Positions 1 through 64,000 of a DNA stretch of 64,000 nucleotides are shown here, piece after piece. Origin of the DNA: Moritella sp. Lineage in GTDB: Bacteria > Pseudomonadota > Gammaproteobacteria > Enterobacterales > Moritellaceae. The stretch is taken from contig NZ_JABSQR010000008.1 of the NCBI RefSeq assembly GCF_013215705.1, forward strand, positions 124,001 through 188,000. The letters run 5' to 3'. The first letter of the stretch is position 1. Every line of letters begins with the position of its first letter. Under the pieces are notes generated by a model. It was not told the origin of the DNA. It saw nothing but the letters and a program-made list of their open reading frames with translations, and did not search any database. Both the position numbers and the translations under genes were made by a program.

Positions 1-92
1 TTAATGACACCCTGTAGCCATTCTTACGACGATTGTGATTTAGATTAACTTAATTAAATAATAAAGCATTTTAAATTAGGTTAATTTACATA

Positions 93-128
93 AGGTTAAT
101 ATCTATATAGGTGAGCGGATATTAACCT
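93..128. repeat. inverted repeat upstream of the acyltransferase gene
   Basis: Perfect 11-bp arms, AGGTTAATATC at 93-103 and GATATTAACCT at 118-128, are separated by 14 bases. The element ends about 45 bases before the start codon of the downstream gene. It could be an operator or a leader hairpin; the sequence does not say which. Nothing else was recognised in bases 1-92, which show no complete reading frame. Confidence 0.6.
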
Positions 129-174
129 GATTTTATGTGTATCAATTGTCTGTTTATAAATAGTGGATAAAATA

Positions 175-822
175 ATGACAATTAAGAATGAAACTGGAAT
201 ATCAAGCATAAATAACAACGACACAAATGGTAAAGATATAAGTAAGGATAGTTCTCAGAATGAATTTTTTAGCAGGATCGCGAATAAAATTCTTGATTTA
301 ACCGGTTGGTATTGCGAACCGATCCCACATGAGTATAAAAAAGCGGTAATTGCCTATGCGCCGCATACTTCAAACTGGGATTTCCCATTGTTAATGAGTG
401 CTCGATTTGCCAATAAGGTGAACGTGCAGTGGGCTGGTAAATCTGAAATGTTCCGTTGGCCATTTAGAAACGTATTGACCTTTTTAGGTGGTGTGCCGAT
501 TGAACGTTCAAAGTCGACCAATATGGTGCAGAGTGTTGTTAATATTTTTAATAGTCAAGAACGGTTTCTCTATGCGATGTCACCAGAGGGTACACGAAAA
601 TATCAAGATTTTTGGCGCTCAGGTTTTTATTACATAGCGTTAGAAGCAAATGTGCCGATTATTTTATATCAACTCGATTATAAGAATAAGCGAGTAACGA
701 TAGGTGATGTGATCAAGGTGACGGGTGATATTGAGAAAGATCTCGCGGCAATTGATATGGTATTTAAAGATGTAACACCGAAATTTAAAGAGAAATATTG
801 TCTGGCCAAATTTAAGCGCTAA
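175..822 (+). CDS. PlsC-like 1-acylglycerol-3-phosphate acyltransferase family protein
   Basis: About 215 residues. It carries the acyltransferase HX4D motif as HTSNWD, and a later SPEGTR block matching the EGTR-type substrate phosphate-binding motif of PlsC-family enzymes. The region between them (GGVPIERS) also fits family block II. It probably transfers an acyl group to a lysophospholipid or a related acceptor at the inner face of the membrane; the acceptor cannot be told. There is no obvious transmembrane helix, so it is likely peripheral. An in-frame GTG at 163 would add four residues, but the ATG at 175 has a better-placed GGAT upstream. The gene stands alone, convergent with the his operon. 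The family is fairly sure, the substrate is not. Confidence 0.82.
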   Translation: MTIKNETGISSINNNDTNGKDISKDSSQNEFFSRIANKILDLTGWYCEPIPHEYKKAVIAYAPHTSNWDFPLLMSARFANKVNVQWAGKSEMFRWPFRNVLTFLGGVPIERSKSTNMVQSVVNIFNSQERFLYAMSPEGTRKYQDFWRSGFYYIALEANVPIILYQLDYKNKRVTIGDVIKVTGDIEKDLAAIDMVFKDVTPKFKEKYCLAKFKR

Positions 823-884
823 TTGAAAATAACCTTGTCTGGTTCGTTTTTTACGGGAACCTTAAAAGTACTGTTTAAATGTAC

Positions 885-923
885 AGTTAAAACTCCGGGT
901 TCGGAAAAACCTGAGTTTTAACT
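885..923. terminator. inverted repeat / likely bidirectional terminator
   Basis: Perfect 11-bp arms AGTTAAAACTC (885-895) and GAGTTTTAACT (913-923), with a further CGGGTT/AACCT pairing inside. It lies between the convergent acyltransferase gene and hisIE. The U-rich part is inside the stem base rather than a clean tail, so efficiency is uncertain. Confidence 0.6.
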
Positions 924-976
924 GATTTAGATCTAATAAGTAGCTGTTTGATACCTATTTAGTATCTGTTTTGACG

Positions 977-1591
977 CTATTTATGACGGTTTTCTAAACA
1001 CTGAACAACTTCTGTTAGTGGCACATCTTCTTTTTGCAATAGCACGAGCAGGTGATACAGTAAATCAGCACTTTCATTCACTAATTCATCTCGGTCTTTT
1101 GCAACAGCAGCCAATGCAACTTCAACACCTTCTTCACCGACTTTTTGTGCACAGCGTTTAGTGCCTTGTGCAAATAAACTTGCTGTGTAGCTTTCTGCTG
1201 GGTCCGCTGTTTTACGTTGTTCTAATAGTTTATCTAGTTGTGCGATAAAAGTGAGGGCGGGTTTGTTTTCTGTTACGAAACAACTCTCGGTGCCGAGGTG
1301 GCATGTTGGACCACAAGGTTTAGCGGTGATAAGTAATGTGTCGTTATCACAATCTTTGGTGATCTCTTGCACTAACAGGTAGTTCTCTGAAGATTCCCCT
1401 TTTGTCCACAGACGTTGTTTAGTACGGCTAAAAAATGTCACCTTACCTAATTCACGTGTTGCCGTTAAAGCCTCTTCATTCATATAACCCAGCATCAATA
1501 CTTCACCTGATATTGAGTCTTGAATGATTGCTGGCATTAAACCATCTACCTTTTTCCAATCAAGTTGGCTAATTTGTTCGTTTGTTATCAT
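977..1591 (-). CDS. hisIE: bifunctional phosphoribosyl-AMP cyclohydrolase / phosphoribosyl-ATP pyrophosphatase
   Basis: 204 residues, the usual length of the fused enzyme. The N-terminal half is the HisI cyclohydrolase (W-T-K-G-E-S-S and CDNDTLL / GPTCHLG zinc-site motifs); the C-terminal half is the HisE pyrophosphohydrolase ([26 protein letters not shown]). It catalyses steps 2 and 3 of histidine synthesis in the cytosol. Its ATG overlaps the end of hisF by 4 bases, so translation is probably coupled. It is the last gene of the his operon. No residue appears to be missing. Confidence 0.97.
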
Positions 1592-2361
1592 GTTCTGATC
1601 TCCACACCTTGATCTCGTAGGTATTCTTTTAGTTCACCAATATTGATGATTTGCTTATGAAATACACTTGCGGCTAATGCGCCATCAACGTCTGCATCTT
1701 TAAATACACTATCGAAATGCACCATTTCACCGGCACCGCCAGACGCGATCAATGGTATTTTACAGATCTTACGGGCTTTAGATAATTGCACCGTATCATA
1801 GCCGCCACGAACACCGTCTTGGTTCATCACGTTAAGTACGATTTCACCGGCACCGCGTTTTTGAACTTCTTTGATCCATTCAAAGGTTGTCCACTTGGTT
1901 ACTTGGGTGCGAGTTTCATCACCGGTGAACTGATAAACTTTATACTCTTGGGTATTTTCATCAAAATAACTATCGATACCAATAACAATACATTGCACGC
2001 CAAATTTAGCAGCAAGACGGTTAATTAAACTTGGATCCGCCAATGCAGGGGAGTTGATTGATATTTTGTCAGCACCAAACTCTAGAATACGCGCTGCATC
2101 TTCTTCACTCTTAATACCACCAGCAACACAGAAAGGAATATCAATCACTTCTGCAACGCGACTTACCCAGCTTTTATCCACGACACGATCATCCGCACTG
2201 GCGGTAATATCATAAAATACTAATTCATCAGCGCCTTCTTCAGCGTAACGTTTAGCAAGTGGAACGATGTCACCAATCAATTCATGATTACGGAATTTAA
2301 CCCCTTTGACGACCTTACCATCTTTAACATCTAAACACGGTATTATGCGTTTTGCTAACAT
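1588..2361 (-). CDS. hisF: imidazole glycerol phosphate synthase, cyclase subunit
   Basis: 257 residues, a (beta/alpha)8 barrel with the HisF hallmarks: [14 protein letters not shown] at the N-terminus with catalytic Asp11, [12 protein letters not shown], and phosphate-binding GGIKS and SGGAGE. With HisH it makes imidazole glycerol phosphate and AICAR from PRFAR and glutamine-derived ammonia. A GGAG sits 7 bases before the ATG, inside the end of hisH. In most gammaproteobacteria hisA lies between hisH and hisF; here the two genes are 1 base apart. The sequence is a typical HisF, not a HisA, so it is not the missing isomerase under another name. Confidence 0.96.
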
Positions 2362-2362
2362 A

Positions 2363-2983
2363 TTACATCTCCAGGAAATTCTTGATTAATTGTGCACCCG
2401 CTTTACTTGAACGCTCTGGGTGGAATTGTACACCGTAGAAATTATCTCGATTCACGGCCGCAGTAAACGGTGCGCCGTGGGTACAGGTTGCAATCGTGTC
2501 GCTGCCAACGGCCAGCGCATAACTGTGTACAAAATAGAAATAACTGCCACTCGGAATATCCTTGAATAACGGATGATCTTGTTGTGGCTCTATTTGGTTC
2601 CAGCCCATATGAGGTAGCCGAACACCCTCACTTGGCATATGTTCGATACTGCCACTAATTAAGCCAAGTGTTGCCACATCATCTTCAGCCGAGAATTCAG
2701 CCAGTAACTGCATACCTAGACAAATCCCCAATACCGGCTGAGTGAGGCTTTTGACTAATTCAATCAGTTCGCGTTCGGCTAAGTTTTTCATAGCTTCTTG
2801 CGCAGTTCCAACACCGGGTAAGAATAATTTATCCGCGTTACGTAATACGTCTGCTTCGCGACTTACTGTTACCGTATAACCAAGGCGTTCTATAGCAAAT
2901 CTTACCGATGACAGGTTGGCACAACCGGTATCAATAATGACAACCTTGCTATTTAATTTATCATTGCCACTTGCTTGATCCAT
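2363..2983 (-). CDS. hisH: imidazole glycerol phosphate synthase, glutamine amidotransferase subunit
   Basis: 206 residues, a class-I glutamine amidotransferase. The nucleophile elbow GICLGMQLL supplies the catalytic Cys, and the C-terminal FHPERS supplies His and Glu. It hydrolyses glutamine and channels ammonia to HisF. The N-terminus (about 10 residues before [11 protein letters not shown]) is slightly longer than in E. coli. The ATG overlaps the hisB stop by one base. Downstream it runs directly into hisF, without hisA. Confidence 0.96.
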
Positions 2984-4056
2984 TAAAGCACTCCTTTCGA
3001 GCTTGGTAGTACATCGCCTTCGACTTTAATGCATTGGCGCAGTGTCCGGCCAAATACCTTAAATAAACTCTCAACAAGGTGGTGGGTATTTTTACCTTCA
3101 ACCTTAAGGTGCAGCGTCGCCGCCATGCCATCACTTAAAGAGTGGAAAAAATGTGGCACCATCTCGGTTGCAAACTCACCAATATGATCGCGAGGGAAGT
3201 CTGCATTAAATTTCAGGTAAGCGCGGCCAGATAGATCCAGAGAACAAGATGCTTCACATTCGTCCATCGGCAATACAAAACCGAAACGGCCAATTCCACG
3301 TTTGTCGCCTAATGCTTGCTTGATCGCATTACCTAACGCCAGTGCTGTATCTTCAACGGTATGGTGATCATCAATGTGTAGATCGCCAGTGACGCTCAGT
3401 TTTAGTTGAAAACCGCCATGTGTAGCAATTTGATCTAACATATGATCAAAGAATCCCATACCGGTATCAATAATGTTACCACCTTGGCTGTCGAGGTCGA
3501 CATCGACTTGGATATTGGTTTCTTTCGTGGTGCGGGTGACACTCGCAACACGGTTACCTTTATTCAGTATTTGCTGTTCAATCATCGGCCAATTTAAGTT
3601 ATCTCTATTATAGAAGATCCCTTCAATGCCCATGTTTTCGGCAAGTTGGATATCAGTGATACGATCACCAATCACATACGAGTTAGCAAAATCGATTCGA
3701 CCAGAGTGTAAGTATTCTTTTACCATGCCTAAATGCGGTTTACGGCAATTGCAGTTATCTTCGGTAAAGTGTGGGCAGAGTAATACAGACTCGAATTTAA
3801 CACCTTGTGAAGCAAATAACGCCATCATGGCATTTTGGGGGATATCAAAATCACTTTGTGGGTAGCTATCAGTCCCAAGCCCATCTTGATTAGAAACAAT
3901 GACCAGTGTGTAACCCGCATTTTGTAATTTGAGTAACGCTGGGATCACGAATGGTTCAAACTTTAGCTTTTCTAAACTGTCGACTTGTTTATCGCTAATG
4001 GGCTCATCAATTAATGTACCATCACGATCAATAAATAAGAATTTTTCCTTGCTCAC
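2983..4056 (-). CDS. hisB: bifunctional histidinol-phosphatase / imidazoleglycerol-phosphate dehydratase
   Basis: 357 residues, the enterobacterial fused form. Residues about 1-165 are a HAD phosphatase (FIDRDGTLI at the N-terminus; zinc-loop [14 protein letters not shown]). Residues about 170-357 are the dehydratase ([29 protein letters not shown]). It catalyses steps 6 and 8 of the pathway. It starts 38 bases after hisC and abuts hisH. No anomalies seen. Confidence 0.97.
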
Positions 4057-4094
4057 ATCGGACTCCTGCTCGTTTATTTTTTAAGACTCTTTAT

Positions 4095-5162
4095 TTAAGA
4101 GAGTACGGACTTTAAAGCGGCTAATGTAGTGTTCATTTCAGCCGCGCTGCCTAAGGTGATTCGAATACAGTTTTCTAATCTTACTTTGGAATTAAAATCT
4201 CTTAATACAATACCTTGTTCGCCTAATAAGCTAAACACTTTTTGGTCTGCGTTAAATTGTACTAATACATAATTACCCGTTGCAGGGAATACTTTGTTGA
4301 TGCCCTGTAATTGATTTAACTCGTCGATAAATGCACTGCGCATACCGTTAAGTTGTTTTACCCGCGCTTGCATCACCGCGATACCAGATTCTGTTAACGC
4401 TTGACTGGCAATTTGTGCAACCGGCTCTGGTACAGGATAAGGTGCAATCACTTTTGACATTAAACCAATAACGGTTTCACTGGCTAATGCAAAACCACAG
4501 CGCAATGATGCTAACGCAAATGCTTTTGATAGCGTTCTTAAAATGACCAGGTTATCAAAATCTTGTAATAGCTGTACTTGTGATGCTTCGGGGCAAAATT
4601 CGATATAAGCTTCATCACATACGATAAGGGCTTTATCTGTCGCTGCGATCAATAAATCCGTTAATTTATCAGTATTGAGTAGATTACCGGTTGGATTATT
4701 TGGCGCACATAAGAATACAATGTTCACTGTGTCTAACTGTGCTTTAATCGCAGCATAATCAGGGTCGAAGTTCGCATCTAGATCTTGCTTTATGATACTA
4801 ACACCACAGGTTTCAGCACTGATTTCATACATACCGTAAGTCGGTGGGTTAATGAGAATACTATCTTCACCCGGCTCACAGAAAGTACGTATCAGCAGTT
4901 CAATCGCTTCATCAGCACCACGAGTGGTGATAACTTGTGCTGGTTTTACACCGGCATAATCGGCATAACCATTGATCACAGATGCCGGTTGAAACTCTGG
5001 ATAGCGGTTTAAGCGACTGCAGTCCAATGAATAGTGCCCTGAATCAGGAGCTTCATTGGCATTTAACCAAATGTCACCTGTACCACCGATTCTACGCGCT
5101 GATTGATATGGCGTTAGCTCTTGTACGCTCTTTCTTGCGAGTGTTGTTAACTTGTTGCTCAT
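4095..5162 (-). CDS. hisC: histidinol-phosphate aminotransferase
   Basis: 355 residues, a fold-type I PLP aminotransferase. The PLP lysine lies in [19 protein letters not shown]; the substrate and cofactor motifs [17 protein letters not shown] and CDEAYIEF are present. It converts imidazole acetol phosphate to histidinol phosphate. The start overlaps the end of hisD by 4 bases (ATGA), which is the usual coupled arrangement. Confidence 0.96.
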
Positions 5163-6454
5163 AGCATTGCCTCCAAACGATCGATTCTGATTGTGACGGC
5201 ACGTTTGTGTGCGTCGAGTCCTTCTGCATCAGCCAGACAAGTGACCGTCTTCGCCAAGCTCTTGAGACCATCTTGGGTTAACTCCTGAACAGTAAAGCGT
5301 TTGGTAAAATCAGCAAGCCCTAAGCTTGAATAGGTTTTAGTGTAACCATAGGTTGGTAATACATGGTTGGTGCCACTTGCATAATCACCGACAGATTCTG
5401 GAGACCAAGCACCTAAGAAAATTGAACCTGCATGTTTTAGTTTCGGCAACAAACCACGTGCATTTTCAGTCTGAACAATTAAATGCTCTGGAGCATAGAG
5501 GTTACTAATTGCAATCGATGTGTCTATATCATCGGTCACAATGATTAAACTTGATGCAATAGACTGTACCGCTATGTCCTGTCGAGATAAACACGCTAAT
5601 TGTAGTTCAACTTCTTGAGACACTTCTGCCGCTAGTTTGGCCGATGATACAACCAGTATTGATTGTGAATCTGGTCCGTGTTCAGCTTGCGAAAGTAAGT
5701 CGGCGGCAATAAAACCAGCGTCAGCGTCAGCATCGGCAATCACCAATACTTCGGATGGACCAGCGGGCATATCAATCGCAGCACCTTTAATATCCATGCT
5801 TACTTGGCGTTTAGCTTCTGTTACAAAGGCATTACCAGGGCCGAATATTTTATCTACTTTGTTGATCGATTCAGAGCCATAAGCGAGAGCGGCGATTGCT
5901 TGTGCGCCGCCCAGCGTATAAATTTCGGTTACACCACATAATTGCGCAGCATACAAAATTACATCGGCTATCGGCGGTGGTGTTGTTAATACAATACGTT
6001 CACAGTTTGCAATGTTAGCCGGTGTCGCAAGCATGAGTACAGTTGATGGTAGTGGGGCTGTGCCGCCGGGGATATATAAACCAACAGCATCAAGCGCAAC
6101 CGTGTGCATTTCGCACACCACACCAGGCATCGTTTCTACACGAATCGTATCTTGTACTTGCGCTTCATGAAAAAGATGAATGTGTTGTTGTGCTTGTTTG
6201 ATCGCTTGTTTGGTTTCATTGTCTACGCGTTGGCTTGCGGCTTCAATTGCAGCCGCCGTCACACGTAAACAATCCGTCTCAACTTTATCAAACTTTGCGG
6301 TGAGTGCTTTTAAAGCGTTATCACCTTCATTTCTCACTTGAGCAATAATATCGGTAACAATGTCACCTATTTTTGCTGAGTTTGATATGGCAGGGCGCAT
6401 TAATAATGCGGATTGTTCTGCCTGACTAAGTTGATCCCATACTACTGTTTTCAT
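5159..6454 (-). CDS. hisD: histidinol dehydrogenase
   Basis: 431 residues, normal length. Family motifs include [40 protein letters not shown], the zinc-ligand region [12 protein letters not shown], and [15 protein letters not shown]. It oxidises histidinol to histidine in two NAD-dependent steps. A strong GGGAGGATC precedes the ATG. It is the second structural gene of the operon. Confidence 0.97.
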
Positions 6455-6493
6455 GCTTGATCCTCCCTTAACATTGCTTGTGCATGTTTGCTA

Positions 6494-7405
6494 CTAACCG
6501 AGCATTTTCTCAATTGGTAATACTAAAATTGAACTTGCGCCTAACTGTTTAAGTTCTTCCATTGTTTCCCAGAATAACTTCTCAGTACTAACCAAGTGTA
6601 CCGCAACCATATCGTCAGTTGATGCAAGTGGTAATACCGTTGGGTGTTCTGCACCTGGAAGCAGCGCAATGACAGCATCTAGTTGTGATTTTGGTGCGTG
6701 TAGCATGATGTATTTACTTTCTTTCGCTTGTATTACACCTTGAGCGCGAACCATCAGGCGATCAACTAACGCTTGTTTATCTTCAGATAATGGCGCTTTT
6801 GCTTGGATTAACACGGCTTTTGAGTGGAAGATATCTTGCACTTCTTTAAGACCATTCGCTTCAAGTGTTGCACCTGTTGATACCAGATCACAAATTGCAT
6901 CAGCAATACCAGCGCGAGGGGCAACTTCAACAGAACCATTAAGCATCACTGATTTAAAGTTTATACCTTGTTCGTCTAAATAACGTTTTAGCAATTCAGG
7001 GTATGACGTTGCAATACGTAGACCTTCAAGTGATTGAGGGCCTTGGTAGTCAAATTCTTCAGTTGTTGCAATTGATAAACGGCAGCTACCAAAAGTCATA
7101 CGCTTAAGCCTTTTATATTCAGCGGGTTCGCCAAGACGTTTACGCTCTAATTCTTTTTCTTCTAATTCGTTTTCACCAATGAAGCCAAGGTCAACAACGC
7201 CGTCCATGATTAAACCGGGGATATCGTCGTCACGTACACGCAGTAGATCAATTGGCATGTTTTCACAGTGCGCGATCAGACGTTGTTCGCGCATGTTAAT
7301 TTTAAGACCCATTGCTTTAAGCAGGTTTTGAGATTCAGTGCTAAGACGGCCTGATTTTTGAATTGCGATTCTTAGTCTTGGTTGGTCATTTTTAATTTCT
7401 AACAT
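6494..7405 (-). CDS. hisG: ATP phosphoribosyltransferase, long form
   Basis: About 303 residues, the long HisG form (E. coli 299) with a C-terminal ACT-like regulatory domain that binds histidine. [13 protein letters not shown] near the N-terminus and the PRPP loop region [14 protein letters not shown] are clear. It commits PRPP and ATP to histidine synthesis. Two in-frame ATGs exist (7411 and 7405); AAGG lies 6 bases before the second, so 7405 is chosen. It is the first structural gene, directly behind the attenuator, and is likely controlled by attenuation and by feedback inhibition. Confidence 0.96.
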
Positions 7406-7449
7406 TGTCATCCTTTAACCTTGTCAAAATAATTGTCTATAAACGAAAA

Positions 7450-7479
7450 AACCCCCGAAAGATAAATCTTCCGAGGGTT
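7450..7479 (-). terminator. his operon attenuator terminator
   Basis: On the minus strand a stem AACCCTCGGAAGAT pairs with ATCTTTCGGGGGTT around a two-base loop and is followed by a run of six T. A competing antiterminator is visible: CTTCCG (complement of 7494-7499) can pair with CGGAAG (complement of 7468-7473), breaking the terminator. This is the classical histidine attenuation layout. Confidence 0.9.
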
Positions 7480-7539
7480 TTCTAAATGAGTTCCGGAAGC
7501 TTGCGTGCATACACCTCCAGTCAACAGCCTGAAAGCTAA

Positions 7540-7587
7540 TCAAATATGATGATGGTGATGCACGTTTACTTTCAGAGTGTTATTCAT
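7540..7587 (-). CDS. hisL: his operon leader peptide
   Basis: A 15-residue frame reading MNNTLKVNVHHHHHI with five consecutive histidine codons. When His-tRNA is scarce, ribosomes should stall on these codons and favour the antiterminator, letting RNA polymerase reach hisG. A weak TGGA precedes the ATG. A possible -10 hexamer TATACT lies at 7603-7608, about 20 bases upstream; I see no convincing -35. Confidence 0.92.
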   Translation of the reverse strand: MNNTLKVNVHHHHHI

Positions 7588-7729
7588 AAGTTTTTTCCAG
7601 TTAGTATAATGTTACTAATAAGTTTGGTTGAGTTCACAATAGCAACCTAGGATAAAATTGCAATGATTTTTAACTATTATTTACACAATATTTATATCAA
7701 AACCTAAACGCTATCGAAACTAAGGATCA

Positions 7730-8728
7730 TTATTTATCTGAATAAGCTAAATCGATATCTTTATTTAAATGAAGTTTAAGGTTTTCAAGGTTGATATTGG
7801 CTTTCACAAAATAACTTGGCGAGAGTTCTATTGCGCGTTCAAGAAAGTATTCGGCTTCACGATAGCGACCTTCTAATATTAGAAAGTAACCGATATCATT
7901 ATACGCATGTTCTGTTGGCATAACCTGCTTTAAGGTTTGTAATGCTCTTGAGTACATCCCCTTACGGACATAAACTAAACCTAAATCTACCCAAGCTTTA
8001 GAAAATCGGATATCGATGTCGATGGCTTTTTTAAAATTTATTTCAGCTTCAACGTAATTTCCAGACAGATAATGAGAATATCCAATATTAGTGAATAGAA
8101 TTGGGTCTTGTGGTGTTATCGGTAATATTAAGTTTAACAATGCGCGTGCTTGTTTGTGAGCGCCTTTAAGATCATGAATGATAGCGAGCCCCATGTAAGC
8201 TTGTAGTGGTGATTGTTCATCAAGCTTCACATAGCCCTTTACAGGTTTGACTTGATTAGTAAGGCGTTGTTGATCTGTGGTTATCGCTTTTGTTAATAGT
8301 ACTAACGCATCTTGTTTGTTTTTTTGAGCTAAATATATAACACCAAGCTGTGTTTGCGCTAAAACATGTGCTGGTTCATCTTTAAGTACTTGTCCAAATG
8401 CTTTTCTGGCCAGCTCTGTATTGCCCTGTTTAACTTCAAGTAAACCAATTTTATAAAATAACGCTGTATTGGTCATACTGATTGCTGGATTGTCGTCATC
8501 ATTAGGTTGTAACTTTAATGCTTTGGCATAGAGCACGATGGCTTTGTCATATTGGCTATTTTGTTCAGCGGAAATAGCCTGTGATAGCGTTGTTTCTCTT
8601 GAGTCCGGCGGGACGTCTGAAAAATTGAGCTGGCTGCCACCTGTTGTGGTAGTCGTGCAACCAACTAAAAAAGTAAACCCTATAATGGCAGATAACCAAT
8701 TTTTGATTCGATCTGATTTTATAATCAA
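7730..8728 (-). CDS. tadD: TadD-like TPR lipoprotein of the Tad pilus
   Basis: About 332 residues. A lipoprotein signal ends in LVGC near residue 24 and is followed by a Thr-rich linker and about seven tetratricopeptide-like helical repeats. The position after tadC fits TadD, thought to help secretin or pilus assembly. The start is probably TTG at 8728: it overlaps the tadC stop (TTGA) and has GGGGAG 7 bases upstream, whereas the open frame extends to 8809 inside tadC. A TTG start overlapping the preceding stop indicates translational coupling. Last gene of the Tad locus. Confidence 0.85.
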   Translation of the reverse strand: MIIKSDRIKNWLSAIIGFTFLVGCTTTTTGGSQLNFSDVPPDSRETTLSQAISAEQNSQYDKAIVLYAKALKLQPNDDDNPAISMTNTALFYKIGLLEVKQGNTELARKAFGQVLKDEPAHVLAQTQLGVIYLAQKNKQDALVLLTKAITTDQQRLTNQVKPVKGYVKLDEQSPLQAYMGLAIIHDLKGAHKQARALLNLILPITPQDPILFTNIGYSHYLSGNYVEAEINFKKAIDIDIRFSKAWVDLGLVYVRKGMYSRALQTLKQVMPTEHAYNDIGYFLILEGRYREAEYFLERAIELSPSYFVKANINLENLKLHLNKDIDLAYSDK

Positions 8729-9702
8729 AATGCATCTCCCCAAACACTCATCACTTTTAGTACTGCAGGTCCGATTGCGACAATAAAGAAGGAAGGCCAA
8801 ATACAACACATCATAGGGAAAATCATTTTTACGCCTAATTTAGCTGCGTTCTCTTCTGCAGCTTGCAGCCTTTTTTCACGGTATTCATCTGCATATATAC
8901 GGATCGTCGCAGCTACACCAGTACCCAGTCTTAAGCTTTGAACAATGACGGAGTTAAGCCCTCTAATATCGTCCAGACCGGTCCTGTCGCTAAATTCTTT
9001 CAAAGCTTGTTGCAATGTTAGGCCATATCTAACTTTACTGCAGACGAGGTTGAGCTCATAAGAGAGATAAGGGTGGGCAAGTTTCAATTCTTTTGCAACA
9101 CGTTGAAATGACTCAAGTAAACCTAGCCCTGATTCACAGCACACGATAAGTAAATCAAGCGCATCAGGAAAATAACGTTTTAAATCAGCCATTCTACGCT
9201 TGGCTATTTTTTGTAAAATAATAGCTGGTAAAAGATAAGCTGTACCCAGTACAAACCACATTATATAGACAATCGTGGATGTTGAATAAGTTGAAATTTG
9301 ATTGATTAATAAAGGGACTAGCGCGCCACTGATTAAGAGTAATAATAACTTAATTGAATTGAATATTTTTAAAGCGTCTTGAGTGTGAAAGCCTGCGTGA
9401 ATCAGCAATTTTTTAGTGGATGAGTCCCCTTGGTAACGTTTGTTGATAAAAGGGATATTGTTTAATTTATCAATCGTATGTTCTAGTGATGACTCGTATT
9501 CTTTAGCTAAGTCGTCGGGTTGTGTCGATTCTTTAGATAGTTTATTTAATTGTTTTTTAACTGGGGAATAAAGTCCCGATACTAATGACGAAAGAGCTAT
9601 CGCTAGCATTATTCCTGCGATACCTGCAATCAGATAAATAGCCCATTTAACCATGACAGGGTCGGTAAACGTTGCTTCAAAAAGCTGTATAATTTGATTC
9701 AT
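8725..9702 (-). CDS. tadC: Tad pilus inner-membrane platform protein TadC
   Basis: 325 residues, T2SSF/GspF-like domain. One N-terminal transmembrane helix (about 15-40), two near 110-165, then the cytosolic helical domain (RYFPDALDLLIVCCESGLG) and a C-terminal hydrophobic helix. Paired with TadB it forms the membrane base on which the TadA ATPase acts. It starts 2 bases after tadB and overlaps tadD. Confidence 0.92.
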   Translation of the reverse strand: MNQIIQLFEATFTDPVMVKWAIYLIAGIAGIMLAIALSSLVSGLYSPVKKQLNKLSKESTQPDDLAKEYESSLEHTIDKLNNIPFINKRYQGDSSTKKLLIHAGFHTQDALKIFNSIKLLLLLISGALVPLLINQISTYSTSTIVYIMWFVLGTAYLLPAIILQKIAKRRMADLKRYFPDALDLLIVCCESGLGLLESFQRVAKELKLAHPYLSYELNLVCSKVRYGLTLQQALKEFSDRTGLDDIRGLNSVIVQSLRLGTGVAATIRIYADEYREKRLQAAEENAAKLGVKMIFPMMCCIWPSFFIVAIGPAVLKVMSVWGDAF

Positions 9703-9704
9703 GA

Positions 9705-10673
9705 TTATACCTCAATCTTAATTATTTTAATAATCCACCATATACCAAGCAGCATGCCGATCCCGCCCCATTTTAGTAAATTTAAACCCTCTGGAGTATT
9801 AATTAGAATGCTTGTGTAATCTGGGGATGAAATATAAAGCACTGCAAACAAAACGAAAGGTGTTAAGACGAGTACCCAACCTGACAGTCGTCCTTCAGCT
9901 GATAATGTTTTGACACGGCGTTTGAAGGTAAACCTTTGTCTAATTATTTTCGACAGATTATCTATATTTTCTGCAAGATTACCCCCGGTCTCTTTATGGA
10001 TAGACACTGAACTGCAAAAGGCCATTGCGGACGTGCTCGGTACGCGCTTAACAAAATTAAGCAGGGCTGTATGAACATCGTTACCGAAATTAATGCGATT
10101 AAACATAAGCTTAAATTCATCAGATAGTTCTCCCTCAAGTTCTTCATAAACAAGTTTAATTGAATCACTAAAAGCATAACCCGCTTGCAGTCCGCGTTTA
10201 AGTATGTCTAATGCTTCAGGGAATTGTTGCTCAATCATTTCCATGCGCTTATTTATATTCCGGTTCAATATTAAGTGCATAATGGTAAACATAGTGATGA
10301 CACAAAACACTGTAAAAATCATATCCAGACTGATAAACCATGCTGTTATTGCTACGATAAGCGATAAGACAAGAGTCAGTATCAGATATTGATGACCTAA
10401 CATTTTTGATCCGGAAAGTTCCATCTTGTAGGTGTAATTGTAAACTAACGGTAATGATTCAATCCACTGTAAGAAAGGGGATAGAGATTCTACTTTTTTA
10501 TTGATTAAAATCTCAGCTTGGGCTTCTTCATCGCAATCTGCTAGTGATGCTAGATGTTTACGTATATGTTTGGAATTAGCTCGTTGTGGACTATATACGG
10601 AGATGAAAAAACCTTGAAATAACAATACTACCGCTGCAAATACTAAGAGTAAAAAAATGACTTGAGAACTCAT
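9705..10673 (-). CDS. tadB: Tad pilus inner-membrane platform protein TadB
   Basis: 322 residues, T2SSF domain. N-terminal transmembrane helix, two helices near 95-135, the conserved FPEALDILKRGLQAGYAFSD segment, and a pair of C-terminal helices. Partner of TadC. It starts 11 bases after tadA and is 2 bases from tadC, so it is cotranscribed. Confidence 0.92.
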   Translation of the reverse strand: MSSQVIFLLLVFAAVVLLFQGFFISVYSPQRANSKHIRKHLASLADCDEEAQAEILINKKVESLSPFLQWIESLPLVYNYTYKMELSGSKMLGHQYLILTLVLSLIVAITAWFISLDMIFTVFCVITMFTIMHLILNRNINKRMEMIEQQFPEALDILKRGLQAGYAFSDSIKLVYEELEGELSDEFKLMFNRINFGNDVHTALLNFVKRVPSTSAMAFCSSVSIHKETGGNLAENIDNLSKIIRQRFTFKRRVKTLSAEGRLSGWVLVLTPFVLFAVLYISSPDYTSILINTPEGLNLLKWGGIGMLLGIWWIIKIIKIEV

Positions 10674-10684
10674 AAATTAACCAC

Positions 10685-12010
10685 TTAAAATCCGTTGGAC
10701 AGCATATCGACAGTGAATAGGCTGTGAGGTATGTCAATACCTTTATTTTTGAGTTTACGCGCAAAGGTGGGGACAACGCCTGTAGCTGCATATCTTCCCT
10801 TAATGCTGCCATCATCATTTTTTCCTTCGCGTCGGAAAGTGAAAATTTCAGACATAGTGATCATTTCACCTTCCATTCCGGTGACCTCTTGGATGCTGGT
10901 GATACGTCGCTTGCCATCTTCTTGTCGCTGTAATTGTACTACCACATCAATGGCCGATGATATTTGAGTTCTGATGTTATGTACTGGCATATCAAACCCT
11001 GCCATGCATACCATATTCTCTAATCGTCCTAAGCCATCTCGTGGTGTGTTAGCGTGCAGTGTTGTCATTGAGCCTTCGTGACCCGTATTCATCGCAGCTA
11101 ACATGTCTATAGCTTCACTGCCACGTACTTCTCCGATAATAATTCGGTCGGGACGCATCCGTAAACAGTTTTTTACCAACTCACGTTGGGTTACTTCACC
11201 TTTACCTTCGATATTCGCAGGTCTTGTTTCTAACCTAACCGTATGTGGCTGTTGTAGCTGTAATTCAGCTGAATCTTCAATGGTAATAATTCGCTCATTA
11301 TCGGGTATGTACCCGGATAAAATATTCAATAGTGTGGTTTTACCACTACCCGTACCGCCAGAAATCAAAATATTTAATTTACCTAATACAGCTGCTTGGA
11401 TGAGATCTGCCATCGGTTGAGTCATCGAACCATAGTCGATAAGTTGCTGTATCTGTAGCTTATCAACAGTAAAACGACGAATTGATAATGCAGGGCCATC
11501 AAGCGCAAGCGGGGGGATGATGGCATTGATACGGCTACCATCTTTGAGTCTGGCGTCGACCATTGGCGATGACTCATCGATTCTTCTGCCTACCCCGGAT
11601 ACGATGCGGTCGATGATATTTAACAAATGTTTATCATCATAAAATTGAACTGATACTTGTTCTAATTTACCATTGCGCTCGACAAATATTCGGTCGTAAC
11701 TGTTGACTAGAATATCTGCGATTGTCGGATCTTCGAGTAAAGTCTCAAGCGGACCGAGTCCTAATATTTCATCGGTGATTAATTTAATTAACACTTTCCT
11801 AACATCGAGACTAATTGGTCTGGTTTGTTTATTCAGAAATTGATAGCAAGAGTTAGCTATTTTCTCTTTGGCAACCTCTGGGGGTAAGGTTTCTAGCACC
11901 GAGAGATCAAGTTGAGTTAACAGTTGACCAAATATTTCTTGTTTGGTCTCCATATCGCTAGCTGTTAACATACTAAAGGGGTCATTCGTTTGGTTGTTGA
12001 CAAATTCCAT
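10685..12010 (-). CDS. tadA: Tad pilus assembly ATPase TadA (CpaF)
   Basis: 441 residues, a GspE/VirB11-family secretion ATPase. Walker A GGTGSGKTT at about 218-226, Walker B region RPDRIIIGEVRG, and a His-box-like TGHEGSMTTLHAN. It is cytosolic and powers Flp pilin extrusion, and possibly retraction. Its ATG overlaps the tadZ stop by one base. Length and motifs are normal. Confidence 0.95.
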   Translation of the reverse strand: MEFVNNQTNDPFSMLTASDMETKQEIFGQLLTQLDLSVLETLPPEVAKEKIANSCYQFLNKQTRPISLDVRKVLIKLITDEILGLGPLETLLEDPTIADILVNSYDRIFVERNGKLEQVSVQFYDDKHLLNIIDRIVSGVGRRIDESSPMVDARLKDGSRINAIIPPLALDGPALSIRRFTVDKLQIQQLIDYGSMTQPMADLIQAAVLGKLNILISGGTGSGKTTLLNILSGYIPDNERIITIEDSAELQLQQPHTVRLETRPANIEGKGEVTQRELVKNCLRMRPDRIIIGEVRGSEAIDMLAAMNTGHEGSMTTLHANTPRDGLGRLENMVCMAGFDMPVHNIRTQISSAIDVVVQLQRQEDGKRRITSIQEVTGMEGEMITMSEIFTFRREGKNDDGSIKGRYAATGVVPTFARKLKNKGIDIPHSLFTVDMLSNGF

Positions 12011-13236
12011 TATAGTCTCCGAAATATTCTAGTTAATAAGGTTATTTTCACAGGACTCTCAATTGAGAATAACTCCCCGATAATATGTGATACCTCATCT
12101 TGTATTACTTTATGATCAGCTACTTTTAATAATGGTGAGCCTGAATCGATACCCGCATTGGCAAGTTGATAATTGTTGCTTACTACATATAGGCTATCGA
12201 TGCCCAAGACTTTTTTTATATCGGTGAGTGATATATTACTATTTTTAGCCGAATATCGATTAACGATGACATGTAACTTATGTGTATCTATACCTAGGTT
12301 CTGGGTTAATTGTTGAATCATTACTTTTGCTTCGCGAAGACTGAGTATGCTTTGCTGTACCACAATCAGAACTTTAGATGATAAATTCAATAATGGGATG
12401 GTGAAATGCTCAATACCACGTGATAAGTCAACTAATACAAGGTCGTGATTCAACTTTACTTTCCAAACTAGTTGATCTAAACATTGTAAAATTTGTGGGT
12501 TGGTGTTGAGCTGAGTATAAGGTTTACTGGCTAACAGGCTCAGGTTATCTCTTTTTAGCATCATTGATTTAATGGCTGTATTATCTAATTTATCTACTTC
12601 ATTTAGCGCATCGGTTAAATAATAATTCGCATCAAAATTAAACGTGTCAGCAAGTGAACCATAATTTAGATCTGCGTCTATAATAGCAATCTCTTGGTTC
12701 GATAAATGGGCACTAATCTCACCTAAGCAACTGGTGATAAAGCTGGCACCTGATCCTGGTTTACCGTTGATGATGGTATATAGCGGGGCTATTTTACGGG
12801 CTTGCATTAACTCATTAGCGGATGTTAGTAATGAGTTAATCAATTCTTTTTCTACATCCTGTACAGAAATAATGTCTTTTACTTTGAATTGCACAGCTGT
12901 TCGAATAAGCTCATTTTTAATGTTGTCTGCAACTAGGATGAAATTAATATTATGTTTCGCAATTTCTTTAATGTCATTTATAGTCTTATGGTTATCACTA
13001 TCTAGTACGAAGATAACCAAATTATGATTGTTTAAGTTACTTTCCAATGTGGTGCAATAACCTACTTTTAAGTTTGTAACTGAAGCTAAATACGTGGACA
13101 AATTCTGGCGTAGTGTCGAGTTAGGGCAAACGACTAAACAATTTAGTGGAAAAGGCAATGTTTGTGCATCTCGATCTATCGGGACGGAGTGACTTTCACT
13201 AAATCCAATTATATTATTTGAATTTTGGTTGTTCAT
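12010..13236 (-). CDS. tadZ: Tad pilus localisation protein TadZ (CpaE)
   Basis: 408 residues. The N-terminal part resembles an atypical receiver domain (about 25-135). The C-terminal part is a MinD/ParA-like ATPase with a changed P-loop, GKPGSGASFITSCLG, and the downstream IIDADLNYGSLADTF. TadZ/CpaE proteins mark the polar site of pilus assembly. A GGTAAGGA precedes the ATG. The P-loop lacks the second lysine-threonine pair of a classical Walker A (GASF instead of GKTT), so ATP hydrolysis may be weak, as in other TadZ proteins. Confidence 0.88.
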   Translation of the reverse strand: MNNQNSNNIIGFSESHSVPIDRDAQTLPFPLNCLVVCPNSTLRQNLSTYLASVTNLKVGYCTTLESNLNNHNLVIFVLDSDNHKTINDIKEIAKHNINFILVADNIKNELIRTAVQFKVKDIISVQDVEKELINSLLTSANELMQARKIAPLYTIINGKPGSGASFITSCLGEISAHLSNQEIAIIDADLNYGSLADTFNFDANYYLTDALNEVDKLDNTAIKSMMLKRDNLSLLASKPYTQLNTNPQILQCLDQLVWKVKLNHDLVLVDLSRGIEHFTIPLLNLSSKVLIVVQQSILSLREAKVMIQQLTQNLGIDTHKLHVIVNRYSAKNSNISLTDIKKVLGIDSLYVVSNNYQLANAGIDSGSPLLKVADHKVIQDEVSHIIGELFSIESPVKITLLTRIFRRL

Positions 13237-13275
13237 TTATGATTCCTTACCAATAAATAGTTACTAGTCTTATCA

Positions 13276-13764
13276 TTATGTTGGTGTACATAAAGTTGTC
13301 GTATTGGGTGTCACGCCTAAACTCTCACTTGGTAACGTAGTTGAAAATGTAGGTGAATTTAATGTTAGAAATAATCCCGGTATTAATAATTGGTGCTGAT
13401 AATTTATGATATCTACTTTGACAAAATGAATGAAATTAGCGTCAACAGAGCTTAGTACTTGAGTCCCGTCATCCATTAGGTATTGAATTTGTAAATTTGC
13501 TGCCGAAAGGTTCGGAATGATGGGTTGGTCATTGAATAGTGAAGTCGAGATCATGTCATCAAAAGCGACAATGTTTGTGGTATCAAAATAGCAAACCGTA
13601 GCCAATCTAGCGCCACGTCGTGTGACTTCCGTTAGTACATTCCAGGTGAAAAATAGTCTACCAATTTCTAACACGGCAAATAAAAGTAAGAAAAATAAAC
13701 TACCAGCTATAGCAAACTCCACAGCATATACACCCTGTTGTTTACTGTGATTGTAGTTAATCAT
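13276..13764 (-). CDS. TadE-like minor pseudopilin (TadF position)
   Basis: 162 residues with a single N-terminal hydrophobic segment, GVYAVEFAIAGSLFFLLLF, that fits a pseudopilin cleavage site with a conserved Glu. The rest is a small extracytoplasmic domain. It overlaps the preceding tadE-like gene by one base. Such proteins prime or cap Flp pili. Two tadE-like genes sit in tandem here; this is the distal one, so it may correspond to TadF, but the assignment rests on order. Confidence 0.82.
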   Translation of the reverse strand: MINYNHSKQQGVYAVEFAIAGSLFFLLLFAVLEIGRLFFTWNVLTEVTRRGARLATVCYFDTTNIVAFDDMISTSLFNDQPIIPNLSAANLQIQYLMDDGTQVLSSVDANFIHFVKVDIINYQHQLLIPGLFLTLNSPTFSTTLPSESLGVTPNTTTLCTPT

Positions 13765-14240
13765 TAGAACGCCCTCATTGTATAGGTTGATATTAGTGGG
13801 AAACTCATATCAATATCAATATCATTACCTAAGCCAAAGGTAGTGAACATGTCTGAAAATAAAGGTTGCCAAGGATAAGAAACACTAATAGTGACAAATT
13901 TACCGGATAAACTTAAGTCTATGGTACTAGACGTTAAGTTTGGTAGTAGAGGCGTTACTGAGCCTGGGCCACCATATTTTATATATGTCGTCACTTTAGT
14001 TGCTACGTCCGGTCTTATTTTATATACACCAGTGCCAAGTTTGGTATTACCTGCTAAATAGCGGGATGCGTTTCGTACTGTTTTATTAAGGGCATTATAT
14101 TGATACAGTAACCGACCGAATTCGGCAGTCGCAAAAATTATTAATAAGAGAAAAGGTAGGATTATCGTAAGTTCAATCGCGGCAAAACCTTGTTCTTTAC
14201 TATGTTTTGCACCGCCTGTTTTGATTGTGGTTCGTAACAT
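13764..14240 (-). CDS. tadE: TadE-like minor pseudopilin
   Basis: 158 residues. EQGFAAIELTIILPFLLLI is a TadE-type segment: Gly-Phe cleavage site, Glu five residues on, then a hydrophobic helix; FGRLLYQYNALNKTVRNASR follows, typical of PF07811. Expected to be processed by TadV and to take part in pilus assembly. RBS TAGGAGG is strong. Located 8 bases after tadG. Confidence 0.88.
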   Translation of the reverse strand: MLRTTIKTGGAKHSKEQGFAAIELTIILPFLLLIIFATAEFGRLLYQYNALNKTVRNASRYLAGNTKLGTGVYKIRPDVATKVTTYIKYGGPGSVTPLLPNLTSSTIDLSLSGKFVTISVSYPWQPLFSDMFTTFGLGNDIDIDMSFPLISTYTMRAF

Positions 14241-14248
14241 AACGCCTC

Positions 14249-15604
14249 CTAAGAATCAGAGCTTCCTGGTACATGAAATAATACAATTTTATATGGACCA
14301 TCATTATCCACTGGAGTTATAGAGGGTGTTCCACTATCAGTACAGTTTCCGCCACTATTAATGAACTCACCCACGACATAGGAAGTTGGTCCTGAACTAC
14401 CCACTTTTTGGGTCATAAAAAAACAACCAATATCAAGGAAGTCAAGATCGTTCGCGCCATTTGTTGTACCGTTACAATCTGCGATAACAACCTGTAAAAT
14501 ACGGCGGTCTGATCTGGCCACTTGCGACCCAGCACTCAGTTCTGCAATGATATTACCGCCTGATATCGGGTTAATGGCATCGCATGAAGTGTTCGCGTCG
14601 TTTAGATATTGGGCTTCATCGTTATCGTAGTCATTAAATGTATATGATTTAGCGGCAGCACCTGCTTCAAGAGCGTCACCATTTGAATCAAGTTCGATCG
14701 TCGCGCCTTCACATATATTGGTATCTCTTAGGTGCTCGGTCGAATTAACGGGTCCATACCATTCTCCCATTCTGGTATTCAGTCCTTGTGCAACTGGCCC
14801 TACTGTATTACCTGGTTCTGTTGGTACCGATTGATTGCTTATTCCGGGCGTGAAACAGACTGTGCCAAGATTTGTGTCACCAGCCATTGCCGCACGGATG
14901 TCTGCGGCCCCGGTATTGGAACCAAGACGAAGTAACTGAAAATTTCCGGGACCGATTGGAGAGTTTGAATTTGAACCAATTTTCATCAAATTTAGACTAT
15001 ATTCTTTTAAACCATACTCATTTGTCAGCGCATCTGCGTTAGCGTTCGCTAAGTCAGCACAAACGACCATAGGGACTAAGTCTTGATAACAATTACTTAT
15101 ATCAGAGCTAGGACCCGACAGTGCTGTCGCTGAAACTTGTTTATTAAAACTGAACACATCAGCGAGAAAGTTATCTAGATCTAACTGTGATAAAGATACT
15201 TTCACATACTTTGCGCTTTCATTATTATCTTGAATAAACGGATCTGGTAATTGTGAAAATTCTACGTTTAACTGCGCTGTCATTTGATCGAGACTATTAT
15301 TCACACTTGAAAAGTCGATTGCACTTGCTAACTCATGGTGATCGTTATGCGTTATGTTTAATTGGATCAAGGCGACGACTGCAGCCCTAGCTTGCTCATG
15401 AGTTGCACCTTCATCTAACTCTGTAGCAGCATGCAAAGCTGCAGCATCGACTAAATTTTGTAATTTCCCTTTGTTTAGTAATAAATGGCCGCCGTCTAGC
15501 GCTAATGAAGCCATGCCAATAAGAGCAAATAAGGCTACTGTAAACACAATGAGAACGTTACCGTTTTGTTTATTTCTTAAGGTGTTGTTTGAGTTGATAC
15601 CCAT
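14249..15604 (-). CDS. tadG: TadG-like protein with pilus-assembly N-terminal domain
   Basis: About 451 residues. The start at 15604 is chosen over the TTG at 15619 because AAAGG lies 8 bases before it. NKQNGNVLIVFTVALFALIG is the TadG/TadE-like membrane segment, followed by DGGHLLLNKGKLQNLVDAAA, a motif of the putative Flp pilus-assembly TadG-like domain. The remaining extracytoplasmic part is Asn/Asp/Gly rich with several Cys. No complete von Willebrand A domain with a MIDAS (DxSxS) is obvious, although many TadG proteins have one. Envelope-located; role in anchoring the pilus is inferred from the family. Confidence 0.82.
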   Translation of the reverse strand: MGINSNNTLRNKQNGNVLIVFTVALFALIGMASLALDGGHLLLNKGKLQNLVDAAALHAATELDEGATHEQARAAVVALIQLNITHNDHHELASAIDFSSVNNSLDQMTAQLNVEFSQLPDPFIQDNNESAKYVKVSLSQLDLDNFLADVFSFNKQVSATALSGPSSDISNCYQDLVPMVVCADLANANADALTNEYGLKEYSLNLMKIGSNSNSPIGPGNFQLLRLGSNTGAADIRAAMAGDTNLGTVCFTPGISNQSVPTEPGNTVGPVAQGLNTRMGEWYGPVNSTEHLRDTNICEGATIELDSNGDALEAGAAAKSYTFNDYDNDEAQYLNDANTSCDAINPISGGNIIAELSAGSQVARSDRRILQVVIADCNGTTNGANDLDFLDIGCFFMTQKVGSSGPTSYVVGEFINSGGNCTDSGTPSITPVDNDGPYKIVLFHVPGSSDS

Positions 15605-15619
15605 AATGTAGCCTTTCAA

Positions 15620-15862
15620 TTACTGTGAAATATCACGCGCAGATTTAGCGTCATAAGCACTATCATGATATGAAGAGATAACTTTTTGGCCATACTTACC
15701 TTCAAGAGTATTGGTTATGCCATCATTTTTTGCAGGGGCATTGGGATCAAGAATTTGTATGTCTTTAAAATATAGCGTTGATGCTGATAATTCGTAATTA
15801 GGCTCTTGCACGCAACCGAATAAGAATTGGCTACAGAGCAGTATTAAACTTATATATTTCAT
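15620..15862 (-). CDS. small predicted lipoprotein between rcpA and tadG
   Basis: About 80 residues. A short hydrophobic signal ends in LFGC, a lipobox, at residues about 14-17. The mature part is polar, without recognised domain. The second of two adjacent ATGs (15862) has AGGG at the better distance. It sits where rcpB or another outer-membrane component occurs in other Tad loci, so it may be a pilotin or secretin accessory, but no homology is visible. It begins 50 bases after rcpA and its stop lies just before tadG. Confidence 0.72.
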   Translation of the reverse strand: MKYISLILLCSQFLFGCVQEPNYELSASTLYFKDIQILDPNAPAKNDGITNTLEGKYGQKVISSYHDSAYDAKSARDISQ

Positions 15863-15912
15863 CATGATCCCTTAATTCAATTGCTTGCTATAAATGTATT
15901 ATCAATACTTAG

Positions 15913-17382
15913 CTAATTGAGAGTATGGCCATACTGTTGCTCCGTGCCACCCGAATTTGGCACAATACTTGCGGGCGTATCTGAAGTATCATTAGGTTTT
16001 TTGGTATCAGAGCCTTTCTCTTGCTGTGTCATTTTACCGAGTAAGTAAAACTCCATATCAGACACGGGCACAAAGCCATCGGTAGGTAATATCATGCCAT
16101 CTTTGTTAAAGGGTCTGACTAAGCGAGGTGTCACCATAATAACCAGTTCTGTTTGACCACTTATATACTCTTGGCTTGTGAATAACTGGCCTAAAATCGG
16201 AATGTTACCTAAACCTGGGAATTTAGTGATAGATTCACGAAGGTTATCACTTAGCAAGCCACCAATAACGATAGTTTGGCCATCTCCGAGTTCAACCGTG
16301 GTTGCGGTAGATCTTTTGATTAAAGAGGGGATGATAGTTGATGTGTTGGAGTCTGATGCTGAGATCATCACACTATTGACGCTACTGAGTTCACTGACAA
16401 GTACCTTAAGATTTAGGTTGATTTTACCAGAATCAAGTACTGTTGGTACAAAACTGACACCCACACCAAAATCTCGATATTCGATTATAACGCCATCATC
16501 AGTTGAAACCGGCACTGGATACTCACCACCAGATAAAAACTCAGCAGACTGGCCACTCAGTGCCGTTAAATTGGGTTCTGCAAGTATTTTCGTTAACCCT
16601 TTACTTTTTGCTACGTCAAAAGCAACGCTAAACAACATATCACCAGTGAGATAGCGAGCAAAAATATTAGTATCTATTGTGCCTAAAATATTAGTCGGCA
16701 CATTACCAGTCCCTGTCCCTATACCAGCAAATCCATCTGAACCGAATGCACCCAGAACGGTGTTACCATCCAAATTGCGACCTATATCTGTACTAACTTC
16801 CGCAACCGTGACTTCTAACATGACCTGTTGACCACCGCCGACAGACATCATATTAACGACAGTACTGTTACTTTTGTCCACGTTAGCTGCTGTTGCATAA
16901 CCTTGGGCAATTTCTACGGCAGTATTCATTTTCACTAATGATGAGACCTGCCCACTGACCACCAATTGACCTTGTGAGGTTTCTACGCCAATGTCTTCAT
17001 TTGGTAAGTATTTGTATAGACGTTTTCTAAGACTATTTAAGTCATGGGTTACCTCTAGATTTTGCACGTGAACTAGGTTGTCGTCTTTATCCCATACCAT
17101 CATGTTCGTGGTGCCTAATCTTTTACCGACTATATACAGCTCGCGACTGCGTAGAATTAGGATATCAGCAATATCAGAATTACCTACGGATACGCGATGG
17201 ATCGCTTTATCCATTTGTAACGTTTTAGATTTGAAAATAGGAATTCTAACACTATCATCATCTAATGCAGTTGGTCCGCCAGCGAACGCTGTACTCACTA
17301 AAATTAAATTGGAGATGAAAATTAAAACAACTAATGACCATTGCTTAGACTCATATTTATAAAAATGGGAGTTTATATTCAT
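15913..17382 (-). CDS. rcpA: Tad pilus outer-membrane secretin RcpA (CpaC)
   Basis: About 489 residues. Signal peptide, then a pilus-secretin N-terminal domain (KSKTLQMDKAIHRVSVGNSDIAD), a BON-like segment (LVVSGQVSSLVKM), and the C-terminal secretin domain with VPVSTDDGVIIEYRDFGVGV and TTVELGDGQTIVIGGLL. It forms the outer-membrane channel for Flp pili. ATG 17382 has AGGTG 6 bases before it and is preferred to the GTG at 17391. The tail after GKMTQQEKG is Ser/Pro/Asn rich. Confidence 0.93.
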   Translation of the reverse strand: MNINSHFYKYESKQWSLVVLIFISNLILVSTAFAGGPTALDDDSVRIPIFKSKTLQMDKAIHRVSVGNSDIADILILRSRELYIVGKRLGTTNMMVWDKDDNLVHVQNLEVTHDLNSLRKRLYKYLPNEDIGVETSQGQLVVSGQVSSLVKMNTAVEIAQGYATAANVDKSNSTVVNMMSVGGGQQVMLEVTVAEVSTDIGRNLDGNTVLGAFGSDGFAGIGTGTGNVPTNILGTIDTNIFARYLTGDMLFSVAFDVAKSKGLTKILAEPNLTALSGQSAEFLSGGEYPVPVSTDDGVIIEYRDFGVGVSFVPTVLDSGKINLNLKVLVSELSSVNSVMISASDSNTSTIIPSLIKRSTATTVELGDGQTIVIGGLLSDNLRESITKFPGLGNIPILGQLFTSQEYISGQTELVIMVTPRLVRPFNKDGMILPTDGFVPVSDMEFYLLGKMTQQEKGSDTKKPNDTSDTPASIVPNSGGTEQQYGHTLN

Positions 17383-17409
17383 ATGTATCACCTATTTATA
17401 GTCGAATAA

Positions 17410-18204
17410 CTAAATTTTAAGTTGGACAGATTCTTGGGTTGTTCCACGGATTATTTCGACTTTATGTTTTCTAATTTGACGCGGTTTAAACACAGGTGGC
17501 GCTATTTCAACAATATCATCGGTGGTCACTTCTTTATTGCTTGCAAAATCGACAGCGTGGCTGTCTGTTGGATTGCGTAGTGCTAGCTGTAACCGTCCTT
17601 TATTACGGGCCGTCATCAATATTTCAGCTTGTTCTAGGTTAACTTCGACGGTGATAGCTCTTACAAGTTGAGGCTTGTTTTCATTTATTGCTGCGCGTTG
17701 ATCAATGGCTAATATCTTAATATTATGTAGAATTACTTCTGTCTTTACGTAACCTCCGCTACCGGATACCGTATTTAAAATATCTATTCTGTTACCTGGT
17801 AATAAGAAACCAGCCACACCGACAACATCATCAACACGGATAGATACAGCGCGCATATTTTCTGAAATAAGGCTTGCTAGTGTACTGCCTTCACCTTTGA
17901 TGAGCAGTCTTTCTAATCGGATGATGTCATCTATATAAATAGTCTCTTTCGCTATCATGCCGTAGATTTCATTTGGTTCAGCGACAGTATTATCAGCTGA
18001 CATAGACTCGGGCAAAACTTTCAATTTAATATGTTTGGATTCAATGATCGTACCTACGGGAATAATCATAGTGGAAAAGGCTATATAAACTTGGTTTTCT
18101 GGAGCCGCCACTTTATTGGTTTCTAACCAGTTTTGTGCGATTAAAATAGCGCCAACCCCAAACATAATCGAGATTGTAACTGAAATTACGGTTTTTTTAT
18201 TCAT
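17410..18204 (-). CDS. rcpC: Flp pilus assembly protein RcpC (CpaB)
   Basis: 264 residues. N-terminal membrane helix, an SAF/beta-clip domain (FSTMIIPVGTIIESKHIK), then the RcpC core (SIRVDDVVGVAGFLLPGNRIDIL). CpaB/RcpC is a periplasmic partner of the secretin. RBS GAGGTAGG precedes the ATG. Located 18 or more bases before rcpA, same operon. Confidence 0.92.
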   Translation of the reverse strand: MNKKTVISVTISIMFGVGAILIAQNWLETNKVAAPENQVYIAFSTMIIPVGTIIESKHIKLKVLPESMSADNTVAEPNEIYGMIAKETIYIDDIIRLERLLIKGEGSTLASLISENMRAVSIRVDDVVGVAGFLLPGNRIDILNTVSGSGGYVKTEVILHNIKILAIDQRAAINENKPQLVRAITVEVNLEQAEILMTARNKGRLQLALRNPTDSHAVDFASNKEVTTDDIVEIAPPVFKPRQIRKHKVEIIRGTTQESVQLKI

Positions 18205-18221
18205 GTTACCTACCTCTAATA

Positions 18222-18356
18222 TTATTCGTTCTGACTAACAAAGTAGTGCTTCCATGTGATATCTATTAAGTTGTTTTCGACTTGGTTTTGGAGTTCATTC
18301 AATTTAACTTGATCAGTAATGATACTGAGTAGACAATGTCTCAGCGGGTGTGTCAT
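18222..18356 (-). CDS. possible 44-residue ORF overlapping the stop of the preceding small ORF
   Basis: An open frame starting MTHPLRHCLLSIITDQ uses an ATG that overlaps the TGA of the 75-residue gene upstream (TGATG), then ends 17 bases before rcpC. No homology is recognised. The coupled start makes translation possible. Equally it may be noise in a decayed gene: together with the upstream ORF it fills the spacer between tadV and rcpC. Low confidence as a real gene. Confidence 0.3.
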   Translation of the reverse strand: MTHPLRHCLLSIITDQVKLNELQNQVENNLIDITWKHYFVSQNE

Positions 18357-18583
18357 CAGAAAGCATTAGATCTGAAAAGTATGTGCTTAATAAGTAATTG
18401 TGTCAGGAGTTGAGCGGATAAGCCTGTTTCGGTAATCGTTGTCGGGCGTTTAGCAAGGTGTTCATAAGTAAAATTAGTTTTTTCTTGTTCTAAAACGATT
18501 CCAGGTAAGGGGGTATTGTCATCAGTGGATAATGTTGGTTGATTTTGTTGCTGCCCATTTACCGATTGGTCCGTCATAATCAT
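18356..18583 (-). CDS. small protein of unknown role in the Tad locus, perhaps the stub of a longer ATPase gene
   Basis: 75 residues, Gln/Thr/Pro-rich at first, then RPTTITETGLSAQLLTQLLI and KHILFRSNAF to the end. The TGLS-x-x-LL-x-x-LL-x-KH pattern recalls, from memory, the opening of long AAA-type ATPases encoded in some Tad loci, in which a winged-helix-like domain follows; here the frame stops there. It may therefore be a truncated remnant, or a genuine short protein. It sits 34 bases after tadV on the same strand. Start choice: two ATGs (codons 1 and 3); a GGAACGG lies before them. Confidence 0.5.
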   Translation of the reverse strand: MIMTDQSVNGQQQNQPTLSTDDNTPLPGIVLEQEKTNFTYEHLAKRPTTITETGLSAQLLTQLLIKHILFRSNAF

Positions 18584-18617
18584 GTCCGTTCCTATTTATA
18601 TTAAAGTTATAGGAGAA

Positions 18618-19208
18618 TTATATGAGATTAAGAGATGTGCTAATTTCATTAATAATGACTTCTATCGTCCACATCAAATCGTCAATGTCATGGTTAACAT
18701 AAGTAGCTAACATCCAACCAAGCATCAATGCGGGTGCGTAGGGCACATTAACCCTTCCTGCATCTCCTTTTTCGGGTTTAAAATATGTACGTAAATATAA
18801 GCAATCGATATAACGATAAATCATCATTTTTAAACCACGCCAACCTACCGCTTTGGTTGCAATTAATATACTTGTAAATGCGCCAAAGATAACGCCGTAA
18901 GCAATCGACCACGTTAGGACTAAGGGACCAGCCAACGTGCCAATACCTATTATTAATTTGACATCTCCAGCACCTAGGATTTTGAAATAATAAGCTGGGA
19001 TTAACAATAAGGTGGCAAGACCTGCTCCAGATAATGCTTCAAGTAGACCATCCCAACTATGAAAATAGCTGTTAACTGTTATGCCTAGTAAGAAAGTTAA
19101 TAAGCACAACAGATTAGGGATACGTTGATAACGAAGGTCAAAGTATAAAGCCACACTTAAGCTAAATAATGTGATCACTACCGATGTTAACAACGCATAT
19201 TCCGTCAT
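18618..19208 (-). CDS. tadV: Tad prepilin peptidase TadV (CpaA)
   Basis: 196 residues, a type IV prepilin peptidase of the short A24 type with several membrane helices. The two catalytic aspartates are seen in DLRYQRIPN (about residue 25) and GAGDVKL (about residue 80). It cleaves Flp pilin and the TadE/F pseudopilins. It lies 30 bases after flp. Length is normal for the stand-alone peptidase domain. Confidence 0.93.
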   Translation of the reverse strand: MTEYALLTSVVITLFSLSVALYFDLRYQRIPNLLCLLTFLLGITVNSYFHSWDGLLEALSGAGLATLLLIPAYYFKILGAGDVKLIIGIGTLAGPLVLTWSIAYGVIFGAFTSILIATKAVGWRGLKMMIYRYIDCLYLRTYFKPEKGDAGRVNVPYAPALMLGWMLATYVNHDIDDLMWTIEVIINEISTSLNLI

Positions 19209-19238
19209 ATTATTCCCCTAGACTAAAATAGCGTTTGA

Positions 19239-19448
19239 TTACGGAACAACAGGTGCACAACCAGCCCCAACGGCACCACCGACGGCATCAGCTAAACAAT
19301 CAATTCGCACTACGGCAGCATCACCCAAGTCAGAGAACGCTGTAACCATTGCGCCAACGACTAATCCGCCGGCAATGGCATACTCCACTGCAGTAAGACC
19401 ACTTTCATCTTTTATAAAATCATGGATAAATACTGATAATTTATTCAT
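19239..19448 (-). CDS. flp: Flp-family type IVb pilin
   Basis: 69 residues. SGLTAVEYAIAGGLVVGAM holds the Flp motif: cleavage after Gly, Glu-Tyr at +5/+6, then the hydrophobic assembly helix. This is the major pilus subunit. The C-terminus carries two Cys (RIDCLADAVGGAVGAGC) that could form a disulphide. RBS CTGGAG. First gene of the Tad locus, so the promoter is likely in 19449-19560, where I recognise no consensus element. Confidence 0.95.
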   Translation of the reverse strand: MNKLSVFIHDFIKDESGLTAVEYAIAGGLVVGAMVTAFSDLGDAAVVRIDCLADAVGGAVGAGCAPVVP

Positions 19449-19555
19449 TTTATTACTCCAGCTACATTGCTTTTAATCCACAAACATAAATTAATGCATT
19501 GATTTTATTAGCTTTACTTCTTTGTATACCACGCTTGAGAAGCATATAGATAAAA

Positions 19556-20022
19556 CTAGAGCACTAACTGATTATTGGCTAATGTTTCTTGTGTATATTT
19601 ATGAATTGTGCTTGTGTTCGATGATTTGTCCTTATTATATAAGTCGTTACGCCAATTGATGTCCCCTAAGTTATCAATCCAGGCTGTTTGATAAGTGATA
19701 AAAACGGGCAATAATTGTTGTAGTCTCAGGTGGTTTATACCTAACGGATACAACCGTGACTCAATGCTCTATTGTGATGTTTAAACAGATATTTAGTTGG
19801 CGTGTCATGTAAAAATATAGCGTTGTTATTTTTAAGGTGGTTCTCTTGGTATAACGTATTTAAATCGTAACCTTTGGCTCGATAAAAATTAAGACTTTTT
19901 AAAGCGGTGTGATTTTTGTTATGTAACGGCAGCAGGTCGTTGTTAATAATATTACGAGTAGGTGTCCATGTAGGATTGAGGGAGACGGGGTAAGGAAAGC
20001 CATCGCCAGCTGAACACTCCAC
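19556..20022 (-). pseudogene. remnant of a YcbB/LdtD-type L,D-transpeptidase
   Basis: Two minus-strand frames together read as the end of a murein L,D-transpeptidase. The first (20022-19741) has PTWTPTRNIINNDLLP, IFLHDTPTKYLF and the YkuD catalytic motif SHGCIR, then stops at once. The second (19753-19556) resumes in another frame with LPVFITYQTAWIDNLGDINW, the usual C-terminal block. Roughly 20-40 residues between the catalytic motif and that block appear deleted, and the N-terminal several hundred residues are absent. A functional enzyme cannot be made. It lies between the Tad locus and fdxA. Confidence 0.85.
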
Positions 20023-20073
20023 TTCGGAGTGCTTTTCATTAATATAAACGGTTTAAGATTAGAGCGGTGAGGG

Positions 20074-20397
20074 CTAACGCTCTAATAAAGACAGTTTATT
20101 TTCTACACCATCCCAGTCGTCGGCATCTGCTGGTGGCTCGCATTTTTCGGTAATAATAGGCCATTGTTCAGAGAGCTCTTCATTTATTTCAATAAATACC
20201 TGTTGATCTTCTGGCACTTCATCTTCTTGGTAAATGGCATCGACAGGGCATTCTGGCACGCACAGTCCACAATCAATACAGGCTATAGGATTGATGACGA
20301 GGAAGTTTGGTCCTTCATGAAAGGCATCGGCAGGGCATACAGGGACGCAATCACCATGTTTACATTTAATACAGTTTTCGGTTACGACAAAAGCCAT
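20074..20397 (-). CDS. fdxA: 7Fe ferredoxin (3Fe-4S / 4Fe-4S), FdxA type
   Basis: 107 residues, very like Azotobacter ferredoxin I. N-terminal [14 protein letters not shown] supplies the ligands of a 3Fe-4S cluster plus one ligand of the other, and [12 protein letters not shown] the 4Fe-4S cluster; the tail [15 protein letters not shown] is the typical C-terminus. It is a cytosolic electron carrier; its partner is not known here. It is followed by the broken transpeptidase and divergent from the flavoprotein gene. Confidence 0.93.
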
Positions 20398-20620
20398 GAT
20401 GCTTGTTCCTCAATTTTCAAAGTGCAGGCATTATACGTAAGCACGACCTAAAAGCAATTAACATCCTAGGTAGATTGAAAAAGAGGCATGAAAAACAAGC
20501 TAGTTTCAAATAATAAAATGCATATCTCTTCATAATAACGTAAAATACTCGCCCTAAGATTTTAGTTTTCTGGCTAGTGCTCTAACAGCGCGATGCACTT
20601 TGATATTTGGATAATTTTCT

Positions 20621-22237
20621 ATGTTACGTTTAACCGATGTAAAACTTCCGTTAGATCATGATGATCAAGCTATTAATGAATATATTTTACAGAGATTGTC
20701 ACTGCAACCTGAACAATTGAGTGAATATACTGTTTTTCGTCGTGGTTATGATGCACGTAAACGAGATGTGATTATCTTAATGTATACATTAGATATTACG
20801 TTGGCTGATAGCGTAGATGAGCAAACGCTTCTGGCTAAGTTTGAAAAAGATCAGCATGTTCGAATGACGCCTGATATGGAATACAAATTTGTTGCTGAAA
20901 AAACAGAAGAACTAGAGCATCGTCCTGTTGTGATTGGCTTTGGTCCATGTGGTTTATTTACAGCGTTAATCCTTGCGCAAATGGGATTAAAACCAATTGT
21001 TCTCGAACGTGGTAAAGAAGTGCGTGAAAGAACAAAAGATACATTCGGATTTTGGCGTAAACGTGTTTTAAATCCAGAATCAAATGTTCAATTTGGTGAA
21101 GGTGGCGCGGGTACATTCTCTGACGGTAAATTGTATAGCCAAGTAAAAGATCCAAAATTTCATGCGCGTAAGATTTTAACTGAATTTGTTAAAGCGGGCG
21201 CGCCTGAAGAGATCATGTTCTTAAGTAAGCCACATATTGGCACATTTAAGCTGGTTACTATGATTGAGCGTATGCGTAAAGATATCATTGCGCTTGGCGG
21301 TGAAATTCGTTTTAGTGCCCGTGTTGATGATATTTTAATTGAAAATGGTCAAGTTACCGGTGTTGAACTTGCTGGTGGCGAAATTATTGAAACAAATCAT
21401 ATTTCTCTGGCTATTGGTCACAGTGCGCGTGATACATTTGAAATGCTACAAAAACGTGGCGTTTACCTAGAGGCTAAGCCTTTCTCAATTGGTTTCCGTA
21501 TTGAACATAAACAGTCAGCCATTGATGACGCGCGTTTTGGTAAAAATGCCGGTAACCCACTACTTGGTTCTGCGGATTATAAACTTGTTCATCATTGTAA
21601 GAATGGTCGTTCGGTTTATAGCTTCTGTATGTGTCCCGGCGGTACTGTTGTTGCGGCAGCGTCAGAAGAAGGTTGTTTGGTAACAAATGGCATGAGCCAA
21701 TACTCGCGTAATGAAATGAATGCGAACAGCGCTATTGTTGTTGGTATTACGCCAGAAGATTTCCCAGGTAACCCATTAGCGGGTATTGATTTACAACGTA
21801 AATGGGAACAGAACGCTTTCGTTATTGGTGGTAGTAACTACGATGCTCCTGGACAAACAGTAGGCGATTTCCTTACTGGTCGTGGTGAAGGTGAATTTGG
21901 TGATGTTGTGCCATCATATAAGCCAGGACTTAAGTTTACTGACTTAAGCAAAACGCTTCCTCCTTTTGCGATTGCTGCTATCCGTGAAGCGATACCGGCT
22001 TTTGAAAAGAAAATTAAAGGTTTCTCTGCCAAAGATGCAACACTAACGGGTGTTGAAACGCGTACATCATCGCCTGTAAGCATTAAACGTGGTCGTGATT
22101 TCCAAAGTATCAACACGAAAGGGTTATACCCTGCCGGTGAAGGTGCAGGTTATGCTGGTGGCATTTTATCTGCTGGTATTGATGGTATTAAAGTGGCAGA
22201 AGCAATGGCACTTTCTATGCTTGGAAAAGAAACTTAG
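20621..22237 (+). CDS. FAD-dependent oxidoreductase, COG2509 type
   Basis: 538 residues. A small N-terminal domain (1-95) precedes an FAD-binding Rossmann fold, VIGFGPCGLFTALILAQMG at about 104-122, then GEGGAGTFSDGKLYS, and a C-terminal FAD-closing segment GLYPAGEGAGYAGGILSAGI. This is a widespread, biochemically undefined family of putative dehydrogenases. Single gene, with its own terminator. The substrate cannot be inferred from the sequence. Confidence 0.85.
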   Translation: MLRLTDVKLPLDHDDQAINEYILQRLSLQPEQLSEYTVFRRGYDARKRDVIILMYTLDITLADSVDEQTLLAKFEKDQHVRMTPDMEYKFVAEKTEELEHRPVVIGFGPCGLFTALILAQMGLKPIVLERGKEVRERTKDTFGFWRKRVLNPESNVQFGEGGAGTFSDGKLYSQVKDPKFHARKILTEFVKAGAPEEIMFLSKPHIGTFKLVTMIERMRKDIIALGGEIRFSARVDDILIENGQVTGVELAGGEIIETNHISLAIGHSARDTFEMLQKRGVYLEAKPFSIGFRIEHKQSAIDDARFGKNAGNPLLGSADYKLVHHCKNGRSVYSFCMCPGGTVVAAASEEGCLVTNGMSQYSRNEMNANSAIVVGITPEDFPGNPLAGIDLQRKWEQNAFVIGGSNYDAPGQTVGDFLTGRGEGEFGDVVPSYKPGLKFTDLSKTLPPFAIAAIREAIPAFEKKIKGFSAKDATLTGVETRTSSPVSIKRGRDFQSINTKGLYPAGEGAGYAGGILSAGIDGIKVAEAMALSMLGKET

Positions 22238-22329
22238 TTCTTTTAAATCAAGTGTTGTTAGTGTTTAGCTAATGAGTTGATTAAACATCGACATGCACGC
22301 GTAAAACATTCGCGTTATGATAGAGAGAG

Positions 22330-22360
22330 GGGCGGTTAGTGTGAATTAACCGCCCTTTTT
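22330..22360 (+). terminator. Rho-independent terminator of the FAD oxidoreductase gene
   Basis: Stem GGGCGGTTA / TAACCGCCC with an 8-base loop, followed by TTTTT on the plus strand. Confidence 0.9.
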
Positions 22361-22381
22361 ATAGATTAATAATTTTATTGG

Positions 22382-25069
22382 TTACTTCGAAAAAATTGCT
22401 TTAATCTTTTTAATTGGTTTGTTGACCGCAACCCGCACCTTGCGTTTTAGTGCGTGTTTAATGACCGTAGATCTCAGGTCTTTAAACTCTACCGCGTCTG
22501 CATCGTAGGTTCTGGTTAGGGTTATAGCATCAAATTTACACCTGGTGGTACAGGCTCCACAACCAATGCACGTGTATTCATCTGCAATGACCACACCACA
22601 GCCTAGGCAACGTGCCGATTCTTTCTTTACTTGCTCTTCAGTAAATGTTTCACGAAGATCCTTGAAGGTTTCTTTCGATTTTTTGCCATCTACATGCGAA
22701 GTTTGTTGTCTTGGTGCGGTATCAAAACCAGCAAGATTAACATTAGCCTTATCAAATGCACGGTAATCACGTTTTAGGCGACCTAACACCAAACTTTGAC
22801 CACGTTGAACAAAACGATGAATAGAGATAGAACCTTCTTTACCATGTGCAATCGCGTCAATGGCAAAACGAGGACCTGTTAATGCATCACCACCGGCGAA
22901 AATATCTGGTTCACCCGTTTGGAAAGTATCAGCATCCGCTTGAATAGTCTGGTTAGGATTTAATACAACTTTGCTGTCTGCAAGAATACTACCCCAATCC
23001 ATCGCTTGACCCACTGAAAGTAATACGTGATCAGCTGCAACAATCTTAGTATCATTCTCGTCATAACTCGGATTAAATTTGCCATCTGCGTCAAATACAG
23101 AAATACATTTTCTGAATTCTACACCGACAACTCGGCCATTTTCAGCGACGATGCGTTTTGGACCCCAAGAATTGTTAACGTTAATGTCTTCATCTAACGC
23201 TTCTTCAACTTCTTCTGCGTGTGCAGGCATTTTTTCACGGCTTTCAAGACAGAACATATCTACTTGTGCAGCGCCGACTCGGGTTGCCGTTCTTGCTACA
23301 TCAATAGCAACATTACCACCACCGATAACAATTATGTTACCTTCAAATTTCGAGTGATCGCCTAGATTAACATGACGTAAGAATTCTACACCGGTGATAA
23401 CGCCTTGTGTATCTTCACCTTCTAGTCCTAGCGATCGACCCGCCTGCGCACCGATAGCCATGTAGAATGCTTTGTAATCCTGTGTCCTAAGATCATTAAG
23501 GCTGATATCTTTACCAATTTCAACGCCGGTTTTAAATTCAATGCCCAAGTCTTTCAATACATCGATTTCGGCGTTGATCACATCTTTTTCAAGACGGTAA
23601 GAAGGAATGCCCAGTGTTAACATACCGCCCAGCGCTTTTTGTTTTTCAAACACGGTAACTTTGTAACCTTGCACAGCCAAATAGTAAGCACAAGATAGAC
23701 CAGCAGGACCAGCACCGATAATGGCAATTTTCTTATCGTAGTCATGTTTAATCGTTGGAACATAACGCGTGTCAGCGTTCATATCCTGCTGTGCAATGAA
23801 TTTCTTAATATCATCAACAGCAACCGCACCATCTATATCACAACGGGTACAATCATCTTCACAGAATTTTGGGCAAATACGTCCGCATACCGCAGGGAAC
23901 GGATTTTCCAGCTTAATCAGTTGGAGTGCTTCAGCATATTTACCTTGCGATGCCAACTTGATATAACCTTGAACACCGATATGCGCAGGGCAGCCCGCTT
24001 TACAAGGTGCTGTGCCCTCTGCCATAACAACTTCTCTGTTAATACGGTAATCTTCATTCCATCTGTCTGGCGTCCACTCTGTGTTATACGGAAGCTCACG
24101 TTCAACCTTCGGAATAGGCGTGTTCTTACACAGTTTTTGTCCTAGTTTCAATGCATTAGTCGGGCATACTTCAACACATTCGCCACAAGCAACACACTTA
24201 TCTGCATCTACTTTTACAGTATAGTTAGAACGCACGAAATCGTGGTTCGTCAACATGTTGGCGTTTCTTAAAGCAAGGCAACCACAACCGCAACAGTTAC
24301 ATATCGCGTGTGTGTGCCCAGGTCCGTCTACATTTGGCATGTTATGCATTAAACCGTTATCTTCGGCTTTATGAATGATTTCAAATGCTTCTTCACGGGT
24401 GATTTCACGACCACGGCCAGTACGAATATAATATTCAGCGGCGTTGCCTAATTGAATACACATGTCCTCTTTAAGGTGACCACAGCCTTCTCCCATTGCC
24501 TCTCTGGCAGTACGGCAAGAACAGTCTGATACCGAGAATCGATCGTTATCATTTAAGTATTTAGATATTTCATCATTCGATACACGTTTAGATTCACCTG
24601 AAATCGCAGATTCGATTGGTATAACCCGCATCGGTCCCGTACCTATCGGAAAGTTACCTATCGCAAGGGGGCCTCTTTTTCTGCCATAATCACTAAATGC
24701 TTTACCCATTTGCGGATATTTAATCGAATTTTCTTTGTGATTGACCAGCATTTCCATGTGGCCGGGGACCCAGAGCTCGAGCCAGAATTTATCGACGCCG
24801 TCTTGCTCGCCCACAATAGTGGCTCCTACCATGGCGAGTTCCCATAACAGTTCTTTGGTTTTTTCTGGTGATTTCCCGCACTCAGAAGCAACTTCTTCTA
24901 CAGTCTTCCCTTTACGAAATTTAAGACACAACGCCGCTTCTGCCATTTCATCGGTGACTACAGGTTCTAATACTTTATATTCAGGGTGTTCTGGTTTGAC
25001 TTCATCTTTAGCCCCTCGTTTAGTCCTACTGATCAAATTCGCCAAGTCTATTACTTTTTCTTTTACCAT
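22382..25069 (-). CDS. multi-cluster Fe-S flavoprotein with GltD/NfnB-like NADPH module, paralog 1
   Basis: About 895 residues. Domains in order: an N-terminal region (1-270) with Cys groups CSCR...GCGH...C (184-205) and CNCCGCGC (258-265); a ferredoxin motif CVACGECVEVCP (293-304); a GltD-type N-terminal helical domain with cluster ligands CKAGCP (357-362) and CGRICPKFCEDDCTRC (396-411); an FAD Rossmann motif GAGPAGLSC (453-461); an NADPH Rossmann motif GGGNVAID (584-591); and a C-terminal ferredoxin RCLGCG...CIGCGACTTRC (821-845). A cytosolic enzyme moving electrons between NAD(P)H and ferredoxin-like centres is likely; substrate unknown. A GTG at 25072 is an alternative start, but GGAG sits 8 bases before ATG 25069. 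It lies downstream of hypA across a 450-base gap. Confidence 0.8.
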   Translation of the reverse strand: MVKEKVIDLANLISRTKRGAKDEVKPEHPEYKVLEPVVTDEMAEAALCLKFRKGKTVEEVASECGKSPEKTKELLWELAMVGATIVGEQDGVDKFWLELWVPGHMEMLVNHKENSIKYPQMGKAFSDYGRKRGPLAIGNFPIGTGPMRVIPIESAISGESKRVSNDEISKYLNDNDRFSVSDCSCRTAREAMGEGCGHLKEDMCIQLGNAAEYYIRTGRGREITREEAFEIIHKAEDNGLMHNMPNVDGPGHTHAICNCCGCGCLALRNANMLTNHDFVRSNYTVKVDADKCVACGECVEVCPTNALKLGQKLCKNTPIPKVERELPYNTEWTPDRWNEDYRINREVVMAEGTAPCKAGCPAHIGVQGYIKLASQGKYAEALQLIKLENPFPAVCGRICPKFCEDDCTRCDIDGAVAVDDIKKFIAQQDMNADTRYVPTIKHDYDKKIAIIGAGPAGLSCAYYLAVQGYKVTVFEKQKALGGMLTLGIPSYRLEKDVINAEIDVLKDLGIEFKTGVEIGKDISLNDLRTQDYKAFYMAIGAQAGRSLGLEGEDTQGVITGVEFLRHVNLGDHSKFEGNIIVIGGGNVAIDVARTATRVGAAQVDMFCLESREKMPAHAEEVEEALDEDINVNNSWGPKRIVAENGRVVGVEFRKCISVFDADGKFNPSYDENDTKIVAADHVLLSVGQAMDWGSILADSKVVLNPNQTIQADADTFQTGEPDIFAGGDALTGPRFAIDAIAHGKEGSISIHRFVQRGQSLVLGRLKRDYRAFDKANVNLAGFDTAPRQQTSHVDGKKSKETFKDLRETFTEEQVKKESARCLGCGVVIADEYTCIGCGACTTRCKFDAITLTRTYDADAVEFKDLRSTVIKHALKRKVRVAVNKPIKKIKAIFSK

Positions 25070-25072
25070 CAC

Positions 25073-25525
25073 ATTAACTCCAAATGTTTAAATTATTATT
25101 ATTTTAAATTAGTCACTTAACTGCATGTCCAGTCATCGCCTTCTGACACAGTTAAGGGGGAACGTTAAGTTTTTTATGCGCCGCTAATACGCTGATAAGA
25201 GTGCCTGCTCGACCTCTTGTTATAATAGGAACTAGGTCTTATCCCACGCATACAATCACGCACTAAATATGTGGTTATTATACTCATTTTTGAGTGTTTA
25301 TGATTGGATGCAAATCACGATTAGCTAAAAAACAACGTGTTATGTCTGTGAAAAGTTAATTACTACATTATTGTTAACGAACGGTATTTAAGTTTGAAGC
25401 AGAAGTGGCTTGTGGGAATTAAGATTTAAATTGCCGAGATCGCCTTTGCCAACACGTGACAACCAGCGACCTAGCTTTTAGGTAATATGAAAAATCAGTC
25501 ATAAAAAAACAGCTGTGTGCAACTA
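25073..25525. other. 453-base intergenic region between hypA and paralog 1
   Basis: No gene seen. On the minus strand a TATAAT hexamer (complement of 25277-25282) stands next to a short palindrome ACTCA-TTTT-TGAGT at 25282-25295, a possible promoter/operator for paralog 1. No FNR box and no clear terminator for hypA were found. The length suggests that paralog 1 has its own promoter. Confidence 0.4.
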
Positions 25526-25867
25526 TTAGCAAGCAATGACTTCTTTTATCGAGAACTCTTTACCGCTTAACATACCCCATTCCAGACTTTCACATCTCGG
25601 ACATTCAGATTTGTGTCTGATAATATTAAAAACATACTTACACTCTTTACAGATTGCTTCTGCGGGAATGATTTCAATGTCCAATTTTGTCTCCTCAAAC
25701 TCCGTACCGTCGACGGCTGCAGGGAAACATTCGTGAATGTATTTTGGGATCATCGATGATAGTTCACCAATTTGCAGCACAATTGTATCGACTTTTGTTA
25801 ATCCATTTTTATCTACGAAATTTTTAACGGTTTTTATGACTTCAAAGACAACGCCTAATTCGTGCAT
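25526..25867 (-). CDS. hypA: hydrogenase/urease nickel incorporation chaperone HypA
   Basis: 113 residues, normal HypA length. It begins MHELGVVFEV; the N-terminal Met-His-Glu is the nickel site of the family. The zinc domain has CKEC and CPRC. HypA delivers nickel, with HypB, to NiFe hydrogenases (and in some species urease). RBS AAGGAGG is strong. It lies 117 bases after paralog 2 of the Fe-S flavoprotein. No nickel enzyme is encoded in the window, so its client must be elsewhere or be unusual. Confidence 0.93.
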   Translation of the reverse strand: MHELGVVFEVIKTVKNFVDKNGLTKVDTIVLQIGELSSMIPKYIHECFPAAVDGTEFEETKLDIEIIPAEAICKECKYVFNIIRHKSECPRCESLEWGMLSGKEFSIKEVIAC

Positions 25868-25983
25868 AAGAACCTCCTTATTATTTTGATTGAAAGGGCG
25901 AATAACTATATTCCTCGCCCTTTTGATACCATTGACCTAAACCGCTGGTTTTATAACATTGATTAATTATCCAGCTTTAGGGC

Positions 25984-28671
25984 TTAGCTATTAATAAACG
26001 CTTTTATTTTTTTGATCGGTTTGTTTACTGCCACTCGCACTTTACGTTTTAACGCATGCTTGATAATGATCTTCTTCACTTCTTTCAGGTCTGAACCTTC
26101 AGCATTATGTGTTTTAACAAGCGTAATCGCACCAAATCTACATTTCGTTGTACATGAACCGCAACCTATACACATAAATTCGTCGGCAACAGCTACACCA
26201 CAGCCGAGACAACGCTCAGTTTCTAACCGTACTTGCTCCTCGGTGAATGTTTCACGTAGATCACGGAATGTTTGTTTAGACTGTTTACCGTCAACATGAG
26301 CAATATTCTGTCTTGGTGCATTGTCAAATCCATTAAGATTAATGTTCTTTTTATCAAATGCACGGTAATCACGTTTAATACGACCAAGAACCAAACTTTG
26401 ACCATTTTGAACATAACGGTGGATAGAGATTGAACCTTCTTTACCTGCTGCAATCGCATCAATGGCAAATCGAGGGCCAGTTACTACGTCACCGCCAGCA
26501 AATACGTCTGGCTCATCCGTTTGATAAGTAGCAGCGTCTGCAGGGATTGTTTGGTTAGGATTTAACTCGATGTTACTGTTTTCAAGTATGTTACCCCAAT
26601 CTATTGCTTGACCAACTGAAAGCAATACATGGTTAGCATCAACAATCTTTGTATTGTTTTCGTCATAGCTCGGGTTAAATCTGCCGTTTGCATCTATTAC
26701 AGAAATACATTTTCTGAATTCTACCCCGACAACTCGGCCATTTTCCGTCACGATACGTTTTGGACCCCAAGAATTGTTGATGTTAATGTCTTCATCTAAG
26801 GCTTCACTTACTTCATCTACGTGAGCAGGCATACTTTCTCGGCTTTCAAGACAGAACATATCCACTTGTGCAGCACCAACTCGGGTAGCGGTTCTTGCTA
26901 CGTCAATGGCAACATTACCACCACCTATAACAATCACTTTTCCTTCAAGTTCGCTATTTTCACCTAGGTTAACTTTACGTAAGAATTCAACACCCGTCAC
27001 AACACCTTGCGCATCTTCACCTTCAAGACCTAGCGAACGACCAGCCTGAGCACCAATTGCCAAGTAGAATGCTTGGTAATCTTGTTTTCTCAGTTCAGCA
27101 AGAGTGATATCTTTACCTATTTCAACGCCAGTTTTAAACTCAACTCCCAATTCTTTCAAAACATCGATTTCTGCGTTTATCACATCTTTTTCAAGTCGAT
27201 AAGACGGAATACCAAGGGTTAACATACCACCCAGCGCAGTTTGTTTTTCAAATACCGTTACTTTGTAGCCTTCAACTGCTAAGTAGTAAGCACAAGAAAG
27301 ACCGGCTGGACCACCACCGATAACAGCAATTTTCTTATCATAGTCATATTTAATTTTCGGAATATAGCGTGTATCCGCGTCCATTTCCTTCTGCGCAATG
27401 AATTTCTTGATGTCATCAACAGCAACTGCACCATCAAGATCACAACGGGTACAATCGTCTTCACAGAATTTTGGACAGATGCGTCCGCACACTGCTGGGA
27501 ACGGGTTTTCCATCTTGATCAGTTTAAGAGCTTCTTCATAATTGCCTTGCGAAGCAAGTTTGATATAGCCTTGAACGCCGATATGAGCCGGGCAACCTGC
27601 TTTACAAGGTGCAGTACCACCTTCCGTAACAACTTGTTTGTTGGTACGGTAATCAGGGTTATATTTATCTTCGCCCCATTCAGTATTATGAGGCAGTTCA
27701 CGTTCTTTTTCAGCTACTGGCACTTTACTACATAGTTTCTGACCTAGTTTCAACGCATTAGTCGGACATGTTTCAACACATTCGCCACAAGCAACACATT
27801 TATCCAGATCAATTTTAACCGTATAGTTAGAACGAACCATATCCGGGTTTTGCCACTGTTCCGCAAGTCTCATTGCGAAACAACCACAACCACAACAGTT
27901 ACAGATTGCGTGAGTTTTACCAGAACCATCTAAGTTTGGAATGCTGTGCATCAAGCCGTTATCTTCCGCTTTTTTAATCACTTCCATCGCTTCATCACGG
28001 GTGATCTCGCGACCACGACCGGTACGGATATAGTATTCCGCCGCATGGCCCATCTGAATACAGATATCTTCTTTTAAATGACCACAACCTTCATCCATGG
28101 CTTCGCGAGATGTACGGCAAGCACAATCAGAAAGAGAGAAAACTTCATTATCATTAAGGTATTTAGACACTTCTTCATAAGAGGCCGTTCTTGTATCTCC
28201 ATCAATCGAAGTTTCGATCGGAATTACACGCATAGGGCCTTTACCAACAGGGATATTACCTGCGCACAGTGGGCCTTTTTTCTTACCGAAGGCATCAAAA
28301 GCGGCACCTAGTTCAGGATACTTCTGAATAAGCTCTTTATTGTTAACAACCATTTCCATGTGGCCAGGAACCCAGATATCAACCCAGTATTTGTCCACAC
28401 CCTCAACATTGTTCACAAAGGCTGCTCCGCCTACTGCTGATTCCCATAGCAGTTTAGCTACTTCCTCCTCCGGCCTGCCGCAAACAGAAGCAACTTCCGC
28501 CGCACTCATTTTTTCCCGTAGTTTCAAACAAAGGGTAACCTCTGCCACGTCTTCAGACATCCAAGGGCTATAAATCTTATATTCAGGATCGTCAAACGTA
28601 ATACCAGCTTTTGAACCACGTTTAACCCGACTGATCTTGTTCGCAAGATCTAAAACTTTGTCTTTTCCCAT
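25984..28671 (-). CDS. multi-cluster Fe-S flavoprotein with GltD/NfnB-like NADPH module, paralog 2
   Basis: About 895 residues, collinear with paralog 1 over its whole length and nearly identical in the core (for example NPFPAVCGRICPKFCEDDCT). The same Cys groups, FAD motif GGGPAGLSC, NADPH motif GGGNVAID and C-terminal ferredoxin are kept. Divergence is strongest in residues about 20-100 and near the C-terminus. The start context GGAGGCAATGTGATG matches that of paralog 1; ATG 28671 is chosen over GTG 28674. It follows hypB by about 40 bases that consist largely of a hexanucleotide repeat, so hypB and this gene are likely cotranscribed. An electron-transfer role linked to nickel enzyme metabolism is an inference from neighbours only. 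Confidence 0.82.
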   Translation of the reverse strand: MGKDKVLDLANKISRVKRGSKAGITFDDPEYKIYSPWMSEDVAEVTLCLKLREKMSAAEVASVCGRPEEEVAKLLWESAVGGAAFVNNVEGVDKYWVDIWVPGHMEMVVNNKELIQKYPELGAAFDAFGKKKGPLCAGNIPVGKGPMRVIPIETSIDGDTRTASYEEVSKYLNDNEVFSLSDCACRTSREAMDEGCGHLKEDICIQMGHAAEYYIRTGRGREITRDEAMEVIKKAEDNGLMHSIPNLDGSGKTHAICNCCGCGCFAMRLAEQWQNPDMVRSNYTVKIDLDKCVACGECVETCPTNALKLGQKLCSKVPVAEKERELPHNTEWGEDKYNPDYRTNKQVVTEGGTAPCKAGCPAHIGVQGYIKLASQGNYEEALKLIKMENPFPAVCGRICPKFCEDDCTRCDLDGAVAVDDIKKFIAQKEMDADTRYIPKIKYDYDKKIAVIGGGPAGLSCAYYLAVEGYKVTVFEKQTALGGMLTLGIPSYRLEKDVINAEIDVLKELGVEFKTGVEIGKDITLAELRKQDYQAFYLAIGAQAGRSLGLEGEDAQGVVTGVEFLRKVNLGENSELEGKVIVIGGGNVAIDVARTATRVGAAQVDMFCLESRESMPAHVDEVSEALDEDININNSWGPKRIVTENGRVVGVEFRKCISVIDANGRFNPSYDENNTKIVDANHVLLSVGQAIDWGNILENSNIELNPNQTIPADAATYQTDEPDVFAGGDVVTGPRFAIDAIAAGKEGSISIHRYVQNGQSLVLGRIKRDYRAFDKKNINLNGFDNAPRQNIAHVDGKQSKQTFRDLRETFTEEQVRLETERCLGCGVAVADEFMCIGCGSCTTKCRFGAITLVKTHNAEGSDLKEVKKIIIKHALKRKVRVAVNKPIKKIKAFINS

Positions 28672-28691
28672 CACATTGCCTCCAAAATTTT

Positions 28692-28721
28692 ATTTTTATT
28701 TTTATTTTTATTTTTATTTTT
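28692..28721. repeat. five-unit ATTTTT microsatellite at the hypB/paralog 2 junction
   Basis: Five tandem ATTTTT units (plus strand). On the coding strand they supply the last Lys codons and TAA stop of hypB and then the spacer up to the GGAGG of paralog 2. A change by whole units would keep the hypB frame but alter the distance between stop and next ribosome-binding site. Confidence 0.85.
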
Positions 28722-29382
28722 TCCAATCTTTAACTTCTGTACGAAGCCAGTTAGTCCAATCTTCAATACCTTCGCCAGTTTTAGCTGAAATTGGAAATAC
28801 TTTAATATTTGGATTTAATTTTTTGACACGCTCTATAGCGGCTTCTAAATCAAAATCAAAGAAGTCCATTGCATCCATTTTATTAATTAGGAGTACATCA
28901 CAGATAGAGAACATTAATGGGTATTTAAGCGGTTTGTCGTCACCTTCAGGAACACTCAGAATCATTACATTTTTGGCTGCGCCAGTATCAAATTCGGCCG
29001 GACAAACTAAATTACCAACATTTTCTAAAATCGTTAAATCAAGCCCTTCCGCATCAAGCCCTTGTAGTCCTTGCATCGTCATTTCTGCATCGAGATGGCA
29101 CATTCCACCCGTGTGTAACTGGATCACTTTGACACCGGTTTTGGCAATAGTGTGGGCGTCAACATCGGAATCAATATCAGCTTCCATAACACCAATATTC
29201 ATTTCATTTTTAAGTTTGCTAATTGTAGCAACTAGGGTTGTCGTCTTACCTGAACCCGGAGATGACATTAAGTTTATTAGTAAATTACCTTTTTGTTTTA
29301 ACTCAAGTCGTAACGAATCTGCGTGTTTGTTATTATTGGCAAATATGCCTTCTTTTATTTCTATAATCTTAAAGTTATCCAT
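28714..29382 (-). CDS. hypB: hydrogenase nickel incorporation GTPase HypB
   Basis: 222 residues, SIMIBI GTPase. P-loop SSPGSGKTTT at 40-49; EADIDSDVDA; metal site GGMCHLDAEM with Cys95-His96; ENVGNLVCPAEFDTG; and the base motif NKMD. The N-terminal His-rich nickel-storage stretch and the CxxC motif of some HypB proteins are absent, so it is a minimal form. It works with HypA to insert nickel. RBS AGGTGAG. It is the first gene of the hypB - paralog 2 - hypA series. Confidence 0.94.
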   Translation of the reverse strand: MDNFKIIEIKEGIFANNNKHADSLRLELKQKGNLLINLMSSPGSGKTTTLVATISKLKNEMNIGVMEADIDSDVDAHTIAKTGVKVIQLHTGGMCHLDAEMTMQGLQGLDAEGLDLTILENVGNLVCPAEFDTGAAKNVMILSVPEGDDKPLKYPLMFSICDVLLINKMDAMDFFDFDLEAAIERVKKLNPNIKVFPISAKTGEGIEDWTNWLRTEVKDWKK

Positions 29383-29524
29383 AAACTCACCTGTATGTAG
29401 CGTGGGGTAGGCTGATGCGTTCCCCCAACAATAATTAAATTAGTTGATTCCATTCTACGCTTACCACTCGATACCTACTAGTGGGTACTTGTGAAAATTT
29501 GAGTATTAACTCTAATATTAGATG

Positions 29525-29542
29525 TTGATCATATTTAATCAA
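29525..29542. promoter_or_regulatory. 18-bp palindrome-like site upstream of hypB
   Basis: TTGATCATATTTAATCAA, with TTGAT/ATCAA halves 8 bases apart, about 143 bases before the hypB ATG. A similar 18-bp site precedes uspE (53941-53958). The half sites resemble FNR half sites, but the spacing is 8 rather than 4, so it is not called an FNR box. Confidence 0.35.
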
Positions 29543-29620
29543 TAATGAGGTGCGGGGTCGAAAGCTTAATGATTGAAATTTAGATATTAAATTTGACAGC
29601 GCTGGAATGGAAAAGTAAAA

Positions 29621-29645
29621 AGCCGTGCACTTTAAGTGAACGGCT
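29621..29645 (-). terminator. Rho-independent terminator of purC
   Basis: On the minus strand AGCCGT-CACTT pairs with AAGTG-ACGGCT, one mismatch, followed by TTTTAC. Located about 60 bases after the purC stop. Confidence 0.8.
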
Positions 29646-29706
29646 CTAGAATTAGTTAGATTATTATTTTTTCGCTTGATACTGATGTATTTTGTGCGGA
29701 GTCGTA

Positions 29707-30810
29707 TTAGTCGATAAGATTATAATCGTTACGTAAGATCTCGATGATTTCAGCTTTCGGATTATCAGATAAAAAAATCTTTTCGCCAGTGATCTTTTCT
29801 GCAATATTTAAGTAAGTTTCAGAAACAGACATTAATACAGATGTTGGTAATACATTATGTTTAGCGAGCGCTAAACGTTCATCCATTCTGTTTTTATTGA
29901 GTAAAATATCTGGTTCAGGGAAGTAGTTAAGTAATAATTGACGGAAACCTTCTTTTGAGTTTTCAATCACTTTACCTTCGCGGAAAGCGGCTGCATCCCA
30001 AATACGTGATGAGTCAGGCGTACCCACTTCATCCATATAGATAAGCTTGTCTTGACCTTTACTGTCTGTGACATAGCCAAATTCGAATTTAGTATCGACA
30101 AATACCTGATCAACATCTGCTAATGCATCACTGATTACGTTAAAGCCTTCTTTTAGTAACTTTTCGTAATAAGCAATATCATCAAGCGATTTGAAGTTAA
30201 ATGCTTCGAAGTTATCTGAAATGTTTTTACGAGTGATGTTAACATCATCGACAGCTGGAACACCTGGAATGCCTTCTAAAATACCTTTAGTCGACGGTGT
30301 AATGAGTAATTCTGGTAGCTTTTGGTCTTTAGTTAAACCTTCTGGTAGTTCGATACCACAGAAGTTACGCTCACCTTTACTATAAGCACGCCACATAGAA
30401 CCCGTGATGTATTGACGGCAAATTGCTTCAATCATTACTGGTCTGGCTTTTTGAACGATCCAAATGAATGGGTGAGGGATATCAAGAATATGGCTATCAG
30501 CTAAACCGTTCTCACGGAAAGACTTAAACCAATGGTTTGAAATTGCGTTTAGCGCAGCACCTTTCCCAGGTACACCGCGCATGCCATCTTCACCATGCCA
30601 AATACATTCAAACGCAGAAATACGGTCACTAATAACCATAATCGCAAGTGGTGCATCCGCCGCTACATCGTAACCTTTTTCTTCGATTAGACGACGACTG
30701 TCAGCTTCAGTTAACCAGTAAACAGAACGTACTTTACCGCTGTGAACCGGTTTATCTGTACGGATCGGTAAATCATTGTTTACAGCTAATACTTTATCAG
30801 CAAGACTCAT
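29707..30810 (-). CDS. purC: phosphoribosylaminoimidazole-succinocarboxamide synthase
   Basis: 367 residues, the long SAICAR synthase seen in Vibrio and relatives rather than the 237-residue E. coli type. [11 protein letters not shown] (nucleotide loop), [16 protein letters not shown] and DTKFEFGY are family motifs; EVGTPDSSR is the conserved substrate segment. It joins CAIR and aspartate with ATP in purine synthesis. RBS AAGGAT. A large inverted repeat lies just upstream. Confidence 0.95.
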
Positions 30811-31216
30811 TGTTAACTATCCTTATAGAGTTTAATCTTATACCTAAGTAACTTGGAAGAGTTTCTTTCAATTTCCCTGAAGGCTCTTCCAAGTTACTTT
30901 GGACTCATTTAGCTAGATTCGAGGTGTTGCTGTCGATTGACGGCGATTTTAGCAGATGTGGAGAGTGATGCCACTATTACTGATTAATTTTGTTAAAAAG
31001 AACAACCTATATCCTCAAACTACTTCAACATGTTATATCAGAGACTCGCTTAGATATCAGAACAAGGCGTAATATGCAGATAATGTATTAGCGTGATAGT
31101 GTCTAAAATAGGGTCGAAAAACAACCATAAACTCAGTTTTATAAAACATCAATTTGATTATTGTGACCAGTGATGATATTAAATGCTGTCTTATAAAACT
31201 ATATGGAAACTTGTTG
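30811..31216. other. divergent intergenic region between purC and yoaA
   Basis: Contains the long inverted repeat at 30846-30899 and should hold the promoters of both divergent genes. No PurR-type palindrome (ACGCAAACGTTTGCGT) was seen. No further gene recognised. Confidence 0.4.
30846..30899. repeat. 16-bp perfect inverted repeat upstream of purC
   Basis: AAGTAACTTGGAAGAG (30846-30861) and CTCTTCCAAGTTACTT (30884-30899) are exact complements around a 22-base centre. It lies about 36 bases before the purC ATG on the transcribed side, so the mRNA leader could fold into a strong stem. It has no T tail and is not a usual terminator. It could be a dispersed intergenic repeat or a leader element. 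Confidence 0.75.
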
Positions 31217-33127
31217 GTGATAGAGCAATATTTTTTATCGGGTGGCGCTTTAGCCAAGGTCATCGATGGCTATACCGCTCGTCAACCACAAATAGATATG
31301 GCAAAAGCCATCAATTCAGTGATCACAAGCAAGGGTAATTTAATTGTTGAAGCTGAAACAGGGACAGGTAAAACGTTTGCCTATCTAATACCAGCATTGA
31401 TTAATGATAAAACAACCATTATCAGTACGGGGAGTAAAAATCTTCAAGAGCAATTATTCAATCGCGATCTACCCTTTATTATTGATGCGTTAAACAGCAA
31501 AGCCAAAACTGCGTTGCTTAAAGGTCGAAGTAATTACCTGTGTACCGAACGATTAACGCGGTTAGGGCGAGAAACTCAATATCAAAACCAGACCATATTA
31601 AGTGACTATGTCAAAGTAAAGGGTTGGTCCAATATCACCATTAGCGGTGACATGAGTTCAGTGCCGGGACTGAAAGACGACGCTGAGATCTTACCCTTAG
31701 TTACCTCGACTAATGATAATTGCTTAGGACGAGATTGTCCTGATTATGACGATTGTTTTTTAGTCAAAGCCCGCCGGAAGGCACTTGACGCGGATATAGT
31801 GGTTGTTAATCACCATTTATATTTTGCTGATTTGAATGTTAAAGATTCAGGGTTTGGTCGACTATTACCAGACGCTGATGTGATTGTTTTTGATGAAGCC
31901 CACCAAGTACCTGATATCGCTTCAGCGTATTTTGGTAAAAGTATCACCAGTAAACAGATACAAGCGTTATGTAAAGACGTGCAGTATTTGGGGCGAACAG
32001 ACCTTAAGGACTCAATACAAGTAACCAAAGCCGCAAATGGTTTAGCAAATGCGACGCAAGATTTAAGATTGAGTTTTTCGATGGAATCTGGTCGCGGAAA
32101 TTGGCGACATTTATTCAATCAACAAGCGGTAATGAAAACGATTATACGCTTTCAAGATCAACTCGATTTCATATATGAAGTAATCAAGCTTAATCTTGGT
32201 AGAACGGAACTTGTCGATCAATGCTTCGATCGTATTGTGGAAATTAAAGCCACATTTCAACAAATAATGGCGGTTAATAATACCGGTGAGAGCTATTGGT
32301 ACGAATGCACTAAGCGAAACTTTACTTTAAATATAACGCCCCTTAATATTGCAGAACGTTTTAGCGCTGAACAAGCCAAGAGTAAATCAGCCTGGATCTT
32401 TACCTCTGCGACATTAGCTGTCGATAATTGTTTCTCACATTATCGCCAACAAATGGGATTGGCCGATGCCAAAGAACTAATCCTAGCAAGTCCATTTGAT
32501 TATCAAAGTCAGGCCATATTGTGTGTACCGCGTAATATACCCGAGCCCAATGATCCCAATATTGCCCGAATACTGGTTGAAAAATTAGCGCCCATTATTA
32601 TTGCCAATAAAGGTCGTTGCTTTTTCTTATGCACAAGTCATTACATGATTAGACAGGTAGCGAGTCTATTACAACAACAGCTTAGTATGCCAATTTTTGT
32701 TCAAGGACAAGATAATAAACAAGTGTTACTCGACCAATTTATTGAGCACGGTAATGCATTACTTATTGGCACATACTCGTTCTGGGAAGGCATCGATGTA
32801 CGCGGACAAACCTTAAGCTGTGTTATTATTGACAAATTGCCTTTTGCATCACCTGATGATCCTCTTTTACAAGCGCGTATCGAAGATTGCCAGCGCAAAG
32901 GTGAAGATCCTTTTTCTGTGTTGCAAATACCAAAAGCTGTGATTAATTTAAAGCAAGGGGTAGGGCGTTTAATCCGTGATGTCAAAGATACGGGATGTGT
33001 TATTATTTGTGATACGCGTATTGTCTCTCGTGGATATGGCGCTACGTTTATCAATAGCTTACCAGATATGCCACGAACCAGAGATATAAATAGCGTTTTA
33101 TCTTTTATTAAGAAAACTAACAATTAG
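31217..33127 (+). CDS. yoaA: DinG-family ATP-dependent DNA helicase YoaA
   Basis: With the GTG at 31217 the product has 636 residues, the E. coli YoaA length; the open frame runs up to 31154 but the extra residues have no counterpart. A GGA lies 9 bases before. XPD/DinG-like SF2 helicase: Walker A ETGTGKT, DEAH box FDEAHQVPD, and a Cys group CLGRDCPDYDDC with an earlier CTERL for a 4Fe-4S cluster; motif VI VGRLIRDVKD. YoaA works with the Pol III chi subunit in DNA repair. It heads yoaA-tsaB, as in E. coli and Vibrio. Confidence 0.9.
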   Translation: MIEQYFLSGGALAKVIDGYTARQPQIDMAKAINSVITSKGNLIVEAETGTGKTFAYLIPALINDKTTIISTGSKNLQEQLFNRDLPFIIDALNSKAKTALLKGRSNYLCTERLTRLGRETQYQNQTILSDYVKVKGWSNITISGDMSSVPGLKDDAEILPLVTSTNDNCLGRDCPDYDDCFLVKARRKALDADIVVVNHHLYFADLNVKDSGFGRLLPDADVIVFDEAHQVPDIASAYFGKSITSKQIQALCKDVQYLGRTDLKDSIQVTKAANGLANATQDLRLSFSMESGRGNWRHLFNQQAVMKTIIRFQDQLDFIYEVIKLNLGRTELVDQCFDRIVEIKATFQQIMAVNNTGESYWYECTKRNFTLNITPLNIAERFSAEQAKSKSAWIFTSATLAVDNCFSHYRQQMGLADAKELILASPFDYQSQAILCVPRNIPEPNDPNIARILVEKLAPIIIANKGRCFFLCTSHYMIRQVASLLQQQLSMPIFVQGQDNKQVLLDQFIEHGNALLIGTYSFWEGIDVRGQTLSCVIIDKLPFASPDDPLLQARIEDCQRKGEDPFSVLQIPKAVINLKQGVGRLIRDVKDTGCVIICDTRIVSRGYGATFINSLPDMPRTRDINSVLSFIKKTNN

Positions 33128-33139
33128 AAAGTGAATTTT

Positions 33140-33844
33140 ATGAGTAATATTTTAGCACTAGATACATCAACAGAAAATTGTTCTGCCGCACTGAGTATTA
33201 ACGGTGAGGTATTAGTAAGAGAGTTTGTAAGTCCACGTGAACACACTAAGCGAATCTTACCTATGGTTGATAGCTTATTGTCTGAAGCGGGCATTAAGTT
33301 GACAGATTTAGATGCACTTGCATTTGGTCGCGGGCCGGGCAGTTTTACCGGTGTTCGTATTGGTACTGGTATTGCGCAAGGGCTCGCTTTTGGTGCTGAT
33401 TTACCAATGTTACCAGTGTCTACATTGGCGATAATGGCGCAAGGTGCACATCGATTACATAATGCAACCGATGTATTACCGGCTATTGATGCGCGAATGG
33501 GCGAAATATACTTTGCTCAATACCAGCTTAATGATGCCGGTATAATGACGTTAGTTGGCAATGAAATGGTCATTACCGCTGCTGAATTAGTGGCTAATTT
33601 CAACCAACCAGAGCGCGAGTTTTATACGCTTGGTACCGGTTGGGAAACGTACGCAGAACAACTTGCTGGATTAAATGTATCGCGACTCACTGCATGTGAA
33701 GGTATTCAGTTTCCAATATCACACGATATGCTCGCGATAGCGGCTGCTGATTTTGCAAACGGTAAAGCCGTTGCAGTCGAAGATGCAATGCCTGTTTATG
33801 TTCGAGATACTGTTACTTGGAAGAAGCTACCAGGCAGAGAGTAA
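33140..33844 (+). CDS. tsaB: tRNA threonylcarbamoyladenosine biosynthesis protein TsaB
   Basis: 234 residues. ASKHA-fold protein starting MSNILALDTSTENCSAALS, with FGRGPGSFTGVRIG typical of TsaB/YeaZ. It is the scaffold partner of TsaD and TsaE in t6A37 formation on ANN-decoding tRNAs. ATG 33140 is preferred to the GTG at 33131 because homologs begin at MSxILALDTST. It follows yoaA by 12 bases and precedes a hydrolase gene by 5. Confidence 0.95.
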   Translation: MSNILALDTSTENCSAALSINGEVLVREFVSPREHTKRILPMVDSLLSEAGIKLTDLDALAFGRGPGSFTGVRIGTGIAQGLAFGADLPMLPVSTLAIMAQGAHRLHNATDVLPAIDARMGEIYFAQYQLNDAGIMTLVGNEMVITAAELVANFNQPEREFYTLGTGWETYAEQLAGLNVSRLTACEGIQFPISHDMLAIAAADFANGKAVAVEDAMPVYVRDTVTWKKLPGRE

Positions 33845-33849
33845 CAATA

Positions 33850-34725
33850 ATGATTGATTTTAACATGGAGGTTAACGGCAATATTATTGCTGGTTTACAA
33901 TATGGAGATAGGTCTAAACCCGTGCTGCTTGCCGTACACGGCTGGTTAGATAATGCTGCCAGTTTTATCCCGCTCGCAGATACGTTAAAAGACAGTTTGG
34001 ACGATGGTTCTCTACCTTATCAATTAATTGCGATAGATTTACCTGGTCATGGACTTTCTACCCATAAAGTAGGGCATTACAACTTTATTGAGTGGGTCGA
34101 TGATTTATATCAGATTATTAAATCTCAACGTTGGGGCCCTGTCACTATTATAGGGCATTCAATGGGAGGGATGATCTGTTCTATTCTTGCTGCGACTTTT
34201 CCAGAGTTAGTAACACGTGTTGTATTAATTGAAGGCTTGGGTGCTATTTCAGCAGAAGCAGAGCAAACAGTGAACCAATTACGTAAAGGCATAGAGAGTC
34301 GGGCGATTTACAATAAGAACAGCAACCAAAGTACGAGTCGTAAAAATAATGCTTTAACGTTGGAAAAGATTGTGAAAGCCCGCTGTTTCGTTTCAGATTT
34401 AAATGAAGAACATGCAAAATTGATTTGTAACAGAAATGTAACCATTAATGAAAGTGGCGTTAGTTTTTGTTCTGACCCTAAGCTGAAAGTTCGTTCATTA
34501 GTGCGTTTGACAGAACCCCAAGTAATTGATATTTTATCTTCTATATCAACTAGATGCTTGATCATAATTGGCGGTAAAGGATATCCCTTAATTAATCAGA
34601 GCTTAAATTTAGAAATATTTTGTAAAGAAAATTTTAATATTCTAAAACTCTCAGGCGGGCATCATGTTCACATGGATAATGCTGCTGAAACCGCAAGCGC
34701 TATCGTTAAATTTGTTAATCATTAA
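33850..34725 (+). CDS. alpha/beta hydrolase
   Basis: 291 residues. Oxyanion-loop HGWLDNAASF, nucleophile elbow GHSMGGMI with Ser, and a C-terminal GGHHVHMDN with the catalytic His; IDLPGHGLS is the usual strand-4 segment. It may be an esterase or thioesterase. ATG 33850 follows a GAGAG; an upstream in-frame ATG (33817) lies inside tsaB. Position between tsaB and fadD suggests a link to acyl-ester metabolism, which is an inference. No signal peptide. Confidence 0.85.
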   Translation: MIDFNMEVNGNIIAGLQYGDRSKPVLLAVHGWLDNAASFIPLADTLKDSLDDGSLPYQLIAIDLPGHGLSTHKVGHYNFIEWVDDLYQIIKSQRWGPVTIIGHSMGGMICSILAATFPELVTRVVLIEGLGAISAEAEQTVNQLRKGIESRAIYNKNSNQSTSRKNNALTLEKIVKARCFVSDLNEEHAKLICNRNVTINESGVSFCSDPKLKVRSLVRLTEPQVIDILSSISTRCLIIIGGKGYPLINQSLNLEIFCKENFNILKLSGGHHVHMDNAAETASAIVKFVNH

Positions 34726-34822
34726 CTATCATGGTTTATTTGACAGCTTAAAATAAGATTATTGTAATCTAATTCTAAATTATGAAGGTTTAAATAAACG
34801 ACTAATGTCGATATTTCATTTG

Positions 34823-34845
34823 TTAATTGAGTGTTAATCAATTAA
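34823..34845. repeat. inverted repeat upstream of fadD
   Basis: TTAATTGA (34823-34830) and TCAATTAA (34838-34845) around 7 bases, about 108 bases before the fadD start. It does not resemble the E. coli FadR site. The AT-rich arms could arise by chance. Confidence 0.35.
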
Positions 34846-34952
34846 GATCCGTTCACAATAAATAATTTCATCAATAGCCATTAATTATTAAGGGATTAAT
34901 AATAAAGCCATTGTGTTGTTAAATTAAAAAGTTAAATAAAAGGAGTGTTAAG

Positions 34953-36611
34953 GTGGAAAAGGTTTGGTTAAAGAGATACCCGGAAAATGTTCCCGCAGAA
35001 ATTGACTTTGGTTCGTTTCATTCTTTAAACGATATATTCGATCAGACAGTTCAAAACTATGCAAACAAACCTGCATACGTAAATATGGGCTGTTCATTAA
35101 CTTATGGCGAAATCGATGTGAAATCTCGAGCTTTCGCAGCTTACCTTCAAAACGAGCTTAAATTAACGAAAGGCGACCGTGTCGCGTTAATGATGCCGAA
35201 CTTACTGCAATACCCAATAGCGTTGTTTGGTGCATTACGTGCCGGTATGGTTATTGTTAATGTTAATCCTTTATATACACCGCGTGAGTTGAAGCATCAA
35301 TTAAATGATTCAGGCGCAAAAGTCATCGTTATCATTTCAAACTTCGCTAGTGTGTTAGAAAAAGTAATTAAAGATACAGCTGTTGAGCACGTAATCTTAA
35401 CGCAATTAGGTGATCTTTTTTCTCCTATAAAAGGCGCTATCACCAACTTAGTCGTTAAGTATGTGAAGAAAATGGTACCTAAATTTAACCTACCAAATTC
35501 AATTTCATTCAACCGTGTATTAAGTAAAGGTCGTTCATTACCCTTTACCAAAGTTGAAACTGGCTTTGATGATATTGCGTTCCTCCAGTATACCGGTGGC
35601 ACAACGGGTGTATCAAAAGGTGCAATTTTAACGCACAAAAATATGCTTGCTAACGTATTACAGGCACAAGGTGCATACGGTAGTATTATAGACCCTGGTA
35701 AAGAAACCGTTATTACGGCCTTGCCGCTGTACCATGTATTTGCATTAACAGTGAATGGTTTGTTGTTCTTCTTAGGAGGTGGTAAAAATATTCTTATTAC
35801 CAATCCTCGCGATCTCCCTGCGTTAATCAAAGAAATTGACGACCATAAACCAACTGCGATTACAGGTGTAAATACCTTGTTTAATGCGCTTGTAAATGAT
35901 GAAACATTCGCAAAGATTGATTTTTCTGCATTGAAACTTTCAGTTGGCGGCGGTATGGCTGTTCAACGTTCAGTCGCTGAAAAGTGGAAGAAGATCACAG
36001 GCAATCACTTACTTGAAGGTTATGGTTTAACGGAGTGTTCACCACTTGTAACCGTAAACCCTTACGACTTGCATGAATATAATGGTTCTATTGGCCTACC
36101 TGTGTCATCAACAGAAGTTCGTATTATTGATGATGAAGGTGGTGTATTAACAAAACCTGGTGCAGTAGGCGAAATGCAAGTGCGTGGTCCTCAGGTTATG
36201 CAAGGCTATTGGCAGCGTCCACAAGACACCGCTGAAGTGATGACTGCTGATGGCTGGTTAAACACTGGTGATATCGCTCGTATGGATGAAGTTGGTTTCT
36301 TCTACATTGTTGACCGTAAAAAAGATATGATCCTTGTTTCTGGCTTTAACGTATTCCCTAACGAAATCGAAGATGTACTAACGTTAAACGACAACATTCT
36401 TGAAGCTGCAGCTATTGGTGTGCCTCACGAATCTTCAGGCGAGACTGTTAAGATATTTGTTGTTAAAAAAGGTGAGATTTCGAAAGAAGAAATCATCGCT
36501 CATTGTCGTGAACATCTTACTGCATATAAAATTCCACGGATTATCGAATTCCGTGATGAATTACCAAAGAGTAATGTGGGTAAAATATTACGTCGTGAAT
36601 TGCGTGATTAA
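34953..36611 (+). CDS. fadD: long-chain acyl-CoA synthetase
   Basis: 552 residues (E. coli FadD 561). AMP-binding motif [23 protein letters not shown], and the fatty-acid signature around [20 protein letters not shown] and [14 protein letters not shown]. The C-terminal lysine lies in [11 protein letters not shown]. It activates exogenous fatty acids at the inner membrane. GTG start with AAGGAGTG about 8 bases upstream. It precedes rnd, as in E. coli and Vibrio. Confidence 0.95.
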
Positions 36612-36672
36612 TGATTTATCTAATTTAAAGTCATAAAACACTTATAATTAGTAATATATTTCGTTAAAATTA

Positions 36673-36702
36673 AGCTACTTTCTAAATTGTAAGAAAGTGG
36701 CT
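36673..36702 (+). terminator. Rho-independent terminator after fadD
   Basis: AGCTACTTTCT / AGAAAGTGGCT (one G-T pair) with an 8-base loop, followed by nine T. It ends 18 bases before the rnd start, so some rnd transcription may depend on read-through. Confidence 0.9.
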
Positions 36703-36720
36703 TTTTTTTTGAGGTTATAA

Positions 36721-37851
36721 GTGGAATATATTTTAGTTGAAGATCAAATAACATTGCAGAAGATGATAGCGCAATGTGCGGAAGTTGAAGTGTTAGCAAT
36801 CGACACGGAATTTATCAGACAGCGTACTTATTACCCCATTCTTGGATTGTTTCAGCTATATACAGGCACCGAAACTTATTTAGTCGATCCACTTGCCGTC
36901 GAAGACCTCAGTTCTTTATGGCAACTTCTTGATCGCCAACCTGTCGTTCTTCACGCTTGTTCTGAAGATCTCGATGTATTCATGACAGTGGCAAATAAAT
37001 TTCCCGACTTTTTCCATGATACCCAAATCGCTGCGGCATTTTGTGGTCTCGGTTCTTCTCTTGGCTTTGGCGGCTTAGTTGCTGAGTTCCAAAAAATCAC
37101 TCTGGATAAAGGTGAATCACGTTCTAATTGGTTGGCTCGCCCATTAACAGAGAAGCAATTAAGTTATGCCGCCGCGGACGTTTATCATTTATTACCTTGC
37201 TGGAATGAATTAGAAGTTAAACTTAACGAGCTAGGGTATTATGATTATTACTTACAAGAATTAGATAATTTACGCCGTCGTAAAATGCAAAAGAAAAACC
37301 CTAAAACGGTGTATAAGCAATTCAAAAACGCATCTTTCTTGTCTCCTCGCCAACTGGCCACATTACAAGCATTAGGTGAATGGCGTGAAAATAATGCTGT
37401 AAATCGTGATATGGCTGTAAACTTTGTTGTCAAAGAAGCACACATTCTTGAAATCGCAAAGCAGCAACCAAAGTCATTACGAGATTTAAATAAGCTTGAG
37501 TTATTACCAATAGAAATCAAACGCCATGGTAAACAAATAATTGAAATCGTAAAACAGGTCGAGGTACTCTCTGATGCTCAGTTACCTGAACCACTGATAC
37601 GTATTTCAGATCACCCAGGTTACAAAAAGATTGTCCAATCGATACGAAATAAAATTGCGGTTGTCGCTGAAGATAAAAATATTCCAGCTGAATTAATTGG
37701 TTCAAAGAAAATTATTAATGAGTTATTGAATTGGTGTTGGAAATTAACAGCCGAAGAGCGAGAAGTAGGAGAGAAACCTATTATGTTATGTAATTGGCGT
37801 GCAGAATTGATAGGCAATACTGTATTTGAAAGTTTAATGGTAAATAAATAA
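36721..37851 (+). CDS. rnd: ribonuclease D
   Basis: 376 residues (E. coli 375). DEDD exonuclease domain: IDTEFIRQRTYYP, ACSEDLDVF, and YAAADVYHLLP with the DEDDy tyrosine. The HRDC domain is in about 210-290 (FLSPRQLATLQALGEWRE). It is a 3'-5' exonuclease in tRNA and stable RNA maturation. GTG start with GAGGTT about 6 bases upstream. Convergent with minE. Confidence 0.95.
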   Translation: MEYILVEDQITLQKMIAQCAEVEVLAIDTEFIRQRTYYPILGLFQLYTGTETYLVDPLAVEDLSSLWQLLDRQPVVLHACSEDLDVFMTVANKFPDFFHDTQIAAAFCGLGSSLGFGGLVAEFQKITLDKGESRSNWLARPLTEKQLSYAAADVYHLLPCWNELEVKLNELGYYDYYLQELDNLRRRKMQKKNPKTVYKQFKNASFLSPRQLATLQALGEWRENNAVNRDMAVNFVVKEAHILEIAKQQPKSLRDLNKLELLPIEIKRHGKQIIEIVKQVEVLSDAQLPEPLIRISDHPGYKKIVQSIRNKIAVVAEDKNIPAELIGSKKIINELLNWCWKLTAEEREVGEKPIMLCNWRAELIGNTVFESLMVNK

Positions 37852-37856
37852 AAAAT

Positions 37857-37890
37857 TAAGCAAGTGCAGATTATTTGAAGCACTTGCTTA
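37857..37890. terminator. bidirectional terminator between rnd and minE
   Basis: TAAGCAAGTGC (37857-37867) and GCACTTGCTTA (37880-37890) are exact complements around 12 bases. A-rich and T-rich flanks on the two sides suit both convergent genes. Confidence 0.85.
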
Positions 37891-37897
37891 ACTATTT

Positions 37898-38161
37898 TTA
37901 TTTTTCAGAAAGAGTCACGTTCAATTCTAATACAGAAAGATTGTTGTCTTTTTGATCAAGTTTAACATGAACTTGGTCAGAGGTGATTGCAACATATTTT
38001 TTAATCACTTCAAGTATATCAAGTTTCAACTGTGGCAAATAATCAGGAGTACTGTCACGTAAACTACGTTCATGAGCAATGATAATCTGTAAACGATCTT
38101 TTGCTAGATTTGCTGAACTTGCATCTGGTTTAGACGAACGAAAATAATCAAGTAACGACAT
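37898..38161 (-). CDS. minE: cell division topological specificity factor
   Basis: 87 residues. [11 protein letters not shown] is the MinD-activating segment, with the amphipathic N-terminus [10 protein letters not shown] that binds membrane. It stimulates MinD ATPase and drives pole-to-pole oscillation. It directly follows minD with no gap. Confidence 0.96.
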
Positions 38162-38971
38162 TTAACCTCCAAAAATTCTGCTTAAAAAGCCTTTTTTTTC
38201 TACTTCAAGAAAGCGAAATTCGCGCTCTTCACCAAGAATTCGAGCAACTGTGTCAGCATATGCTTGTCCAGCTTCACTTTCTGTATCTAAGATCACAGGT
38301 CGACCATTGTTTGACGCTTTAAGTACTGCACTTGATTCTGGAATTACACCTGCAAGTGGTATCGCCAAAATTTCAGTAATATCCTCAACACTCAGCATAT
38401 CACCACGTTCGACACGCTCTGGAACATAGCGTGTGATGAGCAGGTGCTCTTTAATCGGTTCAAGAGCGAGCTCAGCACGACGTGAGCGGCTTTGCAGCAT
38501 GCCGATGATACGGTCTGAATCACGCACTGACGATACTTCTGGGTTTGTGGTGATAATTGCAATGTCAGCGAAGTATAATGCCATCATAGCGCCTGCTTCG
38601 ATACCTGCAGGCGAATCACACACGATATAATCATGATTTTCAGCTAATTGTTCTAAAACCTTACCCACACCTTCTTTTGTTAGTGCATCTTTGTCACGTG
38701 TTTGTGATGCGGGTAGGATATTAAGGTTATCTACATGCTTATCTTTGATTAATGCTTGAGATAGGTTTGCTTCACCATTGATCACATTAACGAAGTCATA
38801 AACTACACGGCGTTCACACCCCATGATTAAGTCTAGATTACGTAGACCGATATCAAAATCGATAACAACAGTTCTTTTCCCTTGTAGTGCGAGCCCAGTA
38901 GCAATTGCAGCGCTGGTAGTTGTTTTACCTACACCACCTTTACCCGATGTGACAACAATAATTTCAGCCAT
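38162..38971 (-). CDS. minD: septum-site determining ATPase
   Basis: 269 residues. Deviant Walker A SGKGGVGKTTTSAAIATG, switch DFDIGLRNLDLIMG, and a C-terminal membrane-targeting helix ending KKGFLSRIFGG. It recruits MinC to the membrane. It begins 15 bases after minC. Confidence 0.97.
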   Translation of the reverse strand: MAEIIVVTSGKGGVGKTTTSAAIATGLALQGKRTVVIDFDIGLRNLDLIMGCERRVVYDFVNVINGEANLSQALIKDKHVDNLNILPASQTRDKDALTKEGVGKVLEQLAENHDYIVCDSPAGIEAGAMMALYFADIAIITTNPEVSSVRDSDRIIGMLQSRSRRAELALEPIKEHLLITRYVPERVERGDMLSVEDITEILAIPLAGVIPESSAVLKASNNGRPVILDTESEAGQAYADTVARILGEEREFRFLEVEKKGFLSRIFGG

Positions 38972-38986
38972 TTTAATTCCTTGAAT

Positions 38987-39706
38987 TTAATCGAACTTTG
39001 TAATTTCTAATTTGTTATTGATACAATTAATTTGTGCTTGAGTATTTATGAATTCAGCCTGGACTGCATCACTTAAAATGTAAGTACCATTTATGGACAG
39101 TAACTCAGGGTCTAATTTATTACAAAATATTTGTGCACTTTCATCACCTTTAGCGCCCGCTATTGCTCTGCCACGTAATGCGCCATAGATATGAATTGAA
39201 CCGTCTGCGATCACTTCTGCTCCAGCACTTATATTACCGAGTACTGTTAATGAAGCATTCTGAGCGTAAACTTGTTGACCTGAACGTATCTGTCCTTTAT
39301 GAACTATGGTCTTTGTTATCAATTTTTCAACAATGACCGTCTGAACTTCTGGTTTTATATCTGCAGCCGGCACTAATTTAGTCGCTGTATTTTTAGCCGT
39401 ATTTGAAATAACCGAAAGTCCTGACTCTCGAACTGCGAGTTTTTGTTCCGCAGTCTGGCAACCTTCGATACCAACGAGGTTCATCCCATTTTGGGTGATA
39501 ATTTGTTGAATGGCCTTAAAATCGATATTTTCAACAAGGTTGGCAACATTAACCACCACGGGAGCAGATTTAAAAAATGCGGGTGCTTGGCCTACTTTGT
39601 CGGCAATAAAGGTGTGCAGATTAGCCATAGCCGCATCATTTTCAATATGAATCACCGAAAGTGTAAAACTTGTCCCTTTAAATTTTATCGACTGTTCTAC
39701 CATCAT
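38987..39706 (-). CDS. minC: septum-site determining protein, FtsZ inhibitor
   Basis: 239 residues. N-terminal FtsZ-binding domain (1-105), a linker near 110-135, and a C-terminal beta-helix with IRSGQQVYAQNASLTVLGNI and the MinD-binding RAIAGAKGDESAQIFC. Two adjacent ATGs are possible (39706, 39703); AGGAAA precedes both. First gene of minCDE, divergent from ycgL. Confidence 0.96.
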   Translation of the reverse strand: MMVEQSIKFKGTSFTLSVIHIENDAAMANLHTFIADKVGQAPAFFKSAPVVVNVANLVENIDFKAIQQIITQNGMNLVGIEGCQTAEQKLAVRESGLSVISNTAKNTATKLVPAADIKPEVQTVIVEKLITKTIVHKGQIRSGQQVYAQNASLTVLGNISAGAEVIADGSIHIYGALRGRAIAGAKGDESAQIFCNKLDPELLSINGTYILSDAVQAEFINTQAQINCINNKLEITKFD

Positions 39707-39831
39707 TTTTTCCTGGTTGCTTAGTTTTTATGCCTGTTTTAGCATTTATCGTTATAGCACTTAGATAAATCATTATGCCATGTTATATTTTACTCGTAAA
39801 ATAGGCAAGTTCATAACTTAAGAGAAAAACA

Positions 39832-40110
39832 ATGCTTTGTTCAATTTATAAGACAAATAAAAAAGAAGGGATGTATTTATTTATATCTCGTCGTGAAGAT
39901 TTTAGCCAAGTTCCAGAAACTTTATTGGAAATGTTCGGTCAACCTAAGTTAGTTGTGACGATGAATTTGACAGAAAAACGAACGTTGGCTTTTGCTAATA
40001 CAAAAAATGTATTAGCAAATTTAACATCGGAAGGGTTTTATCTGCAAATGCCGCCACCACCAATCGATCATTTAGTAGAATATAAAAAATGGCGTGATAA
40101 TAATAAATAG
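39832..40110 (+). CDS. ycgL: YcgL domain protein
   Basis: 92 residues, whole-length YcgL domain: MLCSIYKTNKKEGMYLFI, the GQPKLVVTMNL segment and the GFYLQMPPPP block. Its function is not established. Next to minC as in E. coli. RBS AAGAGA is weak. Confidence 0.92.
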   Translation: MLCSIYKTNKKEGMYLFISRREDFSQVPETLLEMFGQPKLVVTMNLTEKRTLAFANTKNVLANLTSEGFYLQMPPPPIDHLVEYKKWRDNNK

Positions 40111-40147
40111 ACGAAATACTATTTGAACGTCGTTATAAGGAGATAAA

Positions 40148-41110
40148 ATGAAATTAGCAGGATTAGTATTATTCGTTTTAAGTTCATCAGTTGTATCAGC
40201 TAAACCGACATTTGATGAGTATTTATCTACCTTACGTACAGAGTCAGAAACACTTGGATTGAGTTCGGATACGCTTGATGACGCGTTTGCTTCTATCCAA
40301 TACCGTAAAAAAACCATTGTGCATGATAAAGCGCAACCAGAGCGTCAAAAAATCACGCTCGATGCATACATTCCCAGAGCCGTGCCTGAGTGGAAAATAG
40401 CGAAAGCACGTAGGTTATACGACCAGAATATCGAATTATTAAAGCGCATAGGTAAAGACTATGGTGTACAACCACGCTTTATTGTAGCTTTATGGGGTGT
40501 TGAAACTAACTTTGGTAATTATACGGGCAACTTTTCGACACTTTCCGCATTGGCTACCCTTGCTTATGATGGCAGACGCGAAACCTTTTTTAAGAAGGAA
40601 TTTTTTGCGGCCTTAAAAATTATTGATGAAGGTCATATTACCACCGAAAATATGAAAGGTTCTTGGGCCGGCGCTATGGGTCAGGTTCAATTCATGCCAA
40701 CATCCTTTAATGCATATGCTGTTGATTATAATAACGACGGTAAAAAAGATATCTGGAACAGCAGAGCTGACGCACTGGCTTCTGCTGCAAACTATCTTAA
40801 ACAAGCAAAGTGGGACGATACTCATACTTGGGGTCGACAAGTAACACTGCCAAAAGGCTATGATGCTAAGATTTCAGGATTAAAACTGACCAAGACGCTA
40901 CCAGAATGGCAAGCGTTAGGTATAAGAACATTTGAAGGTGAATCATTACCAAACGTTGTTCTTGATGCGTCACTGATCATGCCCGATGGTGAAAATGGTC
41001 GTATCTATTTAGCTTACAACAATTATAAAAGCATAATGCGTTGGAACCGTTCAGACTATTTTGCAACATCCGTCGCACACTTATCAGATGCTATCAAATT
41101 CAGGGACTGA
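40148..41110 (+). CDS. MltB-family lytic murein transglycosylase
   Basis: 320 residues with a Sec signal peptide (MKLAGLVLFVLSSSVVSA). The catalytic Glu is in LWGVETNFGNYTG; SWAGAMGQVQFMPTSF is the other hallmark of the SLT_2/MltB fold. It cleaves glycan strands with 1,6-anhydro product formation in the periplasm. No lipobox, so it is soluble, unlike E. coli MltB. RBS AAGGAGAT. It is inserted between ycgL and the ycgM homolog. Confidence 0.92.
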   Translation: MKLAGLVLFVLSSSVVSAKPTFDEYLSTLRTESETLGLSSDTLDDAFASIQYRKKTIVHDKAQPERQKITLDAYIPRAVPEWKIAKARRLYDQNIELLKRIGKDYGVQPRFIVALWGVETNFGNYTGNFSTLSALATLAYDGRRETFFKKEFFAALKIIDEGHITTENMKGSWAGAMGQVQFMPTSFNAYAVDYNNDGKKDIWNSRADALASAANYLKQAKWDDTHTWGRQVTLPKGYDAKISGLKLTKTLPEWQALGIRTFEGESLPNVVLDASLIMPDGENGRIYLAYNNYKSIMRWNRSDYFATSVAHLSDAIKFRD

Positions 41111-41111
41111 A

Positions 41112-41783
41112 ATGATTGATTCTCTTTATGAACACCAAACCATAGATAATAAGCAACTCGCACTGCCAGTTGGTAAAGTTGTTTGTATAGGTCGTAACTA
41201 CCTTGATCACATCCGTGAACTTGGTAATGACGTACCCGAGCAAGCATTACTTTTCATTAAACCTTCAACCTCATTAGTTGCACTCGATAAGCCGTTGCAA
41301 CTTCCAGTTGATTTAGGGGAGTGCCACAATGAGTTAGAAGTGGCACTATTAATTAAGTCACCAATAACGAAAGGAACATCAATTGTACTTTCTGAGTTAA
41401 TTTGGGGGGTTGGTTTAGGGCTTGATCTTACTTTACGTGACTTGCAATCATCGCTTAAAACCCAAGGTCATCCTTGGGAAAGGGCTAAAGCGTTTGATAA
41501 TGCTTGTCCGGTTACTCCATTTATCCCACTTGCAGAGTTTGGAAATGTGAATAACCTTGATTTCACGTTGTCCGTCAATGATCAGCTAAGGCAGCAGGGA
41601 TGTACTGCTAATATGATGCGTTCTATTGAGTCATTGCTGACTGAAATTACGGCATGTTTTACCTTGTTACCCGGTGATATTGTATTAACAGGCACGCCCG
41701 CAGGGGTAGGGGTACTTAATTCAGGCGATAAGCTTGCATTAACACTTACAAACCGTTATAAATTCGGCTGCGAGTTCATTTAG
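41112..41783 (+). CDS. ycgM: fumarylacetoacetate hydrolase-family protein, YcgM type
   Basis: 223 residues. KVVCIGRNYLDHIRELGN and FIKPSTSLV open the fold; ECHNELEVALLI holds metal ligands, and PGDIVLTGTPAGVGVL closes it. E. coli YcgM relatives act on acylpyruvates or oxaloacetate tautomers; the substrate here is not proven. ATG 41112 lies 1 base after the transglycosylase stop; an upstream frame inside that gene is ignored. Confidence 0.9.
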   Translation: MIDSLYEHQTIDNKQLALPVGKVVCIGRNYLDHIRELGNDVPEQALLFIKPSTSLVALDKPLQLPVDLGECHNELEVALLIKSPITKGTSIVLSELIWGVGLGLDLTLRDLQSSLKTQGHPWERAKAFDNACPVTPFIPLAEFGNVNNLDFTLSVNDQLRQQGCTANMMRSIESLLTEITACFTLLPGDIVLTGTPAGVGVLNSGDKLALTLTNRYKFGCEFI

Positions 41784-41794
41784 AGATTAATTAC

Positions 41795-42229
41795 ATGGTA
41801 GAAAAATTTTGGCAGACTAAAACACTCGCTAAAATGACAGATTCAGAGTGGGAATCACTCTGTGATGGATGTGGTAAGTGTTGTTTACATAAGATCATTG
41901 AAGATGAATCAGAAGAAATTCATTTCACCAATGTAGCTTGCGAATTATTAAACACTAAAACATGTCGCTGTAAAAAATATGAAAAGCGATTTAAGTACGT
42001 TTCTGATTGTTTTAAAGTCACACTCGATGATATTGATGCATTCCATTGGCTTCCAGAAACATGTGCTTACAAGCGTCTCTTAGAAGGGCGTGACATACCG
42101 GAATGGCATCCATTACTCACGGGCAGTCAATCAGAGATGCATAAGTTAGGTTATTCGATTCGTGGTAAAGCGGTTGCCGAGTCACAAGCAGGTGATTTAG
42201 AAGACCATATCATCATGTTTAAATTATAA
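41795..42229 (+). CDS. ycgN: YcgN / UPF0260 Cys-cluster protein
   Basis: 144 residues. CDGCGKCCLHK gives the CxxCxxCC metal-binding pattern, with further Cys in TKTCRCKKY and SDCFKV and PETCAYKRL. Family of unknown role. Located 11 bases after ycgM, with which it is cotranscribed. Order ycgL-ycgM-ycgN matches E. coli. Confidence 0.92.
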   Translation: MVEKFWQTKTLAKMTDSEWESLCDGCGKCCLHKIIEDESEEIHFTNVACELLNTKTCRCKKYEKRFKYVSDCFKVTLDDIDAFHWLPETCAYKRLLEGRDIPEWHPLLTGSQSEMHKLGYSIRGKAVAESQAGDLEDHIIMFKL

Positions 42230-42260
42230 CCGCTCAAACAAGTTGTGGTTGTAAAAACAT

Positions 42261-42284
42261 TAAAGGGGCTTAATTGCCCCTTTA
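42261..42284. terminator. terminator after ycgN
   Basis: TAAAGGGGC / GCCCCTTTA with a 6-base loop. T-rich context on both sides is modest. It may also serve the convergent radA, 160 bases away. Confidence 0.65.
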
Positions 42285-42444
42285 ATTACGCTGTATTTTA
42301 AGGCTTATTAGATAATTCACTCTAGCTTACTTAGACCATCATGCAGATGTTTTTGATATTGCTAAAAACATCTTACTTTAAATTAAACACTTAGACGGAC
42401 CATTATCTAAACATTCAATTTCAATGATTTCCTAGCAAACTAAG

Positions 42445-43839
42445 TTAATTAAGCGCTTCTAACAGATCACTAATCTTTTCGATCTGAATTATCTTAGCGC
42501 CATTACTTTCCATCGACTTATGATAGTTAGCTTTAGGGATATAGATAACTTCAAAACCGTGTTTGATCGCTTCGTTTACACGAGGAACACCACCATTAAT
42601 CGGTCTAACTTCACCACTCAGTGATATTTCCCCCATAAAACAATGTTTACGAGACATTTCTATATCATTCAGTGAACTAATAAGTGACGCCGCAATGGCC
42701 AAATCAGCACTCGTGTCTGTTTCAGGTAATTTTAAACCGCCGACCAAGTTAACATAAATATCATGGAAGAGTTTAATCCGGCCGTGTTTACGTAGAACGG
42801 CTGTTATCATCTTCAAACGGTTGAAACTAAGACCAATACTGACACGTTGTTGATTTTCAGCTTCACATTCCGAAACTAAGCACTGTACTTCAAGCAACAA
42901 ATTACGATTGCCATCACGTATGCAAGTAATCGCAGAGCCAGCTACTTTCTCGTCAGCACCAGACAAGAACAATTTACTTGGATTATCAACAGACAGCATA
43001 CCTTTACTGTGCATTTGGAAAATACCAACTTGGTCAACATCGCCAAAACGGTTTTTACTCGCGCGAATAGTACGAATAATACTGTCGTTAACTTCAATGT
43101 GGAGTAGGGTATCAACAATATGTTCAAGTGTTTTAGGACCGGCTAAGTCACTGCCTTTTGTCACATGACCAACAATGATTAGCGTAATGCCGTGTTGTTT
43201 CGCAAATCGACTAAGCTCTTGTGCACAGCCTTTCACTTGGCTGACTGAACCGGCACTACCATTACAATGTTCACTTTCTAGCGCTTGAATGGAATCGATA
43301 ATTAAAAATTTAACTTTTGATTCGAGTGCTCGTTCCATAATATTCGAAACGATATATTCAGACATGAGAAGAAAGTTGTCTTCAATAAAATCAATTTTCA
43401 AGCGTTCTATCGCGCGGCTTTTGAACTGTTCTAAGCTTTCTTCCGCAGTGCAGTACATTGAAACCATTTGCTTACTAATATTTGCAGCGAGCTGTGTCAA
43501 TATTGTCGTTTTTCCTGCACCAGGATCACCAGAAATCAATACAATAGAGCCGACGGTAAGGCCATTACCAAGCACACGGTCTAATTCACCAATTTGTGTA
43601 TTAATTTTGTTTAATTCGACATGCGATACTTCTGACATCTTTTTAACAGTATTGCCGATTGTACCGGCGTAACCACCTTGAGATGCAATTGTTCGTTGTT
43701 GGCTAGGTAATGTTGCTTCTTTGAATTCAGCTAATGTATTCCATGCTTTACAAGCGTTACACTGGCCTTGCCAACGAGGGAAGTTAGCGCCACATTCGGA
43801 ACAGAGGAAACTTATTTTTATTTTTGGAGTTTTGGCCAT
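42445..43839 (-). CDS. radA: DNA repair protein RadA (Sms)
   Basis: 464 residues. N-terminal zinc finger CSECGANFPRWQGQCNAC, RecA-like ATPase with GDPGAGKTTI, the KNRFG motif (ASKNRFGDVDQ), and a Lon-like C-terminal domain (GEISLSGEVRPI). It branch-migrates recombination intermediates. Length is usual. Monocistronic here. Confidence 0.96.
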   Translation of the reverse strand: MAKTPKIKISFLCSECGANFPRWQGQCNACKAWNTLAEFKEATLPSQQRTIASQGGYAGTIGNTVKKMSEVSHVELNKINTQIGELDRVLGNGLTVGSIVLISGDPGAGKTTILTQLAANISKQMVSMYCTAEESLEQFKSRAIERLKIDFIEDNFLLMSEYIVSNIMERALESKVKFLIIDSIQALESEHCNGSAGSVSQVKGCAQELSRFAKQHGITLIIVGHVTKGSDLAGPKTLEHIVDTLLHIEVNDSIIRTIRASKNRFGDVDQVGIFQMHSKGMLSVDNPSKLFLSGADEKVAGSAITCIRDGNRNLLLEVQCLVSECEAENQQRVSIGLSFNRLKMITAVLRKHGRIKLFHDIYVNLVGGLKLPETDTSADLAIAASLISSLNDIEMSRKHCFMGEISLSGEVRPINGGVPRVNEAIKHGFEVIYIPKANYHKSMESNGAKIIQIEKISDLLEALN

Positions 43840-43924
43840 GACTTAACTATAAAAAAATACTCATGCCGTAATGATAACATGAGTATCTGGATGTATATAC
43901 AGTTATTAAGGTAGCTTGATGATA

Positions 43925-45151
43925 TTACAAACTCTTTTTCGCAGGTAACACGGCATTCGCTAGGATCATACCAGCGAGGATTGCGATAAAGATCATAAAT
44001 ACAAAACCGCTGTCATTAATGTTATTTAAAATTTGATGTCCCGAGATGTAAGTGTTCAAGTCCATGTATGTACGGCTACCAGGAACTAACAATACAATGC
44101 CTTGAAGTAATACAATCGATGCGGGTCTGTTTTTAACAATGGCATAGATATTACTGAAAAGACCAACAGTAAACGAACCCACAAAAGTACCCAGTGTAAA
44201 TCCTAAATATTGTGCGGCAAAGGTACTGACTATATATGCAATCAGACCCGCCGCAATACCCCAAATCATATCTGACTTGTGCACATTAAAAGCAACAACA
44301 AGTCCTGTTGAGAGCGCAACAACTGCAATATAGTTTTTCCAGTCAGGTAGTGAATAACTCATATCTAACATCAGTGGATCGATTGTCCATATCAGGTTCC
44401 CTAATGTAATACCGAGTAATGCACCGAAATACAGTTTGAACAACAGCATCGTTGCATCAACTAGCTTTGATGTACCAGATACAAGATCTTTATTTACGAT
44501 TTCACTTAATGCCACTGTGAGTGCAAGCCCGGGAATGAAAATAATAACCGAAGATAAAATCACAAAAGGTACATTGATGTGTATGCCGAGGCTTGCGACG
44601 AAACAGGCTAGGATAGCGGAAATAAACGGCGCAAAAAACTCCACAACAGACGCTAAACGGAGAGAGTGAGCTGATAATTTATATAATATAAACACCAGAA
44701 ATGAAAATAAGAACGAACTGATGATATCTAAACTTGACGATGATAATAACATAGCAAACGCACCGCCTGTTACACACCAGCCTAGCGCTTCTGTTTTAAC
44801 GCCATAAAAACCCGGTTGTTGCTTTGCTTCGATTAACAATTCGATAGCTTCATCGAGAGTCACCTGTGAATCAACAACTTTCTCGACGATTTCGTCAATA
44901 ACAGCCAATTTCCCCAGATCATTTTCAGAGGGCTGAACACGTGCAATATGTGTGCGTTGATCATCTGGATTACTAGAAAATATGAAGGTAAAAGCAGTGG
45001 GTGTTACAAGAAAACTTGCCTCAATATTCCAGAATTTTGCCAAATTCAACAAATGGTTTTCAATTCTGTAACTTGTCGCACCACAACGATGTAATGCAAG
45101 GCCAAGTTTAATAATAAAGTTTATTTGCAGTTTATGGGTTTGAGTGGGCAT
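43925..45151 (-). CDS. ThrE-family threonine/serine exporter
   Basis: About 408 residues, in the fused form. The N-terminal cytosolic part (LGLALHRCGATSYRIENHL, DUF1212) is followed by about ten membrane helices, the second half corresponding to DUF3815 (VLLQGIVLLVPGSRTYMDL). Proteins of this family export threonine and serine; other amino-acid substrates are possible. ATG 45151 is taken; a GTG at 45181 would add ten residues and neither has a clear RBS. Confidence 0.82.
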   Translation of the reverse strand: MPTQTHKLQINFIIKLGLALHRCGATSYRIENHLLNLAKFWNIEASFLVTPTAFTFIFSSNPDDQRTHIARVQPSENDLGKLAVIDEIVEKVVDSQVTLDEAIELLIEAKQQPGFYGVKTEALGWCVTGGAFAMLLSSSSLDIISSFLFSFLVFILYKLSAHSLRLASVVEFFAPFISAILACFVASLGIHINVPFVILSSVIIFIPGLALTVALSEIVNKDLVSGTSKLVDATMLLFKLYFGALLGITLGNLIWTIDPLMLDMSYSLPDWKNYIAVVALSTGLVVAFNVHKSDMIWGIAAGLIAYIVSTFAAQYLGFTLGTFVGSFTVGLFSNIYAIVKNRPASIVLLQGIVLLVPGSRTYMDLNTYISGHQILNNINDSGFVFMIFIAILAGMILANAVLPAKKSL

Positions 45152-45394
45152 AGTTATATTCTGGGAAATACAAAAGGACACTTATTTTAGTTCTATTTAA
45201 GTTAATTTGTTAGCTAAATTGTTGGATATTTTTAATTTAATTGAAACTTATTAATATAGGGTTAATCAACAAATTATTTTAACAGTGCGAGCTGGCTTAT
45301 GGATCTAAAACTTTGGAATGTATCTTCTAATTTACCTCGATAATATGTGAGTAACAAAATTTACATTGAATTAACGGCTTTAAAAGGGTTTTTT

Positions 45395-46024
45395 ATGTCT
45401 AAAGTAATCACTGCAGCAAAACAAGCATGGTCTGCCAAAGATCAAATTACACGTAATATCTGGTTAGCAGGTTTAGGAGCCTATGATAAAGGTTATGAAT
45501 CTGCATCTAACACTATGACTAAAAGCCATTCTATTTTTGACGAATTAGTCGAACGTGGCCGCAAGTTAGAGGCTGATACGACAAAGACTATCTCATTTCA
45601 AAAAGATAAATTAGCATCGGCTAGTCAAAATGCGACTAATGCTTTACAAGGTAAAGTTCAAAGTGCAGTTTCAAATTTAACGCATATTGATGCTAATACT
45701 TTCGATAACATTATTGATAAAATAGAACAAATTGAAATTGCACTTGCAGATGCTAAAACAGAACAACAAAATGTAACGGCTACAGAGGAAGTCATTGGAA
45801 AAGTCGAGCTAGCGGTAACAAATAAACCTGCAACAGTCACTGCTGAAATCACGACAGCAGTTGAAAAAGTGACGGAGGCAGTGACTGAAATTACTACTCA
45901 AGTGACTCCCGTTATCGTTAAACCTGTAGTAACAGAAGTAGTTGGAAAAGTGGCAGTAGTTAAGCCACATACAAAAAAAGTAACTAATCGCCGTGTTAAA
46001 AAAAACGTAGCTAAAAAGAAATAA
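45395..46024 (+). CDS. phasin-like granule-associated protein
   Basis: 209 residues. Residues 1-125 (AWSAKDQITRNIWLAGLGAY) match phasins of the PhaI/PhaF type; the C-terminus is a Val/Thr/Lys-rich tail ending in KKVTNRRVKKNVAKKK, like the histone-like tails of PhaF/AlgP. It probably coats polyhydroxyalkanoate granules or acts as a stress-related helical protein; no pha gene lies nearby. ATG 45395 has AGGG upstream; the open frame to 45347 is not needed. Confidence 0.8.
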   Translation: MSKVITAAKQAWSAKDQITRNIWLAGLGAYDKGYESASNTMTKSHSIFDELVERGRKLEADTTKTISFQKDKLASASQNATNALQGKVQSAVSNLTHIDANTFDNIIDKIEQIEIALADAKTEQQNVTATEEVIGKVELAVTNKPATVTAEITTAVEKVTEAVTEITTQVTPVIVKPVVTEVVGKVAVVKPHTKKVTNRRVKKNVAKKK

Positions 46025-46287
46025 GAATTTTAAAATGGTTATTTCGGTAGTAATAGTGAGCAGACTTTTACTACCGATTTAATGCTTAGAATACACGTCT
46101 CGTCTTTCATTAATCTTGCGTCGAAGATGTAACAGCTGGTCACGTAATTCATTATAATCATTTGAATAGTAAGTTCTAAATCCGTATCACATTACACAAA
46201 TAAATCATCTCAAATGATTATTTCATCGTGCCACAAAAGCACAATAATGGTATGGTTAACACAAGTTTTATAACAAAGAGAAGTTAA

Positions 46288-47013
46288 ATGTTTGACACCT
46301 ATAACAACATAGTCATCCTCACCGGTTCTGGTATTTCAGCTGAATCAGGGATTGAAACATTCCGTGCAAGTGATGGTTTATGGGCTAAGCATCACATTGA
46401 TGACATTGCCACTCTGGAAGGTTACCGTAGAGATCCTGAGTTAGTTTATAGTTTCTATAATCAAAGATTTAATCAATTGTCTTTGCCCAGCATTCAACCG
46501 AATGACGCGCATGTAGCACTCGCAGAATTGCAAAAAAATTATTCCGGTAATGTCACTATTGTTACTCAGAATATTGATAATTTACATGAGCGAGGCGGAG
46601 CAAAAGACATTATTCATATGCATGGCGAGTTAGTCAAAGCGCGCTGTGAAAAAACACAAAAATTATTCCCATACAAGCAGTTAAATAAATCATTGAAATG
46701 TCCATGTTGTAACGAACAAGGTAACCTTCGTCCACATGTGGTTTGGTTTAATGAAATACCGTTATTTATGAACGATATTTATAAAGCGCTAAGCACGGCT
46801 GATCTTTTTATCGCTATCGGTACATCTGGCTCGGTTTACCCAGCGGCTGATTTTGTTAATGAAGCCAATAAAGTATGTGCACACACAATTGAAATAAACC
46901 TTGATGCGACTCATATCTCGGATAACTTTAGAGAGCATCGTGTAGGAAAAGCAACAGATGAAGTGAGAGAATTGGTAGAAGAGTTAATGGCTCGCGATAA
47001 ACAGTTCTTCTAA
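46288..47013 (+). CDS. cobB: NAD-dependent protein deacylase, sirtuin
   Basis: 241 residues. ILTGSGISAESGIETFR opens the Rossmann fold; TQNIDNLHERGG and the catalytic His in IHMHGEL follow; Cys residues in RCEK and CPCC form the zinc site; GTSGSVYPAADF ends the NAD pocket. It removes acetyl or succinyl groups from lysines. RBS AGAGAAG. Monocistronic. Confidence 0.95.
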   Translation: MFDTYNNIVILTGSGISAESGIETFRASDGLWAKHHIDDIATLEGYRRDPELVYSFYNQRFNQLSLPSIQPNDAHVALAELQKNYSGNVTIVTQNIDNLHERGGAKDIIHMHGELVKARCEKTQKLFPYKQLNKSLKCPCCNEQGNLRPHVVWFNEIPLFMNDIYKALSTADLFIAIGTSGSVYPAADFVNEANKVCAHTIEINLDATHISDNFREHRVGKATDEVRELVEELMARDKQFF

Positions 47014-47045
47014 ACGAACGATTGTAATCTTATATAATGGATAAT

Positions 47046-47074
47046 AAAAAGGTGCATCTTCTATGCACCTTTTT
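47046..47074. terminator. bidirectional terminator between cobB and potD
   Basis: AAAAAGGTGCAT / ATGCACCTTTTT, perfect 12-bp arms around a 5-base loop, with U runs on both strands. Confidence 0.92.
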
Positions 47075-47108
47075 AATATCCAACACTCACGTTAATTAGC
47101 GGCTAACC

Positions 47109-48143
47109 TTATAGGTTTTGTGCTTTTAATTTTTCGTAATAACGTTCGTATATAATACTCGCTTCGCCAACATCAGAATGGAACTCACCGTTTGCAATTG
47201 TTTCTGCATCTGGAAACACGATCTTATTTTCAGTAAACTCTTTTGGTAGTAATTTTTTAGCTGCTTTGTTGGGTGTTGGGTAACCAATCTCTAAAGCAAC
47301 TTCTGCTGCAACTTCTGGACGTAACAAAAAGTCAATGAGCTTGTGTACGGCATCAACGTTCTTCGCATTCTTAGGAATCGCTAAGCTATCCATCCAAAAT
47401 ACAGCACCTTCTTTTGGATATACCATTGTAATGTCGCTATCTTCTTGTTGCGCCATGTACGTGCTGCCATTCCAAATCATACCAAACTCTACTTCACCAG
47501 CAATATAAGGGTTAGCAGGTGTGTCTGAGTTAAATACAAGCACGTTAGGCATAAGCTTTTTTAATAACTCATATGCTTGTGCTAATTCTTCTTTGTCTTG
47601 TGTATTAGCTGAATGACCTTGTATTTTTAGTGCCATATGGAATATTTCACGAGCGTCATCGGTTAATAATAACTGACCTTCCCATTTTGGATCCCACAAG
47701 TCTTTCCAGCTTGTTACTGACGATAGTTCAATATTTGCAGTGTTAACACCAATACCCGTAGCGCCCCAGATATATGGAATACTATAACGGTTACCTAAAT
47801 CGTATTCTTTGTTTAACAAAGACGGTTCGAGGTTATCAAAATTAGTTAGCTTGTTATGATCGATTTCTTGAAGCATACCTTCTTTTGTCATTTTACTAAT
47901 GAAATAAGTTGAAGGTACTACCAAGTCATAACCATTCTTATCATACGTTTTTAATTTAGCGTACATAGACTCGTTTGATTCATATGTCGAGTAAACAACT
48001 TTGATACCGGTCTCCTCTGTAAATCGAGATAACAGACCTGGCGGAATATATTCAGACCAGTTATAGAAATTAATGGTCGTTGCGTAAGCTGAGCTACTAA
48101 AGAGTAGGGCAGCGGCGATACACTTTACGGTCGATTTAAACAT
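47109..48143 (-). CDS. potD: spermidine/putrescine ABC transporter, substrate-binding protein
   Basis: About 344 residues (E. coli PotD 348). Sec signal MFKSTVKCIAAALLFSSSAY A-T, then INFYNWSEYIPPGLL, a family hallmark, with WSEYI and DTPANPYIAGEVEFGM and WNGSTYMAQQ in the ligand pocket. Periplasmic. ATG 48143 is chosen since the signal peptide starts there; the open frame to 48266 runs back into potC. Last gene of potABCD. Confidence 0.94.
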   Translation of the reverse strand: MFKSTVKCIAAALLFSSSAYATTINFYNWSEYIPPGLLSRFTEETGIKVVYSTYESNESMYAKLKTYDKNGYDLVVPSTYFISKMTKEGMLQEIDHNKLTNFDNLEPSLLNKEYDLGNRYSIPYIWGATGIGVNTANIELSSVTSWKDLWDPKWEGQLLLTDDAREIFHMALKIQGHSANTQDKEELAQAYELLKKLMPNVLVFNSDTPANPYIAGEVEFGMIWNGSTYMAQQEDSDITMVYPKEGAVFWMDSLAIPKNAKNVDAVHKLIDFLLRPEVAAEVALEIGYPTPNKAAKKLLPKEFTENKIVFPDAETIANGEFHSDVGEASIIYERYYEKLKAQNL

Positions 48144-48225
48144 AGTAATTTGACATCTTCTTTTATTGAATAGTAAACAACAGCAGCACAAGGCTGCATA
48201 ACAAGTTAAAGCGATTCTAGTGGAT

Positions 48226-48996
48226 CTACTTTTCACCTTTATTAATAAGAGCAGCGGCAATAACAAACGAAATTGATATTAAAATCATGACCGTCGCTAA
48301 TGCATTAACTTCTGGCGAAACGCCAACTTTAACCATTGAATATATCTTCAATGGCAGTACTTCAAAACTAGGGCCCGTCACGAACGAACTCACAATTACA
48401 TCATCAAGCGATAAGGTAAATGACAATAACCAACTCGCAATAATAGCTGGTTTTGCAATCGGTAAAATAATACGTCTAAAAATGGTTGCTTCGCTTGCGC
48501 CTAAATCTTTACCGGCGTCTAATATTGCATTATCAAAATTACTTAAACGACTGTAAACTGTGATCACAACAAACGGGATGCAAAAGGTGATGTGAGCGAT
48601 AAGTAAGGTAACAAAACCAAGGTCTAAACCAAGAATAATAAATAAAGCTAACAATGAAATCGCCATCACAATATCAGGAGACATCATTACCACAAAGAGT
48701 AGCCCAGATATAAATTTTTTCCCTTTAAACTGATGCTTAAATAAAGCCACAGCGCCCAACGTACCAATAACAACGGCAATGGATGATGCAAAAACAGCGA
48801 TGGTAATCGAGTTAAATGCCGCTTGGAGTAATGTATCGTTGTTCCAGAGTAGCTCGTACCACTTTGTCGTGAACCCCTTCCATTTTAAGCCGTATTTAGA
48901 ACCATTAAACGAATTTCCGATCAAAATAAAGATGGGAGTATACAAGTAGATATATACGAATAATAACAAGACTTTGGAAATATGACGTTTAAGCAT
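48226..48996 (-). CDS. potC: spermidine/putrescine ABC transporter permease PotC
   Basis: 256 residues, six membrane helices. The EAA loop is DAGKDLGASEATIFRRIILP. The start overlaps potB by 8 bases. With PotB it forms the channel. An 82-base gap separates it from potD. Confidence 0.95.
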   Translation of the reverse strand: MLKRHISKVLLLFVYIYLYTPIFILIGNSFNGSKYGLKWKGFTTKWYELLWNNDTLLQAAFNSITIAVFASSIAVVIGTLGAVALFKHQFKGKKFISGLLFVVMMSPDIVMAISLLALFIILGLDLGFVTLLIAHITFCIPFVVITVYSRLSNFDNAILDAGKDLGASEATIFRRIILPIAKPAIIASWLLSFTLSLDDVIVSSFVTGPSFEVLPLKIYSMVKVGVSPEVNALATVMILISISFVIAAALINKGEK

Positions 48997-49846
48997 TGTT
49001 ACCTCTGTTTTTAATCGATTTACCTACCTTATAATAGAAAAATAGTAACCCAGCCATGAACACCGTTAAGGTAATACTCGCGGCAGAACCAAACGGCCAA
49101 TCTCGAATATTCAAAAATTGTGTTTTGATGACATTACCAATCAATAAGTTTTTAGCACCACCGACCAGATCGGCGATATAAAACATCCCCATCGCAGGTA
49201 AAAATACCAATAGCATACCAGCGATAATACCCGGCATAGTCAAAGGTAATTCCACTTTTAAAAAAGTAGTAAACTTGGATGCACCAAGATCTTTCGCGGC
49301 TTCAATCAAGTTTTTATCTATTTTTTCAATACTAGAATACAAAGGTAAAATCATAAATGGCAGTAATATATACACCAAGGCAAAAATGACGGCAAATTCG
49401 GTGTACATCAGCTTTAACGGTTTATCAATAATATGTAAATTGAGTAATAAAGCATTGAGTAGCCCCTTTTTGGCTAATAAAATCTTAATGCCATATGTTC
49501 TAATTAATGAATTGGTCCAAAACGGTACGATAATTAAGAACAACAACACCGGTCTTATTTTTTTAGGCAATTTGGCTATCGTATAAGCAAAAGGGTAGCC
49601 AATAATTAAGCAGACAAACGTTGCTATACTCGCCATGTATACAGAATGACGTAATACTTTAAAGTACAAGGGATCAAATAAACGCACATAGTTGTCTAAC
49701 GTAAACGTTAAACTAATTAAGTTTGCATCATCACGCGTTAAAAAACTGGTGACGATAATCATTAAATTAGGCACTAAGACGAAGACGCTCAACCAAACAA
49801 GTAACAGTCCAATAGAGAAACGCTTAAAAAGCGACGAATTATTCAT
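48989..49846 (-). CDS. potB: spermidine/putrescine ABC transporter permease PotB
   Basis: 285 residues, six membrane helices. EAA loop [20 protein letters not shown]. Overlaps potA by 8 bases and potC by 8 bases, which points to tight coupling. Confidence 0.95.
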
Positions 49847-50942
49847 TTGTTAAGATAACCTCCCAGCTTTCAACCCAGGAAACCGCCACTTTTTGTCCGA
49901 GACTATGATCAAAATCTGGATCATCTTCGTCAAAAAATTCACTGATTTGTACTCTTTCACCTGAATCTAAGCGGATAACCGAATCCAGTGTCATTCCTTT
50001 ATAATTCCGTTCGACAATATGCCCAGTAATCTGTGCCGACGTCGCTTTAGCGTCTATTTCTTTAATTCTTAGATCTTCGGGGCGTAATAGAATATTGACG
50101 TGCTGATCGAGATCTAACGATAATTCTGTTGAAATCGTATACTGGCAGCCATGCACATTGGCAATGTATTTATTATCACCTAGGCATGATTCAATAACGC
50201 CAGGGAAGATATTAATTTCACCAATAAACTTAGCCACGAATAAGTTAATCGGTGTTTCATAAATTTCTCGTGGTGTACCTATTTGTGCAACATTCCCGTT
50301 GTTCATTACAATAATACGATCAGACATTGTTAATGCTTCTTCTTGATCGTGCGTAACGAATATAAACGTAATGTTTAACTTTCGTTGCAACATTTTAAGC
50401 TCGTTCTGCATTTCTTTACGTAGCTTATAATCTAATGCGCTTAACGATTCATCTAATAACAGTACTTTTGGCTGGTTAATCACAGCGCGTGCAATTGCCA
50501 CACGTTGCTGTTGACCACCTGAAAGTTGACCTGGCTGGCGATCTTTAAAATCAGTTAACTTGACGATAGCGAGAATATCGTTTACGCGTTGTGTGATTTC
50601 TGATGCCGCAATTTTTTTCATGCGTAAACCAAAGGCTATATTTTCAAACACCGTCATGTGAGGAAACAGTGCATAGCCTTGAAATACAGTATTGGTATTA
50701 CGTTTTTCGGCGGGTACATGAGTAATGCATTTATTTTCCAGATATACATCACCACTGTCTAGCGTTTCTAAACCTGCAAGTACACGTAATACGGTTGTTT
50801 TACCACAACCAGAAGGGCCTAAAATGGTAACGAATTCGCCATCGTAAATATCTAATGTTAAGTCATTAATAATAAGTTTGTTATCAAATGACTTTTTTGC
50901 GTTAGCAAGTCTAATGATTGAGTTCTGATTTTTATTAAGCAT
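49839..50942 (-). CDS. potA: spermidine/putrescine ABC transporter ATPase
   Basis: About 367 residues. Walker [10 protein letters not shown], signature [14 protein letters not shown], Walker [14 protein letters not shown]-loop [10 protein letters not shown], and a C-terminal TOBE domain. ATG 50942 follows a TTG that could extend by one codon. First gene of the operon; the 267 bases upstream hold no gene and no recognised operator. Confidence 0.95.
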
Positions 50943-51209
50943 CAATAAACCTAAATAATAAGAGGTACATCTAATCTAATAAGATGAGCAATTTGCGTGA
51001 ATTCTAATGCTATAGTTCACAGAAATGAAGCATAAATTTACACTTCAATAAAAATAATGAATTTAAAACACGTTCAGGTCATTTTTAAAACTTTAAAAGT
51101 CAATAAAGGCGGAATATGTACTCTAATTTATGACTGATGTTAGGTATAATCAAAGTCATATAACTTTTCGTTTTAGTTAGCCCTTTACTTATTTATTAAG
51201 GATCAGATC

Positions 51210-51857
51210 ATGTTCAATAACCATTTCATTAAAGTGGTGCTTCTTTCAAGTCTCCTTGTCCCTTCTTTAAGCGCCCAAGAATTAGTCGTTGGTTATGATG
51301 GTTTTTATAATCGAATAAAAAATAGTAAAAAAGAACAATATGTTAATACCAAAATAGGCGTTTTTCTTAATAATAGTCAGACTGGTAAACATTGCCAGAT
51401 TGAAAATGCATTTATTAATTTCGAAGGCGCTATTACGGATGTCGAAATTGGTGCTGACTCTGAGCTGCTGCTCCCATTCGATAAAGACTTACGTGACAAT
51501 AAAGCAAAACTGCACGTGAACGTGACCGATACAGCGTCATGTGACCTTGCGTTTCAAATTATGACAACAGAAAATAATACTGCTGAATATTCAACTTTAT
51601 CTTTAGTGAAGCAAATTGAAGAGTTTGATTTGTTTTTAGGCAATATGGCAGGTTACTTTGGCCGAATGAATTTACCAGCAACGGTGGGCGTACAGTTTAT
51701 TTTTGATGAGACTGTAGATGCTTACACTACCAGTGGACATTTATTTAAAAGCGGCAAACAAATTTCATTATCGCAGGACGAAATTATTCGCGATAAAATT
51801 GCTGGAATAAAATTCAGTAAACAGCCGCTACGCATCGTACCGTTAACTGAAATTTAA
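51210..51857 (+). CDS. secreted protein of unknown function, DUF2987-like
   Basis: 215 residues with a Sec signal peptide (cleavage after SLSA). Mature part starts QELVVGYDGFYNRIKNSKK and contains two Cys (HCQIE, SCDLA) that could form a disulphide in the periplasm. It looks like DUF2987 proteins of Vibrio and Shewanella, from memory. Single gene with its own terminator. RBS AAGGATCA. Confidence 0.72.
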   Translation: MFNNHFIKVVLLSSLLVPSLSAQELVVGYDGFYNRIKNSKKEQYVNTKIGVFLNNSQTGKHCQIENAFINFEGAITDVEIGADSELLLPFDKDLRDNKAKLHVNVTDTASCDLAFQIMTTENNTAEYSTLSLVKQIEEFDLFLGNMAGYFGRMNLPATVGVQFIFDETVDAYTTSGHLFKSGKQISLSQDEIIRDKIAGIKFSKQPLRIVPLTEI

Positions 51858-51862
51858 GAAAA

Positions 51863-51890
51863 AAAAGCACTGCATTAACGCAGTGCTTTT
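51863..51890. terminator. bidirectional terminator between the secreted protein gene and ttcA
   Basis: AAAAGCACTGC / GCAGTGCTTTT, perfect arms around ATTAAC, U-rich on both strands. Confidence 0.92.
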
Positions 51891-51930
51891 CTATTTAAAA
51901 TACTAACTTTATTCTTAACTTCTGCCGTTT

Positions 51931-52860
51931 TTATAATTCGACAATAGTAACCATTTCAGTTGGATCGAAATTCTCAACACCTGACTTAGATTGTGCAGTC
52001 GGTATGACATCAATTTCATTATCAAATGCAGTATCGAATTCTGTTAATTCATCAGCACGTTCTAGATCCATGTTCACAAAATCAAACGCTTTAAGATCGG
52101 CAAGGTGACTTGGTACAATGTTACGGATCGAGTTGAAACAATTATTTACTCGCCCTGGATTTGTTTCATCCCATTGTGCTAACATTTTTTTGACGGCTTG
52201 GCGTTGTAGATTTTCTTGTGAACCACAAAGGTTACAAGGAATAATCGGGAATGCTTTAAATGCGGAGTAAGCTTTAATATCGGCTTCGCGACAATATGCC
52301 AGAGGACGAATAACAATGTTACGTTTATCATCCGAAATCAGTTTTGGCGGCATTGTTTTCATTTTGGCGCCGAAAAACATATTCAAGAATAATGTTTCAA
52401 CGATATCGTCAGCATGATGACCAAGTGCAAGTTTGGTCGCGCGTAGTTCGACGGCTGCGTTATAAAGAATACCACGACGTAAACGAGAGCAAAGACTACA
52501 CGTTGTTTTGCCTTCTGGGATCTTGTCTTTAACGATGCTGTAAGTATCTTTCTGAACAATCTTGTATTCAATACCCAGATTTTCAAGGTAGCGGGGTAGA
52601 ATATCTTCAGGGAAACCCGGTTGCTTTTGATCCAAGTTCACCGCAATAATATCAAAACTGATTGGGGCCGCTGCTTGTAATTGAATCAGAATGTCTAGCA
52701 TTGTATAACTGTCAGCACCACCAGATAAACAAACCATGACTCTGTCACCATCTTCAATCATATTATAATCAATGATTGCTTTACCTGTTTCATGGCGCAA
52801 TTTTTTGTTCAATTTAGCAAATTGTTTTTTTTCTAAAACGGTAAGATTTTCAGGATTCAT
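51931..52860 (-). CDS. ttcA: tRNA 2-thiocytidine(32) synthetase
   Basis: 309 residues (E. coli 311). PP-loop [10 protein letters not shown], cluster-ligand CSLC and CNLCGS motifs, and [12 protein letters not shown]. It makes s2C32 in tRNA with a 4Fe-4S cluster. Start ATG 52860 ([14 protein letters not shown]) is preferred; the open frame extends to 52911 without homology. The C-terminal 40 residues are acidic and variable. Confidence 0.95.
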
Positions 52861-52978
52861 TGGGACACTCAGGATAAATATTGCTGTAAGCAGCGCAGTA
52901 TACCCAAGCAAGCCTGAAAAGCAAGTTCGGGAGTCAGAGCATAGCGTTAGCTTAAATTTGTAAACGCATATTCGTGAA

Positions 52979-53890
52979 TTATTTTAACGCCAAAAGATCA
53001 CAGTTAATTGAATCAATCACCATTTCTGCCGTATTGCCAATGAGGAAAGCAGAAAACCCATTACGCGTTGGAGCCCCGAGAATGACCAATTCGGCATCGA
53101 CTTCTTGAACAATATTAGCGATAACATCTTCTGGAGCCCCTGATTGTATATGCACATTTTCTTTAGCGACGTTAAATTTTTCTGCGTGTTTATACATGGC
53201 TGTTTTGTGATGCTCTTCGATTTCTTGATTATAGGCAACAGCATCAAAATTGGGGATTTCTATTGAGATATGCTCAGGCGTACTTGGGTATGCGTTAGCT
53301 AAGTGTATATTTGCATTCAACAATTCTTTTAACTGCAGTGCTTCTTGTGTGATCCGCTCGTTAATTGAATAATCATCTTCTGAACTTAAGCTCGAGCTTT
53401 CAAGCACCTGAATTGCCGCGACAATATTGCCATCGATTGGCCACTCATGATCTTTTACTAATAACACGGGACAAAGACTTTTACGTAATAAATGCCAATC
53501 AGTTGGCGTAAACACTACAGCACTTAATTTATTATGAGCGTGAGTGCTTTTAACAATTAAATCATGATTATTCAGCTTCGCTTCTTCTAATATTGATTCG
53601 AATGGACGCTTATGCCAAATCAGCTTTAACTTTATATTGATACCTGGATAATCTTGTTCTAATTGTCTGGTAAATGATTTCTTCTCTTCGAAAACAATCG
53701 CGTCTTGCATAGACTGACGTTCATTACTCGAAAAAAGAGAGGTTAACTCATAAGAAAGGTCATAGATAACAAGGAGAAGAGAAATAGAAACATTATCTTG
53801 TTGAGAAGCAAGATACAAAGCACGGGATAATGCGATTTGTGGTGTGTTTACTGGATCTGCAACCACTAGAATATTTTTGTATTTATTCAT
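52979..53890 (-). CDS. uspE: universal stress protein UspE
   Basis: 303 residues with two tandem Usp domains (about 1-150 and 155-303). The second ends [20 protein letters not shown], a G-x9-G(S/T)-type nucleotide loop. Located downstream of fnr as in E. coli and Shewanella. ATG 53890 has AAGGTG upstream; an extension to 53908 is unlikely. An 18-bp palindrome lies about 50 bases before the ATG. Confidence 0.93.
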
Positions 53891-53940
53891 AAGACACCTT
53901 GATAACAAATTGAATATAGATTAAGTATATGTTTATTATA

Positions 53941-53958
53941 TTGATTATACATAATCAA
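53941..53958. promoter_or_regulatory. 18-bp palindrome upstream of uspE
   Basis: TTGATTATACATAATCAA: perfect 8-bp arms around AC. It shares TTGATnATAnnTAATCAA with the site at 29525-29542 before hypB. The half-site spacing is 8, not 4, so it is not a standard FNR box. Confidence 0.45.
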
Positions 53959-54077
53959 CAATGTTACTTACCTAACTATATCCCAATTTGTGATAGATGC
54001 CATAAATGCGCTGCTTTTTTGTTAAGCCCGTGAGTTAACATTTTGACTCAAGGGCGGTTAACTAAAAGGTGACTCGC

Positions 54078-54824
54078 TTAAGCTTCTTTTTTACCTGCAA
54101 GCACTGCAAGGCTTTCACGATCGATAATGCTGATGTACTTACCCTTTACTTCAATCATTTCGCTTGTTTGAAAACGACCGAGTAAGCGACTAATAGTTTC
54201 AACAGTAAGGCCTAAATAATTGCCAATATCACCACGCGTCATGGTTAAACGGAATTCTTTAGCAGAGAAGCCACGTTCAGAGAAACGCATCGAAAGATTA
54301 TTTAAGAAAGCAGCGAGACGCTGTTCGGCATTCTTCTTGCTTAACAATAAGATCATTTCTTGGTCTGCAGCGATCTCGCCACTCATTAAGCGCATCACTT
54401 GACGACGTAACATTGGCATTTTACCAATCAGTTCATCAAGGGTGTCATACGGAATTTCACACACCATCGATGTTTCAAGTGCTTGTGAAAAACTTGGGTG
54501 CACACCTGTGCTTAATGCATCAAAGCCGATTAAATCACCGGCTAGATGGAAGCCTGTGATTTGTTCATCACCTTGCTCAGTAATTGTATATGATTTAACA
54601 GAACCTGAACGGATAGCATAAAGTGCTTTAACTTTATCTCCAGCTTTAAAAATCTCGTCATTTTTTTGAAAAGGCTTTTTGCGTTCAATAATTTGGTCGA
54701 GTGAATCTAGCTCTGAATCATTCAAAGAATATGGTATGCAAAGTTGACTGATGCTGCAGTTCTGACAGTGGATTTCACTCTTCGAAGCAGTAGTTCGTGT
54801 TGGTATCTTCTTATCTAAGGCCAT
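54078..54824 (-). CDS. fnr: oxygen-responsive transcription regulator FNR
   Basis: 248 residues (E. coli 250). Cluster cysteines Cys20, Cys23, Cys29 ([10 protein letters not shown]) and Cys122 (MVCEIP) sit where E. coli FNR has them. cNMP-like domain, dimer helix and the HTH recognition helix [14 protein letters not shown] with the Glu-x-x-Ser-Arg of FNR. It activates anaerobic genes when the 4Fe-4S cluster is intact. A perfect FNR box lies in its own leader, so autoregulation is likely. It follows the cbb3 assembly genes. Confidence 0.97.
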
Positions 54825-54841
54825 AATTCCAATAAACTCTT

Positions 54842-54855
54842 TTGATATATATCAA
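54842..54855. promoter_or_regulatory. FNR box in the fnr promoter/leader
   Basis: TTGATATATATCAA fits TTGAT-N4-ATCAA exactly. It lies 18-31 bases before the fnr ATG, close to or downstream of the expected start of transcription, a position that suggests repression by FNR of its own gene. Confidence 0.85.
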
Positions 54856-54868
54856 TATTGTAACAAAT

Positions 54869-55555
54869 TTATATACCAGAAGCACTTAATTGTACTAAAG
54901 CTATGTAAATAACATGTAAACCGAACAAAACCAGTAATAAACCACTAAACTTTTTAAATTTTGAATTCTGTATTAACTTGTTGAATTCACTTGATAATCT
55001 ACCAACCAAGAACATAATAGGGAAGGTGCCTAAGCCGAATGCGAACATAATTAATGCCGAATTTAATGTAGACCCGCTAGATAAAGCCAGTGTCAATGCA
55101 GAATACACTAAACCACAGGGTAACCAACCCCATAAAAAGCCTAAAGGAAAGGCATGATAAGGTGTTTTTAAGGGTAAAAATCGGCGTGCAAGTGGCTGAA
55201 TGTAGCGCCAGATTAAACGACCTACTTTTTCGAGTTGGAGAATCGCTGAATTGAGTTGTGCAATGTATAAACCAATCAGTATTAATGTAATACCCGAAAC
55301 AAAGCGTAAGATCAGTAATAAATCATAACCTGCGCCAAAATTTAATCCAATTTGCGCAGTGAACCCGACGATAGCCCCAATCAGTGTATAACTACTGATT
55401 CGTCCTAAATTATAAAAAAGCGGGGCGAGGGTATTAGCGTCTGTCGTTTGTTTGCTGGCATGTGCAATAGCGCCTGAGATACCGCCACACATAGCAATAC
55501 AATGGCCAGCACCTAATATCCCGATCATAAACGCCGCAATTAGACTAGTTATCAT
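54869..55555 (-). CDS. sulfite exporter TauE/SafE-family membrane protein linked to cbb3 oxidase
   Basis: 228 residues, about six membrane helices. GAGHCIAMCGGISGAI near residue 16 is typical of the UreH/CcoS-linked branch, with a His-x3-Cys pattern that could bind copper; GWLPCGLVYSALT in the middle. It is often found after ccoS and is thought to help copper handling for cbb3 oxidase. Its start overlaps ccoS by 11 bases. Confidence 0.85.
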   Translation of the reverse strand: MITSLIAAFMIGILGAGHCIAMCGGISGAIAHASKQTTDANTLAPLFYNLGRISSYTLIGAIVGFTAQIGLNFGAGYDLLLILRFVSGITLILIGLYIAQLNSAILQLEKVGRLIWRYIQPLARRFLPLKTPYHAFPLGFLWGWLPCGLVYSALTLALSSGSTLNSALIMFAFGLGTFPIMFLVGRLSSEFNKLIQNSKFKKFSGLLLVLFGLHVIYIALVQLSASGI

Positions 55556-55736
55556 GTTTGGTTACAGATTTAACAACCGGTGATTCGTTATTATTATCAT
55601 CATCGTCAAACAAGATATTACTGCCTTCACGTTCTAAATCTTCGAATTGATCTGACTTAACAGCCCAAAAAAAGATAGCAACGGCAATAGCAACGAAAAT
55701 CATCGCTATCGGAATTAACATGAAAATAATTTCCAT
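55545..55736 (-). CDS. ccoS: cbb3 oxidase maturation protein CcoS
   Basis: 63 residues. One N-terminal membrane helix (MEIIFMLIPIAMIFVAIAVA) and the FFWAVKSDQFEDLEREG motif of the family. Needed for cofactor insertion into CcoN. The ATG overlaps the ccoI stop by one base. Confidence 0.94.
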   Translation of the reverse strand: MEIIFMLIPIAMIFVAIAVAIFFWAVKSDQFEDLEREGSNILFDDDDNNNESPVVKSVTKHDN

Positions 55737-58129
55737 TACTTCAACAACCTCAATGAATTACCTATGACGAGCAGTGAGCTAAGTGACATACCAATCACTG
55801 CAATGTACGGTGGTACATTACCTGAGATTGCTAACGGTAAAATTAATGAATTATACCCAAGCGCCCACATTAAGTTTTGTTTGATTATTTTATATGTTTT
55901 TGTCGCAGTAGCCAGCATATATTTCATTGCGATAAAATCTGTAGTTAATAACACCACGTCAGCACTATTTTTAGCTAAATCAGAACCTTCGCCCATGGCA
56001 ACAGATACTGTCGCAGCACTGAGCACTGGCGCATCGTTAACCCCATCGCCAACCATCAGCATTAATTTTCCTTGTGCTTGTTGTTGATTGATGTAGGCAA
56101 GTTTACTTTCTGGTGATTGGCTTGTTTTCTTATTGGTAATTGCCAAGCCTTCGGTTACTTTATCGGTATTGTTTTCATTGTCGCCAGTGAGTAACGTAAC
56201 CGTTAAGCCTGATTCAGCGATATAATCTAAAGTCGTCGCAACATTATCACGCATCTCATCTTGAATATAAAAACGTGCGATCAGTTGACTGTTCTTTGTT
56301 AAATAAACAACGATGTCTTTACCATCGGATTCTGTGCTGATTTGTTGTGTAAATTTAGCAGAGCCAATTTTATAACTATCATCACCAATCCATCCTGAAA
56401 TACCTAAACCAATGTGATTTTCTGTTTTATCAAATTGAATTTTATCTCTGTTTGATTTAAACGCAGACGCAATGGGATGCGTTGAATGCTGTTCTAATGA
56501 CACTGCAGTACGTAACAGTTCATCCTCTGACATTCCACTGTCCGATTTTATATTGGTAAGGGTGAATACACCTTTGGTTAACGTACCTGTTTTATCAAAT
56601 GCGATTTCATCAACTTTGGTGAGCGATTCAAGTACGTGCTCTTTACGGATTAAGATCCCACGCTGCGACAAGAAGCTGGTTGCACAAGTAAGTGCTGTTG
56701 GCGTCGCCAATGATAATGCGCAAGGGCAGGTTGCAACAAGGACAGACAAGGTGATCCAAAAGGCTTTGTCGGGATCATGGCCTAACCAGAACAAGTAAGT
56801 ACCAACGGATATGATTAATAACGTGAGCACAAAATAACGTGATATTTTATCGGCCAAAATAGCAATCTTCGGCTTTGATGACTGCGCTGTATTTTGTAAA
56901 CGAATAATTTCTGAAATCAAATTATGCTTGTGTGTTTTAGTTACGCATATCGTAATTGTTTGTTCGACATTGAGACTACCTGTGTAGATATCACTAGCAA
57001 CTGATTTAACAATAGGTAAAAATTCACCAGTAAGCATCGATTCGTCCACACTTGTTTCGCCATTCGTAATAATGCCGTCACAGGGGATCACTTCGCCACT
57101 TTTAACAATAACGTGGTCATTAATATTAAGTTGTTTGGTTGGAATCAGTTGTTCGCTCTTATCTTCACTAACACGTAATGCCATGTTGGGTATAAGTTTT
57201 GCCATATTGGCACTGAGTTCTGATGTTTTCTTTCGTGCCCTTAACTCTAAATAGCGGCCAAATAATAAGAAAAAAGTGAACATCGAAATTGATTCAAAAT
57301 AAACTTCACCTGTGCCCGTCATGGTTGCATAAGCAGAGGCGGTGTAAGCGCCGAGCAACGCGATCGACACCGGTACATCCATACCAAGGGTTCGGGTACG
57401 TAAATTACGCAGCGCGTTAGAATAGAAAGGTTGTGCGGAATAAAGAAGTACTGGTGTGGCAACAATTAAACTTACCCAGCGGAAAAGTTGGCGGTACATC
57501 TCTTCCATATCGCTAAACCAAGTAGAGTAGAGCGCAACAGCAAACATCATCACCTGCATTGTCGCTAACCCTGCTAACCCCAAGCGTCTGAAATAAGATT
57601 TAAGTTGCTTGTTGTACATCAGTTCATGCTGGTCGGCTTGAAAAGGCGATGCACTGTAACCTAAGTTATTAATTTGTTTTAATATATCACTTAGTTTGAT
57701 TTGTTCAGCTATCCATTTAATCGATATACGATTACTTGTCGCATTGACGTTAATGAAATGGATACCTTTGGTACTGCGAAAGCTTCGTTCAATTAACCAA
57801 GCACAGGCCGCACAACTAAGACCTTCAACGGTGAGGGTTATTTCTTTTATTTCGCCGTCTTGATAAACAAACTCATCTTGAATTTCATTATCATCATATA
57901 TTTCTAATCGTAATAATTCATCCGGTACTAATTGCTTTGCTGTCGGTGATAAATCAGTTCTGTGTGCATAATACGAACTTAAACCGGAGCCGACAATCAT
58001 TTCAGCGACAGACATACAACCTGGACAACACATGTCACGTTCTTCAGGCGCGATGTATACTTTATATTTATTTTTATCTGCAGCTAAAACACCTTCGCCA
58101 CAGTGATAACAATTAGTACCGTTTGACAT
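55736..58129 (-). CDS. ccoI: copper-transporting P-type ATPase CcoI (FixI)
   Basis: 797 residues. N-terminal Cys motifs CYHCGEGV and CCPGC, an HMA domain GLSCAACAWLI, eight predicted helices, the CPC of TCPCALSLATP, DKTGTLTKG phosphorylation site, HP motif STHPIA and GDGVNDAPVL. It exports copper to the periplasm for cbb3 assembly. Overlaps ccoH and ccoS by one base each. Confidence 0.95.
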   Translation of the reverse strand: MSNGTNCYHCGEGVLAADKNKYKVYIAPEERDMCCPGCMSVAEMIVGSGLSSYYAHRTDLSPTAKQLVPDELLRLEIYDDNEIQDEFVYQDGEIKEITLTVEGLSCAACAWLIERSFRSTKGIHFINVNATSNRISIKWIAEQIKLSDILKQINNLGYSASPFQADQHELMYNKQLKSYFRRLGLAGLATMQVMMFAVALYSTWFSDMEEMYRQLFRWVSLIVATPVLLYSAQPFYSNALRNLRTRTLGMDVPVSIALLGAYTASAYATMTGTGEVYFESISMFTFFLLFGRYLELRARKKTSELSANMAKLIPNMALRVSEDKSEQLIPTKQLNINDHVIVKSGEVIPCDGIITNGETSVDESMLTGEFLPIVKSVASDIYTGSLNVEQTITICVTKTHKHNLISEIIRLQNTAQSSKPKIAILADKISRYFVLTLLIISVGTYLFWLGHDPDKAFWITLSVLVATCPCALSLATPTALTCATSFLSQRGILIRKEHVLESLTKVDEIAFDKTGTLTKGVFTLTNIKSDSGMSEDELLRTAVSLEQHSTHPIASAFKSNRDKIQFDKTENHIGLGISGWIGDDSYKIGSAKFTQQISTESDGKDIVVYLTKNSQLIARFYIQDEMRDNVATTLDYIAESGLTVTLLTGDNENNTDKVTEGLAITNKKTSQSPESKLAYINQQQAQGKLMLMVGDGVNDAPVLSAATVSVAMGEGSDLAKNSADVVLLTTDFIAMKYMLATATKTYKIIKQNLMWALGYNSLILPLAISGNVPPYIAVIGMSLSSLLVIGNSLRLLK

Positions 58130-58620
58130 TAATCTTGCTCGCCGTCTAACTTAATTACTGAAGTATTTGGATATTTAACGTATTCTTGAATGCGCCATTT
58201 GCCATCAAAAGATTCTGCCCGCACACGCCATTTACCTTGTAGCATATCTCCAGGTATTTCTACGCGGTAACTTCCGTCACCCGACGCTGTTGCCAGCACT
58301 GAAATATCATGTTTTGCCAACGTAACATGGAAAAATGAAATATTAAGCGCTTCATTTTCTACCATATCACCTGTTGCTGGTGTAAACACGGCAAATCCAT
58401 CTTCAAATTTAAGGTTGAAAGTAATATTACGCGCTAAAGCTGTGTGGTATTTAGTTAAGTCTTGGTTGATCTTTTTACCATCTTTATAGTAATCATCAGA
58501 GACCATATCTGGTTGATTATTTTGAAAGATAATAAAAGTCGAAGTGCCAGCAACCACAGACAATACAGGGAAGAAAACCACGAACCAGAACCAAGGTTCT
58601 TTATACCAATAAGATTTCAT
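58129..58620 (-). CDS. ccoH: cbb3 oxidase assembly protein CcoH (FixH)
   Basis: 163 residues. A single N-terminal helix (WYKEPWFWFVVFFPVLSVVAG) and an Ig-like FixH periplasmic domain (SDDYYKDGKKINQDL motif). It stabilises the CcoN-containing complex. ATG 58620 has TTGGAG upstream. First gene after the ccoP terminator. The usual ccoG gene is not between ccoP and ccoH. Confidence 0.9.
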   Translation of the reverse strand: MKSYWYKEPWFWFVVFFPVLSVVAGTSTFIIFQNNQPDMVSDDYYKDGKKINQDLTKYHTALARNITFNLKFEDGFAVFTPATGDMVENEALNISFFHVTLAKHDISVLATASGDGSYRVEIPGDMLQGKWRVRAESFDGKWRIQEYVKYPNTSVIKLDGEQD

Positions 58621-58672
58621 TGTGAACTCCAAGAAGGGAAAGGTGAAATTTAACAAAGTTACAGCCAAAAAA

Positions 58673-58699
58673 AAAGCTCCATTCAGTAAATGGAGCTTT
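58673..58699 (-). terminator. terminator after ccoP
   Basis: On the minus strand AAAGCTCCATT / AATGGAGCTTT followed by TTTTTT. It separates ccoNOQP from ccoHIS, suggesting reduced expression or a second promoter for the assembly genes. Confidence 0.9.
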
Positions 58700-58716
58700 A
58701 AATTACTACAATTACG

Positions 58717-59628
58717 TTACTTTACACTTAAACTGTAAACATAACCGCTTAATAGCATTACTTTATCTTCGCCTAGGATATCACCCCATGCTGGCATTAC
58801 ACCGTTACGACCATAACTAATAGTTTGTGCGATAGCTTTACGTGAGCCACCGTATAACCAAACTTTGTCCGTAAGGTTTGGTGCGCCAAGCATAGTCATA
58901 CCTTTAGCATCTGCGCCGTGACAAGCTAAACAAGTTTGAAGGAATACTTCTTTACCTGCTGCTGCTTCACGTGCATTTACTTTACGGCCTGATAAACCAA
59001 CAACATAGGTAGTTACTTGGGCTACTTTCTCATCACCTAATACAGGTAACCAACCTGGCATCACACCAGCTCGACCATGCATGATAGTAGTTTTGATATT
59101 AGCAGTTGACCCACCGTATAACCAATCACCATCCGTTAGGTTAGGGAAGCCTTTCGCACCACGAGCAGAAGAACCATGACACTGAGAACAATTTTGTAAG
59201 AATAGGCGTTGACCTACTTTTACTGCTTCAGTGTCTTTAGCGATGTCAGCAATTTCACGGTATTCGGTAAAGTTGCTTTCTTCTGTTTTAACCAGTTTGT
59301 TAAATACAGCAGCATATTTTTCGTCTGCAGATTCAACTTCACGCTCATACTCGTTAGCACTAGTCCAACCAAGTAAACCTTTGTAGCTGCCTAGACCTGG
59401 GTAAAGTGCGAAATAGATAAAACCACCAATACAAGTGAAAATAAATAAGTATTTCCACCATTTTGGTAATGGGTTATTTAACTCTTCGATACCATCGAAA
59501 GAGTGACCCATTGATTCGCCTTCTTTAACGCCTGTGTCATTTCTATCACACATCCAAAGCAGAGCTAGGCAAGCAAAAATACTACCTAGTGTGATCACTG
59601 TGATCCAAATACTCCAAAAAGTACTCAT
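58717..59628 (-). CDS. ccoP: cbb3 cytochrome c oxidase subunit III, dihaem
   Basis: 303 residues. Two membrane helices in the N-terminal 85 residues, then two c-type haem sites CSQCH and CLACH, each followed by a Met-containing GVMPGW / GVMPAW ligand region. It takes electrons from the bc1 complex or soluble cytochromes. ATG 59628 lies 9 bases after GGAG and is preferred to ATG 59634. Confidence 0.95.
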   Translation of the reverse strand: MSTFWSIWITVITLGSIFACLALLWMCDRNDTGVKEGESMGHSFDGIEELNNPLPKWWKYLFIFTCIGGFIYFALYPGLGSYKGLLGWTSANEYEREVESADEKYAAVFNKLVKTEESNFTEYREIADIAKDTEAVKVGQRLFLQNCSQCHGSSARGAKGFPNLTDGDWLYGGSTANIKTTIMHGRAGVMPGWLPVLGDEKVAQVTTYVVGLSGRKVNAREAAAGKEVFLQTCLACHGADAKGMTMLGAPNLTDKVWLYGGSRKAIAQTISYGRNGVMPAWGDILGEDKVMLLSGYVYSLSVK

Positions 59629-59640
59629 AATCATAAACTC

Positions 59641-59832
59641 CTAAATATGAGCAGATTTATCTTTCTGCTCTCCATTAAGTGAATCACTGTGGACTTGTTC
59701 ATCAGCAAATACTAAATTAGCAGCTTCATTAAACGCACTTTTTTGACGTTTGCTGTAAGCCCAAACAATAATACTGATCATAATGGCCATGAGTATAAGG
59801 GTATAAACCCCTTGATATGTACCGTAATCCAT
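59641..59832 (-). CDS. ccoQ: cbb3 oxidase subunit IV CcoQ
   Basis: 63 residues. One membrane helix, TYQGVYTLILMAIMISIIVW, then WAYSKRQKSAFNEAANLVF, typical of CcoQ. Small subunit that helps keep the complex stable. Between ccoO and ccoP. Confidence 0.92.
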   Translation of the reverse strand: MDYGTYQGVYTLILMAIMISIIVWAYSKRQKSAFNEAANLVFADEQVHSDSLNGEQKDKSAHI

Positions 59833-59843
59833 AAGTTATCCCC

Positions 59844-60446
59844 TTATTTTAATGCATGACCTAATGATTGTAGATATGCAACCAAAGCGTCTAGTTCAGT
59901 GTGATCTTTTACTGCGGCTTCTGCACCAGCAATATCGGCATCTGTGTAAGGAACATCAAAGTAGTCTTTAAAGATACTTAGTTTCGCCGCAGATTCTGAA
60001 CCGTCTAATACATTCTCAGCTAACCAAGGGAAAGCAGGCATATTTGACTCAGGAACAACACTTCGAGGATCAAGTAAATGCGCACGGTGCCAATCATCAG
60101 AATAACGACCACCAACACGCGCTAGATCAGGACCAGTACGTTTAGAACCCCATAGGAACGGATGTTCCCATACAGATTCGCCAGCTACAGAATATGCACC
60201 ATAGCGCTCTGTTTCGGCACGGAATGGACGGATCATTTGACTATGACAAACGGCACAGTTCTCACGGATATAAATATCACGACCTTCCATCTCTAACGCC
60301 GTATAAGGACGTAGAGTGTCAAGTGGTTCAGTGGTATCTTTTTGCCAGAACAATGGTGTAATCTCAACCATCGCACCAAAGCTGATAGCAATGACGATGA
60401 AGATCGCTAATAGACCAACGTTCTTTTCAATTAATTCATGTTTCAT
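59844..60446 (-). CDS. ccoO: cbb3 oxidase subunit II, monohaem cytochrome c
   Basis: 200 residues. N-terminal membrane anchor, haem site [12 protein letters not shown], ligand Met in [11 protein letters not shown]. Normal length. 13 bases after ccoN. Confidence 0.96.
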
Positions 60447-60459
60447 AACTATCTCCTAA

Positions 60460-61887
60460 CTATGCAGCGTCAGCGTCAGCTTTGATTGAGTGATCTGCTG
60501 CAGACATTGTTTTAAAGACGTTATACGCCATTAACAACATACCTGTAACAAAGAACACACCACCAAGGAAGCGTACGAAGTAGAATGGATATGAAGCTTG
60601 TAGTGATTCAACAAAGCTGTACGTTAATGTACCGTCAGCATTTACCGCTCTCCACATCAGACCTTGCATTACACCCGAGATCCACATTGAAACAATATAA
60701 AGAACCGTACCAACAGTTGCTAACCAGAAGTGAACGTTGATCAGCTTGATGCTGTACATACGACCTTGGTTAAACAATACAGGGATTAAGTGATAGATAG
60801 CACCGATAGATACCATTGCAACCCAACCTAGTGCACCTGAGTGTACGTGACCGATAGTCCAGTCAGTGTAATGCGATAATGCGTTTACACTCTTAATTGC
60901 CATCATTGGTCCTTCGAACGTAGACATACCGTAGAAAGACAGAGATACAATTAGGAAACGTAAGATAGGATCATAGCGTAGTTTATGCCATGCGCCTGAA
61001 AGCGTCATGATACCGTTGATCATACCACCCCATGAAGGCGCGAATAGGATTAACGACATTACCATACCAACTGTTTGAGTCCAATCAGGTAGTGCTGTGT
61101 AATGAAGGTGGTGAGGACCAGCCCAGATGTATAACGATATTAATGCCCAGAAGTGAACAATAGATAAACGATATGAGTAAACAGGACGATTCGCTTGCTT
61201 AGGCACGAAGTAATACATCATACCAAGGAAACCAGCTGTTAGCAGGAAACCAACGGCATTATGTCCATACCACCACTGAACCATTGCATCAATCGCACCT
61301 CCGTAAATAGAATAAGATTTCATTCCATTTAATGGGATAGCGGCACTGTTTACAATGTGTAAAACAGCAACGGTCAAGATGAATGCACCAAAGAACCAGT
61401 TCGCTACATAAATGTGCGACGTACGGCGTTTAACAATGGTACCAAAGAATACAATGGCATAAATAACCCAAACAAAGGTGATTAAGATATCAATCGGCCA
61501 TTCAAGTTCGGCGTATTCTTTTGACGTGTTATAACCAAGTGGTAATGATATAACGGCAGAGATAATAACAAGTTGCCAACCCCAAAATACAACCGCAGGT
61601 AAAATGCCGCCAAATAGGCGAGCTTGACACGTGCGTTGAACAACATAAAAAGATGTTGCCATTAGGGCCGAAGTACCAAATGCAAAGATTACTGCATTGG
61701 TATGTAGGGGACGAAGACGGCTATAAGTTAACCAAGGAGTATCGAAATTTAGTGCAGGCCAAATTAGCTGTGCTGCAATTAGCACACCTACTGACATACC
61801 AACAATACCCCAGATAACAGCCATCACGGTAAACTGTCGTACAACTTTATAGTTATAGTCAATTTTTATAGGTGAATGAGAGCTCAT
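60460..61887 (-). CDS. ccoN: cbb3 oxidase subunit I, haem-copper catalytic subunit
   Basis: 475 residues, 12 membrane helices. [13 protein letters not shown] supplies a low-spin haem His, [16 protein letters not shown] a CuB His with the cross-linked Tyr region following, [13 protein letters not shown] further CuB His, and HVHSGALGW the haem b3 His. It reduces oxygen to water with high affinity. First gene of ccoNOQP; two FNR boxes lie upstream. Confidence 0.97.
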
Positions 61888-62083
61888 ATTTTGCTTCCGG
61901 TGCTACGAATAATTAAACATCTGTTGATGCGTGAATACCCAAAAAGAATATGTGTAAATTTAAGTAATCTAAATTGACAGTCATACTCAGATGGGGATAT
62001 TACGCGATTTTCCGTAACATTAACAGCGGAATTTGTTTGTTATATTGTTAAAAATGTCCTAAAAATAGAGTCTTATACTTAGC

Positions 62084-62097
62084 TTGATTTAGATCAA
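62084..62097. promoter_or_regulatory. proximal FNR box upstream of ccoN
   Basis: TTGATTTAGATCAA, an exact TTGAT-N4-ATCAA match about 200 bases before the ccoN ATG. Spaced 51 bases centre to centre from the second box. Confidence 0.9.
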
Positions 62098-62134
62098 TAG
62101 AAAACGGCCTTAAAATGTAATTTTCATGTTCAAA

Positions 62135-62148
62135 TTGATTATGATCAA
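62135..62148. promoter_or_regulatory. distal FNR box upstream of ccoN
   Basis: TTGATTATGATCAA, an exact match. The pair, on near-same helix faces (51 bases), suggests cooperative or activating plus modulating FNR binding. Confidence 0.9.
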
Positions 62149-62252
62149 GCAAAAGTGCTTAATAAAACGACCAAAATATATGACACTGTGTACCAGTAAT
62201 GATAAGCAGATATAATAATGTACCGGCCTTGTTGGTAGCTTGTTAACAAAAA

Positions 62253-62296
62253 AAGACTAATCTCTCTGATTATAAAATGAGTGATTAGTCTTTTCT
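62253..62296 (-). terminator. terminator of pgm
   Basis: On the minus strand AAAAGACTAATC pairs with GATTAGTCTTTT around a 20-base loop, followed by TTTTGT. Confidence 0.82.
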
Positions 62297-62352
62297 ATTA
62301 ATAGTACCTATTTAAAAACGATACTTTTGGCTTTTTTGTTATCAAAACAGCC

Positions 62353-63990
62353 TTAAGCTTTTAAAGCTGCAGACACGATTTCTTGTGCTTCGCTCAAAAT
62401 TAACGCTAAGTGTGTTTCATCTTTGAAACTTTCAGCGTAAATCTTATAAATAGCCTCGGTGCCCGATGGACGAGCCGCAAACCAGCCATTTTCAGTCGTT
62501 ACTTTTAAACCACCAATTTTACCATTATTACCTGGTGCGTTGGTTAATTTAGCCGTGATTGTTTCACCGGCCAATGTTTCAGCCTGAACAGACTCTGGTG
62601 ATAAATTAGCAAGAATCGCTTTTTCTTCAAATGAAGCCGGGGCATCAATGCGATTATAAACGGGTGAACCGAATTCTGTAGTCAACTCAGCGTATAACTG
62701 CGCTGGGTCTTTACCTGTTACCGCAAGAATTTCTGCAGAAAGTAGGGCTAAAATTATACCGTCTTTATCAGTTGTCCAAACGGTACCGTCTTTACGTAAA
62801 AATGAAGCACCGGCACTTTCTTCACCACCAAAGGCAAATTCTGCAGTGTGCAGACCATCAACAAACCATTTAAAGCCTACCGGCACTTCACAAAGAGGGC
62901 GTTGAATTTTTTCGGCAACGCGATCGATCATCGAACTTGATACTAGCGTTTTACCCACTTTCGCATTGACAGGCCAGTTAGTACGGTTGGTAAATAAGTA
63001 TTGAATTGCAACAGCAAGATAATGGTTTGGATTCATTAAACCACTTTTAGTGACAATACCGTGACGGTCATAATCTGGATCATTACCAATGGCAATATCA
63101 AAGTCATCTTTTAAGTTAATCAGGCTTGCCATCGCATAAGGTGATGAGCAATCCATGCGGATCTTGCCATCTTTATCTAGACACATAAATGAGAAGGTTG
63201 GGTCAACGCGATCGTTTACGACTTCAATATCTAAATTATATTTCGCAGCGATCACTTCCCAATATGCAAAACCAGAGCCGCCTAACGTATCGACACCGAT
63301 TTTAATGCCTGCATCTGAAATGGCTTTCAAATCGAGTACGTTTTCTAAATCAGCAACGTAACCTGCTACATAGTCAATCTCTTGATAATGCGCAGACTCG
63401 ATAGCAATAGCAAAGCTAATACGTTTAACTGCCGTTAAACCTTGGGCAATGATATCGTTAGCACGGTTTTCGATGATCTTTGTTACATCACCGTCAGCGG
63501 GTCCACCGTGTGGCGGGTTGTATTTAATGCCGCCATCTTGTGGGGGATTGTGTGATGGTGTAATAACAATACCGTCAGCTTGAATTTCATTCTGACTGTT
63601 ATGCGTTAAAATAGCATGTGAGATAACCGGCGTAGGTGTATAACCATCATCCGCTTGAACGCGTACATCAACACCATTTGCCACTAATACTTCGATAACC
63701 GAGATATTCGCTGGTTCAGACAATGCGTGTGTGTCTTTACCGATGAATAAAGGACCCGTAATACCTTGTTCAAGACGATATTCAGCAATAGCCTGGCTAA
63801 TCGCTAGGATATGGTCCTCATTAAAAGAAGATGCAAAAGCGTTACCACGGTGACCAGATGTGCCAAATGCTACACGTTCAGCAATTTTAGTTACATCAGG
63901 TTTATTGATGTAATAGTTTGAAACAAGTGCAGGGATGTTGCAAAGATCGGAATTTAATGCCTTTTGACCGGCTCTTGGATGAACTGCCAT
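62353..63990 (-). CDS. pgm: phosphoglucomutase (alpha-D-glucose phosphate-specific)
   Basis: 545 residues, E. coli Pgm length. FGTSGHRG at about 42-49; the phosphoserine loop TPSHNPP with Ser146; metal loop NDPDYDRHG; sugar loop FGGEESAG; phosphate loop [12 protein letters not shown]. It interconverts glucose 1- and 6-phosphate. Complete, with its ATG ten bases from the window edge; the upstream region is out of view. Confidence 0.97.
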
Positions 63991-64000
63991 GTGCGATTTT

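Follow-up and report, generated by a model that had tools for sequence, protein, structure and literature searches.

A hypAB–flavoprotein cassette in Moritella

Four genes on the minus strand of the window, the 64,000-nucleotide stretch of Moritella sp. DNA analysed here, follow one another in the transcription order hypB, flavoprotein A, hypA, flavoprotein B, and both coordinates and family matches bear out the one-strand arrangement that a sequence-only reading had described. The cassette-type hypB (28714..29382) encodes a GTPase and nickel chaperone of 222 amino acids, with the P-loop SPGSGKTT in its translation and a TIGR00073 score of 250.5 bits (1.1e-74; cut-off 121.2); the cassette-type hypA (25526..25867) encodes a nickel metallochaperone of 113 amino acids that matches PF01155 at 104.5 bits (4.2e-30; cut-off 28.9) and falls under the NCBIfam hypA cut-off (77.4 versus 88.1). 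The two flavoproteins, A (25984..28674) and B (22382..25072), are apparently IsrA-type Fe-S paralogs of 896 amino acids each, 74% identical to one another, and both carry Fer4, PF07992 and PF14691, the last being domain II of the dihydropyrimidine-dehydrogenase type. By coordinates, spacers of 39 nt (hypB to A), 116 nt (A to hypA) and 453 nt (hypA to B) separate the genes.

On the same strand, 5′ of hypB, a non-coding block (29501..29547) is kept in all five aligned Moritella upstream regions, including that of M. dasanensis, even though the called genes of this species outside the cassette match nothing in the window; we regard the block as a candidate promoter or operator. A simple-signal scan of positions 22200-29750 returned 13 promoter-like sites (18.6 in shuffles) and 10 terminator-like sites (5.9 in shuffles, sd 2.8), both minus-strand terminator-like sites falling within flavoprotein genes, and it found neither kind of site on the minus strand of the gap between hypA and paralog B. 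Given the 453-nt length of that gap, and one Moritella genome (G785) without a paralog B gene, paralog B may constitute a transcription unit separate from hypB.

Domains and invariant residues of the flavoproteins

At a full length of about 900 amino acids, the flavoproteins join an N-terminal domain to Fer4, PF14691, PF07992 and a C-terminal ferredoxin motif, the architecture of the IsrA type. When residues 1-273 of paralog A were scanned alone, no Pfam family exceeded its cut-off. Within this N-terminal domain, six cysteines (C184, C186, C205, C258, C260 and C265, including the two CxC motifs 184/186 and 258/260) and H243 are unchanged in every one of the 59 sequences aligned, as are C822, C825, C835, C838, C841 and C845 of the ferredoxin motif; the 59-row alignment omits loci L013 and L018, whose reading frames are broken, and L092, which lies in the same place as L007. 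The N-terminal residues delimit a putative active-site segment in paralog A (27880..28125, minus strand) and its counterpart in paralog B (24278..24523, minus strand), where the two proteins align without gaps and share the same residues. Both paralogs recur in M. dasanensis: A and the copy at locus L002 share 94% identity across residues 4-894, and B pairs with the second copy at full support in the flavoprotein tree.

Residues ~352-757, spanning PF14691 and PF07992, match 9bov, 9n5u (NfnA), 4ylf and 5jca by phmmer and correspond to the module shared by NfnB, GltD, DsrL and dihydropyrimidine dehydrogenase, whereas the N-terminal ~350 residues are left uncovered by these matches. Neither paralog reaches the named NCBIfam equivalogs (NF009410, 465.7-466.3 bits versus 516; gltA, 277-286 versus 471.75), and we know of no hypAB linkage for NfnB, GltD, DsrL or dihydropyrimidine dehydrogenase genes. 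The presence of a standard GltD/NfnB-like module in the C-terminal half would suit a flavoprotein that serves as an Fe-S/FAD electron donor of the Nfn/GltD kind, HypAB then loading an unlinked or membrane-bound partner, such as DUF5692, as the true metal enzyme; we consider this unlikely, however, as such a donor leaves the N-terminal domain, with its invariant Cys6 and histidine, to be accounted for.

A whole-length model from 19 close sequences (pLDDT 56.5) was set aside, and the N-terminal part modelled alone (311 residues) reached pLDDT 70.4, the models being too poor for Cys6 geometry. The N-terminal model found no Foldseek match at E ≤ 0.001; a second structural comparison aligned mainly its residues 3-140 with winged-helix proteins (best match 3r0a; Z 6.6, rmsd 7.0, 105 aligned), barely covering the metal-binding half, and the predicted likeness may reflect merely a common arrangement. 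In a class-wide profile search with alignment A1, the matches listed came from 64 of 369 genomes, with mostly only five candidates scored per genome, and among them no row besides the window's own two copies spans the whole N-terminal domain. The strongest other row (genome G153; 4.2e-19, positions 163-311, in an open frame of 396 amino acids) resembles a stand-alone domain protein; the remainder are weaker than 1e-6 and lie mainly over the ferredoxin end. The A1 profile contains the ferredoxin motif, and subsequent searches used A3, which lacks it. A search of viral_contigs found no relative.

Resemblance to the putative isoprene reductase IsrA

The sequence-only reading did not recognise the unit from published work, yet an IsrA-type protein accompanied by hypAB is already in print. 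Kronen et al. 2023 (PMC10134865) describe IsrA as a putative isoprene reductase from Acetobacterium wieringae ISORED-2 / strain Y, encoded in an isr operon that is strongly upregulated with isoprene; IsrA and its 'clade 9' homologs co-occur with HypA (0.73) and HypB (0.56), and IsrA is suggested as a nickel target. The same paper describes a Cys6 'cluster V' site with two CxC motifs, a 26-residue stretch (756-782) peculiar to IsrA and its closest homologs, and other Acetobacterium strains, with homologs 47-49% identical to IsrA, in which isoprene is not reduced (PMC10134865).

The Moritella proteins share with IsrA, as it is described there, a length of ~900 amino acids, an N-terminal domain of ~270 residues assigned to no known family, a pair of CxC motifs plus other cysteines (180/182 and 254/256 in IsrA; 184/186 and 258/260 in Moritella), Fer4, PF14691, PF07992 and a ferredoxin-type C-terminus; the two loci share adjacent hypA and hypB genes in a genome without [NiFe]-hydrogenase and HypD (PMC10134865). 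They differ in composition: where the reported operon runs isrA-hypA-hypB-Fd-hypA, with one reductase, two hypA genes and a 4Fe-4S ferredoxin (PMC10134865), the Moritella cassette has the order hypB-isr-hypA-isr, in which a single hypA goes with a pair of reductases and no ferredoxin gene of this kind intervenes. On architecture and residue register, rather than on identity to or a tree with VUZ27132.1, we assign A and B to the IsrA / clade 9 type. Beyond PMC10134865, we found nothing in the open-access PMC literature on isoprene reductase together with nickel, on DUF5692, or on HypB together with biohydrogenation, and the literature consulted yielded neither metal analysis nor purified activity for any IsrA-type protein, IsrA itself being termed 'putative'. 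The present analysis adds linkage counts, cassette HypA and HypB groups, HupE/UreJ-type neighbours, the invariant Cys6/His and isomerase neighbours.

Linkage of hypAB to the flavoprotein in relatives

The comparison of neighbourhoods across genomes that had been proposed did not turn up the outcome that counts against a hypAB–flavoprotein unit, a family occurring mostly without hypAB: by tblastn, 17 of the 18 named loci and 35 of the 39 clostridial ones have hypA, hypB or both no further than 3 kb from the flavoprotein, and the counts were identical when repeated with six-frame profiles (the Vibrio maritimus records L013 and L019 are not independent). The genes are absent within 3 kb in locus L015 and in the other four clostridial loci, whose genomes hold another, linked copy. 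Gene orders are shuffled among linked loci, and the order hypB-flavoprotein-hypA is seen again in Shewanella, Vibrio, Hahella, Caloramator, Thermobrachium, Bacteroidales and Spirochaetales, a recurrence which argues that the arrangement is not due to chance.

Cassette-type chaperones and the search for their clients

Cassette HypAs and HypBs belong to the same families as their [NiFe]-hydrogenase counterparts and retain their metal-binding residues: HypA His2, Glu3 and two CxxC pairs are kept in 46 of 46 sequences, and HypB C95 and C127 in 48 of 48, with H96 in 47. They differ from them in forming separate groups in both unrooted trees, 48 cassette HypBs standing apart from 8 hydrogenase sequences (supports 97/93) and 46 cassette HypAs from 8 (98/90), and in HypB H90, present in 48/48 cassette versus 0/8 hydrogenase proteins. 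The trees comprise sequences from a simple ORF caller only (the HypBs of L010, L011 and L018, for example, are missing) and omit L092.

The earlier observation that no hydrogenase lies nearby holds for the whole genome: in 4.86 Mb, listed as 100% complete and 0.41% contaminated, we found neither a [NiFe]-hydrogenase large subunit (PF00374) nor HypD (PF01924), so that the locus also differs from a hydrogenase maturation locus. The classical role of HypAB would have the locus support a [NiFe]-hydrogenase elsewhere, with the flavoproteins as its NAD(P)H/ferredoxin partner, one of two alternatives raised by the sequence-only reading; it is contradicted because both proteins are missing from a genome listed as complete, eight further family genomes (some of them MAGs) likewise lack HypD, and we give it scarcely any credence. 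The evidence favours the second alternative, in which the client of HypAB is a different metal enzyme. Among 19 family-bearing genomes, HypD is absent from nine and present in ten; each of the nine has exactly one HypA over cut-off, located at the IsrA-type cassette, as in Moritella sp., whereas nine of the ten HypD-positive genomes have two HypAs and the tenth (G377) has one.

That different enzyme might itself lie apart from the flavoprotein. Helicobacter urease is an example of a non-hydrogenase client of HypAB, and HypAB could in principle serve a Ni-dependent glyoxalase I, lactate racemase or Ni-SOD while adjoining the flavoprotein for other reasons. We judge this unlikely, since the linkage holds across phyla and shuffled orders and extends to genomes with a separate HypA, the cassette-type HypAB form their own groups, and the main HypA/HypB clients searched for are absent from the Moritella sp. 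genome, with no urease alpha and no CO dehydrogenase over cut-off. A single weak match to the CO dehydrogenase model (23.6 versus 478 bits) was read as hybrid-cluster-like; controls including E. coli respond to that model too.

Neighbouring genes and links to lipids

Permease genes accompany a minority of cassettes: HupE/UreJ-type genes directly precede hypB in four Vibrio loci and UreH-like genes occur in three others of the 18 named loci, with none in the 39 clostridial loci. DUF5692 genes lie within 3 kb in 16/39 clostridial and 3/18 named loci and at four places in the Moritella sp. genome, a distribution that would favour DUF5692 as the metal-loaded partner of an electron-donating flavoprotein; against such a partnership, the flavoprotein is more often accompanied by hypA and hypB than by DUF5692, and eight aligned DUF5692 proteins, inspected by eye, have no column with invariant cysteine or histidine.

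Of 58 cassettes, 5 have linoleate-isomerase-like genes as neighbours; these fall in only two groups of the flavoprotein tree, and no such gene was seen near the 18 named loci (the neighbour clusters leave out L088-L098). Three of the isomerase-like proteins, when tested, matched PDB 2b9w ('putative aminooxidase') at 2.8e-62, 7.3e-42 and 6.8e-24. We take this entry to be PAI, the polyunsaturated fatty acid isomerase of Propionibacterium acnes, with Arg88 and Phe193 presumably its catalytic residues, for which we found no source in the open-access PMC literature; in alignment, the arginine is kept in 5/5 and the phenylalanine in 4/5 isomerase-like proteins, L111 having methionine. PAI is a possible partner of the cassette in relatives, not a member of it. 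Together with a DUF5692 gene that adjoins an ole (olefin) cluster in the Moritella sp. genome, we count these neighbours as lipid links.

A proposed nickel-dependent C=C reductase

Unactivated C=C bonds are difficult to reduce, and most of the enzymes by which anaerobes do so are not known. We think it probable that HypA and HypB of this IsrA-type reductase cassette load nickel into the flavoprotein and that the latter reduces C=C bonds, perhaps those of lipids. HypB would bind Ni(II) and GTP and hand nickel to HypA; HypA would then insert the metal into the flavoprotein, where the N-terminal Cys6 site, possibly with His243, would be the likeliest position. FAD in the GltD-like half would be reduced by NAD(P)H, electrons would pass through ferredoxin-type [4Fe-4S] clusters to the Cys6 site, and hydrogenation there would act on a C=C bond that is unactivated and probably conjugated, with the effect of an anaerobic electron sink or of remodelling unsaturated lipids or hydrocarbons. 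As a diverged paralog, the second flavoprotein may take another substrate.

More tentatively, we raise a wider possibility that we hold less likely than not: that the IsrA type constitutes a nickel enzyme class not described before, namely a Ni-Fe-S 'C=C hydrogenase' with its site at the invariant Cys6/His243 and its own HypAB loading; that one of its main roles in nature is to carry out the reduction in unsaturated-lipid biohydrogenation, a PAI-type isomerase yielding a conjugated diene that Isr reduces; and that marine Moritella, Shewanella and Vibrio gained the cassette from anaerobes, Moritella ending with two reductases. Few classes of nickel enzyme are known. The linoleate-isomerase neighbours point to a concrete substrate, conjugated linoleic acid, with a bearing on fatty-acid biohydrogenation, and the cassette is a compact gene set (reductase, hypA and hypB, often with DUF5692) that could be transferred to a laboratory host for nickel and diene assays. 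The presence of hypA and hypB in a genome, moreover, does not equate to the presence of a hydrogenase.

Gene order and nickel-enzyme inventory

Four minus-strand genes follow one another across spacers of 39, 116 and 453 nt: hypB (28714-29382), the flavoprotein gene A (25984-28674), hypA (25526-25867) and the flavoprotein gene B (22382-25072). This order, first read from the sequence alone, is borne out by the coordinates and by Pfam and NCBIfam matches to hypA and hypB. Both flavoprotein genes, of 896 codons each, match Fer4, PF14691 and PF07992; residues 1-273 of A, scanned separately against Pfam, matched no family over cut-off. Elsewhere in the window (14249-19208) lies what by eye is a Tad/Flp pilus-like gene cluster (secretin-, CpaB- and prepilin-peptidase-like).

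Genome-wide searches of the window's own 4.86-Mb genome (G000) found a single HypA and no [NiFe]-hydrogenase large subunit, HypD or urease alpha; for CODH nothing in G000 exceeded the cut-off, the sole match to the model scoring 23.6 bits against 478. The sequence-only reading had offered two roles for HypAB. Service to a hydrogenase elsewhere in the genome is contradicted by the absence of both large subunit and HypD, and the window locus is not a hydrogenase locus. Service to a different metal enzyme gains from that same absence: HypAB likely deliver nickel to the flavoprotein, which plausibly reduces C=C bonds, a putative activity.

Although the sequence-only reading did not recognise the unit from the literature, its kind is described in the available text of Kronen et al. 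2023 (PMC10134865), which reports an operon induced by isoprene (isrA-hypA-hypB-ferredoxin-hypA) whose host genome lacks [NiFe]-hydrogenase and hypCDEF, finds HypA near 73% and HypB near 56% of 988 homologs and DUF5692 at 0.40, and suggests IsrA as recipient of nickel. Given that operon, homolog linkage and nickel suggestion, the kind is already known; the window locus is real and belongs to this published kind of putative function. In the main text of that paper, as available, 'linole', 'Shewanella', 'Vibrio' and 'HupE' have zero occurrences, and 'oleate' occurs once, where an oleate hydratase is placed near two of the homologs from Acetobacterium. Judged against this text and literature searches, the additions made here are the separate grouping of cassette HypA and HypB, the genomes with two HypAs, the neighbouring permease-type genes, His243, the link to isomerase genes and the flavoprotein pair of Moritella.

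Spread of the family and linkage to hypAB

A scan of named genomes yielded 18 loci of the flavoprotein family, in Moritella dasanensis (a copy 94% identical to A), Shewanella, Vibrio, Hahella, Caloramator and Thermobrachium, and in MAGs of Bacteroidales, Salinivirgaceae, Spirochaetales and Bacillota. HypB adjoins the flavoprotein in 17/18 and HypA in 16/18; L004 stops at a contig edge, and L015 lacks both genes, its genome having a second, hypAB-linked copy (L087). Among 391 evenly drawn genomes of Caloramator's class, an N-terminal profile matched 37, and 33 of these held 40 full-length copies, 39 of which had their neighbourhoods compared (the 40th is L011). That the family might occur mostly without hypAB is not what we found: within 3 kb, 35 of the 39 clostridial loci have hypA or hypB (hypA 34, hypB 33, both 32), and the genomes of the four with neither (L105, L131, L132, L135) carry another, linked copy. 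DUF5692 lies within 3 kb in 16/39. Gene orders vary (hypB-isr-hypA, isr-hypA-hypB, hypB-hypA-isr, isr-DUF5692-hypA), and the hypAB-isr linkage persists despite these changes.

Two further settings were seen. A mobilizable plasmid of Subdoligranulum variabile (L157; OY725877.1, 188179-201000) carries hypB-isr-hypA-DUF5692 consecutively. The N-terminal domain also appears, at 32-43% identity, in five unannotated faecal 'Bacteriophage sp.' records (L158 and matches H3-H6); the one examined, L158 (MT835493.1), may be bacterial, since it is flagged UNVERIFIED and hypA and two hypB-like frames adjoin the domain.

In the tree, whose midpoint root serves for drawing only, gammaproteobacterial copies form one group amid mainly clostridial sequences, a placement that fits their transfer from anaerobes. 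Among 369 genomes drawn evenly from the window's class, G000 alone has full-length copies. Within Moritella the family occurs in 5/11 genomes, four with both paralogs and one (G785) with A only; G779, G785 and G786 hold the cassette at the same genomic place as the window, and M. dasanensis has other genes around it. A and B form two well-supported pairs, whose branching from other copies the tree does not resolve.

Cassette-type HypAB and candidate nickel permeases

HypD is present in 10 of 19 genomes with the family and absent from nine. Each of the nine HypD-less genomes has exactly one HypA over cut-off; nine of the ten HypD-positive genomes have two, the tenth being a MAG (G377) with one. 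In unrooted trees, whose hydrogenase side has long branches, cassette proteins separate from eight hydrogenase-region proteins, both for HypB (48 cassette proteins; support 97/93) and for HypA (46; 98/90), one HypA (L093) being labelled hydrogenase-type by exclusion, on a contig other than HypD's. Cassette proteins keep the nickel residues (HypA His2 and both CxxC, 46/46; HypB C95 and C127, 48/48, and H96, 47/48). HypB His90 occurs in 48/48 of them, against 0/8 hydrogenase proteins. By sequence, cassette HypAB are a type of their own.

Several cassettes adjoin genes for putative nickel permeases, of families (HupE/UreJ, UreH-like) and with motifs that mark such permeases. A HupE/UreJ gene directly precedes hypB in the four Vibrio loci, with HPxxGxDH in 4/4 (PF04955 tested for one); in L008, L012 and L016 the cassette's neighbour is a DsbD_2/UreH-like membrane gene whose motif, H-x3-G-x-DH, is related (Pfam tested for two); and in three Shewanella loci a HupE_UreJ_2-type gene lies downstream of hypA on the opposite strand (Pfam tested for one). 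No NCBIfam model matched the five permease-like proteins tested, and the HupE and UreH-like sets matched 0/39 clostridial loci. FecB- and FecCD-type ABC transporter genes lie near the cassette in clostridial L099, L104 and L106.

A candidate metal site in the N-terminal domain

Across 59 family members, spanning 44-100% identity to A, C184, C186, C205, C258, C260, C265 and H243 are invariant, and C197 (53 members), H199 (39), C261 and C263 (38) are partly kept. Both CxC pairs of A correspond by register to IsrA Cys180-182 and Cys254-256, which the available text of Kronen et al. places in a proposed 'Cys6' cluster V (PMC10134865). One stand-alone protein of N-domain plus ferredoxin-like type (L008, 135-1280) keeps the Cys set, with Leu replacing H243, Gln H199 and Phe H255.

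Lipid-related neighbours

Judging from neighbouring genes, lipids are the best lead for the substrate. A PAI-like (PUFA isomerase) gene, adjoining a helix-turn-helix gene and the cassette, occurs in 5/58 neighbourhoods (L087, L101, L107, L110, L111), and the best PDB match of the three proteins tested is 2b9w; four of the five loci fall in one group of the flavoprotein tree and so represent at least two occurrences, not five. The helix-turn-helix gene looks transposase-like in 5/5 and is perhaps a domesticated regulator.

In open-access PMC literature 'DUF5692' was found only in PMC10134865. V. tapetis (L005, 4590-8438) has two DUF5692 genes, a porin-like gene (weak, below cut-off) and a chalcone-isomerase-like one leading into HupE-hypB-isr-hypA, all on one strand; a block similar in look, of two DUF5692-type genes, a gene that by eye is outer-membrane-like and a chalcone-isomerase-like gene, lies in G000 away from the window (L156, 6943-11039). 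Six DUF5692-type genes are spread over four places of G000, five of them passing Pfam. Two of its DUF5692 genes (L155, 2048-9379, contig C14) directly adjoin an ole (long-chain olefin) cluster, with OleC and OleD models over cut-off and OleA and OleB assigned by position and general family.
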